Virus record (IMG/VR): IMGVR_UViG_3300028196_000024
Span: 1-46,946 of that record
DNA from: a virus
Direction: 5' to 3' (one strand)
Length of the DNA stretch: 46,946 nucleotides
Shown: in pieces, positions 1 through 46,946 of the stretch
Position numbering within the stretch: position 1 is the first letter of the stretch
How the letters are laid out: each line of letters starts with the position of its first letter
The notes under the pieces: generated by a model
The model's database searches: none
The model's input: the letters and a program-made list of their open reading frames with translations, nothing else
Told to the model about the DNA's origin: nothing
Translations under genes and position numbers: made by a program

Positions 1-1
1 T

Positions 2-466
2 TTTCTGGAGTACATGTGCCTTAGCGGTTGTAAGTACCTGTTCGTTGATCACATTACTATTTTGGCTTCAGAAGGAACCGAAGGACTAACTGGAAATGAA
101 GCAATAGATAAGATTATGAATGACTTATTAAGATTAGTTAAAAAACATGATGTATGGATTGGCCTTATTAGTCATCTTCGTAAAACAGATAATAAAGGTA
201 GAAGCTTCGAAGAAGGCAAATTACCCTCAATGGATGATATTCGAGGTTCAGGTTCTATTAAACAAATCTCTATGGATATTATCGCATTTGCGAGAGATGT
301 TGGATCAGATAGGGAAGAAGAACGTAACACTATTAAAACAAAAGTTCTTAAGTGTCGATATACAGGATTAACTGGTCCATCTGGAACCCTCTATTATAAC
401 TTTGAAGCAGGAAGATTAAAAAAGGGATCTGATGAATTCGAAAAACAAGATGAAATCACAATTTAA
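2..466 (+). CDS. Replicative DNA helicase, T7 gp4-like, C-terminal fragment
   Basis: The frame is already open at base 2, so the gene starts before the window and the ATG at 14 is only internal. About 154 residues are visible and match the end of the RecA-type core of T7 gp4 helicases. There is a Walker B-like strand (LFVDHITIL), then SHLRK, then DIRGSGSIKQISMDIIAFARD-like helicase motifs, then KCRYTGLTG and a closing YYNFEAGRL. In T7 the same order reads DHISIV, CHLK, DLRGSGALRQLSD, LKCRFTGDTG. The protein would unwind DNA at the phage fork; any N-terminal primase part lies outside the window. The family call is firm. Whether a primase domain is present cannot be seen. Confidence 0.9.
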   Translation, partial: FLEYMCLSGCKYLFVDHITILASEGTEGLTGNEAIDKIMNDLLRLVKKHDVWIGLISHLRKTDNKGRSFEEGKLPSMDDIRGSGSIKQISMDIIAFARDVGSDREEERNTIKTKVLKCRYTGLTGPSGTLYYNFEAGRLKKGSDEFEKQDEITI

Positions 467-680
467 AATGGATGAACAACACTTAGTTCAACTCTCAATA
501 ATATGTCAGCTTCTAGACTCAGGGGCTGACATTTCTCAACTTAATCCAAATATACAAAAATATTTACAAGGTATGGCAGATGATTTAAATGAAGAAGATG
601 ATGATACATTTGACTCTCTTTATTATTATGCTGACACCTTCTTTAATATTGCTAACAAAAATGAAAGGATGCTACATTGA
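432..680 (+). CDS. Small acidic protein of unknown function
   Basis: An 82-residue protein overlapping the helicase end by 35 bases. The ATG at 432 is preferred because AAGGGA lies about five bases upstream; ATGs at 450 and 468 are in frame but lack a good ribosome site. It is Asp/Glu-rich in the middle (LNEEDDDTF) with a helical look and no signal or membrane segment. I do not recognise the family. Tight coupling to the helicase suggests expression with replication genes. Confidence 0.6.
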   Translation: MNSKNKMKSQFKMDEQHLVQLSIICQLLDSGADISQLNPNIQKYLQGMADDLNEEDDDTFDSLYYYADTFFNIANKNERMLH

Positions 681-1018
681 AGGCAGAATTCGACAGGCTA
701 AAAGCCAAAGGATATACTAATGAGGCTTTCCACAAGTATATAAACAATGCTAATACTAAGAAAATATTTACATCTAATGAATTAAAAATACTACATAGTA
801 TGTGGTGTGGAGATCACTCTGAAGGTGAAGAAATTAATATATCCATTGATGATGATACAGTTACTATGACTTCTGAAATTAATTTAGAAGATATGGATAA
901 AAATGAATTAGATGAATATGCTATTAATACTTGGGGTATTGATTTAGATAAAAGATTTAAAAAAGAAACAATGCTTGAAGAACTTCAAGATGAATTAAAA
1001 AAACAAAACGAAGAATAA
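677..1018 (+). CDS. Small protein of unknown function, TTG start
   Basis: A 113-residue protein beginning at TTG 677, overlapping the stop of the previous gene, with AAAGGA at 665-670 as a well-placed ribosome site. The sequence is charged and mostly helical. The second half is acidic and ends in a Lys/Glu-rich helix (LEELQDELKKQNEE). No domain is recognised. It lies between the helicase and the ribonucleotide reductase in one transcription direction. Confidence 0.6.
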   Translation: MKAEFDRLKAKGYTNEAFHKYINNANTKKIFTSNELKILHSMWCGDHSEGEEINISIDDDTVTMTSEINLEDMDKNELDEYAINTWGIDLDKRFKKETMLEELQDELKKQNEE

Positions 1019-1051
1019 TTGAACTACCATTTATTATGAAGGGAAAATAAC

Positions 1052-2923
1052 ATGGACCCATACCAAAGCTTTATCCATCTGTCTCGTTATTCACGTTATC
1101 TAGATGATTGGAATCGTCGTGAAACGTGGGATGAAACAGTAGATCGACTTATTGGTTTTTGGCAAGAGCAAGTTGGAGATAATACTTTAACTAAAGACGA
1201 ATTTAATAATATAAAAAACTCAGTGTATAATCACGAAGTAATGCCTTCAATGAGATCTATGTGGTCAGCAGGTAAAGCATTAGCACAAAATCATTTTAGA
1301 GGTTATAATTGTAGTTTTGCAGCTATAAACCATCCAAGAGCATTTGATGAAATACTTTTCATATTAATGGCAGGTACTGGTGTTGGTTTTAGTGCCGAAG
1401 CTAAATACGTCAATAAACTTCCTATAATTAATGATGCTTTTGTTAAAACTGAAAGAGTTATTCAAGTAGAAGACTCTGCTGAAGGTTGGGCTAAAGCTTT
1501 GAGAAAACTAATAGCAGATTTATATTTAGGAAATATACATGAATGGGATTATAGTAAAGTACGTCCAGAGGGCGCACGACTTAAAACTATGGGTGGACGC
1601 GCTTCTGGTCCGCAACCACTTGTGGATCTTTTTAACTTTGTAACTAAAACATTTAAGACTGCAGCAGGACGAAAATTACGTCCAATTGAAGTACACGATA
1701 TCGTTTGTAAAATAGCAGAAATAGTTGTAGTAGGGGGTGTTAGGCGTTCAGCACTTATTTCAATGTCAGACCTTGGAGATCCTGAAATTAGAGATTCTAA
1801 ATCTGGTCGTTGGTGGGAAACAGAAGAACAACGAGCGTTAGCTAATAACTCTGCAGTATATGACCAAAAACCTTCTATGAATGTGTTTATGGAAGAATGG
1901 GTTTCTTTAATGAAATCAGGGTCAGGTGAACGAGGTATATTTAGCCGTTATGGTGCTCAAAAACAAAACAATAAAGGGCGTAGAGAATCTTCTTTAATTG
2001 AAGGCTCTAATCCTTGTGCTGAGATACTTTTACGGTCAAATCAATTATGTAATTTATCAGAAGTAATCTGTAGAGAAAACGATACAGAAGAAGATCTTGC
2101 AGATAAAATTAAAGTTGCCACTATATTAGGTACATTGCAGTCAATGTTAACTGATTTTAAATATGTACGAAAAGTATGGCAAAGAAATTGTGAAGATGAG
2201 AGATTATTAGGAGTTTCTTTAACAGGTATTCAAGATTGTAGAGTACTAAGAAACCCAGATCCTGCAATGCTACGTAGATTAAAGCAAGTTGCAGTAGATA
2301 CAAATAAAGAATATGCTGAGAAACTTGGAATAAAGCCTTCTACAGCAATAACAACAGTTAAACCAAGCGGTACAGTTTCACAGCTAGTAGATAGCAGCAG
2401 TGGTATACATGGTAGATTTTCACCTTATTATATTAGGGCAGTAAGACAATCTAACAATGATCCATTAACTGAAATGTTAAAAGATCAAGGTGTACCCAAT
2501 GAAGCTGATTTAATGAATCCTTTAAAGACAACGGTGTTCTATTTTCCAGTAAAGTCACCATCAGGTGCTACATTAGCTAACGAACAAACAGCTATACAAC
2601 AACTTGAAAATTGGCTTAAATTTCAAGAAAACTGGTCAGAACACTCTGTGTCAGTAACTATTTATGTTAAAGAAGACGAGTGGATGCAAGTTGGTGATTG
2701 GGTATATAAACACTTTGATCAAATAACAGGTATTAGTTTCTTGCCTTATTCAGAACATACTTATCAGCAAGCACCTTATACTGCTTGTTCTGAGCAAGAT
2801 TGGATTAAAGCCGTTAAAGCTATGCCTTTAGTAGATTATTCGTTACTTCCTAATTATGAATTAGAGGACAATACAGAAGGTGCTCAAACATTAGCTTGTG
2901 GTGCAGGAGGTTGTGAGATATGA
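1052..2923 (+). CDS. nrdJ: Adenosylcobalamin-dependent (class II) ribonucleotide reductase
   Basis: A 623-residue enzyme of the monomeric RTPR type (Lactobacillus leichmannii class II), which reduces ribonucleotides to deoxyribonucleotides using a cobalamin-derived radical. The N-terminus has RRETWDETVDR and MRSMWSAG. Cys87 in GYNC corresponds to RTPR Cys119. NPCAEI gives Cys322 and Glu324, and CNLSE gives Cys333, with the same 11-residue spacing as Cys408 to Cys419. VKPSGTVSQL is the conserved phosphate-binding loop. The C-terminal tail CGAGGC would recycle the disulfide. At 623 residues it is roughly 100 shorter than the bacterial enzyme, as is common in marine phages. A glutaredoxin at 4806 could help re-reduce it. 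It needs host B12. GGGAA precedes the ATG. Confidence 0.93.
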   Translation: MDPYQSFIHLSRYSRYLDDWNRRETWDETVDRLIGFWQEQVGDNTLTKDEFNNIKNSVYNHEVMPSMRSMWSAGKALAQNHFRGYNCSFAAINHPRAFDEILFILMAGTGVGFSAEAKYVNKLPIINDAFVKTERVIQVEDSAEGWAKALRKLIADLYLGNIHEWDYSKVRPEGARLKTMGGRASGPQPLVDLFNFVTKTFKTAAGRKLRPIEVHDIVCKIAEIVVVGGVRRSALISMSDLGDPEIRDSKSGRWWETEEQRALANNSAVYDQKPSMNVFMEEWVSLMKSGSGERGIFSRYGAQKQNNKGRRESSLIEGSNPCAEILLRSNQLCNLSEVICRENDTEEDLADKIKVATILGTLQSMLTDFKYVRKVWQRNCEDERLLGVSLTGIQDCRVLRNPDPAMLRRLKQVAVDTNKEYAEKLGIKPSTAITTVKPSGTVSQLVDSSSGIHGRFSPYYIRAVRQSNNDPLTEMLKDQGVPNEADLMNPLKTTVFYFPVKSPSGATLANEQTAIQQLENWLKFQENWSEHSVSVTIYVKEDEWMQVGDWVYKHFDQITGISFLPYSEHTYQQAPYTACSEQDWIKAVKAMPLVDYSLLPNYELEDNTEGAQTLACGAGGCEI

Positions 2924-3018
2924 TAGCTTATTTAAAATGGTGGAAAAATATTTATGATAACCAAGATAGAAGCAAACATCGTATTTATACTGGTAAATAC
3001 GAAGATTTATGTATGTAA
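2920..3018 (+). CDS. Tiny protein, 32 residues
   Basis: Starts at ATG 2920, overlapping the reductase stop (ATGA). A near-perfect AGGAGG at about 2905-2910 lies inside the reductase tail codons, which is the main reason to believe it. It is Trp/Tyr/Lys-rich (LKWWKNIYDN) and ends at TAA 3018. Function unknown. Confidence 0.5.
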   Translation: MIAYLKWWKNIYDNQDRSKHRIYTGKYEDLCM

Positions 3019-3024
3019 TAAACT

Positions 3025-3171
3025 ATGCTAGATATTGGCGGTTTAGTTTGGTGGCAATGGTGGCTGTTATTAATGGTCACCATTAACACAAGTCTAAATA
3101 CTATTACTTTTTTTAAACATAGAAAGACTAGTAGACAAGGGAAAGCAATACTTGACGTTAAAGAACAATAA
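3025..3171 (+). CDS. Small single-pass membrane protein, 48 residues
   Basis: Begins at ATG 3025 shortly after the previous stop. The first 30 residues are very hydrophobic and Trp-rich (GGLVWWQWWLLLMVTI) and are followed by a basic tail (FKHRKTSRQGK), which predicts one membrane helix with a cytoplasmic C-terminus. No family is recognised. It is part of a run of tiny membrane proteins after the reductase. Confidence 0.55.
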   Translation: MLDIGGLVWWQWWLLLMVTINTSLNTITFFKHRKTSRQGKAILDVKEQ

Positions 3172-3181
3172 GGAGTAACAA

Positions 3182-3379
3182 ATGAGTAGTCCGAGAGAAT
3201 TAGCAGAAGTAGAAGCAAAGAAAACGTTTGAAGGTTTTATTAAATGGAGTAAAGTTTCATTTTATTGGATTATGGCAATATTAGTTATATTAGCTTTTTT
3301 TGATTTTGGTGCTGATAAAAAGACAGGTAGTCAATACAATGGTGCAGTATATGAACCAAAAAATATAGGGAAAGATTAA
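3182..3379 (+). CDS. Small single-pass membrane protein, 65 residues
   Basis: AAGGAGT precedes ATG 3182 with good spacing. The N-terminal 25 residues are charged and amphipathic. Residues about 27-43 (FYWIMAILVILAFFDFG) form one membrane helix, and a polar tail follows. The stop overlaps the next start (TAATG). Function unknown. Confidence 0.7.
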   Translation: MSSPRELAEVEAKKTFEGFIKWSKVSFYWIMAILVILAFFDFGADKKTGSQYNGAVYEPKNIGKD

Positions 3380-3558
3380 TGTGGGCTTTAGTATGGTTAC
3401 AGTTAGTAGTTAATGATGGTGGTGGTATTAATTATTACCATTTAGGCACTTACGGTAATATAAATGTATGTGAAAAAGAACTGGAAAGAGCACGTATTAT
3501 AATAGAAAATCCTAATGAGGCAATTGCTTGTTTAGAATTATTAAGGAGTAATAAATGA
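3379..3558 (+). CDS. Small exported-type protein with conserved Cys pattern, 59 residues
   Basis: The TAATG junction at 3377-3381 places the start. The N-terminus (MWALVWLQLVV) is a short hydrophobic stretch, followed by a Tyr-rich strand (YYHLGTYGNINVC) and a helix with a second Cys near the end. The layout resembles the proteins at 4254 and 8606 in this window: hydrophobic start, YxxxxxC, helix, C-terminal Cys. I infer a small paralogous family, possibly membrane-bound or periplasmic. Function unknown. Confidence 0.6.
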   Translation: MWALVWLQLVVNDGGGINYYHLGTYGNINVCEKELERARIIIENPNEAIACLELLRSNK

Positions 3559-3764
3559 TAGCTGTTCAAAGAAAATCTATATTATCAGGCGAGTATAATA
3601 CTATGCAATTAGATGTTACTGAAGAACAATTGCAAAGACATCGTAACGGAGAACTAATACAAGATGTTTTTCCGCATTTACCTGCTGAAGAACGTGAATT
3701 TATAATGTCGGGTATTACCCCTAAAGAATGGGAAAAGATTTATGGCGAAAGTGATAGGCTTTAA
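3555..3764 (+). CDS. Conserved phage protein (FPHLPAEEREFIMSG family)
   Basis: A 69-residue protein whose start overlaps the previous stop, with AAGGAG ten bases upstream. It carries a pattern I recognise from many marine phages: an N-terminal strand region, then EEQLQRHRNGELIQDVFPHL, then EREFIMSGITPKEW. The family has no known function as far as I know. There is no signal or membrane segment, so it is probably a soluble early protein. Confidence 0.75.
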   Translation: MIAVQRKSILSGEYNTMQLDVTEEQLQRHRNGELIQDVFPHLPAEEREFIMSGITPKEWEKIYGESDRL

Positions 3765-3882
3765 AAAAATAAAGTTTAGTAAACCTAAGAAAACATCGAT
3801 AGGTAATAAAAACTTAAAAACATCATCAATGAATAAACACAAGCGTAGAAACAAAGGAATGTCTCATGTCGGATCAACCTAA
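3742..3882 (+). CDS. Small basic protein, 46 residues
   Basis: Starts at ATG 3742 inside the end of the previous gene and stops at TAA 3882. Strongly basic (many Lys/Arg), with SSMNKHKRRNKG near the C-terminus. Similar SMNK-K-R tails occur in small phage proteins I have seen before. Possibly a nucleic-acid binder; function unknown. The end overlaps the next gene. Confidence 0.5.
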   Translation: MAKVIGFKKIKFSKPKKTSIGNKNLKTSSMNKHKRRNKGMSHVGST

Positions 3883-4003
3883 AACTTTATTAGAATCTTT
3901 AGGTAGACTATTAGGCTCAGCAATGGGGTTTACTATTGCAAGCGTATGTATTACTTGGGTAGGTCTTTATGTATTAAATTATTTAAATTGGCTTCCTTTG
4001 TAA
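3866..4003 (+). CDS. Small membrane protein, 45 residues
   Basis: AAAGGAA at 3853-3859 precedes ATG 3866. After a short polar start it has one long hydrophobic helix (SAMGFTIASVCITWVGLYVL) reaching almost to the C-terminus. The stop overlaps the next start (TAATG). Function unknown. Confidence 0.6.
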   Translation: MSDQPKTLLESLGRLLGSAMGFTIASVCITWVGLYVLNYLNWLPL

Positions 4004-4254
4004 TGACCAACGTAATTGATATAAATAAAAAACTTCAACAAAAAAAGGAAGAAGATTTTGAGGAAAAATATTTTGATGCACATTCCTTTGTATTAGATTC
4101 TTGTGAAGAGGTTTTTACTTACGGTGCTATTGTAATAGAAATTACAGAAGATAAATCCGTTAATATATCATCTACAGGAGATTTATCTGCCGACATTATG
4201 ATTGATGCTCTCGTTTCTGCCGCTTTTAAAATAAAAGGCGAAAGTGAAAGTTAA
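4003..4254 (+). CDS. Small acidic protein, 83 residues
   Basis: The start is at ATG 4003 in the TAATG junction; an upstream in-frame ATG at 3946 lies inside the preceding membrane protein and is less likely. The first 25 residues are charged and helical (INKKLQQKKEEDFEEKY). The rest alternates strands and ends with a helix. The composition resembles small phage proteins of about 80-90 residues with an ITEDKSVNISSTGDL-like middle. Function unknown. Confidence 0.6.
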   Translation: MTNVIDINKKLQQKKEEDFEEKYFDAHSFVLDSCEEVFTYGAIVIEITEDKSVNISSTGDLSADIMIDALVSAAFKIKGESES

Positions 4255-4454
4255 TGTATATAATAATATTTATGTTATTTTTAGATTCTCAAACATTTAA
4301 AATTTCTTCTAATCAAGTAATTTATCCAGATTTAAATACTTGTAAAACATCTGAAAAAATTATAAACGAATCTTTAGAAAAACAAAAACCTACAAAGAAT
4401 TCATTTGTCATTTCTAAATGTGTACAAATGACTAATAAAGGAGTATCAATATAA
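4254..4454 (+). CDS. Small exported-type protein with conserved Cys pattern, 66 residues
   Basis: TAATG junction start. The first ten residues (MYIIIFMLFL) are hydrophobic like a minimal signal or membrane anchor. They are followed by YPDLNTC, a Lys/Glu-rich helix, and a C-terminal FVISKCVQM. The order hydrophobic start, YPDxxxC, helix, Cys matches the proteins at 3379 and especially 8606 (YPDMYQC). The two Cys could form a disulfide if the protein is exported. Function unknown. Confidence 0.6.
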   Translation: MYIIIFMLFLDSQTFKISSNQVIYPDLNTCKTSEKIINESLEKQKPTKNSFVISKCVQMTNKGVSI

Positions 4455-4648
4455 TGATTAGATTTTGGAAATATATTATTCGATGGAGATCTCATCGTAA
4501 TGTTATAAAAGAATTAAACCAATTATCTGATAGAGAATTATTGGATATTGGATTTAGCAGATCACAAATTAATAATTTGATTTGGAGAGAAGAAGATATT
4601 AAGAAACGTGGTGAAAAAACTCGTAGAGGACCAGATAAACTATTATGA
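4454..4648 (+). CDS. DUF1127 domain protein
   Basis: A 64-residue Arg-rich protein. Residues about 18-40 read KELNQLSDRELLDIGFSRSQ, the signature of DUF1127. These small proteins are frequent in alphaproteobacteria, where they have been linked to RNA turnover and to phosphate and carbon metabolism. The N-terminal part (FWKYIIRWRSHR) is the usual basic amphipathic helix. The start overlaps the previous stop and the end overlaps the next gene (ATGA). In a phage it may act on host RNA metabolism, which is inference. Confidence 0.85.
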   Translation: MIRFWKYIIRWRSHRNVIKELNQLSDRELLDIGFSRSQINNLIWREEDIKKRGEKTRRGPDKLL

Positions 4649-4806
4649 ATGATGAGATGTATGAGATGATAGACGAAATGTATCAAGACTATATAAAAGA
4701 TGGATTTGATTTTAATACAAGCGATACTTTCGATGAAATATTTAAAAGAATTTTTACAGACGCAGTTACTTTAACTTTAAAGGTATTAGATGAAGAGGAT
4801 AATTAA
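4645..4806 (+). CDS. Small acidic protein, 53 residues
   Basis: Starts at ATG 4645 overlapping the DUF1127 stop (ATGA) and ends at TAA 4806, which overlaps the glutaredoxin start (TAATG). Very acidic, with repeated DEMYEMIDEMYQDY followed by a helical DEIFKRIFTDAVT segment. The perfect overlaps at both ends support it as a real gene. An acidic DNA-mimic role is possible but only a guess. Confidence 0.6.
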   Translation: MNDEMYEMIDEMYQDYIKDGFDFNTSDTFDEIFKRIFTDAVTLTLKVLDEEDN

Positions 4807-5036
4807 TGTATTATATCATAGGTAAAAATAATTGTATATGGTGTGATAGAGCTAAGTCCTTTTTAGATAAAAAGAAAGTACCTTATGTGTACAAAAATTT
4901 AGATGAAATTACAAAAACTAATAGAGAAAAATGGTTAAACTTAATTACAGATGACTTTACAATGAAAACAGTACCAGTAGTTATTAAGTTAGTTGGTACA
5001 GCCGTAGATTTAGAGGAAGAGTTTAATGATGACTGA
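4806..5036 (+). CDS. grx: Glutaredoxin
   Basis: A 76-residue thioredoxin-fold protein. It has the active-site motif CIWC (Cys10, Cys13) after the first strand, and TVPVV at residues 55-59 with the cis-proline that contacts glutathione or substrate. The length matches short phage glutaredoxins such as T4 NrdC. It could reduce the class II ribonucleotide reductase at 1052 or other disulfides. The C-terminus is acidic. The start is fixed by the TAATG overlap. Confidence 0.9.
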   Translation: MYYIIGKNNCIWCDRAKSFLDKKKVPYVYKNLDEITKTNREKWLNLITDDFTMKTVPVVIKLVGTAVDLEEEFNDD

Positions 5037-5451
5037 AGAAGTCGTTAAAAAGAAAAGAGGCAGAAAGCCTGGAGTTAAAATGACTCCTAAAATAAAACTA
5101 AAGCATAGCCCTAAAACTGCTAGAGAAGACTTCCTCAAAAAATATAAAGATATTGCAGAAATTGGTATATACGGTATGGACAAATATGCGTATGAGATTA
5201 TTAATTATCTGTGGGAAGATCCAGAAAAATGTTTTTTTGTTACCGACAGTAATCGATCAAGATTAGATAATGCTAATAGGTACTACGGACAAAGAAGTTT
5301 TTCTATGTACAGGTGGGAAATCTGTTCAGAATCAGGATTTATTGAAACACCCAGAGTAGATGTAATACTAGTCTCTAAGGATTGTTTTGATAATGTTAAA
5401 GATCGTCCAAATCCTTATAATGTGGAAATAGTAATAGTAGAGGAAATATGA
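5026..5451 (+). CDS. Unknown protein with AT-hook-like N-terminus
   Basis: A 141-residue protein overlapping the glutaredoxin end. Two adjacent ATGs (5026 and 5029) could serve, with an AGAGGAAGAG purine run upstream. Residues 8-16 (KKKRGRKPG) form an AT-hook-like DNA minor-groove motif. The rest alternates helices and strands (IGIYGMDKYAYEIINYL, VDVILVSKD, VEIVIVEEI) like a small Rossmann-type domain. DNA binding is inferred from the motif only. Confidence 0.7.
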   Translation: MMTEEVVKKKRGRKPGVKMTPKIKLKHSPKTAREDFLKKYKDIAEIGIYGMDKYAYEIINYLWEDPEKCFFVTDSNRSRLDNANRYYGQRSFSMYRWEICSESGFIETPRVDVILVSKDCFDNVKDRPNPYNVEIVIVEEI

Positions 5452-5639
5452 CAGAACATTTTATACCTTATGATAAAACTAAAGAAATGATCCCTGTTAG
5501 GGCTGTTTGGCATCCTAACAATCAATTTCATTACGTCAAGACTTACGATAATGATACTTTTTACCCCCTCGAATGGAATAATCAGTATAAATATTACAGT
5601 GGTATGGTTAATGGTGAAAAGGGTTATGTAGCCCATTAA
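5448..5639 (+). CDS. Small aromatic-rich protein, 63 residues
   Basis: Starts at ATG 5448 overlapping the previous stop (ATGA), with GAGGAAAT upstream. Rich in Tyr/Phe/His (HFIPYDK, HYVKTYDNDTFYPLEW) and predicted to be beta. No signal or membrane segment. Function unknown. Confidence 0.6.
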   Translation: MTEHFIPYDKTKEMIPVRAVWHPNNQFHYVKTYDNDTFYPLEWNNQYKYYSGMVNGEKGYVAH

Positions 5640-5652
5640 GAGAGGAAATGAA

Positions 5653-5757
5653 ATGGAAATGATGAAAAATTTAAAGTTAGCAATTATGGCTAATAAAAAG
5701 GTACTTGTAGTAGGAGTTATTATTGGTCTTGCTATAGCCCAAATTGCACCTATGTAA
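5653..5757 (+). CDS. Tiny membrane protein, 34 residues
   Basis: GAGAGGAAATG precedes ATG 5653. After a basic start it has one hydrophobic helix (KVLVVGVIIGLAIAQIA) and stops at TAA 5757, just before the tRNA genes. Function unknown. Confidence 0.5.
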   Translation: MEMMKNLKLAIMANKKVLVVGVIIGLAIAQIAPM

Positions 5758-5768
5758 TTTTACTATGC

Positions 5769-5842
5769 AGGGGTAAAGTGTTACGGTAGCACAAGAGATT
5801 CCAAATCTTTTAGAGTGGGTTCAATTCCTACTACCCCTGCCA
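5769..5842 (+). tRNA. tRNA-Trp (anticodon CCA)
   Basis: A full cloverleaf can be drawn. The acceptor stem AGGGGTA pairs perfectly with TACCCCT. The anticodon stem is AGAGA/TCTTT with loop TTCCAAA (anticodon CCA at 5801-5803). The T arm is GTGGG-TTCAATT-CCTAC. Discriminator G5839 is followed by an encoded CCA (5840-5842). It reads UGG. Confidence 0.93.
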
Positions 5843-5853
5843 ATTCTTAAAAC

Positions 5854-5930
5854 GATCTCTTAGCTCAGCTGGATAGAGCAAGTGCCTTCTAAGCACTAGG
5901 TCGCAGGTTCGAATCCTGCAGAGATCGCCA
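5854..5930 (+). tRNA. tRNA-Arg (anticodon TCT)
   Basis: Full cloverleaf. The acceptor GATCTCT pairs with AGAGATC. The D arm is GCTC...GAGC, the anticodon stem AGTGC/GCACT has loop CTTCTAA (anticodon TCT at 5888-5890), and the T arm is GCAGG-TTCGAAT-CCTGC. Discriminator G5927 is followed by an encoded CCA. It decodes AGA, a frequent Arg codon in this AT-rich phage, so it probably supports late translation. Confidence 0.95.
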
Positions 5931-5946
5931 CTATAAAGGAATAATA

Positions 5947-6228
5947 ATGTTTGAACCTAAATGCACTTACTCAGTCTTTGCATTGTGTGAAGAAGACCTT
6001 AATACTACTTATCAGGAAAGTTGTAACTATGAATGTTTTCAATCTGCACAAGAAGAAGTAGAAAGATTAAGTAATCTAGGCTATCTAGTAAAAACTTATA
6101 TTTTTAAACCAGTTTTAGTTGATACTACTCAACCTGTTGAAAAAGAAGATGAGTTTGAAGAAAAGGACAACTATGAACAACAAGAGTGGGATGACCTTTA
6201 TCCTCCTAATGATGACTATTTTTATTAA
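5947..6228 (+). CDS. Small acidic protein with Cys-rich N-terminus
   Basis: A 93-residue protein 16 bases after the tRNA, with AAAGGAAT upstream. The N-terminal half has four Cys (residues about 6-30) and then an ERLSNLGYLVKTYIF strand-helix. The last 35 residues are extremely acidic and Tyr-rich (DEFEEKDNYEQQEWDD). No family is recognised. The acidic tail may be disordered. Confidence 0.65.
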   Translation: MFEPKCTYSVFALCEEDLNTTYQESCNYECFQSAQEEVERLSNLGYLVKTYIFKPVLVDTTQPVEKEDEFEEKDNYEQQEWDDLYPPNDDYFY

Positions 6229-6240
6229 AGGGAATTAGCA

Positions 6241-6396
6241 ATGAAAGTTAAACGTATTGTAAATCCTGTTGCTAAAGCATTAATGACGCCTAAGTTCAGG
6301 CCTAAAGTAATTCCTAACAAAAAGAAAAAGATTAAACCTAAACATAAAAAACTAGAGATCCCCTCAAAGTATCTTTCGTTGTCCTTAACTGGATGA
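6241..6396 (+). CDS. Small basic protein, 51 residues
   Basis: AAAGGGAAT precedes ATG 6241. It starts MKVKRIVNPVAKALMTPKF and is very Lys-rich; small proteins with this start are recurrent in marine phages. The reading frame runs into the long hairpin at 6355-6420 and stops at TGA 6394-6396 within it, so the hairpin would be partly translated. Function unknown; nucleic-acid binding is plausible from charge. Confidence 0.6.
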   Translation: MKVKRIVNPVAKALMTPKFRPKVIPNKKKKIKPKHKKLEIPSKYLSLSLTG

Positions 6397-6433
6397 TGAA
6401 GGATACTTTGAGGGGATCTCCCCTATTTTTTTT
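6355..6433 (+). terminator. 30-bp hairpin followed by a T run
   Basis: GAGATCCCCTCAAAGTATC (6355-6373) is the exact reverse complement of 6402-6420. Pairing continues inward with a few G-U pairs to a six-base loop TTAACT (6385-6390), giving about 30 pairs. The 3' side runs into CCCCTA and twelve T residues. This is a very strong candidate intrinsic terminator separating the early/tRNA region from the following genes. The stem is much longer than a usual terminator and would also be an RNase III substrate. Confidence 0.85.
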
Positions 6434-6464
6434 TTTTATCACACAACACACAAAGGAAAATATT

Positions 6465-6716
6465 ATGGAAAAATATACTAAAAACCCTTATCAAATTCGT
6501 TATGACGTTCTTTCTATGGCAAAGGACATGATGGATCAGACTTATAGTTCTAACATGATTATGGCAGAAAAAGCTATGGAGCTTTACAAAGATAATACTG
6601 AAGAAGCTCTTAAAGCTTGGGATAAATATGTGCCTGTTATGTACACTCCTAATGAAATAAAAAAGAATGCTGAAACTCTTTATGAGTTTGTAATGAATAA
6701 TAGTAATGACAAATAA
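6465..6716 (+). CDS. Conserved small marine-phage protein, 83 residues
   Basis: The start at ATG 6465 follows AAAGGAAAAT; longer readings from 6393 would begin inside the hairpin. Helical and charged, beginning MEKYTKNPYQIRYDVLSMAK. I recall proteins with this beginning as common in T4-like and other marine phages, without assigned function. Expressed just downstream of the long hairpin. Confidence 0.7.
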   Translation: MEKYTKNPYQIRYDVLSMAKDMMDQTYSSNMIMAEKAMELYKDNTEEALKAWDKYVPVMYTPNEIKKNAETLYEFVMNNSNDK

Positions 6717-6834
6717 ATTATCTTTTATTAAAAAAATTGGCTGGTTAGCTATACTATTTTTCACTATTAAAGGATTTTTTTGGTTAGCTGCAATGTACTA
6801 TGCAGGATCTTTTATAGCGTTTTTAAATACCTGA
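6706..6834 (+). CDS. Small membrane protein, 42 residues
   Basis: Starts at ATG 6706 overlapping the previous gene end. Nearly the whole protein is hydrophobic (IGWLAILFFTIKGFFWLAAM), with a basic N-terminus. Similar IKKIGWLAxLFFTIKG proteins recur in marine phages. Its TGA stop (6832-6834) lies inside the 17-bp repeated motif at 6828, so coding and regulatory sequence overlap. Confidence 0.7.
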   Translation: MTNKLSFIKKIGWLAILFFTIKGFFWLAAMYYAGSFIAFLNT

Positions 6835-6844
6835 CGTTTAAGAA
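6828..6844 (+). promoter_or_regulatory. 17-bp repeated motif, copy 1 (candidate phage promoter)
   Basis: TACCTGACGTTTAAGAA, identical to copies at 11871 and 28906 and one base different from the copy at 21185. It lies upstream of a structured RNA and the packaging genes and points toward them. It does not have a consistent sigma70 -10 box downstream. A promoter role, perhaps for the phage's own polymerase, is inferred from position and repetition. Confidence 0.7.
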
Positions 6845-6861
6845 TAACTTTGCTAAGGTTC

Positions 6862-6988
6862 TACCGAAGTGATACTTTGGACTCTCTTATTGGTACTTGA
6901 AAAGAGATGTTCTTTATGCCCCCCGATAGTACCCACTGAGTGTACTCTTATACCTCTTTTCGGGGGGTTATTAAGTATCACTTTGGTA
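6862..6988 (+). ncRNA. Candidate structured RNA upstream of terminase genes
   Basis: A 16-bp outer stem (6862-6877 with 6973-6988, one G-U pair) closes about 95 bases that hold at least two inner hairpins. One is TCTCTT/AAGAGA (6883-6888 with 6902-6907). The other is CCCCCCGA/TCGGGGGG (6919-6926 with 6960-6967), which contains a further AGTAC/GTACT stem. No reading frame of note runs through it. It begins 18 bases after the 17-bp motif. Possible roles are a leader, a processed stable RNA, or a packaging RNA. The structure is seen; the function is unknown. Confidence 0.65.
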
Positions 6989-7133
6989 TCCTTAATGTAG
7001 TTATTATTTTATTGTCTTTAATTAACAGCTTTTTAATGTTTTCATATAATTAATTATTTATTTTTTTAATTATTTAAAAGCGTTAAAAAAAATTTCAATT
7101 GAAAAAGAATCTATAAAAGAAAAGAGAAGCAAA
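6989..7133 (+). other. AT-rich non-coding stretch before the packaging genes
   Basis: Long A and T runs with TTATTATTTTATTG and ATAATTAATTATTTATT, and no supported reading frame. The position just ahead of the small terminase gene is where many phages have their packaging recognition or cleavage site, and the composition would also suit an origin or a sigma70 promoter. No specific site can be proven here. Confidence 0.35.
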
Positions 7134-7211
7134 ATGGAAATTCCGAAAGCCCCTGAGAACGCACCTGTTCCTAACTTACCTCCTGACAATGCTCCTCTAC
7201 CTATCACATAA
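7134..7211 (+). CDS. Proline-rich peptide, 25 residues
   Basis: GAGAAGCAAA precedes ATG 7134. The product (MEIPKAPENAPVPNLPPDNA...) is one-third Pro with a loose PxNxP repeat, and stops at TAA 7211 eleven bases before the next gene. The compositional bias argues against a random frame. It may be an extended, unfolded peptide. Function unknown. Confidence 0.45.
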   Translation: MEIPKAPENAPVPNLPPDNAPLPIT

Positions 7212-7222
7212 AGGAAAAAATT

Positions 7223-7591
7223 ATGGCAAATCCTCATCCGACTAAACCTCAGATGGGCGGTCGCAGAGAAGGTGCTGGACGTCCTAAAGGATCTAAGAAC
7301 ATTAACTCTATGTCCTCTGTAAAAAAGCTTGAAGAATTAGGCTTTGATCCTATTGAAATGATGGTTGAGAAATATAACGATATACAGACTAAGCTAGACT
7401 ATTTAGAAACTATTGGCAAACATACTTCTGGTGCTTATGCTCAGATGACAGCCACTCAAGGTACACTCATAAATAACTTAATGGCTTATGGCTATAAGAA
7501 GATCCCTGACAAGATTGAGCAAGAAGTTACTGAAAAGAAACCTATCTCAATACTACTTACTGATAATAAAAAGGAAGATAAAGATGAATGA
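7223..7591 (+). CDS. terS: Probable small terminase subunit
   Basis: A 122-residue protein with AAAGGAAAA upstream. It carries GGRREGAGRPKGSKN (residues 12-26), the basic motif often found at the N-terminus of small terminase and DNA-packaging proteins. A helical region follows (MVEKYNDIQTKLDYLETIG) that could form the oligomerisation core, with a charged tail. It lies in the same module as the large terminase at 9413. It would recognise the phage packaging site and recruit the motor. The assignment rests on the motif and context, not a full family match. Confidence 0.7.
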   Translation: MANPHPTKPQMGGRREGAGRPKGSKNINSMSSVKKLEELGFDPIEMMVEKYNDIQTKLDYLETIGKHTSGAYAQMTATQGTLINNLMAYGYKKIPDKIEQEVTEKKPISILLTDNKKEDKDE

Positions 7592-7850
7592 TGAAGAATC
7601 ATGGCATCTCTCCAAGAGCGTACCTGTAACATTTATTTTAGCTATTTTATTACAGACGGTAGCTCTTGTATGGTATGTGTCTAGTTTAGATAATGCTATT
7701 GAAAATAACACAAGAGATTTAATGAGGCAAGAAGGCCGATTAGACTCTTTAGAGACTATAGTCCAAACCCAAGCGTTAACTTTAGTACGTATGGATGAAA
7801 ATATAAAAGCCATTAGGCTTATGATGGAAAAAGACCGACAGATTAGATAA
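7584..7850 (+). CDS. Small membrane protein with coiled coil, 88 residues
   Basis: Starts at ATG 7584, overlapping the small terminase end by 8 bases. One N-terminal membrane helix (VPVTFILAILLQTVALVWYV) is followed by a long heptad-like coil (LMRQEGRLDSLETIVQ) that would face the periplasm or cytoplasm. The membrane region closely resembles that of the protein at 27532 next to the endolysin. Such topology fits an inner-membrane spanin or holin partner, but no such function is shown. Confidence 0.75.
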   Translation: MNDEESWHLSKSVPVTFILAILLQTVALVWYVSSLDNAIENNTRDLMRQEGRLDSLETIVQTQALTLVRMDENIKAIRLMMEKDRQIR

Positions 7851-7893
7851 CAGATATATCCCTGATAGCAAAATTAACAGCTAGGGGAATACT

Positions 7894-8355
7894 ATGATAG
7901 ATCCAATTACTGCTATTGCTGGAGCCTCCGCTGCGTTTAACGCTATCAAAAAGGGCATTCAAGTAGGCAAAGATTTACAAGACATGGGTGGGCAATTATC
8001 TCAATGGGCTGGAGCTATGGCTGACATAGACTTTGCTCAGAGACAAAGCGACAACCCTCCTTGGTATAAAGCATTAGGTGGCGGTACTGAAGCTCAAGCC
8101 ATGGAAATATTTGCTGCACAAAAGAAAAGAGATTCAATGCGTGCAGAATTAAAAGAGTTTATTTGTTTACTTTATGGGCCATCACATTGGGAAGAACTTC
8201 TAAGTATTGAAGCAAAGATTCGTAAACAAAAAAAAGACCATGAATTTCGTAAGATGGAAATCAAGCAATCTATAATTGAGTGGAGCGCAGGTATATTTCT
8301 TTTAATTCTCTTAGGAAGCTGTTTAGCAGGTTTCGTATGGCTATCGTATGGCTAA
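7894..8355 (+). CDS. Conserved marine-phage protein with C-terminal membrane anchor
   Basis: A 153-residue protein, start ATG 7894 after AGGGGAAT. The N-terminus MIDPITAIAGASAAFNAIKKG begins a helical region. The middle has FAAQKKRDSMRAELKEF and GPSHWEEL, then a charged coil (RKQKKDHEFRKMEIK), and residues about 132-150 form one membrane helix. I recognise the family from other marine phages, where it is unassigned. It sits in the packaging region; a role in virion assembly at the membrane is speculation. Confidence 0.75.
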   Translation: MIDPITAIAGASAAFNAIKKGIQVGKDLQDMGGQLSQWAGAMADIDFAQRQSDNPPWYKALGGGTEAQAMEIFAAQKKRDSMRAELKEFICLLYGPSHWEELLSIEAKIRKQKKDHEFRKMEIKQSIIEWSAGIFLLILLGSCLAGFVWLSYG

Positions 8356-8527
8356 CGGTATAAGATATATTAAGAAAAAATATCATTATACTTTTTATGA
8401 TGATGATGATACGGTAGTAATTATAACTCAAAACAAACTAATAGGAGTACAACATGCCACAAGGAAAAGGAACTTACGGCTCAAAGGTCGGTCGTCCGTC
8501 CAAAAAGAAAAAAGCAGTGACACCTAA
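8348..8527 (+). CDS. Possible small protein overlapping its neighbours, 59 residues
   Basis: The frame opens at ATG 8348 inside the previous gene and stops at TAA 8525-8527. It has a polar start (YIKKKYHYTFYDDDDTVVII) and then runs through the gene at 8454 in another frame. The first half fills an otherwise empty gap and looks protein-like; the second half is probably just the other frame of the next gene. Low confidence. Confidence 0.3.
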   Translation: MANGIRYIKKKYHYTFYDDDDTVVIITQNKLIGVQHATRKRNLRLKGRSSVQKEKSSDT

Positions 8528-8570
8528 AAAAGATAAAATGTCTAAATTAAGAGCTATGAGGAAGAAATAA
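8454..8570 (+). CDS. Small basic protein, 38 residues (MPQGKGTYGSK family)
   Basis: AGGAGTACAAC gives a good ribosome site for ATG 8454. The product begins MPQGKGTYGSKVGRPSKKKK and is Lys-rich to the end. This short beginning recurs in many phages next to head or packaging genes. It is likely a virion or DNA-associated peptide, but the function is not known. Confidence 0.65.
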   Translation: MPQGKGTYGSKVGRPSKKKKAVTPKKDKMSKLRAMRKK

Positions 8571-8605
8571 TGGCTTATAAGAAAAAGGGTGGTGGCAAGA
8601 AATAA
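8570..8605 (+). CDS. Possible 11-residue basic peptide
   Basis: ATG 8570 overlaps the previous stop (TAATG) and encodes MAYKKKGGGKK before TAA 8605, which abuts the next ATG. GAGGAAGAAA lies upstream. Similar Lys/Gly micro-ORFs occur beside the MPQGKG family in other phages, from memory. Very short, so uncertain. Confidence 0.35.
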   Translation: MAYKKKGGGKK

Positions 8606-8788
8606 ATGTGGACTCTAGTATTTATATGGCTATATAATGGCGAACCTGAAGTAAAGAAGGTTGGCGTATATCCTGACATGTATCAATGCTTTAAAGAGTT
8701 TGACAATCTATATCACGCTATGCTACCAGAAGAAAGATATGGCATTAGGATGACTTGTATACAAGGAGACACTAATGGGAAGAGCTAA
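8606..8788 (+). CDS. Small exported-type protein with conserved Cys pattern, 60 residues
   Basis: Third member of the set with 3379 and 4254: hydrophobic start MWTLVFIWLY, then VYPDMYQC, a helix, and a C-terminal MTCIQGD. YPD-xx-C is shared with the protein at 4254. The two conserved Cys suggest a disulfide in the periplasm. The end overlaps the next gene by 14 bases, and GGTGGCAAG lies upstream. Function unknown. Confidence 0.65.
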   Translation: MWTLVFIWLYNGEPEVKKVGVYPDMYQCFKEFDNLYHAMLPEERYGIRMTCIQGDTNGKS

Positions 8789-9155
8789 TCCAAAGATTTG
8801 GGAGGCTGCTAAAAAGACCGCTGTGTCTCGTATGGGTGGTCACTCAGCTAGAGCTATGCAGCTAGCAGCTAAGATATACAAAGAACGAGGCGGTAAATAT
8901 ACTGGCTCTAAAACTAAAGCGCAAAAGTCTATGACTAAGTGGACTAAGCAAGATTGGGGTACTAAAAGTGGCAAAAATAGCATCAGTGGTAAGAATGCTA
9001 CTGGTGAGCGTTATCTGCCTAAAAGGGATCGTGAGAAACTTACCAAAGCACAGTATGCCGCCACAACAAGAAAAAAGCGAGCTGATCTTGCCAAAGGAAA
9101 GAAGACGTCTCAACAGCCCAAGAAGATCAAGAAAAAGTTAGGAAGGAAGAAGTAA
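8775..9155 (+). CDS. Basic protein of DUF5872 type
   Basis: A 126-residue, strongly basic protein. The N-terminal part (KIWEAAKKTAVSRMGGHSARAMQLAAKIY) is helical. The C-terminal half has WTKQDWGTKSG, then GERYLPKRDREKLTKAQYAA, then TTRKKR and a Lys-rich tail with QQPKKI. That order matches the DUF5872 family as I remember it, found in phages and large eukaryotic viruses. Probably DNA- or head-associated, given charge and the packaging neighbourhood. No function is established. Confidence 0.7.
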   Translation: MGRANPKIWEAAKKTAVSRMGGHSARAMQLAAKIYKERGGKYTGSKTKAQKSMTKWTKQDWGTKSGKNSISGKNATGERYLPKRDREKLTKAQYAATTRKKRADLAKGKKTSQQPKKIKKKLGRKK

Positions 9156-9403
9156 TGACTTTATTGTCTCATTTTCCTTTACCTAGTATGCCATTCAATA
9201 CTCATGTCAATACTGTATTTGAATCAGCAGATAAAGACAGGTCTGCTAGAAATAACGAGGAAGAAATCAGAGAACCTAATAGAATTACCCCTGATACTCC
9301 TGTAGAAGATTTAAAGTTAGTCAATCAGAGATATGCGTATAATCCAAACCCAAACAAACTACGAACACCGACAGGTCAAATCGTAGATTTTATAGTCGCT
9401 TAA
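9155..9403 (+). CDS. Unknown protein upstream of large terminase, 82 residues
   Basis: Starts in the TAATG junction at 9155 with AGGAAGAAG upstream. It is polar and Pro/Asn-rich, with no membrane segment (FPLPSMPFNTHVNTVFESAD, then NEEEIREPNRITP). Position between two packaging genes is the only clue. Function unknown. Confidence 0.65.
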   Translation: MTLLSHFPLPSMPFNTHVNTVFESADKDRSARNNEEEIREPNRITPDTPVEDLKLVNQRYAYNPNPNKLRTPTGQIVDFIVA

Positions 9404-9412
9404 AGGCTTAGT

Positions 9413-10738
9413 ATGATAAAGTTACATGAGAAACAGTCAGAAGTTATTAGAGATTTATTTGTTGAAGACAATTGTCGTTATGCAGTAGTTAATGCTAGCC
9501 GTGGCTTTGGTAAGTCTTATCTTGCAGCTACCGCCGCAATAATAGCAGTACAAGAACTGATGAATTTAGATGAGAGTGTGCCTAATAAAAATGTAGCACT
9601 CATTGCCCCCACTTACAGCCAAGCAGTAGATATTTATTATCCGTTGATAGCTTGGCAATTAGGGATGGAAGACTTTGCAGATAAAGCGTCTAAAGCTGCA
9701 GGTCAGTTTTGGTTTCCTAATAATGTACAGCTTAAGCTATGGTCTTATGAGGCGTCTCAAAGGATGCGCGGTACAGGTCAATATTTTATAGTAGCTGATG
9801 AGGTCACTTCTTGGAAAGGCGCAGGGATGAATCTCAAGGAATCTTGGGAATCGATTATACAACCTTGTGTTGCTACTAGGTGGTCACCTATGAATGCTAA
9901 AAAGTTTAATGCCAATTCTGGCAAAGCTTTGATAATTAGTACTCCTAGAGGTTATGATTATTTTTATGAAATGTACAATAGACAAGATTATGATAATGAT
10001 TGGAAAAGTTATACTTATACGTACAAAGACTCTCCCTTCCTAGATGAAGAAGAAATTGATCGAATTAAACTTACACTTGATCCTTTAAAGTTTTCCAGAG
10101 AATATACTGCAAGCTTCGAAGATTCTGGTAGCAATGTGTTCTACACATTTAACCGTAAGGATCATATTGACAAAGACCTGCCTAAATTTAATGATAATGA
10201 AGATGTACACGTAGCAATTGACTTTAATGTTGGAATAATGGCTAGCGTTATTTTTGCTATTAGAGGTGGTCAAATACACATATTAGATGAAATGCAAGGT
10301 CATCCTGACACTGAATCTTTAGCAAAAGCATTAATTGATAAATACCAAGGGCATAAGATAATTAGTTATCCAGACCCTTCAGGAAGAGCTAGAAAAACTT
10401 CCGCTGCTGTAGGTGTTACAGATTTTCGTATATTAGAAACACACAGAATAGCTACTAGAGCTCATAGTAAAGCACCTCCTATAATTGATAGTGTAGCTGC
10501 TGTAAACAAAAAGTTTAAAAATGCTAATGGTGATATTGATATGTTAATTCACCCTAAGTGTGTAAACACAGTTAAGTCGATTGAAAGAACTCAATGGTTA
10601 GAATCAAATCCTGATTCAGCTACAATAGATAAAAAAGAAGGAATAGAACACTGGACAGATGCTTTACGGTATGCTGTTGAATATCTATATCCAATCCGTT
10701 CAGGATCAAAGGTTACAACAAGAGGTTTTGGATTTTAA
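9413..10738 (+). CDS. terL: Large terminase subunit (packaging ATPase-nuclease)
   Basis: A 441-residue motor protein that pumps DNA into the prohead and cuts concatemers. The ATPase domain shows a Walker A-type loop SRGFGKS (Lys34), Walker B FIVADE (Asp129, Glu130) and the coupling motif ISTPRG near 176-181. The RNase H-like nuclease domain begins VAIDFNVG (Asp270), with LDE at 291-293, Asp321 in YPDPSG, and Asp416 in HWTDALRYAVEYL as candidate metal ligands. The length is typical for a compact TerL. The ATG at 9413 follows GGCTTAGT, a weak ribosome site. It pairs with the small subunit at 7223. Confidence 0.95.
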   Translation: MIKLHEKQSEVIRDLFVEDNCRYAVVNASRGFGKSYLAATAAIIAVQELMNLDESVPNKNVALIAPTYSQAVDIYYPLIAWQLGMEDFADKASKAAGQFWFPNNVQLKLWSYEASQRMRGTGQYFIVADEVTSWKGAGMNLKESWESIIQPCVATRWSPMNAKKFNANSGKALIISTPRGYDYFYEMYNRQDYDNDWKSYTYTYKDSPFLDEEEIDRIKLTLDPLKFSREYTASFEDSGSNVFYTFNRKDHIDKDLPKFNDNEDVHVAIDFNVGIMASVIFAIRGGQIHILDEMQGHPDTESLAKALIDKYQGHKIISYPDPSGRARKTSAAVGVTDFRILETHRIATRAHSKAPPIIDSVAAVNKKFKNANGDIDMLIHPKCVNTVKSIERTQWLESNPDSATIDKKEGIEHWTDALRYAVEYLYPIRSGSKVTTRGFGF

Positions 10739-10739
10739 A

Positions 10740-11246
10740 ATGAAAAAATTATTTACAAATAAATTCGCTAAGATGGCCAAAAAAAGAACAGCTAAACAAA
10801 AAACTGCTCTTAAGAAAGCTCAAAAAGCTTCCGCAATGGCTAGAAAGAAAAAAGGTGGTTTTCTTGACAATCTCGCACGAGATCGCAACATTGCTAGAGC
10901 CGATATTAAAGTTGCAAGTTTGCAAAGAAAAATAGCTAAAAAGAAAAGAAAAACTAATAAGAGAGCTGCTGCACAATTTAAAGCTGCAGATAAGAGACTA
11001 GAAGAAGCCTCAACTCGATTTATGAAGTCTGGTAGTGATCTTGCTACTAGAAATATGTTGATTGGTGGTTTTACAAGTGCTGCACTATCTGCTCCTTCTA
11101 CAAAAAGAGCAATGGGGAAAGCAAGTAAAGCAGTCTACAAGACTTCTAAAGCAACTGCAAAGGCGGCTTCTGCAGCTGGAGGTGTTACTTCTGATATTCT
11201 TAAAGCACAAATGACAGCAGCTTATAAGGTCGCTACATATTTATAA
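10740..11246 (+). CDS. Lys/Ala-rich basic protein
   Basis: Starts at ATG 10740 two bases after the terminase stop; an upstream in-frame ATG at 10659 lies in terminase coding sequence and is rejected. The 168-residue product is very rich in Lys and Ala with repeated AKKRTAKQKTALKKAQKA-type helices, like histone-tail or internal head proteins. A short hydrophobic patch is followed by more basic helix. It may bind DNA in the head or be a scaffold component; this is inferred only from composition. Confidence 0.7.
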   Translation: MKKLFTNKFAKMAKKRTAKQKTALKKAQKASAMARKKKGGFLDNLARDRNIARADIKVASLQRKIAKKKRKTNKRAAAQFKAADKRLEEASTRFMKSGSDLATRNMLIGGFTSAALSAPSTKRAMGKASKAVYKTSKATAKAASAAGGVTSDILKAQMTAAYKVATYL

Positions 11247-11257
11247 AGGAAATAAAA

Positions 11258-11884
11258 ATGGCTAGAAGTCGTATTCTTGCACCTGACACTAATGACATTA
11301 TTAGTGATTCTGGTGGTGTGCTATTTTCCCTAGTTAGAGGAGAACAGCTTGAATTTCCTGTTACTTTAAATTTTGTGGACGATGCTACCGCTAATACGGG
11401 TTATGATTTTGAAGCAGTAGTAGTAGAGGCTGCTAATAATACAAGTCATACAGGTAAAATTGTAGGTGAAGACTATGACAGGCCAACATCCATTGAACCT
11501 AGTGGTGTACAAAACACATTAGTAGTAAGAGTTCCTACTTATAGAGGAACATGGCAAGACGTTCAAGCTTACAACAGAGAAGAAATAGTATTACACAATA
11601 CAGTGTATTATAGATTAACAGAAGGTGCAGGTAGAGTTAACTCAACAACTCCCGATCAAGATCCTCTTTGGGTAGTAACATTATTAAATAAGATTTATGT
11701 TCAATTTCCAGACACTCTTGCAAGCAATTACGCTGTACAACCAACAGTAAAATCTCCTATCTATGGCTTCTTTGAATTAAGAGTAACAGAACCAACAGAT
11801 TCTATTTATAGTAGAACATGGAAACCAATTAGAGGTATGGTTGAATTTTTATTTAGCCCAACAGATATAGTACCTGACGTTTAA
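11258..11884 (+). CDS. Virion protein with carbohydrate-binding-like repeat
   Basis: A 208-residue, mostly beta protein, start after AAAGGAAATAAAA. The first part (GGVLFSLVRGEQLEFPVTLNF) resembles the N-terminal beta domain of baseplate or fibre adaptor proteins. Residues about 96-135 contain GTWQDVQAYNREEIVLHNTV, related to the repeats of the large fibre at 14162. It likely links fibres to the tail. Its final codons (VPDV, stop) fall inside the 17-bp motif at 11871. Confidence 0.7.
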   Translation: MARSRILAPDTNDIISDSGGVLFSLVRGEQLEFPVTLNFVDDATANTGYDFEAVVVEAANNTSHTGKIVGEDYDRPTSIEPSGVQNTLVVRVPTYRGTWQDVQAYNREEIVLHNTVYYRLTEGAGRVNSTTPDQDPLWVVTLLNKIYVQFPDTLASNYAVQPTVKSPIYGFFELRVTEPTDSIYSRTWKPIRGMVEFLFSPTDIVPDV

Positions 11885-11887
11885 GAA
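11871..11887 (+). promoter_or_regulatory. 17-bp repeated motif, copy 2 (candidate phage promoter)
   Basis: TACCTGACGTTTAAGAA, identical to copies 1 and 4. It overlaps the last codons and stop of the gene at 11258 and runs into the AAGAAGGA ribosome site of the gene at 11899. It heads the run of fibre genes. If it is a promoter, transcription would begin almost at the ribosome site of the next gene, giving a very short leader. Confidence 0.6.
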
Positions 11888-11898
11888 GGAACGCTATT

Positions 11899-12903
11899 AT
11901 GGCTGACAAAAAGACTACTTTTACAATTACATCACAAGATGTTTTAGGAAATAAACCTGTAAAACAAGAAATTATAACTAATGTAAATACTCCTACAGTT
12001 ACAGTAGATAGGTCTGAACAAGATATAGCTTCTAAAACAGATAATATTATTTTAGAAGTAGACTTATCGGGTTTAGGTGAAAGTAGACAGCCAGATAGAA
12101 CAAAGTTTATATTTCAACCAGATACTTATACTGTACCTGATTTTAGAATATCTTCAGTAGATAAAGCTAGTTTTGATATTTCTAGTGCTAAAGACTTAGT
12201 ACAAAATATTAGTAATCTTGGGAAGTTTGAAATATTACAAACTCCTGAAAAAGTAGAAATAGTAACAGGCAAAAACTTTTTTGATGAAGTTGATCTTACA
12301 GAATTTGTAAAACAAACTATTGGAAAGATTGCTTTAGATACTTCTACTACTACAGAAATAGATGAAAAATTAATAGAGCCAGATAAGTTTGACGAAGTTG
12401 CAACTCCTGAGTTAGTAGAAAAGGTTTTATTTAAGTCTATATTTGATACTATAGGCGTAACAGATGACTTCTATGGCAGTGCAGACCCTGATGATGATCA
12501 GACAGCACACATTAGAGACGTTAATTTTGACACTAGTGGCATAACTGATTTTAGTTACAGAAATATATTTAAATCAATAGTTGATACCGTTAAAACGGTA
12601 GAAGACTTTGAAGCCGAAGACGGTACAACAAAAGATTTCGCTTCTATATTAGATATATTTGCAGCGCACATGTCAAGACCTAGAGAAGATACATCTTCAA
12701 CAATCGACTTTGCAGTATTTAATACCAACTTAGGAAAACAAGACACTGCAACTACAAACGATATTCTTTCAACCGTGATCACATTCTTTAGAGATTATGT
12801 AGATACTGCTACTGCTGCAGATAGTGGCAGATTAAATTTACATAACTATGTAGCTGAAGAATATATGTTGGAAGATTACACTGGTACAAATTCATATTTT
12901 TAA
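11899..12903 (+). CDS. Virion/fibre-region protein, acidic, 334 residues
   Basis: AAGAAGGA precedes ATG 11899. The N-terminal 110 residues are beta-rich. The rest is a series of loosely repeated acidic segments of about 40-50 residues, each with FK/FF-D-xxx-TDDF or similar (KSIFDTIGVTDDF, KSIVDTVKTVEDF, LDIFAAHM). I recall related structural proteins beside fibre genes of other marine phages. It probably forms an extended fibre or linker. The ending LEDYTGTNSYF resembles the C-termini of such proteins. Confidence 0.7.
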   Translation: MADKKTTFTITSQDVLGNKPVKQEIITNVNTPTVTVDRSEQDIASKTDNIILEVDLSGLGESRQPDRTKFIFQPDTYTVPDFRISSVDKASFDISSAKDLVQNISNLGKFEILQTPEKVEIVTGKNFFDEVDLTEFVKQTIGKIALDTSTTTEIDEKLIEPDKFDEVATPELVEKVLFKSIFDTIGVTDDFYGSADPDDDQTAHIRDVNFDTSGITDFSYRNIFKSIVDTVKTVEDFEAEDGTTKDFASILDIFAAHMSRPREDTSSTIDFAVFNTNLGKQDTATTNDILSTVITFFRDYVDTATAADSGRLNLHNYVAEEYMLEDYTGTNSYF

Positions 12904-12915
12904 AGGATCCTTAAT

Positions 12916-13371
12916 ATGATTAATGATAAACTAGCGATGAAAGGCAATGTTAAATTTGTCCTTTCGTCTCCTGATAAAAAAGATCAGGTAATAGAAATTA
13001 AAAACTTAGTCGTTGATACAGGCTTAGCTTACATTGCAAGCCGTATGAAAGACACAACCGATGCTGTAATGACGCACATGGCAATTGGGGCAGGAACCAC
13101 TGCTGCTGCAGGTGCAGACACAGCATTAGGTAGTGAGCTAGCTCGCGTAGCTCTTACATCAACAACAATTGTTACTACAACAGTGGCAGATGACGCAATT
13201 CAATATGTTGCTACCTTCCTTCCTGGAACAGGGACAGGCGCAGTAACCGAAGCAGGTACATTTAACGATGCAACTGCAGGTACTATGCTTTGCCGTACAG
13301 TATTTCCTGTGATTAACAAAGGTCAGTATGATACTTTGACAGTTACTTGGAAAATTACTATTGAACCATAA
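12916..13371 (+). CDS. Tail fibre-associated virion protein
   Basis: A 151-residue, beta-rich protein (AAAGGATCC upstream). The segment MTHMAIGAGTTAAAGADTAL followed by GSELARVAL is characteristic of phage fibre or tip proteins, where a Gly/Ala loop precedes LGxExxR. It ends in TVTWKITIEP. Likely structural, part of the receptor-binding apparatus. Confidence 0.75.
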   Translation: MINDKLAMKGNVKFVLSSPDKKDQVIEIKNLVVDTGLAYIASRMKDTTDAVMTHMAIGAGTTAAAGADTALGSELARVALTSTTIVTTTVADDAIQYVATFLPGTGTGAVTEAGTFNDATAGTMLCRTVFPVINKGQYDTLTVTWKITIEP

Positions 13372-13383
13372 TAGGAGGTTATT

Positions 13384-13560
13384 ATGACAGCTAGTCTTAC
13401 ATTAAGACAAGAAGGTAGTAGCCCCAAGGGAACTCCTCTTACTAATAAAGAGCTTGATGATAACTTTATTAATTTAAATACAGAATTGACAGCTGTAGAC
13501 AACAGCATTGTTCCTACAGCACAAGCTGAAGCTCTTATTCTAGCAATAGCGTTAGGATAG
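13384..13560 (+). CDS. Small fibre-related protein, 58 residues
   Basis: A strong AGGAGG ribosome site precedes ATG 13384; stop TAG 13558-13560. It begins MTASLTLRQEGSSPKGTPLT and continues NKELDDNFINLN, a segment I recognise from the start of marine phage tail fibres. Here it stands as a separate short gene, so it may be a detached fibre N-terminus or a trimerisation element. Confidence 0.65.
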   Translation: MTASLTLRQEGSSPKGTPLTNKELDDNFINLNTELTAVDNSIVPTAQAEALILAIALG

Positions 13561-13564
13561 TGCC

Positions 13565-13900
13565 ATGTCAAGTTTTATTAATAGAGTAAGCAAAAACGTA
13601 GCTCATACTCCGCAACTTCTTTATACGACACCTGCAAATAGTAAATCCATTTTAATTGGTGCTAATATTGCCAATTTAACAGGTGCAACAATTGCCTTTC
13701 ACATTTATATCACTAAAAGCGGAGTTGATTATTATATTGCAAAAGACCTTCGAATAGACGCTGGTGAGCATATTGAAATAATGAAAGGTAATAAGTTGGT
13801 GTTAGACAACAATGACACAATTACTGTTGCTGCTGTTATTTCTCAAGCTCAAACAACAGGGGTGGATGTGATATTATCAATTCTTAGCGAGGTAACATAA
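13565..13900 (+). CDS. Virion accessory protein, 111 residues
   Basis: Beta-rich protein with IGANIANLTGATIAFHIYIT, then YYIAKDLRIDAGEHIEIMKG and NKLVLDNNDTITV. The family recurs between head and fibre genes in marine phages and looks like a small beta-sandwich decoration or tail protein. No enzyme motif. The stop overlaps the next start (TAATG). Confidence 0.7.
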   Translation: MSSFINRVSKNVAHTPQLLYTTPANSKSILIGANIANLTGATIAFHIYITKSGVDYYIAKDLRIDAGEHIEIMKGNKLVLDNNDTITVAAVISQAQTTGVDVILSILSEVT

Positions 13901-14148
13901 TGGCTAAAGTAGGTGGATTTTATGAAGGCTCTGCTCTTTCAGATAAAACTTTTTATGGTTTTCATTTGAATGATCAAGGAGACTGCACAATAGATATTAT
14001 AAATGATGGAACAACAGTTGTTAAAATTCCAGATCAAGATACTGAAATCTTAGACCCTGAAGCTTATAAGCATTGGTTCTGGAGTTCAGATAATATTGAT
14101 TTTGAGTTTGATAATAGTAATGGTCATTTAATAATGAAAATGCTTTAA
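13900..14148 (+). CDS. Small virion-region protein, 82 residues
   Basis: TAATG-coupled to the previous gene. Beta-rich and acidic (GDCTIDIINDGTTVVKIP, HWFWSSDNIDFEFD). No recognised domain. The location inside the fibre module suggests a structural or accessory role. Confidence 0.6.
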   Translation: MAKVGGFYEGSALSDKTFYGFHLNDQGDCTIDIINDGTTVVKIPDQDTEILDPEAYKHWFWSSDNIDFEFDNSNGHLIMKML

Positions 14149-14161
14149 AGAAAGTGGAAAT

Positions 14162-17100
14162 ATGGCACAATTAATTGATTTAGGAAAACTACGTTTCCAT
14201 TTTGCAGGTGAGTGGGCAAACGGAACAACGTATGAAAGAAATGATATCGTCAAGTATGGCGGTAACGTTTATGTATATACTCACACATTAAAAACAAGCG
14301 GTAATGTACCAACAGATACAGCTTATTGGGCTTTAATGGTAGAAGGCTTTAAGTTTGAAGGTGTATTTGATACAACTACTACTTATCAAGTTGGAGATGC
14401 TGTAAGCCACGGTGGTAAAGTTTATGTGTCTGTTTTAGGTAGCACAGGACAAACACCTCCTAATACTACTTACTGGTCACAATTTGTAGACGGTATTCAA
14501 TATGAAGGTGTTTACAGTAATACAGCCGCTTATCAAAAGAACGACATGGTTACTTATGGTGGCTCTGTTTATATGGCTAAACAAGACACAACAGGAAATT
14601 TACCAACAGTAACAACTTATTGGGATCAATTTGTTGAAGGTATTTCTCCTGAAGGGGTCTATAACAATTCAACCGCGTATGTTCCAGGAGATCTTGTAGC
14701 TTACGGTCCAAACCTTTATCGTGCAATTGCTAATACAACAGGCAACTTGCCAACTGATACAGCTAATTGGGAAACATATGTCGCAGGTACTAAGTTTCAA
14801 GGTGCTTATGATAATGCTACTCAATACTATCTAAATGATATTGTCCTTTACGGAGCCAATGCTTATCGTGCTAAAAATGACGTATCAGCAACTTTACCGC
14901 CCTCAAGTACTTCCGATTGGGAACTTGTAATTGAAGGATTCAGCCATCAAGGGAATTGGTCAAGCTCAACCGCTTATCTAATTAATCAGGTTGTAACTTA
15001 TGGTGGTTCTTTATATAAAGCACTTAGAGATAATAATGCTCAAAACCCTTCTACTCAAACCTCTGATTGGATTCGCTTAAACGGTGGCATTAACAACAGA
15101 GCAACATGGGCAACCACTACTGACTATGATACTGATGATGTTGTTTCTTATGGTGGTAATACTTTTATTGCTCTAGAACCTCACGCTTCAGGTTCTTTTG
15201 CTGCAGATTTGGCTGCTAATAAGTGGCAAAAATTTAGTTCTGGCGTAGATTACAAAGGTGGTTGGGCAACAGGATCTTATTACAAAGTAGATGATATTAT
15301 TAAAGATGGTATTTCAAGCTATATTTGTTTAGTAGATCACCAAGCAGCAACTTTTGCAACAGATGTAGCAGCAGCTAAATGGGAATTCTTTGCAAGAGGT
15401 GCAACAGATGTGTTGCCGGTGGTTACTGCATCAGATACAGGTAGCTCTTTAACAGTTGCAGCAGACGGTATTAACTATGCGTGGATTGGTGCTACTAATT
15501 CAAATAACGTATACTACGTTGCCCCTCATGGTACGGATACTGTAGATTCAGGTCAAGCAATGGCTACACCCTTTGCTTCTATTAAATATGCTTGTGCCAC
15601 AGCTCCAACAAACTCAGTAATTTATGTTAAAAATGGCACTTATGAAGAGCAGCTGCCAATTGTTGTAAAAGATACTCAAGCAATTATTGGTGATTCTCAA
15701 CGTAGTGTTATTGTTCAACCTGAAACTACAGCTGATAATGGCTTCGGTGCAGGTATATCAGATGATGGTACTACACCAAATAACCAATCTCAAATGTTTC
15801 AACTAAGCAATGGTTCTATACTTAAAGGTATGAGTTTTAACGGAATGACTGGTTGGACAGCAGCTGCATCACCGAATCAAGACAATATCGCATCGTCTAC
15901 AGCAAAAGGTATTTGTGTTGCTCTTAACCCTAATAGCCCAGTAACAAGTAAATCACCTTACGTGATGGAGTGTTCTGCTATTGGTAGTGGTTGTATTGGT
16001 GCTTATGTAAATGGCAGTGCTCATTCAAGTGGTAATAAAAGTATGTTATTTCATGCTTATACTGTTATTGCGGATAATGGTGTTGGTTTTTGGATTGCTA
16101 ACGGCGCTAAGGCAGAAGTTGTTTCTTGTTTTACTTATTACTGTTATTTTGGCTATGCAGCTGATCATGGTGCTCAGATACGTGCGCTTAACGGTAATAA
16201 CTCTTATGGTACTTGGGGCGCAGTCTCAGTAGGCTTTGATCAAAGTGAAACAGCATTAACAGGTGCAGTAAAGGGCTCAAGACTTCACGTTGATAATTTT
16301 CAAGTTGCTTCTTTTCAAGTAGGAGAAACAATAACAGGTGGCACTTCTAGTGCAACTGCTGTAGTTACTAACGTTCAACAATCTGCAGGTTATGTCTATG
16401 TAAAAGATGTAACTGGAACATTTCAAGTTAATGAACAGGTTACAGGCGGCACCTCTAGTGGAACTGCTGATGTTGATAGTAATGCCATTCAAGATCAAAG
16501 AGGCTTTGTTATTGTAGCAGATGGATTTGCTTCCACACCTGAACCTGGACGTAGTATCCAGTTTGCAGGTGACACTATTGCTTATGTTATTCAAAGTGTT
16601 TCTGGTACTTATGCGGATGCAACTAGTGAAATGACATTGGTTCTGGCGCAAGAGAAAACAACAGGTTCTGCTGATAATGTAGCTATTACAATACGTAAAG
16701 GCTTTTCACAAATCAGGCTAACAGGCCATGATTTCTTAAGCATTGGTACAGGTGGTTTTACTACAACTAACTATCCTGGAACTCCAACTCAAGCTGCTGC
16801 GCAAGGTAATGAAGTTCAAGAAAATTTCCCTGCTAGGGTTTACTATATTTCAACAGACCAAGATGGTAACTTCCGTGTAGGTGAATATTTTAGAATTGAA
16901 CAGGCTACAGGTAAAGCAACACTTAACGCTAGTGCTTTTGATCTAGCAGGTCTAACTTCACTTAGGCTTGGATCTATTGGTGCTCAACTTGGTGAACAGA
17001 TTAATGAGTTTTCTTCTGATGCAAGTTTATCAGGAAGTTCTAATACAGCAGTACCAACCGAAAATGCGGTTAAAATTTATGCAGATACTAAAGTGGCTAA

Positions 17101-17629
17101 ATCAGGCGATACTATGTCTGGCGTTCTTGCAATGGGCGCTAATAAAATCACTGGCCTTGCTGCTCCAACTGATGCTAATGACGCGACTAATAAAACCTAT
17201 GCAGATACTAAAGTAACCAAAGCAGGTGACTCCATGTCTGGTGATCTTGCTATGGGTTCTAATAAAGTTACAGGTCTTAGTGCGCCAACTGATGCTAATG
17301 ATGCAACTACTAAGACTTATGTAGATACTGAAATAGTTGCAGGTGCTCAAAATCAAACTGTTACGATTGTTAGTGGGAATACAACTTTAACTTTAGGACA
17401 AGTATTTGCTGTAGATGGTGCTCATACAGTCACTCTCCCTGCCAGTGCAACAGCAGGCGATACAATTAAAATCATAGATGTTTCAGGGGCAGCAAGCACA
17501 GCAAACATTACCGTTGCACGAAACAGTAACAATATTGCAGGTTCAGCAAACGATCTTACTATAGACGTAAATAATGCTGGAGTAGAACTTGTATATATCA
17601 ATTCAACTTATGGTTGGGGAGTATTATAA
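14162..17629 (+). CDS. Large tail fibre: carbohydrate-binding repeats plus beta-helix
   Basis: An 1155-residue fibre. Residues about 10-412 hold eight tandem repeats of 49-52 residues with the pattern G-x-W/Y...Y-x-x-x-D-x-V-x-Y-G-G-x-x-Y...YW, like ChtBD3/CBM5-type sugar-binding modules. Residues about 440-700 start NNVYYVAPHGTD and TPFASIKYAC and form a right-handed beta-helix of the pectate-lyase type. Two VGETITGGTSSATA-like repeats follow. Near 920-980 is AFDLAGLTSLRLGSIGAQLG, known from marine phage fibres, then two fibre repeats (see 17081) and a beta tail. It likely binds host surface glycans. Confidence 0.9.
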   Translation: MAQLIDLGKLRFHFAGEWANGTTYERNDIVKYGGNVYVYTHTLKTSGNVPTDTAYWALMVEGFKFEGVFDTTTTYQVGDAVSHGGKVYVSVLGSTGQTPPNTTYWSQFVDGIQYEGVYSNTAAYQKNDMVTYGGSVYMAKQDTTGNLPTVTTYWDQFVEGISPEGVYNNSTAYVPGDLVAYGPNLYRAIANTTGNLPTDTANWETYVAGTKFQGAYDNATQYYLNDIVLYGANAYRAKNDVSATLPPSSTSDWELVIEGFSHQGNWSSSTAYLINQVVTYGGSLYKALRDNNAQNPSTQTSDWIRLNGGINNRATWATTTDYDTDDVVSYGGNTFIALEPHASGSFAADLAANKWQKFSSGVDYKGGWATGSYYKVDDIIKDGISSYICLVDHQAATFATDVAAAKWEFFARGATDVLPVVTASDTGSSLTVAADGINYAWIGATNSNNVYYVAPHGTDTVDSGQAMATPFASIKYACATAPTNSVIYVKNGTYEEQLPIVVKDTQAIIGDSQRSVIVQPETTADNGFGAGISDDGTTPNNQSQMFQLSNGSILKGMSFNGMTGWTAAASPNQDNIASSTAKGICVALNPNSPVTSKSPYVMECSAIGSGCIGAYVNGSAHSSGNKSMLFHAYTVIADNGVGFWIANGAKAEVVSCFTYYCYFGYAADHGAQIRALNGNNSYGTWGAVSVGFDQSETALTGAVKGSRLHVDNFQVASFQVGETITGGTSSATAVVTNVQQSAGYVYVKDVTGTFQVNEQVTGGTSSGTADVDSNAIQDQRGFVIVADGFASTPEPGRSIQFAGDTIAYVIQSVSGTYADATSEMTLVLAQEKTTGSADNVAITIRKGFSQIRLTGHDFLSIGTGGFTTTNYPGTPTQAAAQGNEVQENFPARVYYISTDQDGNFRVGEYFRIEQATGKATLNASAFDLAGLTSLRLGSIGAQLGEQINEFSSDASLSGSSNTAVPTENAVKIYADTKVAKSGDTMSGVLAMGANKITGLAAPTDANDATNKTYADTKVTKAGDSMSGDLAMGSNKVTGLSAPTDANDATTKTYVDTEIVAGAQNQTVTIVSGNTTLTLGQVFAVDGAHTVTLPASATAGDTIKIIDVSGAASTANITVARNSNNIAGSANDLTIDVNNAGVELVYINSTYGWGVL
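17081..17320 (+). repeat. Two tandem 120-bp fibre repeats
   Basis: GCAGATACTAAAGT begins at 17081 and again at 17201, giving an exact 120-bp period (40 residues, each with SGDxMSGxLAMGxNKxTGL and APTDANDATxKTY). The copies differ mainly at third codon positions, so the duplication is old and kept by selection. It is the classic phage tail-fibre repeat and a likely place for recombination. Confidence 0.85.
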
Positions 17630-17630
17630 T

Positions 17631-19079
17631 ATGACATCACTTTCAACACTTTTCGGTGGTGGTAGCTCAGGAGGAGCCGATCCTTTGCAAGAAGGTCTAC
17701 CTGTTGTCGCTCTTTATGGCGGCGATTTTAATCAAAATTGGGATGTTCGACTACACAAAGTTCACAGTGGAGAACTTGTAGGTTCTCCTTGGGCTGCAAT
17801 CACTAACAGCACTGCAAGCTATGCTCATGGTCAGTCTCACATACAGATGTTTGGGTACAACGGGGATCACGGTAATTTATCCAACCAGTTCAGTTCTCAA
17901 GGCTATACTAATTATCAACACTTTACCCAAAGCTTATATCAAAACGATCACTACCCTTACGCTTTGTTTGGCAGTTGTTCTTCTGAAGGTCGTTTAGGTA
18001 TGCATTCTTTTCATACCAGTGACTATTATGAAAAAGTTTATCGTAGAATTAATGTTATTTCTAAAAAAGGAAGACGTCCGCGTAGACAATTCAATATAGC
18101 TAATGGAGTGTTTACTGAAACTAACTTTAATAGTAATTACGGGCTTAAAAGTTCTGTAGATTTAAGTAGTACTTATTTTACCCCACAAGGCTTGCCAACT
18201 TCAAGCAGTCAAAATTATGGATCGGCGTGTTATAATCAAAATACTAAGACTTTAGCCGTATACTATTCAAGTAGCAACAGCACGAATACTGGGCGAGTTT
18301 ATATGTTCCGTAGTACTTTAGACTTAATGGATGAAGCTACTTGCCCAACTACTAAAGATTTTTGTGATGCTGCTACTATTAACTACATTACAACTGGAAA
18401 TGTTAGTAATTGGGGTTTTAATAGTCTGAATTATAATCTTAATATGATGTTAGGGGATAATGACCATGTAATTTTTAATGCTAGAAACAGTAGCTCGAAT
18501 CGCCTTTTTATCGAAGATTGTTCCTCAACATCAAACGTAACTACTGCTGCAGCTCAGCCAGAAAGTGAAAGGTCAGAAGGTAATACAACATCTTATGGTC
18601 CAGAGCAAGGCCTTATGTATCGTGCAAGGATGCAAATGTCTTGGGATGGTGAATGGGTAATGATGTATAGTCCTTACTACTATTATGGCAGCGGTTTGTC
18701 TGCTTATGTCATTTCTGTTAAAAATCCAAGAAAGATGTCGTATGTTAATATAACTCAAACTTCAGGCGGCGGTGCATTACTGCCTTCTGGTAGAAGCGGT
18801 TTTAAATACCTTAATGGTCTAAACACAGATAGTCAACCAGTACAAAGTTGGAGTCTTGATCTTTCAAGCACTGGCCATGATCATACTACTAACTTTGTTT
18901 ATGCGCCTCCTAATTATACAGCTACTAATGATATGACAAGTGTAGCTAACTGGACAGGAACACTTCAGAACAGCCTTGGAAACTACGCTTTCCAGTATCC
19001 AGGTTATTGGTACTCAACAAGTTATCCAAGATTTATGACAGTTAATCATTGGAAAGTAGAAGGAAATTATCAAGTATGA
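17631..19079 (+). CDS. Receptor-region tail protein, 482 residues
   Basis: Starts at ATG 17631 right after the fibre stop; the upstream in-frame ATG at 17589 is inside the fibre gene. It begins MTSLSTLFGGGSSGG, a leader seen on fibre-tip proteins. The body is beta-rich with many Ser/Asn/Tyr (RVYMFRSTLDLMDEAT, DNDHVIFNARNSSSN, MQMSWDGEWVMMYSPYYY), which suggests a beta-propeller-like receptor-binding domain. It ends by overlapping the next gene (ATGA). No known enzyme motif. A tip adhesin is the best reading. Confidence 0.75.
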   Translation: MTSLSTLFGGGSSGGADPLQEGLPVVALYGGDFNQNWDVRLHKVHSGELVGSPWAAITNSTASYAHGQSHIQMFGYNGDHGNLSNQFSSQGYTNYQHFTQSLYQNDHYPYALFGSCSSEGRLGMHSFHTSDYYEKVYRRINVISKKGRRPRRQFNIANGVFTETNFNSNYGLKSSVDLSSTYFTPQGLPTSSSQNYGSACYNQNTKTLAVYYSSSNSTNTGRVYMFRSTLDLMDEATCPTTKDFCDAATINYITTGNVSNWGFNSLNYNLNMMLGDNDHVIFNARNSSSNRLFIEDCSSTSNVTTAAAQPESERSEGNTTSYGPEQGLMYRARMQMSWDGEWVMMYSPYYYYGSGLSAYVISVKNPRKMSYVNITQTSGGGALLPSGRSGFKYLNGLNTDSQPVQSWSLDLSSTGHDHTTNFVYAPPNYTATNDMTSVANWTGTLQNSLGNYAFQYPGYWYSTSYPRFMTVNHWKVEGNYQV

Positions 19080-19312
19080 AACTAGCATATTTTAACGAAC
19101 AAGGTAAGTTTTGGTGTTGGGCTGAAGATCAAACTCCAGGACCAAATGATGTTAATATTTCTGCGGAAATAGATGAAAATCATGCTTTGTGGAGATATAA
19201 TTATAATACAGAAACAGATTCTGTAGAAATATATCAACCTACACTGAACACAGCAGAAGCAGAAGCACAGTTAGAGATTGATTTAGCTGCTGAAGCTGCT
19301 GAAGAAGAGTAA
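19076..19312 (+). CDS. Small acidic protein, possible fibre chaperone, 78 residues
   Basis: Translationally coupled (ATGA) to the adhesin gene at 17631; the in-frame ATG at 19049 is rejected because it lies well inside that gene. The product has a compact N-terminal domain (MKLAYFNEQGKFWCWAEDQ) and a very acidic Ala/Glu C-terminal helix. A small gene directly after a fibre adhesin is often a fibre assembly chaperone. The role here is inferred from position. Confidence 0.6.
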   Translation: MKLAYFNEQGKFWCWAEDQTPGPNDVNISAEIDENHALWRYNYNTETDSVEIYQPTLNTAEAEAQLEIDLAAEAAEEE

Positions 19313-19313
19313 A

Positions 19314-19841
19314 ATGGCACTAAGAGATCATATAAAAGAAAATCATGATCTCGCCGAGAAACACCCTTTTGTAAAACTTTTGTTTTCAGGGGGTGTTTCT
19401 ACCCACATCTATGCAGACTATTTATTAAACCAGTATTTAATGTATTTAAAATTAGAGACTCTGCTAGAGCATTACGGGTTACTCCAAGGCGTAGAGACTG
19501 TTAAAAGATCTAAGTTAATGTTAGATGATTTCCATGAACTTAAATTTAATGCAAAAGTTTATAATGTTACTTATAAATATGTAAGTTATTTAGATACAGT
19601 ATCAAAAGAAAACTTAATGGCGCACATGTACGTGCGGCACTTTGGAGATTTATTTGGTGGACAACTTATGAAAAAGGTTGTTCCAGGATCAGGGTCTATG
19701 TATGAATTTGAAGATAGATCCAACCTTATTAAAAAATTAAGAGAGCGTTTAGACGATAATTTAGCAGATGAAGCCAACAAAGTAATGCTTTGGGCTATAG
19801 ATTTATTTCAGGAGTTAGCAGATGAGCATGATATTCGATAG
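19314..19841 (+). CDS. ho: Heme oxygenase
   Basis: A 175-residue all-helical protein of the heme oxygenase family, which cleaves heme to biliverdin IXalpha, CO and Fe2+ using reduced ferredoxin. The N-terminus LRDHIKENHDLAEKHPFVK aligns with the proximal-helix region of cyanobacterial HO1 (LREGTKKSHSMAEN), placing the heme-ligand His at His11. The distal-helix signature appears as YVRHFGDLFGGQLMKK (GDLSGGQ in HO1). It is shorter than the roughly 230-240 residues of HO1, as in other marine phage versions. It overlaps by 20 bases with the bilin reductase that would use its product. Confidence 0.92.
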   Translation: MALRDHIKENHDLAEKHPFVKLLFSGGVSTHIYADYLLNQYLMYLKLETLLEHYGLLQGVETVKRSKLMLDDFHELKFNAKVYNVTYKYVSYLDTVSKENLMAHMYVRHFGDLFGGQLMKKVVPGSGSMYEFEDRSNLIKKLRERLDDNLADEANKVMLWAIDLFQELADEHDIR

Positions 19842-20472
19842 CTTAGAAAAAGTTCATAAAGATATAATCGATATACTTTCTAAGTACACTGAAGTAAAGG
19901 AAGATCATGAATTTTCGTGGCCAAATTATGTTTATAAAGACAAAAAATTTAGACGAGCACATCTTGATATTGTTGATGCAAGAGATACAAAGAATCTTTA
20001 TATGTTACATCTTTGTGTATTTCCACATACCAAAGACCCTGCACCGATATTTGGATTCGATATAATTGCAGGACCAAGAAAAGTAACAGGGGCTTTTCAT
20101 GACTTTAGTCCTGTAGCAACAGATCATTGGTTATTAGACTGGTTTGAAAGTAACGCTAAAAAATTTAAAGCAAGTAAAGAAAGAGAATTACCTGATTGGG
20201 CAAAAGCTATTTTTAGTGGTAATATGATTGCAGCAGGTAATGTTAGATCTGAAGAAGAACTTAATAAAATATTAAAATTAATTATATCTAACCTTGAATT
20301 CTATTTAAATAATATAGGAGAAGTTAGTAAAACTAATTTTAAAATGAAACAAAACTTTTATTGCGAAAAACAAAAAGAAAACCCCCATACACCTAAAGTA
20401 ATGACCTCTCTTGGTTTAGACCCCGAAGAAGTTCGTCTTTTTATACAAGAAGGGTTGTTCCCAGAAATATAA
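19822..20472 (+). CDS. pcyX: Ferredoxin-dependent bilin reductase, PcyX-like
   Basis: A 216-residue member of the PcyA/PebS/PcyX family that reduces biliverdin. Residues 47-50 HLDI carry Asp49 where PcyA has Glu76. LHLCVFP gives His63 (PcyA His88), and FHDFSPV gives Asp94 (PcyA Asp105). FGFDIIAG, ELPDWAK and the C-terminal YCEKQKENPHTPKVM are family hallmarks. Glu-to-Asp at the 76 position fits the viral PcyX group, reported to make phycoerythrobilin. AGGAG upstream of ATG 19822 selects that start over 19828. No bilin-binding protein is seen nearby. Confidence 0.9.
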   Translation: MSMIFDSLEKVHKDIIDILSKYTEVKEDHEFSWPNYVYKDKKFRRAHLDIVDARDTKNLYMLHLCVFPHTKDPAPIFGFDIIAGPRKVTGAFHDFSPVATDHWLLDWFESNAKKFKASKERELPDWAKAIFSGNMIAAGNVRSEEELNKILKLIISNLEFYLNNIGEVSKTNFKMKQNFYCEKQKENPHTPKVMTSLGLDPEEVRLFIQEGLFPEI

Positions 20473-20481
20473 AGGAATTTC

Positions 20482-21165
20482 ATGTCAAAAAGAAGATCTC
20501 GTTACGCTCTAAAAAACAATGTACATAGCATAGGTTTTCATGTTATACCTAAAAATGAAAAACAAAATAGACTTATTCGATCTATTCAAATGTATCCTAT
20601 TGTTGTTACTATTGGCTGTGCAGGTACAGGTAAAACATACTGTAGCACAGGTGCAATTGCCTCGTTATACCAAAAAGGTAATTATGAAAAAATTGTAATA
20701 ACCAGAGCAAACGTTCCAACTGGAAAAACTTTAGGGCATTTTCCTGGAACTATACAAGATAAAATGACACCTTGGCTTATGCCTATGTTAGAAGTATTAG
20801 AAGAAGCTTTTAGTAAAGAAAAATATAAATACATGTTAAATAAAGGTGAAATTGAGATTCAACCTATTGAAACCATTAGAGGACGTTCTTATAAGAACTC
20901 TTTGGTATTAGTAGATGAAGCTCAAAATCTATCTATAGAAGAATTAAAAGCTATTACAACAAGACTAGGGGAAAATTCTAAATTAGTATTAATGGGTGAT
21001 CCAGCACAGTCAGATGTTAAAAACGGACAAGACTTGATGACATTTTGTAGTCACGTAGAAAGATCAGGAATTCTTTTACCTGTAATAGAGTTTACTGTAA
21101 AAGATATTGTAAGAAGTGATATCGTAGCCGAACTAGTCAAAATGTTTATAAAAGAAAAGATATAA
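20482..21165 (+). CDS. phoH: PhoH-like P-loop ATPase
   Basis: A 227-residue protein with Walker A GCAGTGKT (residues 45-52), TRANVPTGKTLGHFPG, and Walker B LVLVDEAQN (Asp145, Glu146), followed by MGDPAQSD and a closing FTVKDIVRSDIV, all hallmarks of PhoH. It is common in marine phages. Its cellular role is unsettled, with phosphate stress or RNA metabolism proposed. AAAGGAATTTC precedes the ATG. It is the last gene of the heme/bilin segment before the tail-tip module. Confidence 0.95.
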   Translation: MSKRRSRYALKNNVHSIGFHVIPKNEKQNRLIRSIQMYPIVVTIGCAGTGKTYCSTGAIASLYQKGNYEKIVITRANVPTGKTLGHFPGTIQDKMTPWLMPMLEVLEEAFSKEKYKYMLNKGEIEIQPIETIRGRSYKNSLVLVDEAQNLSIEELKAITTRLGENSKLVLMGDPAQSDVKNGQDLMTFCSHVERSGILLPVIEFTVKDIVRSDIVAELVKMFIKEKI

Positions 21166-21170
21166 TGATT

Positions 21171-21215
21171 TCTAGGGGTTATAATACCTGACGTTAAAGA
21201 AGGTTAGCCCCTAGA
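21171..21215 (+). terminator. 11-bp stem with the 17-bp motif in its loop
   Basis: TCTAGGGGTTA (21171-21181) pairs with TAGCCCCTAGA starting at 21205 (one G-U). The 23-base loop consists almost entirely of the repeated motif at 21185. It lies right after phoH and before the tail-tip genes. No T run follows, so as a terminator it would be weak; it may instead present the motif or protect RNA ends. The structure is certain, the function is not. Confidence 0.55.
21185..21201 (+). promoter_or_regulatory. 17-bp repeated motif, copy 3 (candidate phage promoter)
   Basis: TACCTGACGTTAAAGAA, one mismatch to the other three copies. It is fully intergenic, 33 bases before the first tail-tip gene, and lies in the loop of an 11-bp stem. 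Its intergenic position shows that the conservation is not due to coding. Confidence 0.7.
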
Positions 21216-21233
21216 TATACTTAAGGTATTGTT

Positions 21234-21677
21234 ATGTATTATAATGAAAAAGAAATAAATTATGCTTTAATTAAAGCTACAAAGATTATTAATGAACGAA
21301 CTAAACATCTAGAAAAATTTACTTGGGGATATAATGATTGCTTTTGCTTTCTTATTGAATATGATAAGGCACTAAAAGGTAAGAAATCACAAGCAACTAA
21401 AATTAATTTAGAATATAATAATGCAAAAGAATATCTACGAGAATTACGTAAAAAAGGGCATACCTTAAAATCTTTTGCAGAGTATTGTAATTATGAAATA
21501 AGAAAAGATTTAAGACCAAAATTTGGTGATATAGCTTATCAAAATGGATCTGCAATAATTGCAGGAAATGGTCACTGGGTCACAACCGATGAAAATAATC
21601 TGGGAGTAAAAAAAGGCAGACGGTATCATTTTTTAGATCGTCACTTAAGTCTTTTAGCCAGACCATTAAGGAGTTAA
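21234..21677 (+). CDS. Tail-tip NlpC/P60-like cysteine peptidase
   Basis: A 147-residue protein with WGYNDCFCF (Cys36), GDIAY and GNGHW (His114), the order expected for a Cys-His papain-like NlpC/P60 or DUF6950-type hydrolase. In lambda-like tails such a protein (gpK) sits in the tail tip and may cut peptidoglycan during DNA entry. It is the first gene of the tail-tip module and follows motif copy 3. The assignment is by motif and position; overall similarity to known families is modest. Confidence 0.75.
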   Translation: MYYNEKEINYALIKATKIINERTKHLEKFTWGYNDCFCFLIEYDKALKGKKSQATKINLEYNNAKEYLRELRKKGHTLKSFAEYCNYEIRKDLRPKFGDIAYQNGSAIIAGNGHWVTTDENNLGVKKGRRYHFLDRHLSLLARPLRS

Positions 21678-21679
21678 TT

Positions 21680-22546
21680 ATGAAGAAATATCAATTTGAA
21701 GGCTATGATATTGCCACCCCTTTTACTATTGTTTCTAATGAACCAATGTTTGACATTGATGCAATATCTCTTAAAAAACAGCGTTCATCTCAAGGAGTTC
21801 AACGTTGGGAGCTTGGCTTTAATCTTGTTCCTACTAATGAACCCTCTTCTCTTTTATTAAATATTATCGATTTTGACGATGTTAAATCTATGCCTATGCC
21901 TCAATTGAATGATGTAAATAAAAGAGTAGGAACTACTACAGGAAGCTCTCCTACGACAACAACTTATACTGTGACAGCTTCAGGCGGTAAGTTTTATATT
22001 GACGGTAATCAAAACCCTACTTTAACCTTTGTTGAAGGTAATACTTATATCTTTGATCAAAGCGATAGCTCGAATAGCACACATCCTCTTAGATTTTCAA
22101 CAAACTCTAATGGAAGCCCTCAGTACACAACAGGAGTCACTGTAAATGGCACTCAAGGTCAAGCAGGAGCTAATACTACTATTGTTGTAGCTAGTGGAGC
22201 ACCTTCGACTTTATATTACTATTGCACGAATCACGCCAACATGGGTAATTCTATAACGGTTAATGCTGCATCTGGAACTACAATAAACTATCCTAAAGGA
22301 GCTTTTATTACAGGCACTAAAACTGTAAATTCTGTTACTAATTATAAAGTTTATATGATCAAATCAGATGCAAGTTCAGTAGTAGACTCAAATCTTTATC
22401 CAACACCTCTTTCTGGAACCACTTACTCTACAGTAGCTAATGCTACTATTAGATATTATAGAGATATATCTGACGTAAGAGGAATAACTTTTAGCGATGG
22501 TGTTTTAGCAGATACAGGTTCTATAAATATTATCGAGGCTGTGTAA
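21680..22546 (+). CDS. Tail-tip protein with inserted cupredoxin-like domain
   Basis: A 288-residue protein between the NlpC-like and L-like tail-tip genes, AAGGAGT upstream. Residues 1-85 (SLKKQRSSQGVQRWELGFNL) form a tail-tip domain. Residues about 94-197 are a separate beta domain with FYIDGNQNPTLTFVEGNTY, STHPLRFS (His135) and YYYCTNHANMG (Cys182, His185, Met188). His, Cys, His, Met in that order is the type 1 copper ligand set of plastocyanin-like proteins. The tail-tip fold resumes afterwards. Copper binding is inferred from residues only. Confidence 0.75.
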   Translation: MKKYQFEGYDIATPFTIVSNEPMFDIDAISLKKQRSSQGVQRWELGFNLVPTNEPSSLLLNIIDFDDVKSMPMPQLNDVNKRVGTTTGSSPTTTTYTVTASGGKFYIDGNQNPTLTFVEGNTYIFDQSDSSNSTHPLRFSTNSNGSPQYTTGVTVNGTQGQAGANTTIVVASGAPSTLYYYCTNHANMGNSITVNAASGTTINYPKGAFITGTKTVNSVTNYKVYMIKSDASSVVDSNLYPTPLSGTTYSTVANATIRYYRDISDVRGITFSDGVLADTGSINIIEAV

Positions 22547-23112
22547 TGAAGACATTTAGTACAGCTGTTCAAAATATAATTAATCAAAATCAGATAAACT
22601 TTTTCTTCTTAGTTGATTTAGATTTTAACACTCATTATAGGCTTTCTTCTTTGCCCTATGATGTAGATTACAATGGGAATACCTACACAGCTAATAGCGC
22701 TTTACTTGAAGTAGATTCACCTAAATTTTCTTCTGTTGTTGATAGGGAATCCTATCGAGTTGTTATTGCAGAAGACGATAGCAACACTTTTAAAGCTGAA
22801 ATTGACGATAATGTAGTAGGAAAAGGTATTGAAGTTAGAATCGGATTTCTTGATTCTAATGATGAACCAATATTGTCTCCTGTTAGTGATGTTCTTTTAG
22901 CTTATAAAGGATTTGTTGATAGCCCAAGTATTCAAAATAATTTCGAATCAAAAATAATTACATTTGAAGGAACGTCTCCCATGTCGGATTTAGATATGGT
23001 AATTCCTTTTATTGGTTCTAGAGACGGTATTAAACAAAAGAGTTCAAATGATACTAGCTTTGAAAATCTATATGGAGATTCGGTTATTAAGTTAAAGTGG
23101 GGTAAGATCTAA
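22546..23112 (+). CDS. Minor tail protein, lambda L-like position
   Basis: A 188-residue protein with the beta-rich pattern of distal tail proteins: YRLSSLPYDVDYNGNTYTAN, then FEGTSPMSDLDMVIPF, SSNDTSFENLYG, and the ending LKWGK. The ending and the order of genes (NlpC, this, J-like) fit the DUF1833/DUF2163 group near gpJ. It would connect tape-measure end and central tip. Starts with a one-base overlap. Confidence 0.8.
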   Translation: MKTFSTAVQNIINQNQINFFFLVDLDFNTHYRLSSLPYDVDYNGNTYTANSALLEVDSPKFSSVVDRESYRVVIAEDDSNTFKAEIDDNVVGKGIEVRIGFLDSNDEPILSPVSDVLLAYKGFVDSPSIQNNFESKIITFEGTSPMSDLDMVIPFIGSRDGIKQKSSNDTSFENLYGDSVIKLKWGKI

Positions 23113-26100
23113 TGGGTCAAATGGCTTTTCAAATAATTAGCTTAGTAGTCTCAGTCGCATATCAACAAGCTCAAGCAAGACGCATGAGAAGAGAAGCTGA
23201 TAAGCGCAAAGGCTTTAAAATAAATAAAAGAGGTGAAGCTTCTCACATTCCTATTGTTTATGGAAAACAAGCTGTTGGTTTTATTGAAGCAAATCATAAA
23301 GTTAATAATAGTTATACTTATATCTCTGCAGGTACAGGTGGCACTGAGTTTTTAAGTAAAAATAATTACTTAGATCAGAATAGGAGTGCTAAGAAAAATC
23401 AATTGCTTTTAATAAACGGAGCAATTTGTCAAGGCGGTATTTCAGAAGTTAAGGCTATAGAAGTCGATGAAAGTATACATAATAAAGATAAAGATCATAG
23501 ACATATCTTTCATACTTATACTGATCAATTAGGTTCTACTGCCCCTTTAGGTTCTTCTAATGGTTTTGGCATTAATCAAAAGTTTACAGGTTGTGCTCAT
23601 GCTACCGCAGCTTTCTTTTTGAATAGAGATGATTATAACTATAATGGTATTCCGAACTGTTCTTTTTTTGTAAAAGGAAGAAAAGTACGTACTGTAACTC
23701 AAAATGGAAACAGTTACTCTTTAGGTGGTTATGTATATTCTAATAATCCTGCCTATGTCTTATTAGACTATCTTCTTGGTAGTTTTGGCAGAAATTTAGA
23801 TGATGGTACTTCAACCCCTTCTTCAATAAATTTAAAGTCTTTTTATGAAGCAGGAGCAATTTGTAATTCTACTGTTATGTCAAATGCAGTTACGGCAGGT
23901 ACAGTTAACGACAGTAACCCTATAGAGGCTTGGAATGTCTTTTCTGATTTTCCTGGCTCTCCAAGCGGAACTGGAGTAAGTGTAACAAGCGAAGATACAA
24001 ATCCTGATGTAATATATAAAGATGAAAGTACTGGTAGTTATTATAGTTTTACAGAAACTTCTCGAGACGATGAAGAAAACACTATCACAGGTAATTACGC
24101 GCTTACTACGCTAGCAACTAGAAATATACCTCTTTATGAATGTAATATTGTATTAGATTCTGAAGCCAGTGTTAGAGATAATGTCGAGGCTATTTTAAAT
24201 ACTATGCCTTTGGCTGTTCTTACTTGGACATCAGAGGGCGAATACAAACTTCAGCTAGAATACCCATCTAACCAATCAGCATTAAATTCTTTAGCAGTTA
24301 AAACTTTTAATAATGATAATATTGTTAGAGATTCTGTAGATCTTGAATGGCTTGCTGCCTCAGAAAGATATAATTCTGTAACTGTTTCATTTTTAAATGA
24401 ACATGAAAATTTTAAAGAAGACAGTAAGTCATGGCCTGATAAATCTAGTACTGCAGGTCAAACTCTTTATAATACTCTATTAAATCAAGACAATAATCAA
24501 CCCATGTCAACAGATATGAGGCTTGAAGGCGTAACAGACCCTTATCATGCTTTAGCTCACGCTGAACAAATAGGACGTCAGTCTAGAACTTTTCACAATT
24601 GTTCTTTTATTGGTACAAAAGAAGCTATCGGATTAGAGCCTGGAGATTTTATAAAAATAGAATTACCCCTTTCAAATATCGATGGGGTATATAGAGTTAA
24701 TGGTATTGAAATAAGAGAAGATTTAACTGTTAAAATTGATGCTTATTTTGTTGATATTAATGCTTATGCATGGAATGTTTCTGATAATGATCTTCCAGGA
24801 GTTGTTTCTACTAATACACCTACATTTACTCCTGATCTAATTAGTAATTTAACGTGGTCAACTACAGCTCAATTTAATGGAGTTGCTTCAGGAAATTTAA
24901 GTTGGACTGCTTCAGGTTCAGAAGCATTATATTATATTGTTCAAGCTTCTACTGATCAAATTAATTGGACAGACTTAGGAACTACTTCAGGAACGAATTT
25001 TGATGTTATTGCACTTAAACAAGATACTTACTATTGGGCTGTTAAAACTGTTTCAGCAGGAGGTTTAATATCTAAAAGAGTTTCAATTGGCCCTTATAAT
25101 ATAACTTATACAGGTCCACTTACTCAAGACTATATTTATGGAACTACTTCTAACCAAGATACAAATACTCAAGACTATAGTGATTCTTTAAGCGTTGTAT
25201 CTTACCCTTATTATGCAGTAATTGATTATCCACCTGACGAAACCCCTACTTTACCTATTAGAAGTTCTAGCGGTACTACTCTTACGTTTTTGCCAAGAAC
25301 ATCTGAAATAGTAAGACAAGTTTCTGTTTATTTAAGAAGTTCTTCGGGTACTCCCAGTGCTCCTTCAGGAGGAAGTTATAATTTTACTAATAATGTTTTA
25401 ACTACACCAAGTGGAGGTTGGTTTGCCTCAGTACCTATTGGCCTTGGTCCTATTTATATTAGTAATGCAACTGTATCAGGATTTCCAGGAACTACCGCTG
25501 CAACTCCATCTTCATGGTCAACCCCTGCTATCTTAGGACAAGATGGAGCTGACGGCGCTGACGGTACTAACGGTACTAACGGTGCTACTGGGGGTGTTCT
25601 AATTATTTATGCAACTAGTTCTGGTGGAGCTAATAAGACTACTACCTACAGTAATCAAGAATATGTACTCTATCATGAATATGTAGGTACACCTCCTTCA
25701 GTAAGTTCTGTAACAGGCACTTGGGTTAAATTTGTGGGTGATGACGGTTCTAATGGTCAAGCTATTTGGCCTATTTACGCAACTAACTCATCTGGTTCTA
25801 GCCAGTCCTTTACTGTTGGAAGTAGAGAATACGTCACCTTTTATGAAAGCGTATCTCAGCCAACTCTACCTGTAAGTGGACAGACTTTTGTAAAGTATGT
25901 GGGAAGTGACGGTGCTGCAGGTGCTGCAGGTGCTAATGGTGCTAATGGCAGTAACGGGAGTGCAGGAGCTGACGCCCCAAGGCTTTCTACTGTAAGAGTT
26001 TACATAGGTGCAAGCTCTCAACCTTCTGCACCAAGTGCAACTATTACTTGGTCTACTCTAGCTGTTAGCAGCTTAACTTCTGGTTGGTCTTTAACAGCAC

Positions 26101-27122
26101 CTACTATTGATGCTTCTAGTACTACTACTTATTACTTTAGTGATATTAGTTTTGTTGATGCAACTGCATCTGCTACTACTACTTCTTCAACAGGCACTAC
26201 TCCAACTCGTAGCGTTAACTTCGATGGTATTGTTAGCTTTACAAACCTTAATACTAGGTTAGCAGATGCTAATACTGAAATTGATGGTGACAGAATTACA
26301 ACAGGTACTATTGATGCAGATTTAGTTACTGTAGACAATATAGTAGCAGGAAATATTAAACCAACTATTGCAGGAAGTGGCCAAAGTAATTTTGCAGGGG
26401 AAGTAACTAGTCTCCTTTATCCTTTTGCGTATCATGGAAACTTTTCTAGAAATGCTAGTTTTACTGGCAGTAGTTTTCCATCTACAGGGCATAACAGTCA
26501 GGCTTTGAGGGCTGGAGATATTTTCTACAATACTAACGATAATAGAACTTATAGATACAATGGTTCTTCTTGGGTTAAGTTTAGTATAGAAGCTGACAGT
26601 ATTCTTGCAAATAATATATATGCAGGTACACTAGATTGTAGCCAATTGACAGTAACCAATTTAGATGCAGGAAGTATATCTGCAGGTACAATTAGTGTAA
26701 CTCGACTTCCAGGGCTTAGTGATCTTGCTTATGATCTTAGTGCAGGGGTAGCCCATGTAGGCGATAGCGGCAACACTACTGGTTCTGTTACTGCTTCATT
26801 TTCTAGTCTTCCTGCTGGATCAAAAGTAGTTATTAACGCTTCTTTAGGTATAACAGGTCCAGGGGGTAGTCAAGACACAGGGCAAGGTAGTTATTATGCT
26901 ACTTCTACTGGCAACTTTTCTGTAAGTGCTTGGAATCTTAGTAGTACTAACTACTATGTTTCTGGAAGTAGTAATAGTCCTCCAAAGTGGATTTATCATA
27001 GCGGTGTTGCTACAGTAAGCTCTACAGGAAGTTGTTCGTTTACTTTTACAATTTATTCTACTTATAGTAGAAGAACAAATATTAACACTATGCGAATTAC
27101 TGCTCTTGCAATCGAAGCATAA
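23112..27122 (+). CDS. Tail-tip attachment protein, J-like
   Basis: A 1336-residue central tip protein. The N-terminal 550 residues follow the gpJ plan (GEASHIPIVYGKQAVGF, CQGGISEVKAIEVDE, tip-hub domains, LEPGDFIKIEL). Residues about 573-650 look like a fibronectin type III domain (LTWSTTAQFNG...DTYYWAVKT). Two collagen-like Gly-x-y stretches follow near 809-825 and 932-955. The C-terminal part has AGTIDADLVTVDNIVAGNIK-like repeats and a Ser/Thr-rich head. It probably sets host specificity and triggers DNA release. Confidence 0.88.
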   Translation: MGQMAFQIISLVVSVAYQQAQARRMRREADKRKGFKINKRGEASHIPIVYGKQAVGFIEANHKVNNSYTYISAGTGGTEFLSKNNYLDQNRSAKKNQLLLINGAICQGGISEVKAIEVDESIHNKDKDHRHIFHTYTDQLGSTAPLGSSNGFGINQKFTGCAHATAAFFLNRDDYNYNGIPNCSFFVKGRKVRTVTQNGNSYSLGGYVYSNNPAYVLLDYLLGSFGRNLDDGTSTPSSINLKSFYEAGAICNSTVMSNAVTAGTVNDSNPIEAWNVFSDFPGSPSGTGVSVTSEDTNPDVIYKDESTGSYYSFTETSRDDEENTITGNYALTTLATRNIPLYECNIVLDSEASVRDNVEAILNTMPLAVLTWTSEGEYKLQLEYPSNQSALNSLAVKTFNNDNIVRDSVDLEWLAASERYNSVTVSFLNEHENFKEDSKSWPDKSSTAGQTLYNTLLNQDNNQPMSTDMRLEGVTDPYHALAHAEQIGRQSRTFHNCSFIGTKEAIGLEPGDFIKIELPLSNIDGVYRVNGIEIREDLTVKIDAYFVDINAYAWNVSDNDLPGVVSTNTPTFTPDLISNLTWSTTAQFNGVASGNLSWTASGSEALYYIVQASTDQINWTDLGTTSGTNFDVIALKQDTYYWAVKTVSAGGLISKRVSIGPYNITYTGPLTQDYIYGTTSNQDTNTQDYSDSLSVVSYPYYAVIDYPPDETPTLPIRSSSGTTLTFLPRTSEIVRQVSVYLRSSSGTPSAPSGGSYNFTNNVLTTPSGGWFASVPIGLGPIYISNATVSGFPGTTAATPSSWSTPAILGQDGADGADGTNGTNGATGGVLIIYATSSGGANKTTTYSNQEYVLYHEYVGTPPSVSSVTGTWVKFVGDDGSNGQAIWPIYATNSSGSSQSFTVGSREYVTFYESVSQPTLPVSGQTFVKYVGSDGAAGAAGANGANGSNGSAGADAPRLSTVRVYIGASSQPSAPSATITWSTLAVSSLTSGWSLTAPTIDASSTTTYYFSDISFVDATASATTTSSTGTTPTRSVNFDGIVSFTNLNTRLADANTEIDGDRITTGTIDADLVTVDNIVAGNIKPTIAGSGQSNFAGEVTSLLYPFAYHGNFSRNASFTGSSFPSTGHNSQALRAGDIFYNTNDNRTYRYNGSSWVKFSIEADSILANNIYAGTLDCSQLTVTNLDAGSISAGTISVTRLPGLSDLAYDLSAGVAHVGDSGNTTGSVTASFSSLPAGSKVVINASLGITGPGGSQDTGQGSYYATSTGNFSVSAWNLSSTNYYVSGSSNSPPKWIYHSGVATVSSTGSCSFTFTIYSTYSRRTNINTMRITALAIEA

Positions 27123-27135
27123 AGGATAAAGCAAT

Positions 27136-27522
27136 ATGATAGAATATACAATGTATAATTCTGAAGGTCATTTTGTTATGGCTAAAGTGACTTCAGAAAC
27201 TGAATTACCAGCTTTATCTGATGGTAATGTTGCAGTTTTAGGTTTGCATAATATAATGACAAGATTAGTAGACAATAGCGTAGTAGACTTTTCTGATGAA
27301 GAAAAATCAGAAACTGCTAGAGAAGAAATCTTAAACGTAATAAGATCAGAAAGAAAACCTCTTTTAAAAGAATCAGATTGGATTGAATTACCTAATTGTC
27401 CATTGTCTGATGAGGGAAAAACGGAGTGGCGGTCCTATAGGACTGCCCTTCGTGACTTGCCTGAAACTGCTGATTTATCAGTAGACATAAATGATCTTGT
27501 ATGGCCTACGAAACCAGAATAG
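27136..27522 (+). CDS. Tail fibre assembly chaperone-like protein
   Basis: A 128-residue protein directly after the J-like gene. The C-terminal half has RSERKPLLKESDWIELPNCP, KTEWRSYRTALRDLPE and VWPTKP, the DW...WxxYRxxLRDxP...WPxxP pattern of phage tail fibre assembly chaperones. AAAGGATAAAGC precedes the ATG. It likely helps fold the adjacent tip or fibre proteins and may remain on the virion. Confidence 0.8.
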   Translation: MIEYTMYNSEGHFVMAKVTSETELPALSDGNVAVLGLHNIMTRLVDNSVVDFSDEEKSETAREEILNVIRSERKPLLKESDWIELPNCPLSDEGKTEWRSYRTALRDLPETADLSVDINDLVWPTKPE

Positions 27523-27531
27523 GATAAATTT

Positions 27532-27801
27532 ATGAATGATTTAAAACTACCTGTAGCATTAGTGTTTGCCATGGCTGTGCAATTAGTAGCTTTAGTGTGG
27601 TACATATCAGGGTTAGTTCATGATATAAAACATTTACAAGAAAAAACTTTTGCACAAGAAGTAACAATCGATTTATTAGATGCAGATATAAGTTCTCTTT
27701 GGGCTTTCTGCACATTTACAGAAAATAGATGGTCTGAGGCTTACACAGATGACATGGTTTATGAAAGAGTTTGTGGAAGCAAAGAACCATTAAAGGAGTA
27801 A
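27532..27801 (+). CDS. Small membrane protein, paralogue of the 7584 protein
   Basis: An 89-residue protein with an N-terminal membrane helix (LPVALVFAMAVQLVALVWYI) that matches VPVTFILAILLQTVALVWYV of the 7584 gene almost residue by residue. A short coil follows, then a distinct C-terminal part with two Cys. It sits right before the endolysin, so a spanin or holin-regulator role is possible but unproven. Confidence 0.7.
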   Translation: MNDLKLPVALVFAMAVQLVALVWYISGLVHDIKHLQEKTFAQEVTIDLLDADISSLWAFCTFTENRWSEAYTDDMVYERVCGSKEPLKE

Positions 27802-27803
27802 TT

Positions 27804-28256
27804 ATGAGTTATAAATTAAGTAGTCGCTCTCTAGGAAAGCTAGAGGGTGTTGATAGTAGTCTTGTAGCCGTTGTAAAACGAGCTATTGAACTAACTAAAG
27901 TAGACTTTGGAGTAGTTTATGGTATGCGTACCGTAGAAGAACAAGAAAAACTTGTTGCCGCAGGAAAGTCTCAGACAATGAAATCAAAACACCTAGAAGG
28001 TCGTGCAGTAGATCTTATGGCGTATGTAGATGGTAAAGGATGTTGGGAACTCAACGTCTATGATGATCTTTGTGACGCTATGAAAGCAGCTGCAAAAGAG
28101 CTAGGGGTGGCAATTAAGTGGGGAGCCGCTTGGTCAGAAGGTGATATTCGAGACTATCCTAGTTCCTCGGAGGATGCTATGATGGCTTATATCGATCTTA
28201 GACGTTCACAAGGACGTAGACCATTTATAGACGGGCCTCACTTTGAACTTATTTAA
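27804..28256 (+). CDS. Endolysin, peptidase M15 family
   Basis: AAAGGAGT precedes ATG 27804; the in-frame codon at 27771 is inside the preceding gene. The 150-residue product has the zinc-peptidase signature SKHLEGRAVDL (His63, Asp70) and DGPHFEL (His146, with Asp143 as likely catalytic acid), plus YGMRTVEEQEKL. These match M15C L-alanyl-D-glutamate endopeptidases such as T5 endolysin. It would cleave host peptidoglycan at lysis. No signal peptide, so it needs the holins encoded next. Confidence 0.9.
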   Translation: MSYKLSSRSLGKLEGVDSSLVAVVKRAIELTKVDFGVVYGMRTVEEQEKLVAAGKSQTMKSKHLEGRAVDLMAYVDGKGCWELNVYDDLCDAMKAAAKELGVAIKWGAAWSEGDIRDYPSSSEDAMMAYIDLRRSQGRRPFIDGPHFELI

Positions 28257-28266
28257 GGTGAGCAAA

Positions 28267-28512
28267 ATGGCACATACTATAATCGATGATTGGAAAGTTA
28301 TTCCTAGATTAATGATGTTAGCAGTAACAGTTCTGACATATCAGGCAGTTCATTGGTATATGGCACTTCCAGATCCAACAATACAACAAAGCGGATTAGT
28401 TTCTGTTTGTATGGGAGCTTTGACAGGTTGCTTTGGTATTTGGATGGGTAAAGAGTCTAAGACCACAGTAACTCCTATGGCAGTAGTACATGAGGAGAAA
28501 TATTCTAAATGA
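28267..28512 (+). CDS. Holin-like membrane protein, 81 residues
   Basis: Starts at ATG 28267 after GGTGAGC. Two membrane helices (PRLMMLAVTVLTYQAVHWYM and GLVSVCMGALTGCFGIWMG) are separated by a short loop, with a polar tail. The IIDDWKVIPRLMM start and the place after the endolysin match small phage holins. It would form the pore that releases the endolysin. Confidence 0.75.
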   Translation: MAHTIIDDWKVIPRLMMLAVTVLTYQAVHWYMALPDPTIQQSGLVSVCMGALTGCFGIWMGKESKTTVTPMAVVHEEKYSK

Positions 28513-28895
28513 TACAAGCATTATTAGGCCCAATTACTGAACTAGCAGGGGGTTGGTTAAAAGGTAAGGCAAGCGCACAAGCTGCAGCTGCCAATTTAAA
28601 GCTAGTCGAAGCAGAAGCTAAAGCTACTATAATGAAGTCTGCAGCTACTTCTGAAGCCGAATGGGAAAGAGTAATGGCTGAAGGCTCAAGAGACAGCTGG
28701 AAAGACGAGTGGTTAACTTTGCTTTTCTCTGTTCCTTTAATTTTAGCTTTCTTTGGTGACTGGGGTAGAGTTATTGTAGAGCAAGGTTTTTTAGCACTTG
28801 AAGTAATGCCAACGTGGTATCAATACACTCTTGGTGTAATTGTCAGTGCTAGCTTTGGTGTTCGATCTGCTTCTAAGTTTTTCGGTAAAAAGTAA
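28509..28895 (+). CDS. Holin, GTA/3TM type
   Basis: A 128-residue protein overlapping the previous stop (ATGA). It begins with GPITELAGGWLKGKA and a charged Ala-rich helix, followed by WERVMAEGSRDSWKDEW and then two or three membrane segments (TLLFSVPLILAFFG, YQYTLGVIVSASFG). This is the layout of the 3TM holin family of gene transfer agents and phages. With the preceding gene it completes the lysis cassette; one of the two may act as antiholin. Confidence 0.8.
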   Translation: MIQALLGPITELAGGWLKGKASAQAAAANLKLVEAEAKATIMKSAATSEAEWERVMAEGSRDSWKDEWLTLLFSVPLILAFFGDWGRVIVEQGFLALEVMPTWYQYTLGVIVSASFGVRSASKFFGKK

Positions 28896-28905
28896 TAAGA
28901 ATAAA

Positions 28906-28922
28906 TACCTGACGTTTAAGAA
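28906..28922 (+). promoter_or_regulatory. 17-bp repeated motif, copy 4 (candidate phage promoter)
   Basis: TACCTGACGTTTAAGAA, identical to copies 1 and 2 and fully intergenic. It lies 11 bases after the holin stop and about 90 bases before the head operon. TAAGAATAAA occurs on both sides. A leader with two hairpins follows. It is the candidate start of the head transcript (portal, MuF fusion, scaffold, capsid). Confidence 0.75.
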
Positions 28923-28940
28923 TAAAGGTTAATTAAAGGG

Positions 28941-28999
28941 ACAGATTATTATCTGTTAGTCTCTTATAGAGGGGGTAATTCCCCCTCAATTAATTTTAA
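28941..28999 (+). terminator. Two leader hairpins before the head genes
   Basis: ACAGAT-TATT-ATCTGT (28941-28956) is followed by GAGGGGG-TAATT-CCCCCTC (28969-28987) and an A/T tail AATTAATTTTA. The second could terminate read-through from the lysis genes or stabilise the 5' end of transcripts starting at the motif at 28906. The T run is weak, so leader stabilisation or processing is as likely as termination. Confidence 0.6.
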
Positions 29000-29010
29000 A
29001 GGAGTTAGCT

Positions 29011-29298
29011 ATGGCTAATAAAAAAGATCCTCGCCTAGAGAGGGCTGGAGTTAGTGGTTTTAACAAGCCTAAGCGTACTCCTAATCATGCTACTAAGTCT
29101 CATATTGTTGTTGCTAAAGTAGGTGAACAAATAAAAACTATTCGTTTTGGTTCTCAAGGTGTTAGCGGTTCTCCTAAAAAAGAAGGTGAATCTTCCAAGT
29201 ACAAAGCCCGTAGATTAGGGTGGAAAGCTAGACATGCTACCAATATAGCCAAAGGCAAAATGAGTGCCGCATATTGGGCTAATAAAGTAAAATGGTAA
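29011..29298 (+). CDS. Small basic protein of DUF6321 type
   Basis: A 95-residue basic protein, AAAGGAGT upstream. It contains GVSGFNKPKRTPNHATKSH, then IRFGSQGVSGSP, then SSKYKARRLGWKARH and the ending YWANKVKW. I recall this pattern as the DUF6321 family, widespread in marine phages; the DUF number is from memory. The position at the head of the capsid operon suggests a virion or DNA-bound protein. Function unknown. Confidence 0.75.
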   Translation: MANKKDPRLERAGVSGFNKPKRTPNHATKSHIVVAKVGEQIKTIRFGSQGVSGSPKKEGESSKYKARRLGWKARHATNIAKGKMSAAYWANKVKW

Positions 29299-29308
29299 GG
29301 AATAACCA

Positions 29309-30874
29309 ATGGTTCAATTAACAAAACCTACAAAGGCTATTAAAAAGTCAGTAGCAGATCCTAGTGATAGCTATCAATCTTTAAAACCTTTGTGGAAGAA
29401 ATCTAGAGCCGTTTTACAAGGGCAAGAAAATGTTAAAGCACATGATGAATATTTAGAACATGATTATTCAAATTTACTTCTTCCATTTTCACCTAGTATG
29501 ACGCAACGTCAATATGACTTTTATAAAGCAGAGGCTGAACTTCCAGGATTGACTGCACAGTATTGTAAAGTACTTATTAGTGCTCTCCTAAGAAAAGACT
29601 CTCATTTGAAATTACCAGAAGAACTTCCTGAAGATTCTTATGATTGGATTAAAAACAATTTTACTCTTGACGGTCGTTCTTTATTTAACTTTTTAGATAA
29701 TGCTCTTTGGGAAGAACTTCAAACTTCTAGGGCATGGATATATGTTGATTATCCAGAAATAACTGAAGAACAGTTTGATGCGATGTCTCCCGAACAAAAG
29801 ATGAATATAAAACCTTATCCTGTAGTTATTGAAGCTGAAAATGTAATTAACATACACACAGATACTCATCCTGTTACAAGACAAAAAACTTTATCTAGAC
29901 TAGTTACACGTTATTTAGTTAAACGTTATACGGCAGATAATCCTTGGCATCCTAATTATGTTGATACCGTTTGTGATCATTATTTAGATGAACAAGGAAA
30001 GCTTGTACTAGACTATTATGAACATGCAGATACTAACAATGAGATAAAAGTTCTTAACGGGGATATTAAACAGGATTATGAAGAAAGACTTACAGAAATA
30101 GGTTTTAAGAAAACTAATACTGTTCTTCCAACAATGTTTGGAGAAAGACTTTCCAAAATACCTGCGTGGCCAATTAACGGTCATTTAGAGCCAGTAGAGC
30201 CTGTATTGTTACCTTTGATTGATAGAGAAATAGCTTTATATAATAAAGTATCTCGAAGAAATCATTTATTGTATGGTGCAGCAACGTATACTCCAATTGT
30301 TCAATCTGATATGACAGATGAAGAATTTGAAGATGTTGTTAACTCAGGTCTTGGCTCTTGGCTAAGAGTAAGAAAAGACGAATCAATAACCGTTTTAGAA
30401 ACACCCACTGCTGCCTTAGCTGATATGGAAAAAGCTATTATAACTACAGTTGATGAAATGGCTAAAATGGGAATTAGAATGTTATCTCCCGAACAAGCAG
30501 CTTCAGGAGTAGCCTTAGAAATTCGTAATGCTTCTCAAACAGCACAGCTAGGAACACTTAATGCCAAAGTATCAGGTACTATTAGAGAAGTTATAGCATT
30601 TATGCTTAACTGGAAATATAATACTGAATATACTGCAGAAGACGTTGAATTTCAAATGTCTAGCGATTTTGCACCTATGGTTGGTGGAGAAGGCGCAATG
30701 CGTTTAGTTTCTGAATGGTATCAAATGGGAATTATTAGCCGTTCTACTTGGATTAATATTGCTAAGTATAATGACTTTTTACCTGCTGATTACAGTGATG
30801 AAGAAGCAGTAGAAGAAATACAAACAGATCCATTAACTCAACAGACAAATGTAGAAATGGATATTGAAGAATAA
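29309..30874 (+). CDS. Portal protein
   Basis: A 521-residue protein with the features of siphovirus portals of the DUF4055 type: SYQSLKPLWKKSRAVLQG and YDFYKAEAELPGLTAQYCK near the start, a long central beta/alpha region with RAWIYVDYPEI, and a C-terminal helical stem (ALEIRNASQTAQLGTLNAKV). It forms the dodecameric channel through which DNA enters and leaves. It is followed at once by the MuF fusion, the usual partner of portals. AAGGAATAACC precedes the ATG. Confidence 0.87.
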   Translation: MVQLTKPTKAIKKSVADPSDSYQSLKPLWKKSRAVLQGQENVKAHDEYLEHDYSNLLLPFSPSMTQRQYDFYKAEAELPGLTAQYCKVLISALLRKDSHLKLPEELPEDSYDWIKNNFTLDGRSLFNFLDNALWEELQTSRAWIYVDYPEITEEQFDAMSPEQKMNIKPYPVVIEAENVINIHTDTHPVTRQKTLSRLVTRYLVKRYTADNPWHPNYVDTVCDHYLDEQGKLVLDYYEHADTNNEIKVLNGDIKQDYEERLTEIGFKKTNTVLPTMFGERLSKIPAWPINGHLEPVEPVLLPLIDREIALYNKVSRRNHLLYGAATYTPIVQSDMTDEEFEDVVNSGLGSWLRVRKDESITVLETPTAALADMEKAIITTVDEMAKMGIRMLSPEQAASGVALEIRNASQTAQLGTLNAKVSGTIREVIAFMLNWKYNTEYTAEDVEFQMSSDFAPMVGGEGAMRLVSEWYQMGIISRSTWINIAKYNDFLPADYSDEEAVEEIQTDPLTQQTNVEMDIEE

Positions 30875-30899
30875 CTCTAACTACTCAATGGAGTACTAG

Positions 30900-33800
30900 A
30901 TGGATATTAATACAAAAATTTATGATAGAGTTGTAGATCATTTAACTGATGTACGATTATATGAAGAAAGTGTTCAATTACAAAATAGAAGAATTCTGCA
31001 AAGACATAGAAAGAAATTAAAAGTAGTTCTAAAGGAAAATATCAGGGCTGATGTAAAACCTGAAATTAGACGTTTTGGAAAAGAACTTTTAAATCATCAA
31101 AAGTCTAGTATATTAGAATTTTCTACTTCTCAATTAGATTTTAACTCAGATAATCTTAACAAAGAATTAAAAAACTTTTATAAAGTAACTAAGCCAAAGA
31201 GCAAAGAACTCTTGGCAGAAATTACAGGCCCAAATATAAAAGGTGTTAAATCTATCTCTGAAAATGTAAGGAACATTTCTTCAGGTGAATTAATTAGAAT
31301 TCAAACAAAAGTAAAAGGGGGGTTAGCAAAAGGGCTAACTCCTAATGAAATTATAAGTGATGTTTTAAAGACAACTAAATTAACCGAAAATCAAGCTAGA
31401 GCGTTAACTAGAACTTCTATTACTAGTACTCAAACATTAGCTTTAAACAAGGTTGCAGAGTCTAATAATCATGTTATAAAGGGTTTTGTTTTTACTGCAG
31501 TTTTAGATGCTAAAACCAGCCCTATTTGTTCTTTTCATAATGGAAAAATTTACAAAATAAATGATAAAAGGTTTCAACCACCTTTACATTGGAACTGTCG
31601 TAGTTCTCTAGTACCTATTGTTAAATCTAAAGAAGAACTTTTAGAACAAAAAACATCTCGAATTAATAAAACTAATTTAAAGAAAAAGAAACCAGAGTCT
31701 TTAACAGGTATTATGCCTAAGACTGAATCTTTTGGTGCTTGGTTAAAAAGGCAGTCTTTTAATACTCAAAGTAAAATATTAGGAACAGCCGAAAAAGCTA
31801 ATTTGTTTATATCAGGTAGGCTTAAATATGATCAATTTATTACACCTAAAGGAAAAGGATTATCAATACAAGCTTTACGAAATAGAGCAGCTAACGCAAC
31901 AGCAATTTATAATCCAAAACAAAAATTAAGAGAAGCAGACGTAAAAATAGAAGCAAATCGTCCTAGTTCAATTATTAGATCTCCAAGACATAAAGACGAT
32001 ATAAGACAATTATTTTTATTAGATTCTGATGATTTTTCAAAAACTTTTTCTCTTACAGATTTTAAAGGTACAAGTCTTGTTGGTAAGACAGCTTCAAGGC
32101 GCAGAGTTGGCAATGAATTTGATGAAAGAAATTTTAGCACAGATCCCCTTACAGGTGAAGTAAAAAACACTAATATTTATGATCCTGATTTTACTCTATA
32201 TCAAGAAAGACTTGATTTTATGAGAAATAGTAAGCTCCTAAAACAAGATGAAAAAGATTTTATTGAATCTTTAGTAGCAGGTCTAGATGATAAAGTTTCT
32301 GTTAATCAACAAACAGTGGTCATTGAAAACTTAAGAGTTGTTTTTGAAAGATACGCAAAAGATAAAAAACCTTGGAATGATTTATCTGCAGTTTTAAGAG
32401 CAGAAAATAGATTTTCTGTTCAAAACGTTTCTAGACTATTAGATACAAGGTCTAGACGAAGATCTGAATTATTTGTTAAATATTCTGCTGATGAAATTCC
32501 TAAAGTTCAGATTATGGGGGATTATTATACGTTTGATAATTTAATTTCTAATCAATTAAAAGATCAAAGATTTATTGATAATTGGAGAGCTACAGCAGGT
32601 AAAAAGTTATCTGAAAAAATTTATTTTAAAGGTCGTGCGCCTTCGAGATTATATTTTAAAAATTTAACTGAACATTATCCTTCAATAGAAACTTTTAAAA
32701 AAAATCTATTAGAAGATAACATGTATGCTAAAGCTTATAATAAATTTAAATCAATATATAATAGAGAACCTTCAGAATCGTGGATATCTCAAACATATTC
32801 TAGGGGTAGGTCGAAAATAAGAAGCATAATAGATTTAGAATTTCTAAATCAAAAACAAAGAGTATCTAGTAACTTTTTTGATGATAAAGCTATCGATTCT
32901 TTAACAAATATCACAAAATTAATTGCTTCAGGTCAATCAACTGATTATGATGCTTTAGCAATAAATATTGGCAAGAGATTAGCTAAAGATTTTAAAGATG
33001 TAATTCCCTTTACTAAAAATACATTAGCGGATTATCATAAAGAAGGCTCAAAAGTATTAAAGTTTTTACAAGACCAAGGAATAATAAGAGTTCAATTTAG
33101 AGGAAAAACACGAAGAGGTGTTTTAGATTTAGACACAGGTCGTGCTTCTGGAGGTTGGGGTGATACTATTTCTAGAGAAGTTCAAGTAATTAATAAAGAT
33201 ATTTTAGAACTACAAAAGGCAGAAAGACGAGTTACTATTGCTAGACGTCTAGGTATTACTAATGCTAGAGATAAACTCTTTGTTAAACCAAATGAAAAAG
33301 TTTATTTTGACGCTAGAGGTAAAAAAACAGGAATTCCTTTTATATCTAGAGATAAATTTTCTGACTATGATTCAAAACAAATTGACAGAGAAATGGCAGG
33401 TATGCTAAATCATGTTATGAATGTTGAGTATAGTGTAGATAAAGAATTTGTTTCTTTTATGGATGACGTAGTTAGATTTAGAGATCCCAGAGGTAATTCT
33501 AAATATTTTGATTCAATAAATAACTTTAGGCATGAAATTATAAATAGAGGTGAACAAGGCTACGGTCTAATGTCTACAGCTAAGTATCATGCTCAAAGAA
33601 ATAAGAATTTTACTACTCCAGCATTTATTGATAGCAGAAGCAGGGTATACCACAGAGGATACTTAACACCTACAGGTGGTGAAGTTGCAAGGCCTTTTTT
33701 AAATTCTGGTAAGGCAATAAAAATGTCTCCCGAAGCTTTAGATGAATTAAAAATTCAAATAGGTGCCTTAATTGGCCCTGGAACTGAAGCTTTAACTCAA

Positions 33801-35261
33801 TCAGGCAGAAGAGCTATCTTTAATAGGAATAAAGACAAACTTCTAGAATTAGGAGAACTTATTCAATCGCTAACTCAAAGAGATCGTAGGATACGACAAT
33901 TTTTAGAACATCCTTTAATAAGAGGATTAGAAGGAAAAGAAGTTCCTAAAATGGCTCGAATGGCACTTGAATACTCTAGGATACAAAAACATTTAGATTC
34001 TGGAAAACCCTTAAATAGTTATAAAACAAAATTAATGATAGAAAATGATGCTAGTTCTTCTGGTGCTCAAATCATTGGTTTGTCTACAGGAGATCGGGCA
34101 GTATCTCAAGCGAGTAATGTTTTAGCTACATCTCAAAAAAATAGGTTATATGATTTAGTAGCAATAGATACAGTAAACGATCCAGAGTTTCTTAAGATCC
34201 CTGCTTTGCGTGATTCTAATTTAACTTGGGAAGACTTGGCAGCAGCAGCTAAGGGCCAGAATATGGTTGGATTTTATGGGGCTGGCTCTGCAACAAAAAC
34301 TATGAGAGTTTCTAAGGGATTAAAAGAAGTTTTAGAAAATAAAGATTTTTTAGTTATTACAAAAGAAACATTAAATCCTAATCTCAGAATAGTTGATGGG
34401 CAAATTAAAGTAGCCGAAAGACTAGGTGCAACTAGCACTGTAGAAGAATTAAAACTTTTTAGAAAAGAATTAATAGAACTTATAAATAAAAATGAGCCTG
34501 TTGGAAGAACACTCTTAAAACAAGCGCAGGATATACATCCTGACGTTGAAGATTTTGTTAATAAGTTTACTAATACGAGAAAAGGGATTGTTGGTCCAAA
34601 AGAATTTTCAGAAATCTCTAGGATCATGTCAAAGAATTTATCTCAACGTGCGCCTGTTACTGATAATTTTATTAATTATTGGAAAGAGGTGGCCAATATT
34701 TTTGTAAATGAAACTCAAAAGGTAGATATACCTTGGGTAACATTTGATGGAAAAATTGTAACACAGAGATATCGCCCAAAATTACAGGAAAGAATTGAAT
34801 TCAGAGATCCTGTAACTAATAGGCGAATAGTTAACATCTATGAAGCTAGTGCAGAAGACGGAAAACTTCTAGGAAAAAGTTCTCTTAATGATGCACGTAT
34901 TGGTCTAGGTGTTAATGGAAATCACAGTAATGACGCTGTTATTGTAAGACGTTTCCATTTATGGGCGCGTAAAAACAACGTTGATAGTGGTACTATCCAC
35001 GATGCTTTCTTTACTAATATTAGTGAAGCAAGGCGTGCAAAAGACGCTTTAAGAACCATCTATGCAGATGCTCTTGAAGGTGATACTATAAGAAAGACTT
35101 TACGTGAAATGCGTAGACAAGGTCTTTCTAAAAAATCTTATAATTATTTATTGCGTAAAGCAAAAGAACAAGGTTTAATTGACCCTGTTAATAAGATTAC
35201 AAGAAAAGATATACTAGCCCCTCTTAAAGAGGGTGAAGACTGGTATGGAATTGGACCATAG
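30900..35261 (+). CDS. MuF minor head protein fused to a single-subunit RNA polymerase
   Basis: A 1453-residue fusion. Residues about 120-330 are a complete MuF (SPP1 gp7) domain: Asp203 and Cys210 in DAKTSPIC, HNGKIY, PPLHWNCRSS (227-236), then the MuF extension FGAWLKRQSFNTQSKILG. From about 880 the T7/N4 polymerase motifs appear in order. DSRSRVY (911-917) is the DxxGR region and motif A is D1050-ASSSGAQ. Motif B is K1118-x7-Y1126-G and motif C is H1367-D1368-AF. T7 has DWRGRVY, DGSCSGIQ, K631-x7-Y639-G and HDSF. Residues 345-880 are not recognised and may hold linker and promoter-binding parts. One uninterrupted frame; GGAG upstream of the ATG. Confidence 0.9.
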   Translation: MDINTKIYDRVVDHLTDVRLYEESVQLQNRRILQRHRKKLKVVLKENIRADVKPEIRRFGKELLNHQKSSILEFSTSQLDFNSDNLNKELKNFYKVTKPKSKELLAEITGPNIKGVKSISENVRNISSGELIRIQTKVKGGLAKGLTPNEIISDVLKTTKLTENQARALTRTSITSTQTLALNKVAESNNHVIKGFVFTAVLDAKTSPICSFHNGKIYKINDKRFQPPLHWNCRSSLVPIVKSKEELLEQKTSRINKTNLKKKKPESLTGIMPKTESFGAWLKRQSFNTQSKILGTAEKANLFISGRLKYDQFITPKGKGLSIQALRNRAANATAIYNPKQKLREADVKIEANRPSSIIRSPRHKDDIRQLFLLDSDDFSKTFSLTDFKGTSLVGKTASRRRVGNEFDERNFSTDPLTGEVKNTNIYDPDFTLYQERLDFMRNSKLLKQDEKDFIESLVAGLDDKVSVNQQTVVIENLRVVFERYAKDKKPWNDLSAVLRAENRFSVQNVSRLLDTRSRRRSELFVKYSADEIPKVQIMGDYYTFDNLISNQLKDQRFIDNWRATAGKKLSEKIYFKGRAPSRLYFKNLTEHYPSIETFKKNLLEDNMYAKAYNKFKSIYNREPSESWISQTYSRGRSKIRSIIDLEFLNQKQRVSSNFFDDKAIDSLTNITKLIASGQSTDYDALAINIGKRLAKDFKDVIPFTKNTLADYHKEGSKVLKFLQDQGIIRVQFRGKTRRGVLDLDTGRASGGWGDTISREVQVINKDILELQKAERRVTIARRLGITNARDKLFVKPNEKVYFDARGKKTGIPFISRDKFSDYDSKQIDREMAGMLNHVMNVEYSVDKEFVSFMDDVVRFRDPRGNSKYFDSINNFRHEIINRGEQGYGLMSTAKYHAQRNKNFTTPAFIDSRSRVYHRGYLTPTGGEVARPFLNSGKAIKMSPEALDELKIQIGALIGPGTEALTQSGRRAIFNRNKDKLLELGELIQSLTQRDRRIRQFLEHPLIRGLEGKEVPKMARMALEYSRIQKHLDSGKPLNSYKTKLMIENDASSSGAQIIGLSTGDRAVSQASNVLATSQKNRLYDLVAIDTVNDPEFLKIPALRDSNLTWEDLAAAAKGQNMVGFYGAGSATKTMRVSKGLKEVLENKDFLVITKETLNPNLRIVDGQIKVAERLGATSTVEELKLFRKELIELINKNEPVGRTLLKQAQDIHPDVEDFVNKFTNTRKGIVGPKEFSEISRIMSKNLSQRAPVTDNFINYWKEVANIFVNETQKVDIPWVTFDGKIVTQRYRPKLQERIEFRDPVTNRRIVNIYEASAEDGKLLGKSSLNDARIGLGVNGNHSNDAVIVRRFHLWARKNNVDSGTIHDAFFTNISEARRAKDALRTIYADALEGDTIRKTLREMRRQGLSKKSYNYLLRKAKEQGLIDPVNKITRKDILAPLKEGEDWYGIGP

Positions 35262-35294
35262 TTATTTGTAATGGCCTATGGAACTAAAATTAAC

Positions 35295-35307
35295 GTGTCT
35301 GTGACAC
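35295..35307 (+). other. Small hairpin with 3-base loop upstream of scaffold gene
   Basis: GTGTC-TGT-GACAC, a perfect 5-bp stem with a three-base loop, in the 85-base gap between the polymerase fusion and the scaffold gene. Its size resembles the promoter hairpins read by N4 virion polymerase, but one instance proves nothing. It could also be a processing site before the abundant capsid transcript. Confidence 0.35.
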
Positions 35308-35346
35308 ACTATAAATTAACTCAAGCTGTGCTTGAAAGGAAAAATT

Positions 35347-36030
35347 ATGAGTGAAGAAGATAATAAGATTGAAGAATCAGTAGATGAAACAACTGAAACT
35401 AAAACATTTGAACAAGAATCTATTGAAGAAACATCTTCTACAGATGAAGAAAATAATGATCCAGTTGAACAAGCGGTTAATGATAGACTAACAAAAATGA
35501 AGTCTAATATGGATCGTATGGTAAAAGAGCGTGATGAAGCCTTAAAAAAAGCCGCAGAAATTGAACAAGCCCAAAAGCAAAGTGAAATTAAGCGACTTGA
35601 AGAAGAAGGTAAACTTACTGAAGCTCTTGAAATGAAACTTGCAGAATCCGAGGCTAAGTTAAAAGTATTTCAAGAAGAAAATACAAAACTTAACCGTGAT
35701 AATGTAGTAAATTCTCAACTTGCGATTCTAGAATTTAGGAATGAACGTAGTCGTCAAATGGCGCAGCGTGATATTGTTGAGCAACTTGTTCAAAATGAAA
35801 ATGGGTCTTGGTTACACAAAACTGGATCTTCTATAAAAGATTTTATTGAATCTTACTCTAAGAATGAAGATAATTCATTTCTGTTCCGAGTGAAAGCGAA
35901 TAGCGGTGCTGGTAAAACTAATCCATCTGCTCCATCTAATACTGACGAAAAAAAGTCGTTATCTCAGATGTCTACAGATGAAGTTTTAACTTTAGCTGCT
36001 AAAGGTCAACTAGGATCATTCAATTATTAA
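35347..36030 (+). CDS. Capsid scaffolding protein
   Basis: The ATG at 35347 follows AAAGGAAAAATT; a TTG at 35332 is less likely. The 227-residue product is highly acidic at the N-terminus, has a long coiled coil (VKERDEALKKAAEIEQAQ onward) in the middle and a short C-terminal helix (DEVLTLAAKGQLG). It lies between portal and major capsid protein, which is the standard arrangement for scaffolds that shape the prohead and then leave or are cut. No protease gene is seen beside it. Confidence 0.8.
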   Translation: MSEEDNKIEESVDETTETKTFEQESIEETSSTDEENNDPVEQAVNDRLTKMKSNMDRMVKERDEALKKAAEIEQAQKQSEIKRLEEEGKLTEALEMKLAESEAKLKVFQEENTKLNRDNVVNSQLAILEFRNERSRQMAQRDIVEQLVQNENGSWLHKTGSSIKDFIESYSKNEDNSFLFRVKANSGAGKTNPSAPSNTDEKKSLSQMSTDEVLTLAAKGQLGSFNY

Positions 36031-36059
36031 ATAATAGTTATCTATAAAGGATTAAAATC

Positions 36060-37175
36060 ATGGCTATTACAAACACTGACTTTCAGAACGTAGCCCTCGC
36101 TATTTCTGCTTACGCAGATGAGGCATATACAACTGAGAAAAAATTAAACTCCACAGATATTGTTGGCGCAAGAGACGATATCACAGATACAGGCGAATCA
36201 TTTGTAGGACAAATGCGCTTTTATAAACCACTTGCAGCAAATATCAATGTTCCATCATTGTCTTCTGCTACAGATGGCACGTATACTGATATCTCAACAG
36301 ATATTGCTAACTACGTAAAATCAGTACGTACATTCGGTGCGCAACAAGTTAACTTGCAAGAAGTAATTTCAAAGCAAGATGGTCTTGCTAAAATTGCTCG
36401 CGACTTTGCTCAAGTACGTGGTGATGACGAAGGTAATGCTCTTATGGCTTGCCTCAAAGGTGTTGCAGCTTCTGAAACAGGTCTTGGTGACAAGGGCGGT
36501 TCAGGTAACGGCGGTATTGTCAACTTTGATACAAACGCAGACGCAGCTAACACAGGTTTCTTTGTTGATATCAATGATGCTGGTCAATTTGGCGCAGCAG
36601 CTACAGGTACAAGTGACCAACGTAAACTCTTTGATGCAACCGCAACAGGTGCAGCAAGAGGTGAGCGCCTTTTCCAAGCTATTGGAATGGCATACAAAGA
36701 TCATGAACCCGATTTTATGTATCTTGTAACTTCTCCTGAAATTATGGCAGAAATGCGTGCAGCCAACTTGGTTGACGAAACAATGATTACAGACGGTAAT
36801 ATGAACTTTAATACTATCTTTGGTGGTAAGTTCCGTCTTGTTATGACTCGCGCAAGCCAACGTGCAACTACTGAAGCAGGTGATGTAAACGCACAATCCA
36901 CTAAGTGTTCTTTTGTGATTAAGCCTCAGTCAGTAGCAGCAGCTAATGTAACTGTGCCTACTCCTGTAGAAGTTGATCGTAATGCAGCTTCATACACAGG
37001 TGGTGGTTCTACAAACGTTTGGTATCGTTATGGCTTTATCATGCATCCACAAGGGTATGATTGGTCAGGTGCTACTAACGCTTTTGCAACTAATACAACT
37101 CTTGGTGCAGCCGCGTCTTGGTCTCGTAAAATGGACGCACTAAACCTAGGCATTTTGCCTATCTTCCATTCATAA
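36060..37175 (+). CDS. Major capsid protein
   Basis: A 371-residue protein preceded by AAAGGATTAAAATC. Its codons and GC content differ from its neighbours (more GC-ending codons), as expected for the most expressed gene. It has the look of HK97-fold capsids of this size class: an N-terminal helix (DFQNVALAISAYADEAY), a beta region with YVKSVRTFGAQQVNLQEV, LFQAIGMAYKDHEPDFMYLV, and MTRASQRATTEAGD. The position after the scaffold supports the call. Confidence 0.87.
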   Translation: MAITNTDFQNVALAISAYADEAYTTEKKLNSTDIVGARDDITDTGESFVGQMRFYKPLAANINVPSLSSATDGTYTDISTDIANYVKSVRTFGAQQVNLQEVISKQDGLAKIARDFAQVRGDDEGNALMACLKGVAASETGLGDKGGSGNGGIVNFDTNADAANTGFFVDINDAGQFGAAATGTSDQRKLFDATATGAARGERLFQAIGMAYKDHEPDFMYLVTSPEIMAEMRAANLVDETMITDGNMNFNTIFGGKFRLVMTRASQRATTEAGDVNAQSTKCSFVIKPQSVAAANVTVPTPVEVDRNAASYTGGGSTNVWYRYGFIMHPQGYDWSGATNAFATNTTLGAAASWSRKMDALNLGILPIFHS

Positions 37176-37191
37176 GATTTAGGAGGAGCTA

Positions 37192-37692
37192 ATGGCTTTA
37201 GTTCTTAATACAAATAGCTACGTAACTACAACTGAAGCTGACTCATATTTTTCAACTCGTATTGATGCAGATGAATATATTTCTGCAGTAGATACATTGA
37301 AAGAACAAGCATTAGTCACCGCTACACAGCTAATAGATAATCGGTCGTGGATCGGTATTGCAGTTAGCTCTTCTCAATCTCTGGCGTGGCCTCGAAAGCA
37401 AGCAACTTACTATGATCCTAGAATGGGTCAGGATATTACAATTGCTGAAAACGAGCTACCCTCTCAAGTTAAAATTGCAGTTTATGAACAAGCTCTACAT
37501 TTATTACAAAATGAAGATTTAATTGCTCAAAAAACTCAAACATTTGAAAGTATCTCTGTTGGTAGTATCAGCTTGTCTGATAGTAATGGTGATGTCTCTC
37601 GAACTTCTATTACACCTTCAATTATCTTAAAACCTTTAAGACCTCTTATTAGTAGAGGTATGAGTAGCAATACATGGTGGAGGGCTAATTAA
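37192..37692 (+). CDS. Head-tail connector (adaptor) protein
   Basis: A strong AGGAGG precedes ATG 37192. The 166-residue helical protein has SYVTTTEADSYFSTR and ALVTATQLIDNRSWIG, then LAWPRKQ, the pattern of head-completion adaptors sometimes annotated as DnaT-like. It would bind under the portal and start the connector stack. Confidence 0.8.
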   Translation: MALVLNTNSYVTTTEADSYFSTRIDADEYISAVDTLKEQALVTATQLIDNRSWIGIAVSSSQSLAWPRKQATYYDPRMGQDITIAENELPSQVKIAVYEQALHLLQNEDLIAQKTQTFESISVGSISLSDSNGDVSRTSITPSIILKPLRPLISRGMSSNTWWRAN

Positions 37693-38030
37693 TGTCACTA
37701 TCTGCAAAAGTGACTGCTGCTGTTAATAAAGCATTTACGGCTGCAGGTGATTTAGTTCAAAAAGGAACATTAACAAGTAAAAGCGTTTCTACTTATAACT
37801 TTGCGGCTAGAGCAACGGTTAGTACTAGTACTACGAAAGTAGTTGACGTTATTATACAAACTGCCCAAAGAGCATCAGGTGAAGGTTTTATTACTACTGC
37901 TATTATGCGGTCAGGAGAAGACCTTTCTGTTTATGATACTCTTACAGTAGGCACTAAAGTCTTTAATATTGTTGATTACAGCGACAACAATTTCATTATT
38001 GAAGCTCAATTAAGTAGAGAGGTAAAATAA
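37692..38030 (+). CDS. Head closure / stopper protein
   Basis: A 112-residue protein overlapping the previous stop by one base. Helical start, then a small beta-barrel-like part (SVSTYNFAARATVSTSTTK, YDTLTVGTKVFNIVDYSD). The size and place between adaptor and tail terminator fit the stopper ring (SPP1 gp16-like). The function is assigned by synteny more than by motif. Confidence 0.7.
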   Translation: MSLSAKVTAAVNKAFTAAGDLVQKGTLTSKSVSTYNFAARATVSTSTTKVVDVIIQTAQRASGEGFITTAIMRSGEDLSVYDTLTVGTKVFNIVDYSDNNFIIEAQLSREVK

Positions 38031-38434
38031 TGTTTGATGATGTATTAGACGATATTGAATCTGTTTTTGCTTCTAATTCTTGGACGAGTAGAGGTATCGA
38101 TATTTATCCAGATAATTATCAAGGTACTATAAGCAATGAAACAGAATTTTGTAGGCTAAACGTACTACCAAGTAGCAGTGAAAATCATGCTTATGGTGGT
38201 AGCAATAAAGAATTGTCAGGACTAATTGCAGTTAAAATATTTGTTTCTGCAGGACAAGGACAGTCTAGGACAATGGCTATAAGTGATACACTTGATATTG
38301 TTTTACAAAATAAAAAATTAACTAGAGGAACAGAGTTATACACATCTTATCTTAATGTGGAAGGGCTAGACCCAAAAAATCAAGCACTATACAGTGCAAG
38401 TTACATAATACCATTTAAAATTTATGGAGAATAA
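38030..38434 (+). CDS. Tail terminator / completion protein
   Basis: A 134-residue alpha/beta protein (SRGIDIYPDNYQGTISN, LSGLIAVKIFVSAGQG, LDIVLQNKKL). It resembles DUF4128-type tail terminators such as lambda gpU in length and order of elements. It lies just before the tail tube gene, as in most siphoviruses. It would cap the tail tube and join it to the head. Confidence 0.72.
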   Translation: MFDDVLDDIESVFASNSWTSRGIDIYPDNYQGTISNETEFCRLNVLPSSSENHAYGGSNKELSGLIAVKIFVSAGQGQSRTMAISDTLDIVLQNKKLTRGTELYTSYLNVEGLDPKNQALYSASYIIPFKIYGE

Positions 38435-38436
38435 AA

Positions 38437-38967
38437 ATGGCTCATATTACAACCCTAGGTGCTGGTATCTTTTCATACTTAGACATCTATTCTGGGAGTG
38501 TTGCCGCATCGGTCGATACAGCATCTGAATTTGCAGGCTTGTTTATTACAGCAAACGCAAGTGACGTAAAACGTATGCCTTCTGTGCGTGAATTCCCTTC
38601 AATTGGTACACCTGCGAACATTGTTAACGTTCCAGTGTACGGACAAAACACATCATCACAGGTACAAGGTCAGGCTGACGCTCCTTCATTGGAAGTTACA
38701 GTGAACTATATTGCAGATGATATGACAGACTTCCATGCGCTAATCGGTACAGAAGTTGCGTTTAGATTTCTTATGTCTTCGCAATCTTGTGATCTATCAG
38801 CTAGCTTGGATTCAGCTAACACTGCTTTGACTTACGGTAATACAGAATTTTACTTTAGAGGTAAAATTGAAGCTATCTTGGTTAACCCTGCGTTGACTGA
38901 TGCTACTACTGCGACTGTTACGTTGTCAGCACAGTCTGACTTTTTCGGTCCAGCAACATTACCTTAA
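38437..38967 (+). CDS. Major tail tube protein
   Basis: A 176-residue beta protein with GAGIFSYLDI, SVREFPSIGTPANIVNVPVY, GQNTSSQVQGQADAPSLEVT and a closing FYFRGKIEAILVNPALTDA, the plan of siphovirus tail tube proteins. Codon use is less AT-biased than nearby genes, which fits high expression. A terminator hairpin follows immediately. Confidence 0.83.
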   Translation: MAHITTLGAGIFSYLDIYSGSVAASVDTASEFAGLFITANASDVKRMPSVREFPSIGTPANIVNVPVYGQNTSSQVQGQADAPSLEVTVNYIADDMTDFHALIGTEVAFRFLMSSQSCDLSASLDSANTALTYGNTEFYFRGKIEAILVNPALTDATTATVTLSAQSDFFGPATLP

Positions 38968-38981
38968 TACTATAATAATTT

Positions 38982-39011
38982 GGGGAAGTCCGAAAGGGCT
39001 TCCCTTATTTA
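38982..39011 (+). terminator. Intrinsic terminator after tail tube gene
   Basis: GGGAAGTCC-GAAA-GGGCTTCCC (38983-39004) forms a 9-bp stem with one G-U pair and a GNRA tetraloop, followed by TTATTTA. It would reduce transcription beyond the highly expressed capsid and tube genes. Confidence 0.8.
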
Positions 39012-39030
39012 GATATACATGAGAAAGATT

Positions 39031-39270
39031 ATGACAGAAAAACCATTTAGTAAAACATTTGTTATGAGAACAACCTTCCGACATATGCGAAGAAGTGTTG
39101 ATATTAGTATTCGTAAGAGTTTTGAACGTTTTCAAGACTTTGACAACGATTCCGCAATGGGCAGAGAAATTATGGAAACTCTAGATACATTGCACAAAGT
39201 TCGGAAAATGCTTGATGACTTTCAAGCTAATAACCCTGAGTTATTTACAGAAAAAGATAAGATTATTTAA
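39031..39270 (+). CDS. Small tail-region protein, 79 residues
   Basis: ATG 39031 is preferred because GAGAAAG lies before it; ATG 39019 in the same frame has no ribosome site. Basic first half (FVMRTTFRHMRRSVDISIRK) and an acidic helical second half. Located between tail tube and tail chaperone genes. Function unknown; possibly tail assembly. Confidence 0.6.
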   Translation: MTEKPFSKTFVMRTTFRHMRRSVDISIRKSFERFQDFDNDSAMGREIMETLDTLHKVRKMLDDFQANNPELFTEKDKII

Positions 39271-39279
39271 GGAAATATT

Positions 39280-39585
39280 ATGAAACATTTAGTTGGCAAA
39301 GAGATCACTGAAGAATTTGAATTTATGGGTGATAAAGTTACAGTACGAAAGTTAACTGTTAAAGAAGTTTTATCAGTTCAAAAAGAAATTAATACACTTT
39401 CAAAAGCTAAAGATGAATCTTCTCAGCTTAAAATTGTACGTGAAATTCTAAGGCGAACAGTTCAAGGCGCAGATAAAATGAGTGATGAGGAATTTGACAA
39501 TTTTCCTTTAGGAGAGCTAACCGATCTAGTTGAAAAGGCCGTAGGGTTTTCTGGGATGGGTGGAGCACAAGCTGAGGGAAACTAA
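39280..39585 (+). CDS. Tail assembly chaperone, gpG-like
   Basis: A 101-residue acidic helical protein (AAGGAAATATT upstream). It has ITEEFEFMGDKVTVRKLTVK at the start, typical of the short chaperone of siphovirus tails. The last sense codons contain a slippery heptamer, so a fraction of ribosomes would shift and add the gpT-like extension at 39582. It lies directly ahead of the tape measure region as expected, and would coat the tape measure during tail assembly. Confidence 0.87.
   Translation: MKHLVGKEITEEFEFMGDKVTVRKLTVKEVLSVQKEINTLSKAKDESSQLKIVREILRRTVQGADKMSDEEFDNFPLGELTDLVEKAVGFSGMGGAQAEGN
39576..39582 (+). promoter_or_regulatory. Programmed -1 frameshift site (G GGA AAC)
   Basis: In the chaperone frame the codons read GAG GGA AAC TAA. 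GGGAAAC is a canonical X-XXY-YYZ slippery heptamer placed directly before the stop. A -1 shift continues as CTA ACT GCT into the open frame that ends at 39938. Lambda uses GGGAAAG at the same point of its G/T genes. Confidence 0.9.
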
Positions 39586-39938
39586 CTGCTGAAGAAGAGA
39601 CACTATACGAAATTGCTTATCAATTAAAAATTCCTGTTTATCAATTAGAAAGAGAAATGCCTTATGATGAATTAATCAAATGGACAACTTTCTTTAGAAG
39701 AAAGCCTGTTGGTTGGGATGCAGATCATAGAACATTTTTATTATTGAAAGCATGGGGTGCTAAAGGAAAGGCAGAAGAGTATTTTCCTTCTTTGAAACAA
39801 ATTAAAGTAGCAGAAGAAGAATCTAAGTCTAGAACTGCAGGTAAAATAGCTCCATCTGGAAGATTCTTAGAGTTAATGAAAAATGCTAAAGACGGTGATA
39901 ACTTAACTAATAGACCATGGGAAACAAAAAATGGTTAA
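39582..39938 (+). CDS. Tail assembly chaperone extension, gpT-like (frameshift product)
   Basis: This frame is open from the slippery site and has no good start with a ribosome site of its own (first ATG at 39657, preceded by AGAGAA). Its 118 residues begin LTAEEETLYEIAYQLKIPVY and include MPYDELIKWTTFF with a conserved Trp, similar to GT extensions. The full GT protein would be 219 residues. The low-abundance GT form binds the tape measure and recruits tube subunits. Confidence 0.87.
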   Translation, partial: LTAEEETLYEIAYQLKIPVYQLEREMPYDELIKWTTFFRRKPVGWDADHRTFLLLKAWGAKGKAEEYFPSLKQIKVAEEESKSRTAGKIAPSGRFLELMKNAKDGDNLTNRPWETKNG

Positions 39939-40266
39939 TAGAGTTACATTAGATGTAGTGAATTTTGCTGCAGAAATGAAAAGAGTTGAAAAAGAAGTTT
40001 ATCGACTCGCAGACAATGATATTGAAGGCCGAATTATTTTTGCAACTAGAACTTTAAGACAAGTAACTCCTGTCGATACAGGTAGAGCAAGAAAAGGCTG
40101 GAAACATAGGATAGACAGAGGATTTGTTAGTGGTGAAACAATAGGTGGTACAATTTCTAACAATGTAGAATACATAGACATTTTAAATAAAGGTCATAGT
40201 AAACAAGCACCTAGATTTTTCATTGAACAAGTCCTGTCGCGAATAGGACTAATATCCCCTAGTTAA
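39931..40266 (+). CDS. Tail completion protein, HK97 gp10-like
   Basis: A 111-residue protein overlapping the previous gene by 8 bases. It has RTLRQVTPVDTGRARKGWKH and then ISNNVEYIDILNKGHSKQAP and RFFIEQ, the clear signature of the HK97 gp10 family. These genes usually stand before the tail tube; here it lies between the chaperones and the tape measure, a minor shuffle. Confidence 0.85.
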   Translation: MVNRVTLDVVNFAAEMKRVEKEVYRLADNDIEGRIIFATRTLRQVTPVDTGRARKGWKHRIDRGFVSGETIGGTISNNVEYIDILNKGHSKQAPRFFIEQVLSRIGLISPS

Positions 40267-40272
40267 AAACAG

Positions 40273-40322
40273 TTGCCCCTGATGGTATCTCAAAATAGAG
40301 ATTACTGTTGGGGGCAATTTTA
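40273..40322 (+). terminator. Terminator hairpin before tape measure gene
   Basis: TTGCCCC (40273-40279) pairs with GGGGCAA (40311-40317), with an inner ATCTC/GAGAT stem, and is followed by TTTTATT. It lies between the gp10-like gene and the tape measure gene, probably lowering expression of the latter. Confidence 0.7.
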
Positions 40323-40336
40323 TTAAGGAGGAATAT

Positions 40337-43300
40337 ATGAGTGGCGTAGAAATTAGAGTACGCTCGGATAGTCGTCCAGCACAAAGAGATCTTGCTAGAC
40401 TTGATAGAAGCATTAGAGGTATTGCTAAAAGCGCAAAAACAGTAGAAAGAGCAATTCAAGCTATTGGTACTGCCTTTGCTTTTGCTTTTGCTGGTGATGC
40501 ACTAACAAGAGCGTCAGATAAATTTATTGAACTAGAAAATAGAATAGCTCTTGTGACAGGTCGAACAAAAGAGTTATCTACTACATTAGATCAATTATAC
40601 AATGTATCTTTACAAACAAGATCAGGGATTGAAACTAGTGTTGAAACTTTCAATAGATTTGGTAGAGCACTTGACGGTGTAGGCGCGACTGAATTAGTTG
40701 GAATTACTAAAACTATACAACAGGCAGTTGCTATTAGTGGTGCTGGAACCGAAAGCGCTAGAGCAGCATTATTTCAGTTAGGTCAAGGCTTAGCTGCAGG
40801 TGAATTAAGAGGTCAAGAACTTAACTCTGTTCTTGAACAAACACCTAGAGTAGCACAGGCTATTGCTGACAGTATGGATGTGCCTATTGGTGCACTTAGA
40901 AAATTAGCTGAACAAGGCGCTTTAACGACTGAAGTAGTTTTTAATGCTGTTAAAAGTCAGTCAGACGTTATTGCTCAAGAGTTTTTATTAACACAAGGAA
41001 CAGTAGGACAATCTCTTACTGTGTTATTTGATCAATTTGGAAGAATTGTTGGTCAATTTGACAAAATTACTTTAGCTATAGGGTCAGTCTCGTACTTTTT
41101 TAGGGGATTAGCCGAAACAATTAATTTAAACGCTAATCTTATTTCAGTTGAAATTGCTAACGCATTTAGCATTGTTGAAAGCACTACCTATGGATTAGGT
41201 GTTGTTTTTCAAGGACTGGCTGCTATTGTAGGAGCAACCTTTGGAAGAGTCGTAGATGCTCTACCTAGAGTTATTCTTCCAATGAGAACACTTAGAGATG
41301 ATATTGACGCATTAGCAGTCTTTGGTCTTGCAAGGTTAGGTACAGCAATTGCTTTTGTAGCAGGGTCGTTAGAAGCTTTTGTATCTGATGTTTTTGGATT
41401 AAATCTTGAAGGTACAATATTTAGATTGTTTCAAGCAAGAAGTTTAATAGAGTTTGGAAGAGCACTAGAAAGCCTCGCTGACGTAATTAGTTCTTATGGT
41501 CAACGTTGGTACAATGTCTCTAACTTTATTGAAAAGGGAATTAGATCTAGTAACTTTGCTTTATTAAATACAGGAATTTATTTAGGTATTGTCGATCAAA
41601 AATTACTTGCTTTTAGATATGTTTCTTTTGAAAGATTTGGAAAAGTAGTTGGTGTAGTCGGTGATTTATTTAAGGCTCTTCTTAGATCTATATTTGCACT
41701 CGATGGTGTTGCTTATATTATAACAGGTCTCTTAGTTGTGTTTCAACAATTAAGAAGGACTTTTGAAGCATTTTTAAATATATTTAGTACTGGCATTACT
41801 TCTACAAGAGATCGAATAGAAGGTCTATTTTCAAATATTTCTTTTGGATTTATTAAAGGGAATACCTCAGAAATACTAGAAGCTTTTGGTGGTAACTTTG
41901 GACAACTTTCTAGTCTAGTAATAAAGAATTCAGACTTTATGGCAAAGAGTTGGGGCAACTTAATAGATGCAATAAATGAGAAAACTACTTTATTAGGTCG
42001 TGCTAAAAGCGGTATAAGTAACTTCGCACAAACTATTAAAAACTTATTTAGAAATATTTATGATAAAATTATAGGTAATTCATATTGGACAGACACTATG
42101 GAAGGTGTCTATACTAAAGCTGTAGAAAATTTAAGAAAAACAATTTCTGTTATAAAGAATTTTTTAAAAGATGCGGCTAATCGGTTTAGCAAAATTGATT
42201 TTAAAGAACTTGCCTTAAATGCTAAAGTTAGTTTTACAGACTCTAATATTGTAGAATCTGCTACTGAAATTACTAAAGTATTAATTGAAAGATTAAAACA
42301 AGCAGTCAGAAGTGTTGCTGTAGTTATATCAGATTTATTTAAATCAATTAGTGATGTATTTCCTAAAATTGCAGACGTATTTTCTCTAGCAGTTACAGGT
42401 GCTTTATTAGCAGCATTAACTCCTGCATTGTTTGCTAAAATTGGTATTACATTTGCTTTAGGCTTATTGTCAGCTGTTGCAGGCAATGTTTCTGATACTA
42501 TTGGTAAGGCTATCATTGATTCCGATTTCTTTTCTTCACTTGGAAGAGGAATAGGGAGTGGTGTGGGAGTATTTGTAAATACTGTAATTAAAAACATTCC
42601 TGTTATACTTACAGGATTATTCCAATTTGCTAAAGAGTTTGGCAAGGCATTAATTAATGAAATTACAGGTGCCTTTGGAATTATTCCAAGAGCTCTTTCT
42701 GATGCTACTTTTGGATTATTTGATACTATATTTGGTGCTATTGTTGCTTCAGCTGGTTTCTCTTTATTGACTGTTGGTTTTACAAAAACTATGCAAAGAA
42801 TAGCAGGTATTCTTGGAGCTTTTGTTAGCACAAAAGGCGCTAGAGGCGGTATTATGGAAACCGCTATATTCGGTGCCAAAGGTGTTGCAGGTGCTAGAGC
42901 GCAAAATATTGCTGGAGTTCTTGGTATATTAACCGCTGTTTCTTCTTTGACTGGAGGATACACTAATGGTGGACCTTTTGCTGAAGCTGCCTTAACTGGC
43001 GGATTACTTGGCTTTTATTTGTTTGGTATGAAAGGAGTTAACTTTTTAGCTCAAGCTGCTAGACAAACTATGGGTCAAATTGTAGGTACAATTACAGGTA
43101 GTATGAAAGACATTGCTAAGTCTGGCGCAATGGCTTCTAAAGGTATTAACATTAACAATATTCTATCAGACTTTCAATCAGGGAACTTTTCAAAAGGATT
43201 AAAAAGCGCAACAGCTGCATTTAATGTCTTTAAAGCTAATATTTCTGCAGGTAAATTTGATACTGCTTTTACCTCAAGTCTTGCTAATTTAGGTGATAAA

Positions 43301-46300
43301 TTTTCATCACAATTTAAGTCTGGAAAATTTACTGGTACTATTGAAAAACGTTTTCAAGGTCTAGGCGCTACTATGGGCAATAGTCTTGCTAAAGGTTTTG
43401 GAAAATCAAAAGGACTTGTTATTATTGGTGCGACATTAGCAAGTTTTGTTGGATCTGCACAAGCAGCAGAGGCAGCAACAGCTAGCACAGGCGCTCAAGT
43501 AAATCATATCATTGATTTGATTACAGATAATATATTAGAAATAGGTTATTTTGGTTTACTAGGTCTTTCCTTCTTTGGTCCAGGAGGATTTGCCGCATTA
43601 TTTAGATTAGCTACTAAGTCTGTTTTATCATTAGGTAAATTACTTTTTAGTGTACTTACAAGTAACGCTGTTTTAGGTGGTGCAGGTGGTATTATTAATG
43701 GATTAATTTTCGGAAGTAAAGCAGTTGGTAAAGGAGGCGGCGTAAGCCTTGGCCCAATTTTAGGCGGTTTAACCAGTGTACTAGGTGGTATTTTTAAAAG
43801 CTTAGGTTCTATATTATTAAGACTTGTTCCATTAATATTTTCAGGAACAGGACTTCTAGTTGGCGCAGTAGGTCTTTTAGGTATTATTCTCTTTGGAGAA
43901 GGTGATGGTATCTTTGATAAGATATCTAACTTTGGTAGTGCATTAAGAAGTGCTATTACTGGAACAACTAAAGAAGGTAGACGTTTTAAGAAAGAGATCG
44001 ATGGTCTTCTAAAGTTTGATAAAGTTGGTGAAATCGAGATTGATTTAAAATCTATCGTAGATAGTGTTGAATTAAATTCAATTTCTGAAACTGGTTTTAG
44101 AGAAATAAAACGTTCCCTACAAATTGCTAACAGAACTTTTGAAGCTAACCAAGACAAATTTGATGAACTTGGTGAGCTTACTTCTCTTGAAGATACAAAA
44201 ACTAGAGCTGCAATTAGAAAAGTTGAAGAAGCAGTTAATAGAGTTAATTTAACTGAAGTTCAAGATGGTGTATTTGGCAAACTTGTTCAACAATTTAAGC
44301 CAGATGAAATAGGTAATACTGGTTTTAATTTTATTCAAGCTTCCCCTGTTAACGAAACAGATACTCCTCAGTTAATTGCTGCTTTTAAAGCGGCTGTTTC
44401 TGATGATGCAACAAATAAAGAACAAGTAACATATTTAAGAGATCTAGCTACATTTCTCAAAGACAGCCAAACATCAGAATTTAGTGCAGAGCAATCAGCA
44501 GTTGTAGATGCTTTGTCTGGTTTTGGTTTATTATTTGCTTTAGTTGAAGATGGTATACCTATTACTATTGACAACAAAAGAATGGGAAATCTTGCAAGTA
44601 TTGTATCAGAGTTAGAAACTGCTATTGAAGAAATTTCAAAAGCAGATCGTTTTGCTAATATTATTACGTTAGAAGGCCAACAAGCTAAAATTAGAGATAA
44701 TTTAGACTTAATTGGTCAATTAAAAAGAGAGTTATTAGATATAAATGCTTTTGTTTTCTTTAATTCTCAAATGGCTAATAGCCAATTAATTTTAGGTGAA
44801 GAATTTAAAGAAATAAATGAACAGTTAAAATTATTTAATGCTTTAGTTCCTGATTCTTTAGGTTTAGAACCATTAAGTGAAACTCAATTTTATAGTTTAA
44901 CTCCAGGAAATAAAAAAGCTATAGTTGATGAAGTAGATCTTGCATTTAGCACTATTAAAAATACTTTTGAAGAGGCGGTTAGAGCAGCATATAAAGAAGA
45001 ACTTGGTGGTGAGTTTAGTGTTGGTGAGTACGGTACTTCTAAATTTAATGCTGAAGTTGCCGAACTTGTTGAAACTGCTCTTTCTGATGGTCTTAGTATT
45101 GAAGATCTTGCTTTATACAAGATAGATACTAAACAATTTTCTAAATTAATTGCAAACGCATTGTTTGTAGCAGACGATATTGTATCAGAGTCCGAAAGTG
45201 AAATTGAAGAAGCTGGAAAAACATTAGAAACTAGAATTAACGAAGCTATAGGAATTCTTGGGGATAATATTAAAGGCATAGAACTAGGAGAAATAATTGA
45301 TCCTAAGTCTTTAGCTCAAAATGAAACACAAGCCAAAGCATTTATTAAAATGGCTAAAGGGCTTGACGAAACTATTAATGATATAACATTAGACCCAATA
45401 GCTAGAGCCAAATTTGCTGAAAATTCTCTTCAAACTTTAATGAATAATTTATTAGAGTTTTCTGATCAAAACAGTTTACTTACTAAATCTTTAACTTATG
45501 TAGACGATCCTATTGATGAAAAAGATTTATACTCTAAAGATCTTTTAACAAGACAAGAAATACAAAGTTTAACGTTAGAGTTACTTACTCTTGATGTAGC
45601 TATTCAAAAGTTAAAAGAAGGGGGAGTTACTGAAGACGAAATTCCTTTCTTTGCTAAGTATTTATTAGAAATTGACAATGTTAAAAAGGTTTTAGAGAAA
45701 CTTATTACAAAACCAATTAAAGGTGGTAAAACCATTTTTGAAAAGTTTGTAGGAGGCTTAAGTGACTCTGGGTTTAAAGTTAGCCTAGAGGAAGCTTCAA
45801 GATTAAGTAGTAGAGCAGTATCTGCGTTACAAGCCCCTTTAAAGAAAGTAAAAGATGCTCAAGATGCTATTGTTAAATCTTCTTTAAAAGATAGCAAGGG
45901 CCGAAGATCAGCTTTAGAAACAATTACGTCAAGCAGAAAAGAAATTTCTAAAATATTTCAAGCACAAGATGTTGCATCTGCACAAAAGGGCTTAGAAGGA
46001 TTAGGTTTAGATCCTAATTTAGTTTTTGAATCAAAACAAGTTCTTGGTCTTGCAGAACAAATTGCTAATAAAAACATTGAGCTTGGTCTTGTTGACAATG
46101 ATAATCTTACTAAAAAGAAACAACTTACAGCAGAGATTGAACGTCAAGTAGAAACCTTTGAGATATTAACTACTAAATCTGAAGAAGCTTATACTGAATT
46201 CAAAGATACCTTTGGTGGAGCCTTAAAAGAACTAATAAAAGGTGAAACTACAATTAAAGGGTTTTTTGATAAATTACTTGATGGTATTACGAATCAAATT

Positions 46301-46900
46301 ATTGACAGTGTAGTTAATGCTTTTGTTACAGCGATGTTTAGAACTGCTAACCTTGAAAATACTTTTGAAACTATGTTTGCAAGTTTAGGCTTGTTTGGGC
46401 AGAGTGTAGGTGAGCAACTTGGTGCCGATATTGGACAAAGCACTACTAAAGCGTTAGAGGCTTCTTCTGCTAAAAATGGTAGTAATTGGCTATCTAATTT
46501 ATTTGGTGGCGGTGGATCTAATCCTTTTAGTATGATAGGTAGTCTCTTTGGCTTTGGAGGTTCAGGTGGTACTGGTCCTGGAGCCAATATGGGAAGTATA
46601 TTTAGTTTATTTTCCCCTGGAGGCTGGTTTGGCCTTAATGCAGGGGGTATTGTTCCTAATACTCGCTACTCTAGACTAGGTCAAGATAGTGTACCTGCAA
46701 TGTTAACTCCTGGAGAATTAGTAGTTCCTGCCAACAAGGTTAATAGTTTTGTAGGATCAGGAAGTAGTCCAACAGTTGTTAATCTGTCTATCACAGGTGA
46801 CGTATCCCGACAAACAAAATCAGAGATTGTCAAAATGTTACCTCAGATTGCTTCAGGTGTTAATGCACAAAATAAAGAAAGAAACTTTAAATATAGCTAA
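40337..46900 (+). CDS. Tail tape measure protein
   Basis: A 2187-residue protein with AAGGAGG upstream. Residues about 50-230 match the tape measure N-terminal domain (LENRIALVTGRTKELSTT, LFQLGQGLAAGELRGQELNS). Hydrophobic segments near 680-715, 1065-1090 and 1160-1190 could enter the host membrane. The C-terminus has GLNAGGIVPNTRYSRLGQD and SVPAMLTPGELVVPAN, the usual end of siphovirus tape measures. At roughly 0.15 nm per residue the tail could be about 300 nm long. The protein fixes tail length and helps DNA cross the cell envelope. Confidence 0.93.
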   Translation: MSGVEIRVRSDSRPAQRDLARLDRSIRGIAKSAKTVERAIQAIGTAFAFAFAGDALTRASDKFIELENRIALVTGRTKELSTTLDQLYNVSLQTRSGIETSVETFNRFGRALDGVGATELVGITKTIQQAVAISGAGTESARAALFQLGQGLAAGELRGQELNSVLEQTPRVAQAIADSMDVPIGALRKLAEQGALTTEVVFNAVKSQSDVIAQEFLLTQGTVGQSLTVLFDQFGRIVGQFDKITLAIGSVSYFFRGLAETINLNANLISVEIANAFSIVESTTYGLGVVFQGLAAIVGATFGRVVDALPRVILPMRTLRDDIDALAVFGLARLGTAIAFVAGSLEAFVSDVFGLNLEGTIFRLFQARSLIEFGRALESLADVISSYGQRWYNVSNFIEKGIRSSNFALLNTGIYLGIVDQKLLAFRYVSFERFGKVVGVVGDLFKALLRSIFALDGVAYIITGLLVVFQQLRRTFEAFLNIFSTGITSTRDRIEGLFSNISFGFIKGNTSEILEAFGGNFGQLSSLVIKNSDFMAKSWGNLIDAINEKTTLLGRAKSGISNFAQTIKNLFRNIYDKIIGNSYWTDTMEGVYTKAVENLRKTISVIKNFLKDAANRFSKIDFKELALNAKVSFTDSNIVESATEITKVLIERLKQAVRSVAVVISDLFKSISDVFPKIADVFSLAVTGALLAALTPALFAKIGITFALGLLSAVAGNVSDTIGKAIIDSDFFSSLGRGIGSGVGVFVNTVIKNIPVILTGLFQFAKEFGKALINEITGAFGIIPRALSDATFGLFDTIFGAIVASAGFSLLTVGFTKTMQRIAGILGAFVSTKGARGGIMETAIFGAKGVAGARAQNIAGVLGILTAVSSLTGGYTNGGPFAEAALTGGLLGFYLFGMKGVNFLAQAARQTMGQIVGTITGSMKDIAKSGAMASKGININNILSDFQSGNFSKGLKSATAAFNVFKANISAGKFDTAFTSSLANLGDKFSSQFKSGKFTGTIEKRFQGLGATMGNSLAKGFGKSKGLVIIGATLASFVGSAQAAEAATASTGAQVNHIIDLITDNILEIGYFGLLGLSFFGPGGFAALFRLATKSVLSLGKLLFSVLTSNAVLGGAGGIINGLIFGSKAVGKGGGVSLGPILGGLTSVLGGIFKSLGSILLRLVPLIFSGTGLLVGAVGLLGIILFGEGDGIFDKISNFGSALRSAITGTTKEGRRFKKEIDGLLKFDKVGEIEIDLKSIVDSVELNSISETGFREIKRSLQIANRTFEANQDKFDELGELTSLEDTKTRAAIRKVEEAVNRVNLTEVQDGVFGKLVQQFKPDEIGNTGFNFIQASPVNETDTPQLIAAFKAAVSDDATNKEQVTYLRDLATFLKDSQTSEFSAEQSAVVDALSGFGLLFALVEDGIPITIDNKRMGNLASIVSELETAIEEISKADRFANIITLEGQQAKIRDNLDLIGQLKRELLDINAFVFFNSQMANSQLILGEEFKEINEQLKLFNALVPDSLGLEPLSETQFYSLTPGNKKAIVDEVDLAFSTIKNTFEEAVRAAYKEELGGEFSVGEYGTSKFNAEVAELVETALSDGLSIEDLALYKIDTKQFSKLIANALFVADDIVSESESEIEEAGKTLETRINEAIGILGDNIKGIELGEIIDPKSLAQNETQAKAFIKMAKGLDETINDITLDPIARAKFAENSLQTLMNNLLEFSDQNSLLTKSLTYVDDPIDEKDLYSKDLLTRQEIQSLTLELLTLDVAIQKLKEGGVTEDEIPFFAKYLLEIDNVKKVLEKLITKPIKGGKTIFEKFVGGLSDSGFKVSLEEASRLSSRAVSALQAPLKKVKDAQDAIVKSSLKDSKGRRSALETITSSRKEISKIFQAQDVASAQKGLEGLGLDPNLVFESKQVLGLAEQIANKNIELGLVDNDNLTKKKQLTAEIERQVETFEILTTKSEEAYTEFKDTFGGALKELIKGETTIKGFFDKLLDGITNQIIDSVVNAFVTAMFRTANLENTFETMFASLGLFGQSVGEQLGADIGQSTTKALEASSAKNGSNWLSNLFGGGGSNPFSMIGSLFGFGGSGGTGPGANMGSIFSLFSPGGWFGLNAGGIVPNTRYSRLGQDSVPAMLTPGELVVPANKVNSFVGSGSSPTVVNLSITGDVSRQTKSEIVKMLPQIASGVNAQNKERNFKYS

Positions 46901-46938
46901 GCCCGTACAATAAAACTGAGAAAATTGGAGCATCTATA

Positions 46939-46946
46939 ATGAAGAA
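46939..46946 (+). CDS. Start of next gene, truncated by window end
   Basis: ATG AAG AA begins at 46939, with TTGGAG about ten bases upstream. Only two codons and part of a third are visible, so nothing can be said about the product. It would be the gene after the tape measure, normally a tail-tip component. Confidence 0.4.

Follow-up and report, generated by a model that had tools for sequence, protein, structure and literature searches.

The window is the whole stretch of viral DNA analysed here, 46,946 nucleotides long, and is a fragment of a phage genome. Its head genes lie together on the plus strand. A portal protein gene (29309..30874; PHROG 145, E 5e-52) directly precedes a long gene at 30900..35261, which is followed by genes for a head scaffolding protein (35332..36030; PHROG 206, E 4.7e-9) and a major head protein (36060..37175; PHROG 247, E 1.1e-25). 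The long gene is one open frame of 1453 aa with no internal stops over its full length, exactly as an earlier note on this DNA had read it. This gene order is nearly constant among relatives: the portal gene sits directly upstream in 104 of 105 loci and the major capsid gene downstream in 84 of 85. A promoter-like motif, TACCTGACGTTTAAGAA, stands ahead of the portal and fusion genes (28906..28922, plus strand), with other copies at 3149, 6828, 11871 and 21185. These five sites, all on the plus strand, compare with 0.2 expected, and across 119 relative loci the motif core counted 67 on the gene strand and 0 on the opposite strand. Sites of this motif include AATACCTGACGTTTAAGAA and ATAGGKTRCGTTAAAGA.

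The N-terminal part of the protein is a MuF (head morphogenesis) domain covering residues ~66-334 (31095..31901, plus strand). It matches PHROG 241 (head morphogenesis) over residues 66-334 (E 1.6e-46) and PF04233 (Phage_Mu_F) over residues 134-237, with 45.7 bits against a curated cut-off of 29.6 (E 1.3e-11); five relatives score 50-61 bits with the same Pfam family. These matches bear out the MuF domain that the earlier note had placed at about residues 120-330. Downstream, a middle region (residues ~345-666; 31932..32898, plus strand) is conserved in both lineages described below and runs into the polymerase N-terminal domain. It has no assigned family, although an AlphaFold2 model is confident across much of it. 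The N-terminal model of the protein gave no fold match in the PDB, and no Pfam family other than MuF and RNA polymerase passed its cut-off anywhere in the protein.

The C-terminal part (residues ~674-1413; 32919..35140, plus strand) is a T7-type single-subunit RNA polymerase (ssRNAP). PF00940 (RNA_pol) is matched at 25.9 bits against a cut-off of 22 (E 5.6e-6) and PHROG 414 (single-subunit RNA polymerase) at E 3e-23. In hhalign, a profile built on residues 345-1453 pairs with T7 RNA polymerase over 640 columns, spanning T7 residues 125-839 (E 3.8e-9), and hmmsearch finds the structure 1aro at E 1.8e-6; an unrelated tail protein of the window, taken as a control, gave no match to T7 RNA polymerase. 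The similarity is reached by profile only, since a single-sequence phmmer search of the PDB returned nothing. At the level of fold, the top Foldseek match of the AlphaFold2 model in the PDB is T7 RNA polymerase (E 2.9e-19, probability 1.0), and the best 50 PDB matches listed are all ssRNAPs, T7 and mitochondrial polymerases among them. Profile and fold comparisons thus agree with the earlier reading of a MuF protein fused to a single-subunit RNA polymerase, which is fully supported. That reading had the polymerase begin at about residue 880; the motifs do lie beyond that point, but the alignment with T7 RNA polymerase starts earlier, at about residue 674 (T7 residue 125).

All the catalytic motifs noticed earlier are present on the plus strand and in place. 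They comprise a T/DxxGR-type motif, D911xRxRVY917, which in the window reads D911-S-R-S-R915-V-Y917 (33630..33650); motif A, D1050-ASSSGAQ, whose catalytic Asp aligns with T7 D537 (34047..34070); motif B, K1118-x7-Y1126-G, corresponding to T7 K631 and Y639 (34251..34280); and motif C, H1367-D1368, aligned with H811-D812 in the T7 sequence IHDSF (34998..35003). Across an alignment of 61 relatives (30-91% identity), D911, R913, R915, Y917, D1050, S1052, S1054, G1055, Q1057, K1118, Y1126, G1127, H1367 and D1368 are invariant, which excludes a chance motif match and, given how far these proteins have diverged, argues for an activity under selection. One position departs from T7. At the fourth residue ahead of the Lys of motif B, where T7 has R627, the window has Ala1114; the alignment holds Ala in 41 of the 61, Arg in 17, all of the second lineage, and Gln in 3. 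Nucleotide binding may therefore differ in the window's clade.

The earlier note had spoken of a 'T7/N4-type' enzyme, and the two halves of that label fared differently. The polymerase, as judged from sequence profiles and the predicted model, is related to the T7 and mitochondrial enzymes and not to the N4 virion RNA polymerase (vRNAP). An N4 origin, meaning kinship closer than the common superfamily, was rejected at the profile level, as hhalign gave no significant match either to the single N4 vRNAP or to a seven-member N4 vRNAP profile; Foldseek matches to N4-type models (~1e-12) are weaker than those to T7-type ones. In its proposed role, however, the protein would resemble the N4 enzyme.

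The fusion is widespread. A metagenome search for the architecture, as the earlier note had suggested, brought the complete fused frame to 94 loci (76 distinct sequences) from many metagenomes and the isolate DSS3_VP1; a second isolate, DSS3_PM1, has a full-length match to the protein. With the frame intact in these loci and isolate genomes, an artificial joining of two genes during assembly is excluded. Both parts are kept together in relatives, which fall into two lineages about 30% identical, the second including EBPR siphovirus 1. The carriers form a large group of long-tailed phages, most of them uncultured, and a scan of 84,980 prokaryote genomes with two peptide patterns gave no prophage relative. 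The roseophages DSS3_VP1 and DSS3_PM1 (Naomviridae, Noahvirus) share the full-length homologue (59.6% identical in DSS3_VP1), the operon and a separate RNA polymerase gene, but annotation there goes no further than 'head morphogenesis' or 'minor head protein-like', and they differ in having dU-DNA genes, to which none of the other relatives searched gave a match. DSS3_VP1 was reportedly described in Current Biology in 2021. Like the earlier note, which knew of no MuF-polymerase fusion, we found none described in the open literature that was searched; the DSS3_VP1 paper may mention it.

A separate, standalone T7-type RNA polymerase is encoded in all nine searched records of at least 63 kb, a two-polymerase arrangement like that of N4 and P23-45; the window, being a fragment, has one RNA polymerase only. 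The fused enzyme does not look like a duplicate of the phage's own standalone polymerase, because their match (E 0.0038 over 253 columns) is far weaker than that to T7 RNA polymerase. A modified genome was also considered as a general reason for carrying a polymerase. The dCTP deaminase of DSS3_VP1, and likewise the YfbR/Dtm family, occur in no other of 16 records, so dU-DNA was rejected as that reason; thymidylate synthase (PF00303), absent from all 15 records searched, does not discriminate. As to promoters, we identified no early promoter for the fused polymerase and found no second promoter class near the standalone polymerase gene. Perfect short hairpins of the kind sought as N4-like promoters, with loops of 3-5 nt, are no commoner than expected in DSS3_VP1 and in slight excess in the window, where they have no shared sequence.

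What, then, might a polymerase do on a head protein? The MuF protein gp7 of SPP1 binds the portal and enters the procapsid (PMC6316719). The portal carries MuF proteins into the procapsid, and delivery of C-terminal MuF cargo has been proposed (PMC6316719, PMC5512222). Fusions in the SPP1 gp7 family carry ART/VIP2, RelA/SpoT, PBECR and PRTase domains, with the same layout of an N-terminal MuF and a C-terminal enzyme expected to travel with the DNA; the cargo here is instead an RNA polymerase, which is not among the cargoes named in the available parts of those sources (PMC5512222, PMC7302621).

We consider it probable, at about 0.77, that the fusion protein is a portal-anchored, virion-packaged early RNA polymerase; we infer its packaging, ejection, promoter choice and activity. 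The reading draws on the MuF and polymerase matches above curated cut-offs, the fold match, the invariant catalytic residues, the fused frame in two lineages, the late-operon place, the separate polymerase in nine of nine records, the MuF cargo proposal (PMC6316719, PMC5512222) and a proven case of a long-tailed phage whose vRNAP is joined to a structural protein (PMC10770324). A portal-side packaging step and a role in early transcription are well motivated by the MuF domain, the late head operon, the second polymerase and the published precedents for MuF cargo and for a siphovirus vRNAP on a tape measure; the Ala at the T7 R627 position in the window's clade counts against, as do the size of the folded protein and the search for an early promoter of this enzyme, which found none. 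In this scheme the protein would be synthesised late, from the head operon, and its MuF domain would bind the portal, so that a few copies enter the procapsid in the manner of SPP1 gp7. The C-terminal polymerase would exit the head alongside the DNA or immediately before it, cross the tail unfolded and refold in the cytoplasm; such unfolding is a necessary assumption, as it is for N4, because a folded protein of ~165 kDa is too big for a siphovirus tail channel. It would then transcribe the first genes, which may include, or lead to, the second T7-type polymerase, and later genes, among them the head operon in its next round, would be transcribed by that second enzyme.

The late operon could also house an enzyme that is active but never packaged, being cut off during head assembly or used only late in the producing cell. 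Processing is possible for MuF-type proteins, and a weak match to PHROG 595 ('head maturation protease') covers residues 51-567; that match, however, overlaps the MuF region, and Pfam passes only MuF and RNA polymerase. Such an enzyme would not need a 1450-aa fusion kept in two lineages, a standalone polymerase is already present, and a near-constant portal-scaffold-capsid operon would be no sensible place for an early polymerase that is not packaged. We regard this explanation as unlikely. Less likely still is a role as a motor, in which transcription serves to draw the genome into the cell and the transcripts are secondary, even though the MuF part would put the enzyme at the portal on the first DNA out, pulling has been proposed for N4 (PMC12633501) and coupling to entry for P23-45 (PMC10770324); a motor is compatible with a virion early polymerase and not exclusive of it. 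Least probable of all is a polymerase domain kept as a structural relic with no catalytic activity. The divergent sequence and the lost T7 R627 equivalent in the window's clade would fit, yet D1050, K1118, Y1126, H1367, D1368 and R915 hold down to 30% identity, and several members have group I introns near the polymerase motifs, as in essential enzyme genes.

Known vRNAPs occur fused to, or in association with, ejection proteins (N4), large proteins of unknown function (crAss-like phages) or the tape measure (P23-45). T7 RNA polymerase itself (Autographiviridae) shares fold, motif order and catalytic residues with the fused enzyme, but is produced as a free enzyme once infection has begun, neither fused nor packaged. 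The N4 vRNAP (gp50, Schitoviridae) is likewise a single-subunit enzyme from a late gene, with a separate second polymerase, and its packaging and injection are known where we infer them here. It differs in size (3500 aa), in belonging to a podovirus, in having no matched MuF, in its T-x-x-G-R motif (D-x-R-x-R in the fusion) and in the lack of a significant profile match; a survey of polyvalent proteins found N4-like vRNAPs confined to N4-like phages. P23-45 is a long-tailed phage whose gp96 joins the tail tape measure to a vRNAP and which has a second, non-virion polymerase (PMC10770324). It weakens the earlier remark that such a fusion would be especially unusual in a siphovirus, although its enzyme is a two-barrel homologue of cellular RNA polymerase on a tail protein (PMC10770324), in contrast to a T7-type enzyme on a portal-side head protein.

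Together with its DNA, the phage thus probably delivers a transcription enzyme of its own to the cell, by a way of packaging for which we found no description. We lean, with less assurance, towards a third independent route, in which MuF holds a T7-type polymerase at the portal, possibly on the leading genome end in the head, and the enzyme transcribes during entry and drives a cascade independent of host RNA polymerase in widespread siphovirus-like phages. The carrier is small and portal-bound, with known head sorting and a habit of carrying cargo, and the enzyme belongs to the well-understood T7 class, so that packaging and ejection of a polymerase become testable in culture, with the roseophages on Ruegeria pomeroyi DSS-3. 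If true, T7-type polymerases became virion enzymes separately from N4, and MuF would offer a ready-made module with which to place an enzyme inside phage heads. The findings also suggest that many uncultured phages with a protein labelled 'head morphogenesis protein' may begin infection without the host polymerase.

The MuF-RNAP gene runs from 30900 to 35261 of the window on the plus strand, and the uninterrupted frame of 1453 codons claimed for it in the earlier note is indeed present and free of stops. It lies in a head-gene operon, with the portal gene (29309-30874) on its 5' side and, on its 3' side, the scaffold gene (35332-36030) followed by the major head protein gene (36060-37175). Both proposed parts of the product were recovered by profile searches. 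The N-terminal part matches the head morphogenesis family PHROG 241 (residues 66-334, 1.6e-46) and Pfam MuF (residues 134-237), and the C-terminal part matches the RNA polymerase family PHROG 414 (residues 900-1138, 3e-23) and Pfam RNA_pol (residues 1029-1414), both Pfam matches being over the Pfam cut-off. Elsewhere, the window encodes a class II (B12-type) ribonucleotide reductase (1052-2923), a tail fibre of 1155 aa with five CBM5/12 (chitin-binding type) repeats (14162-17629) and, among the tail genes, a ferredoxin-oxidoreductase-like gene adjoining phoH (19822-21165).

An assembly join of two genes could produce such a frame. We reject this artefact because the same architecture recurs uninterrupted in 94 fetched loci (76 distinct sequences), including near-identical copies (99-100%) in separate metagenome data sets (L004-L006) and the genome of the roseophage isolate DSS3_VP1, and because a second roseophage isolate, DSS3_PM1, has a full-length match (59.5%). 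Seventy-three of these loci are of the window type and 21 of a second type, that of EBPR siphovirus 1, which is about 30% identical to the first. The surroundings are almost constant, although the counts are not all independent, as certain loci were fetched from the same contig and overlap: the portal gene ends at most 1.5 kb upstream in 104 of the 105 loci with room, and the major capsid gene starts at most 4 kb downstream in 84 of 85. Relatives of the polymerase part are encoded on at least 544 viral contigs; a search of 84,980 prokaryote genomes with two peptide patterns found none.

The earlier note had called the enzyme 'T7/N4-type', and only the first half of this label stands. A profile of the polymerase part (residues 345-1453) built from 61 relatives matched T7 RNAP in the PDB (1.8e-6), and its alignment to the T7 enzyme spans 640 columns and residues 125-839 of the latter (E 3.8e-9), whereas neither N4 mini-vRNAP alone nor a seven-member N4 vRNAP profile matched it; a tail protein of the window, used as a control, did not match either. 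Structure prediction points the same way. Among PDB structures, T7 RNAP fits the AlphaFold2 model of this part (mean pLDDT 79.9, pTM 0.71) best, with E 2.9e-19, probability 1.0 and a TM score of 0.55 by target length; the 50 matches listed are T7 or mitochondrial RNAPs without exception. In a viral library the DSS3_VP1 homologue ranks first, followed by phage RNAPs of the T7 type (about 1e-21 to 1e-16) and, behind these, N4-type vRNAPs (about 1e-12). Taken together, the profiles and the model indicate that the C-terminal part is a genuine polymerase of the T7 type.

The motif residues singled out previously, and R913 with them, proved invariant: D911, R913, R915, Y917, D1050, K1118, Y1126 and H1367-D1368 occur in 61 of 61 aligned relatives, whose identity to the window is as low as 30%. 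In profile alignments to T7 RNAP, the first four correspond to T7 DWRGRVY, and the others to D537, K631, Y639 and H811-D812. Since the fold matches T7 RNAP, these residues are predicted to cluster in the model. One T7 residue is not kept throughout. The equivalent of T7 R627, the arginine four positions ahead of the motif lysine (K631), is Ala1114 in the window's clade (41 sequences) and Arg in 17 second-lineage members. Arg1104 is likewise found in 41 sequences and may compensate for Ala1114, a possible swap of the active-site arginine.

In several second-lineage members the polymerase part is interrupted. An Rfam scan of seven loci (L171, L169, L163, L137, L132, L124 and L166) detected RF00028 group I introns, which mostly adjoin the points where the polymerase half is broken; the genes of L169 and L171 have several each. 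In EBPR siphovirus 1 an HNH gene separates the two halves of the fusion (gp47/gp48/gp49). The introns indicate that homing elements favour the conserved codons of the polymerase, as they do in genes for essential enzymes. Four loci (L146, L159, L160 and L167) have ~145 aa inserted in frame after the DxRxR motif and before motif A, which could be an intein or an extra domain, and five (L076, L098, L099, L119 and L071) have an additional segment of ~130 aa, directly behind the MuF domain in L076.

A separate T7-type RNAP gene accompanies the fusion in all nine records of at least 63 kb and in four shorter ones (16 records searched). The three records lacking it are fragments: the window (a 46,946-base contig from an uncultured virus), the searched record G011 and EBPR siphovirus 1. 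This standalone enzyme has roughly 700-790 aa where uninterrupted, is split or interrupted in several records, and matches Pfam RNA_pol at up to 5.5e-88; that of DSS3_VP1 matches the 61-relative profile at E 0.0038 only. In the DSS3_VP1 annotation the standalone gene is 'RNA polymerase', and the fusion 'head morphogenesis' only.

A promoter-like motif, TACCTGACGTT[T/A]AAGAA, occurs five times in the window against 0.2 expected, always on the gene strand (3149, 6828, 11871, 21185 and 28906, all plus), and the copy at 28906 precedes the portal/MuF-RNAP operon. DSS3_VP1 carries the related ATAGGKTRCGTTAAAGA 14 times where 0 copies are expected, and every copy is on the gene strand. The core of AATACCTGACGTT[T/A]AAGAA has 67 gene-strand sites and none on the opposite strand across 119 relative loci (1.17 Mb). 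AATACC stands immediately 5' of the core in most sites listed, reminiscent of the T7 promoter, which contains TAATAC. We infer that one of the two polymerases uses the motif as its promoter; the standalone enzyme is the likelier candidate because the motif also precedes late genes. About 29.4-45.9 kb of DSS3_VP1 (NC_055826), a 16.5-kb stretch that holds the standalone RNAP gene, contains no copy and is perhaps read by another polymerase.

Known systems suggest how the fusion might work. SPP1 gp7, the model MuF protein, binds the portal strongly, which carries a few copies into the procapsid; assembly proceeds without it, and it supports the start of infection (PMC6316719). The same delivery route has been proposed for toxins on the C-terminus of gp7-like proteins (PMC6316719). 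N4 packages 4 +/- 1 copies of its vRNAP, which is ejected, apparently unfolded (PMC12633501). The long-tailed phage P23-45 has a vRNAP fused to the tape measure, which transcribes pre-early genes, and a second, non-virion RNAP (PMC10770324). MuF-RNAP shares the portal-binding MuF domain with gp7, and its phages share a second polymerase with P23-45. By analogy, MuF-RNAP would be made late, together with the head, and brought into the procapsid as its MuF domain binds the portal; once ejected, it would refold, transcribe early and hand over to the second polymerase. The dU-DNA known for DSS3_VP1 (PMC12697855) was considered as a reason for the fusion and rejected, as the deaminase and YfbR-type phosphatase genes of that phage were in no other record examined, several of which are fragments.

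Virion RNAPs are already known, as are fusions of RNAPs to virion proteins and of MuF to other enzymes (ART/VIP2, RelA/SpoT, PBECR and PRTase; PMC5512222, PMC7302621). We found no description of a MuF-RNAP fusion in the literature searched; the DSS3_VP1 paper possibly holds an earlier mention. MuF-RNAP unites features of these systems: it belongs to the late head genes, has a domain of the portal-binding kind and a T7-type enzyme that looks intact, and is accompanied by another polymerase that could take over. What would be new here is a virion RNA polymerase with a different carrier, MuF, and from a different enzyme branch.
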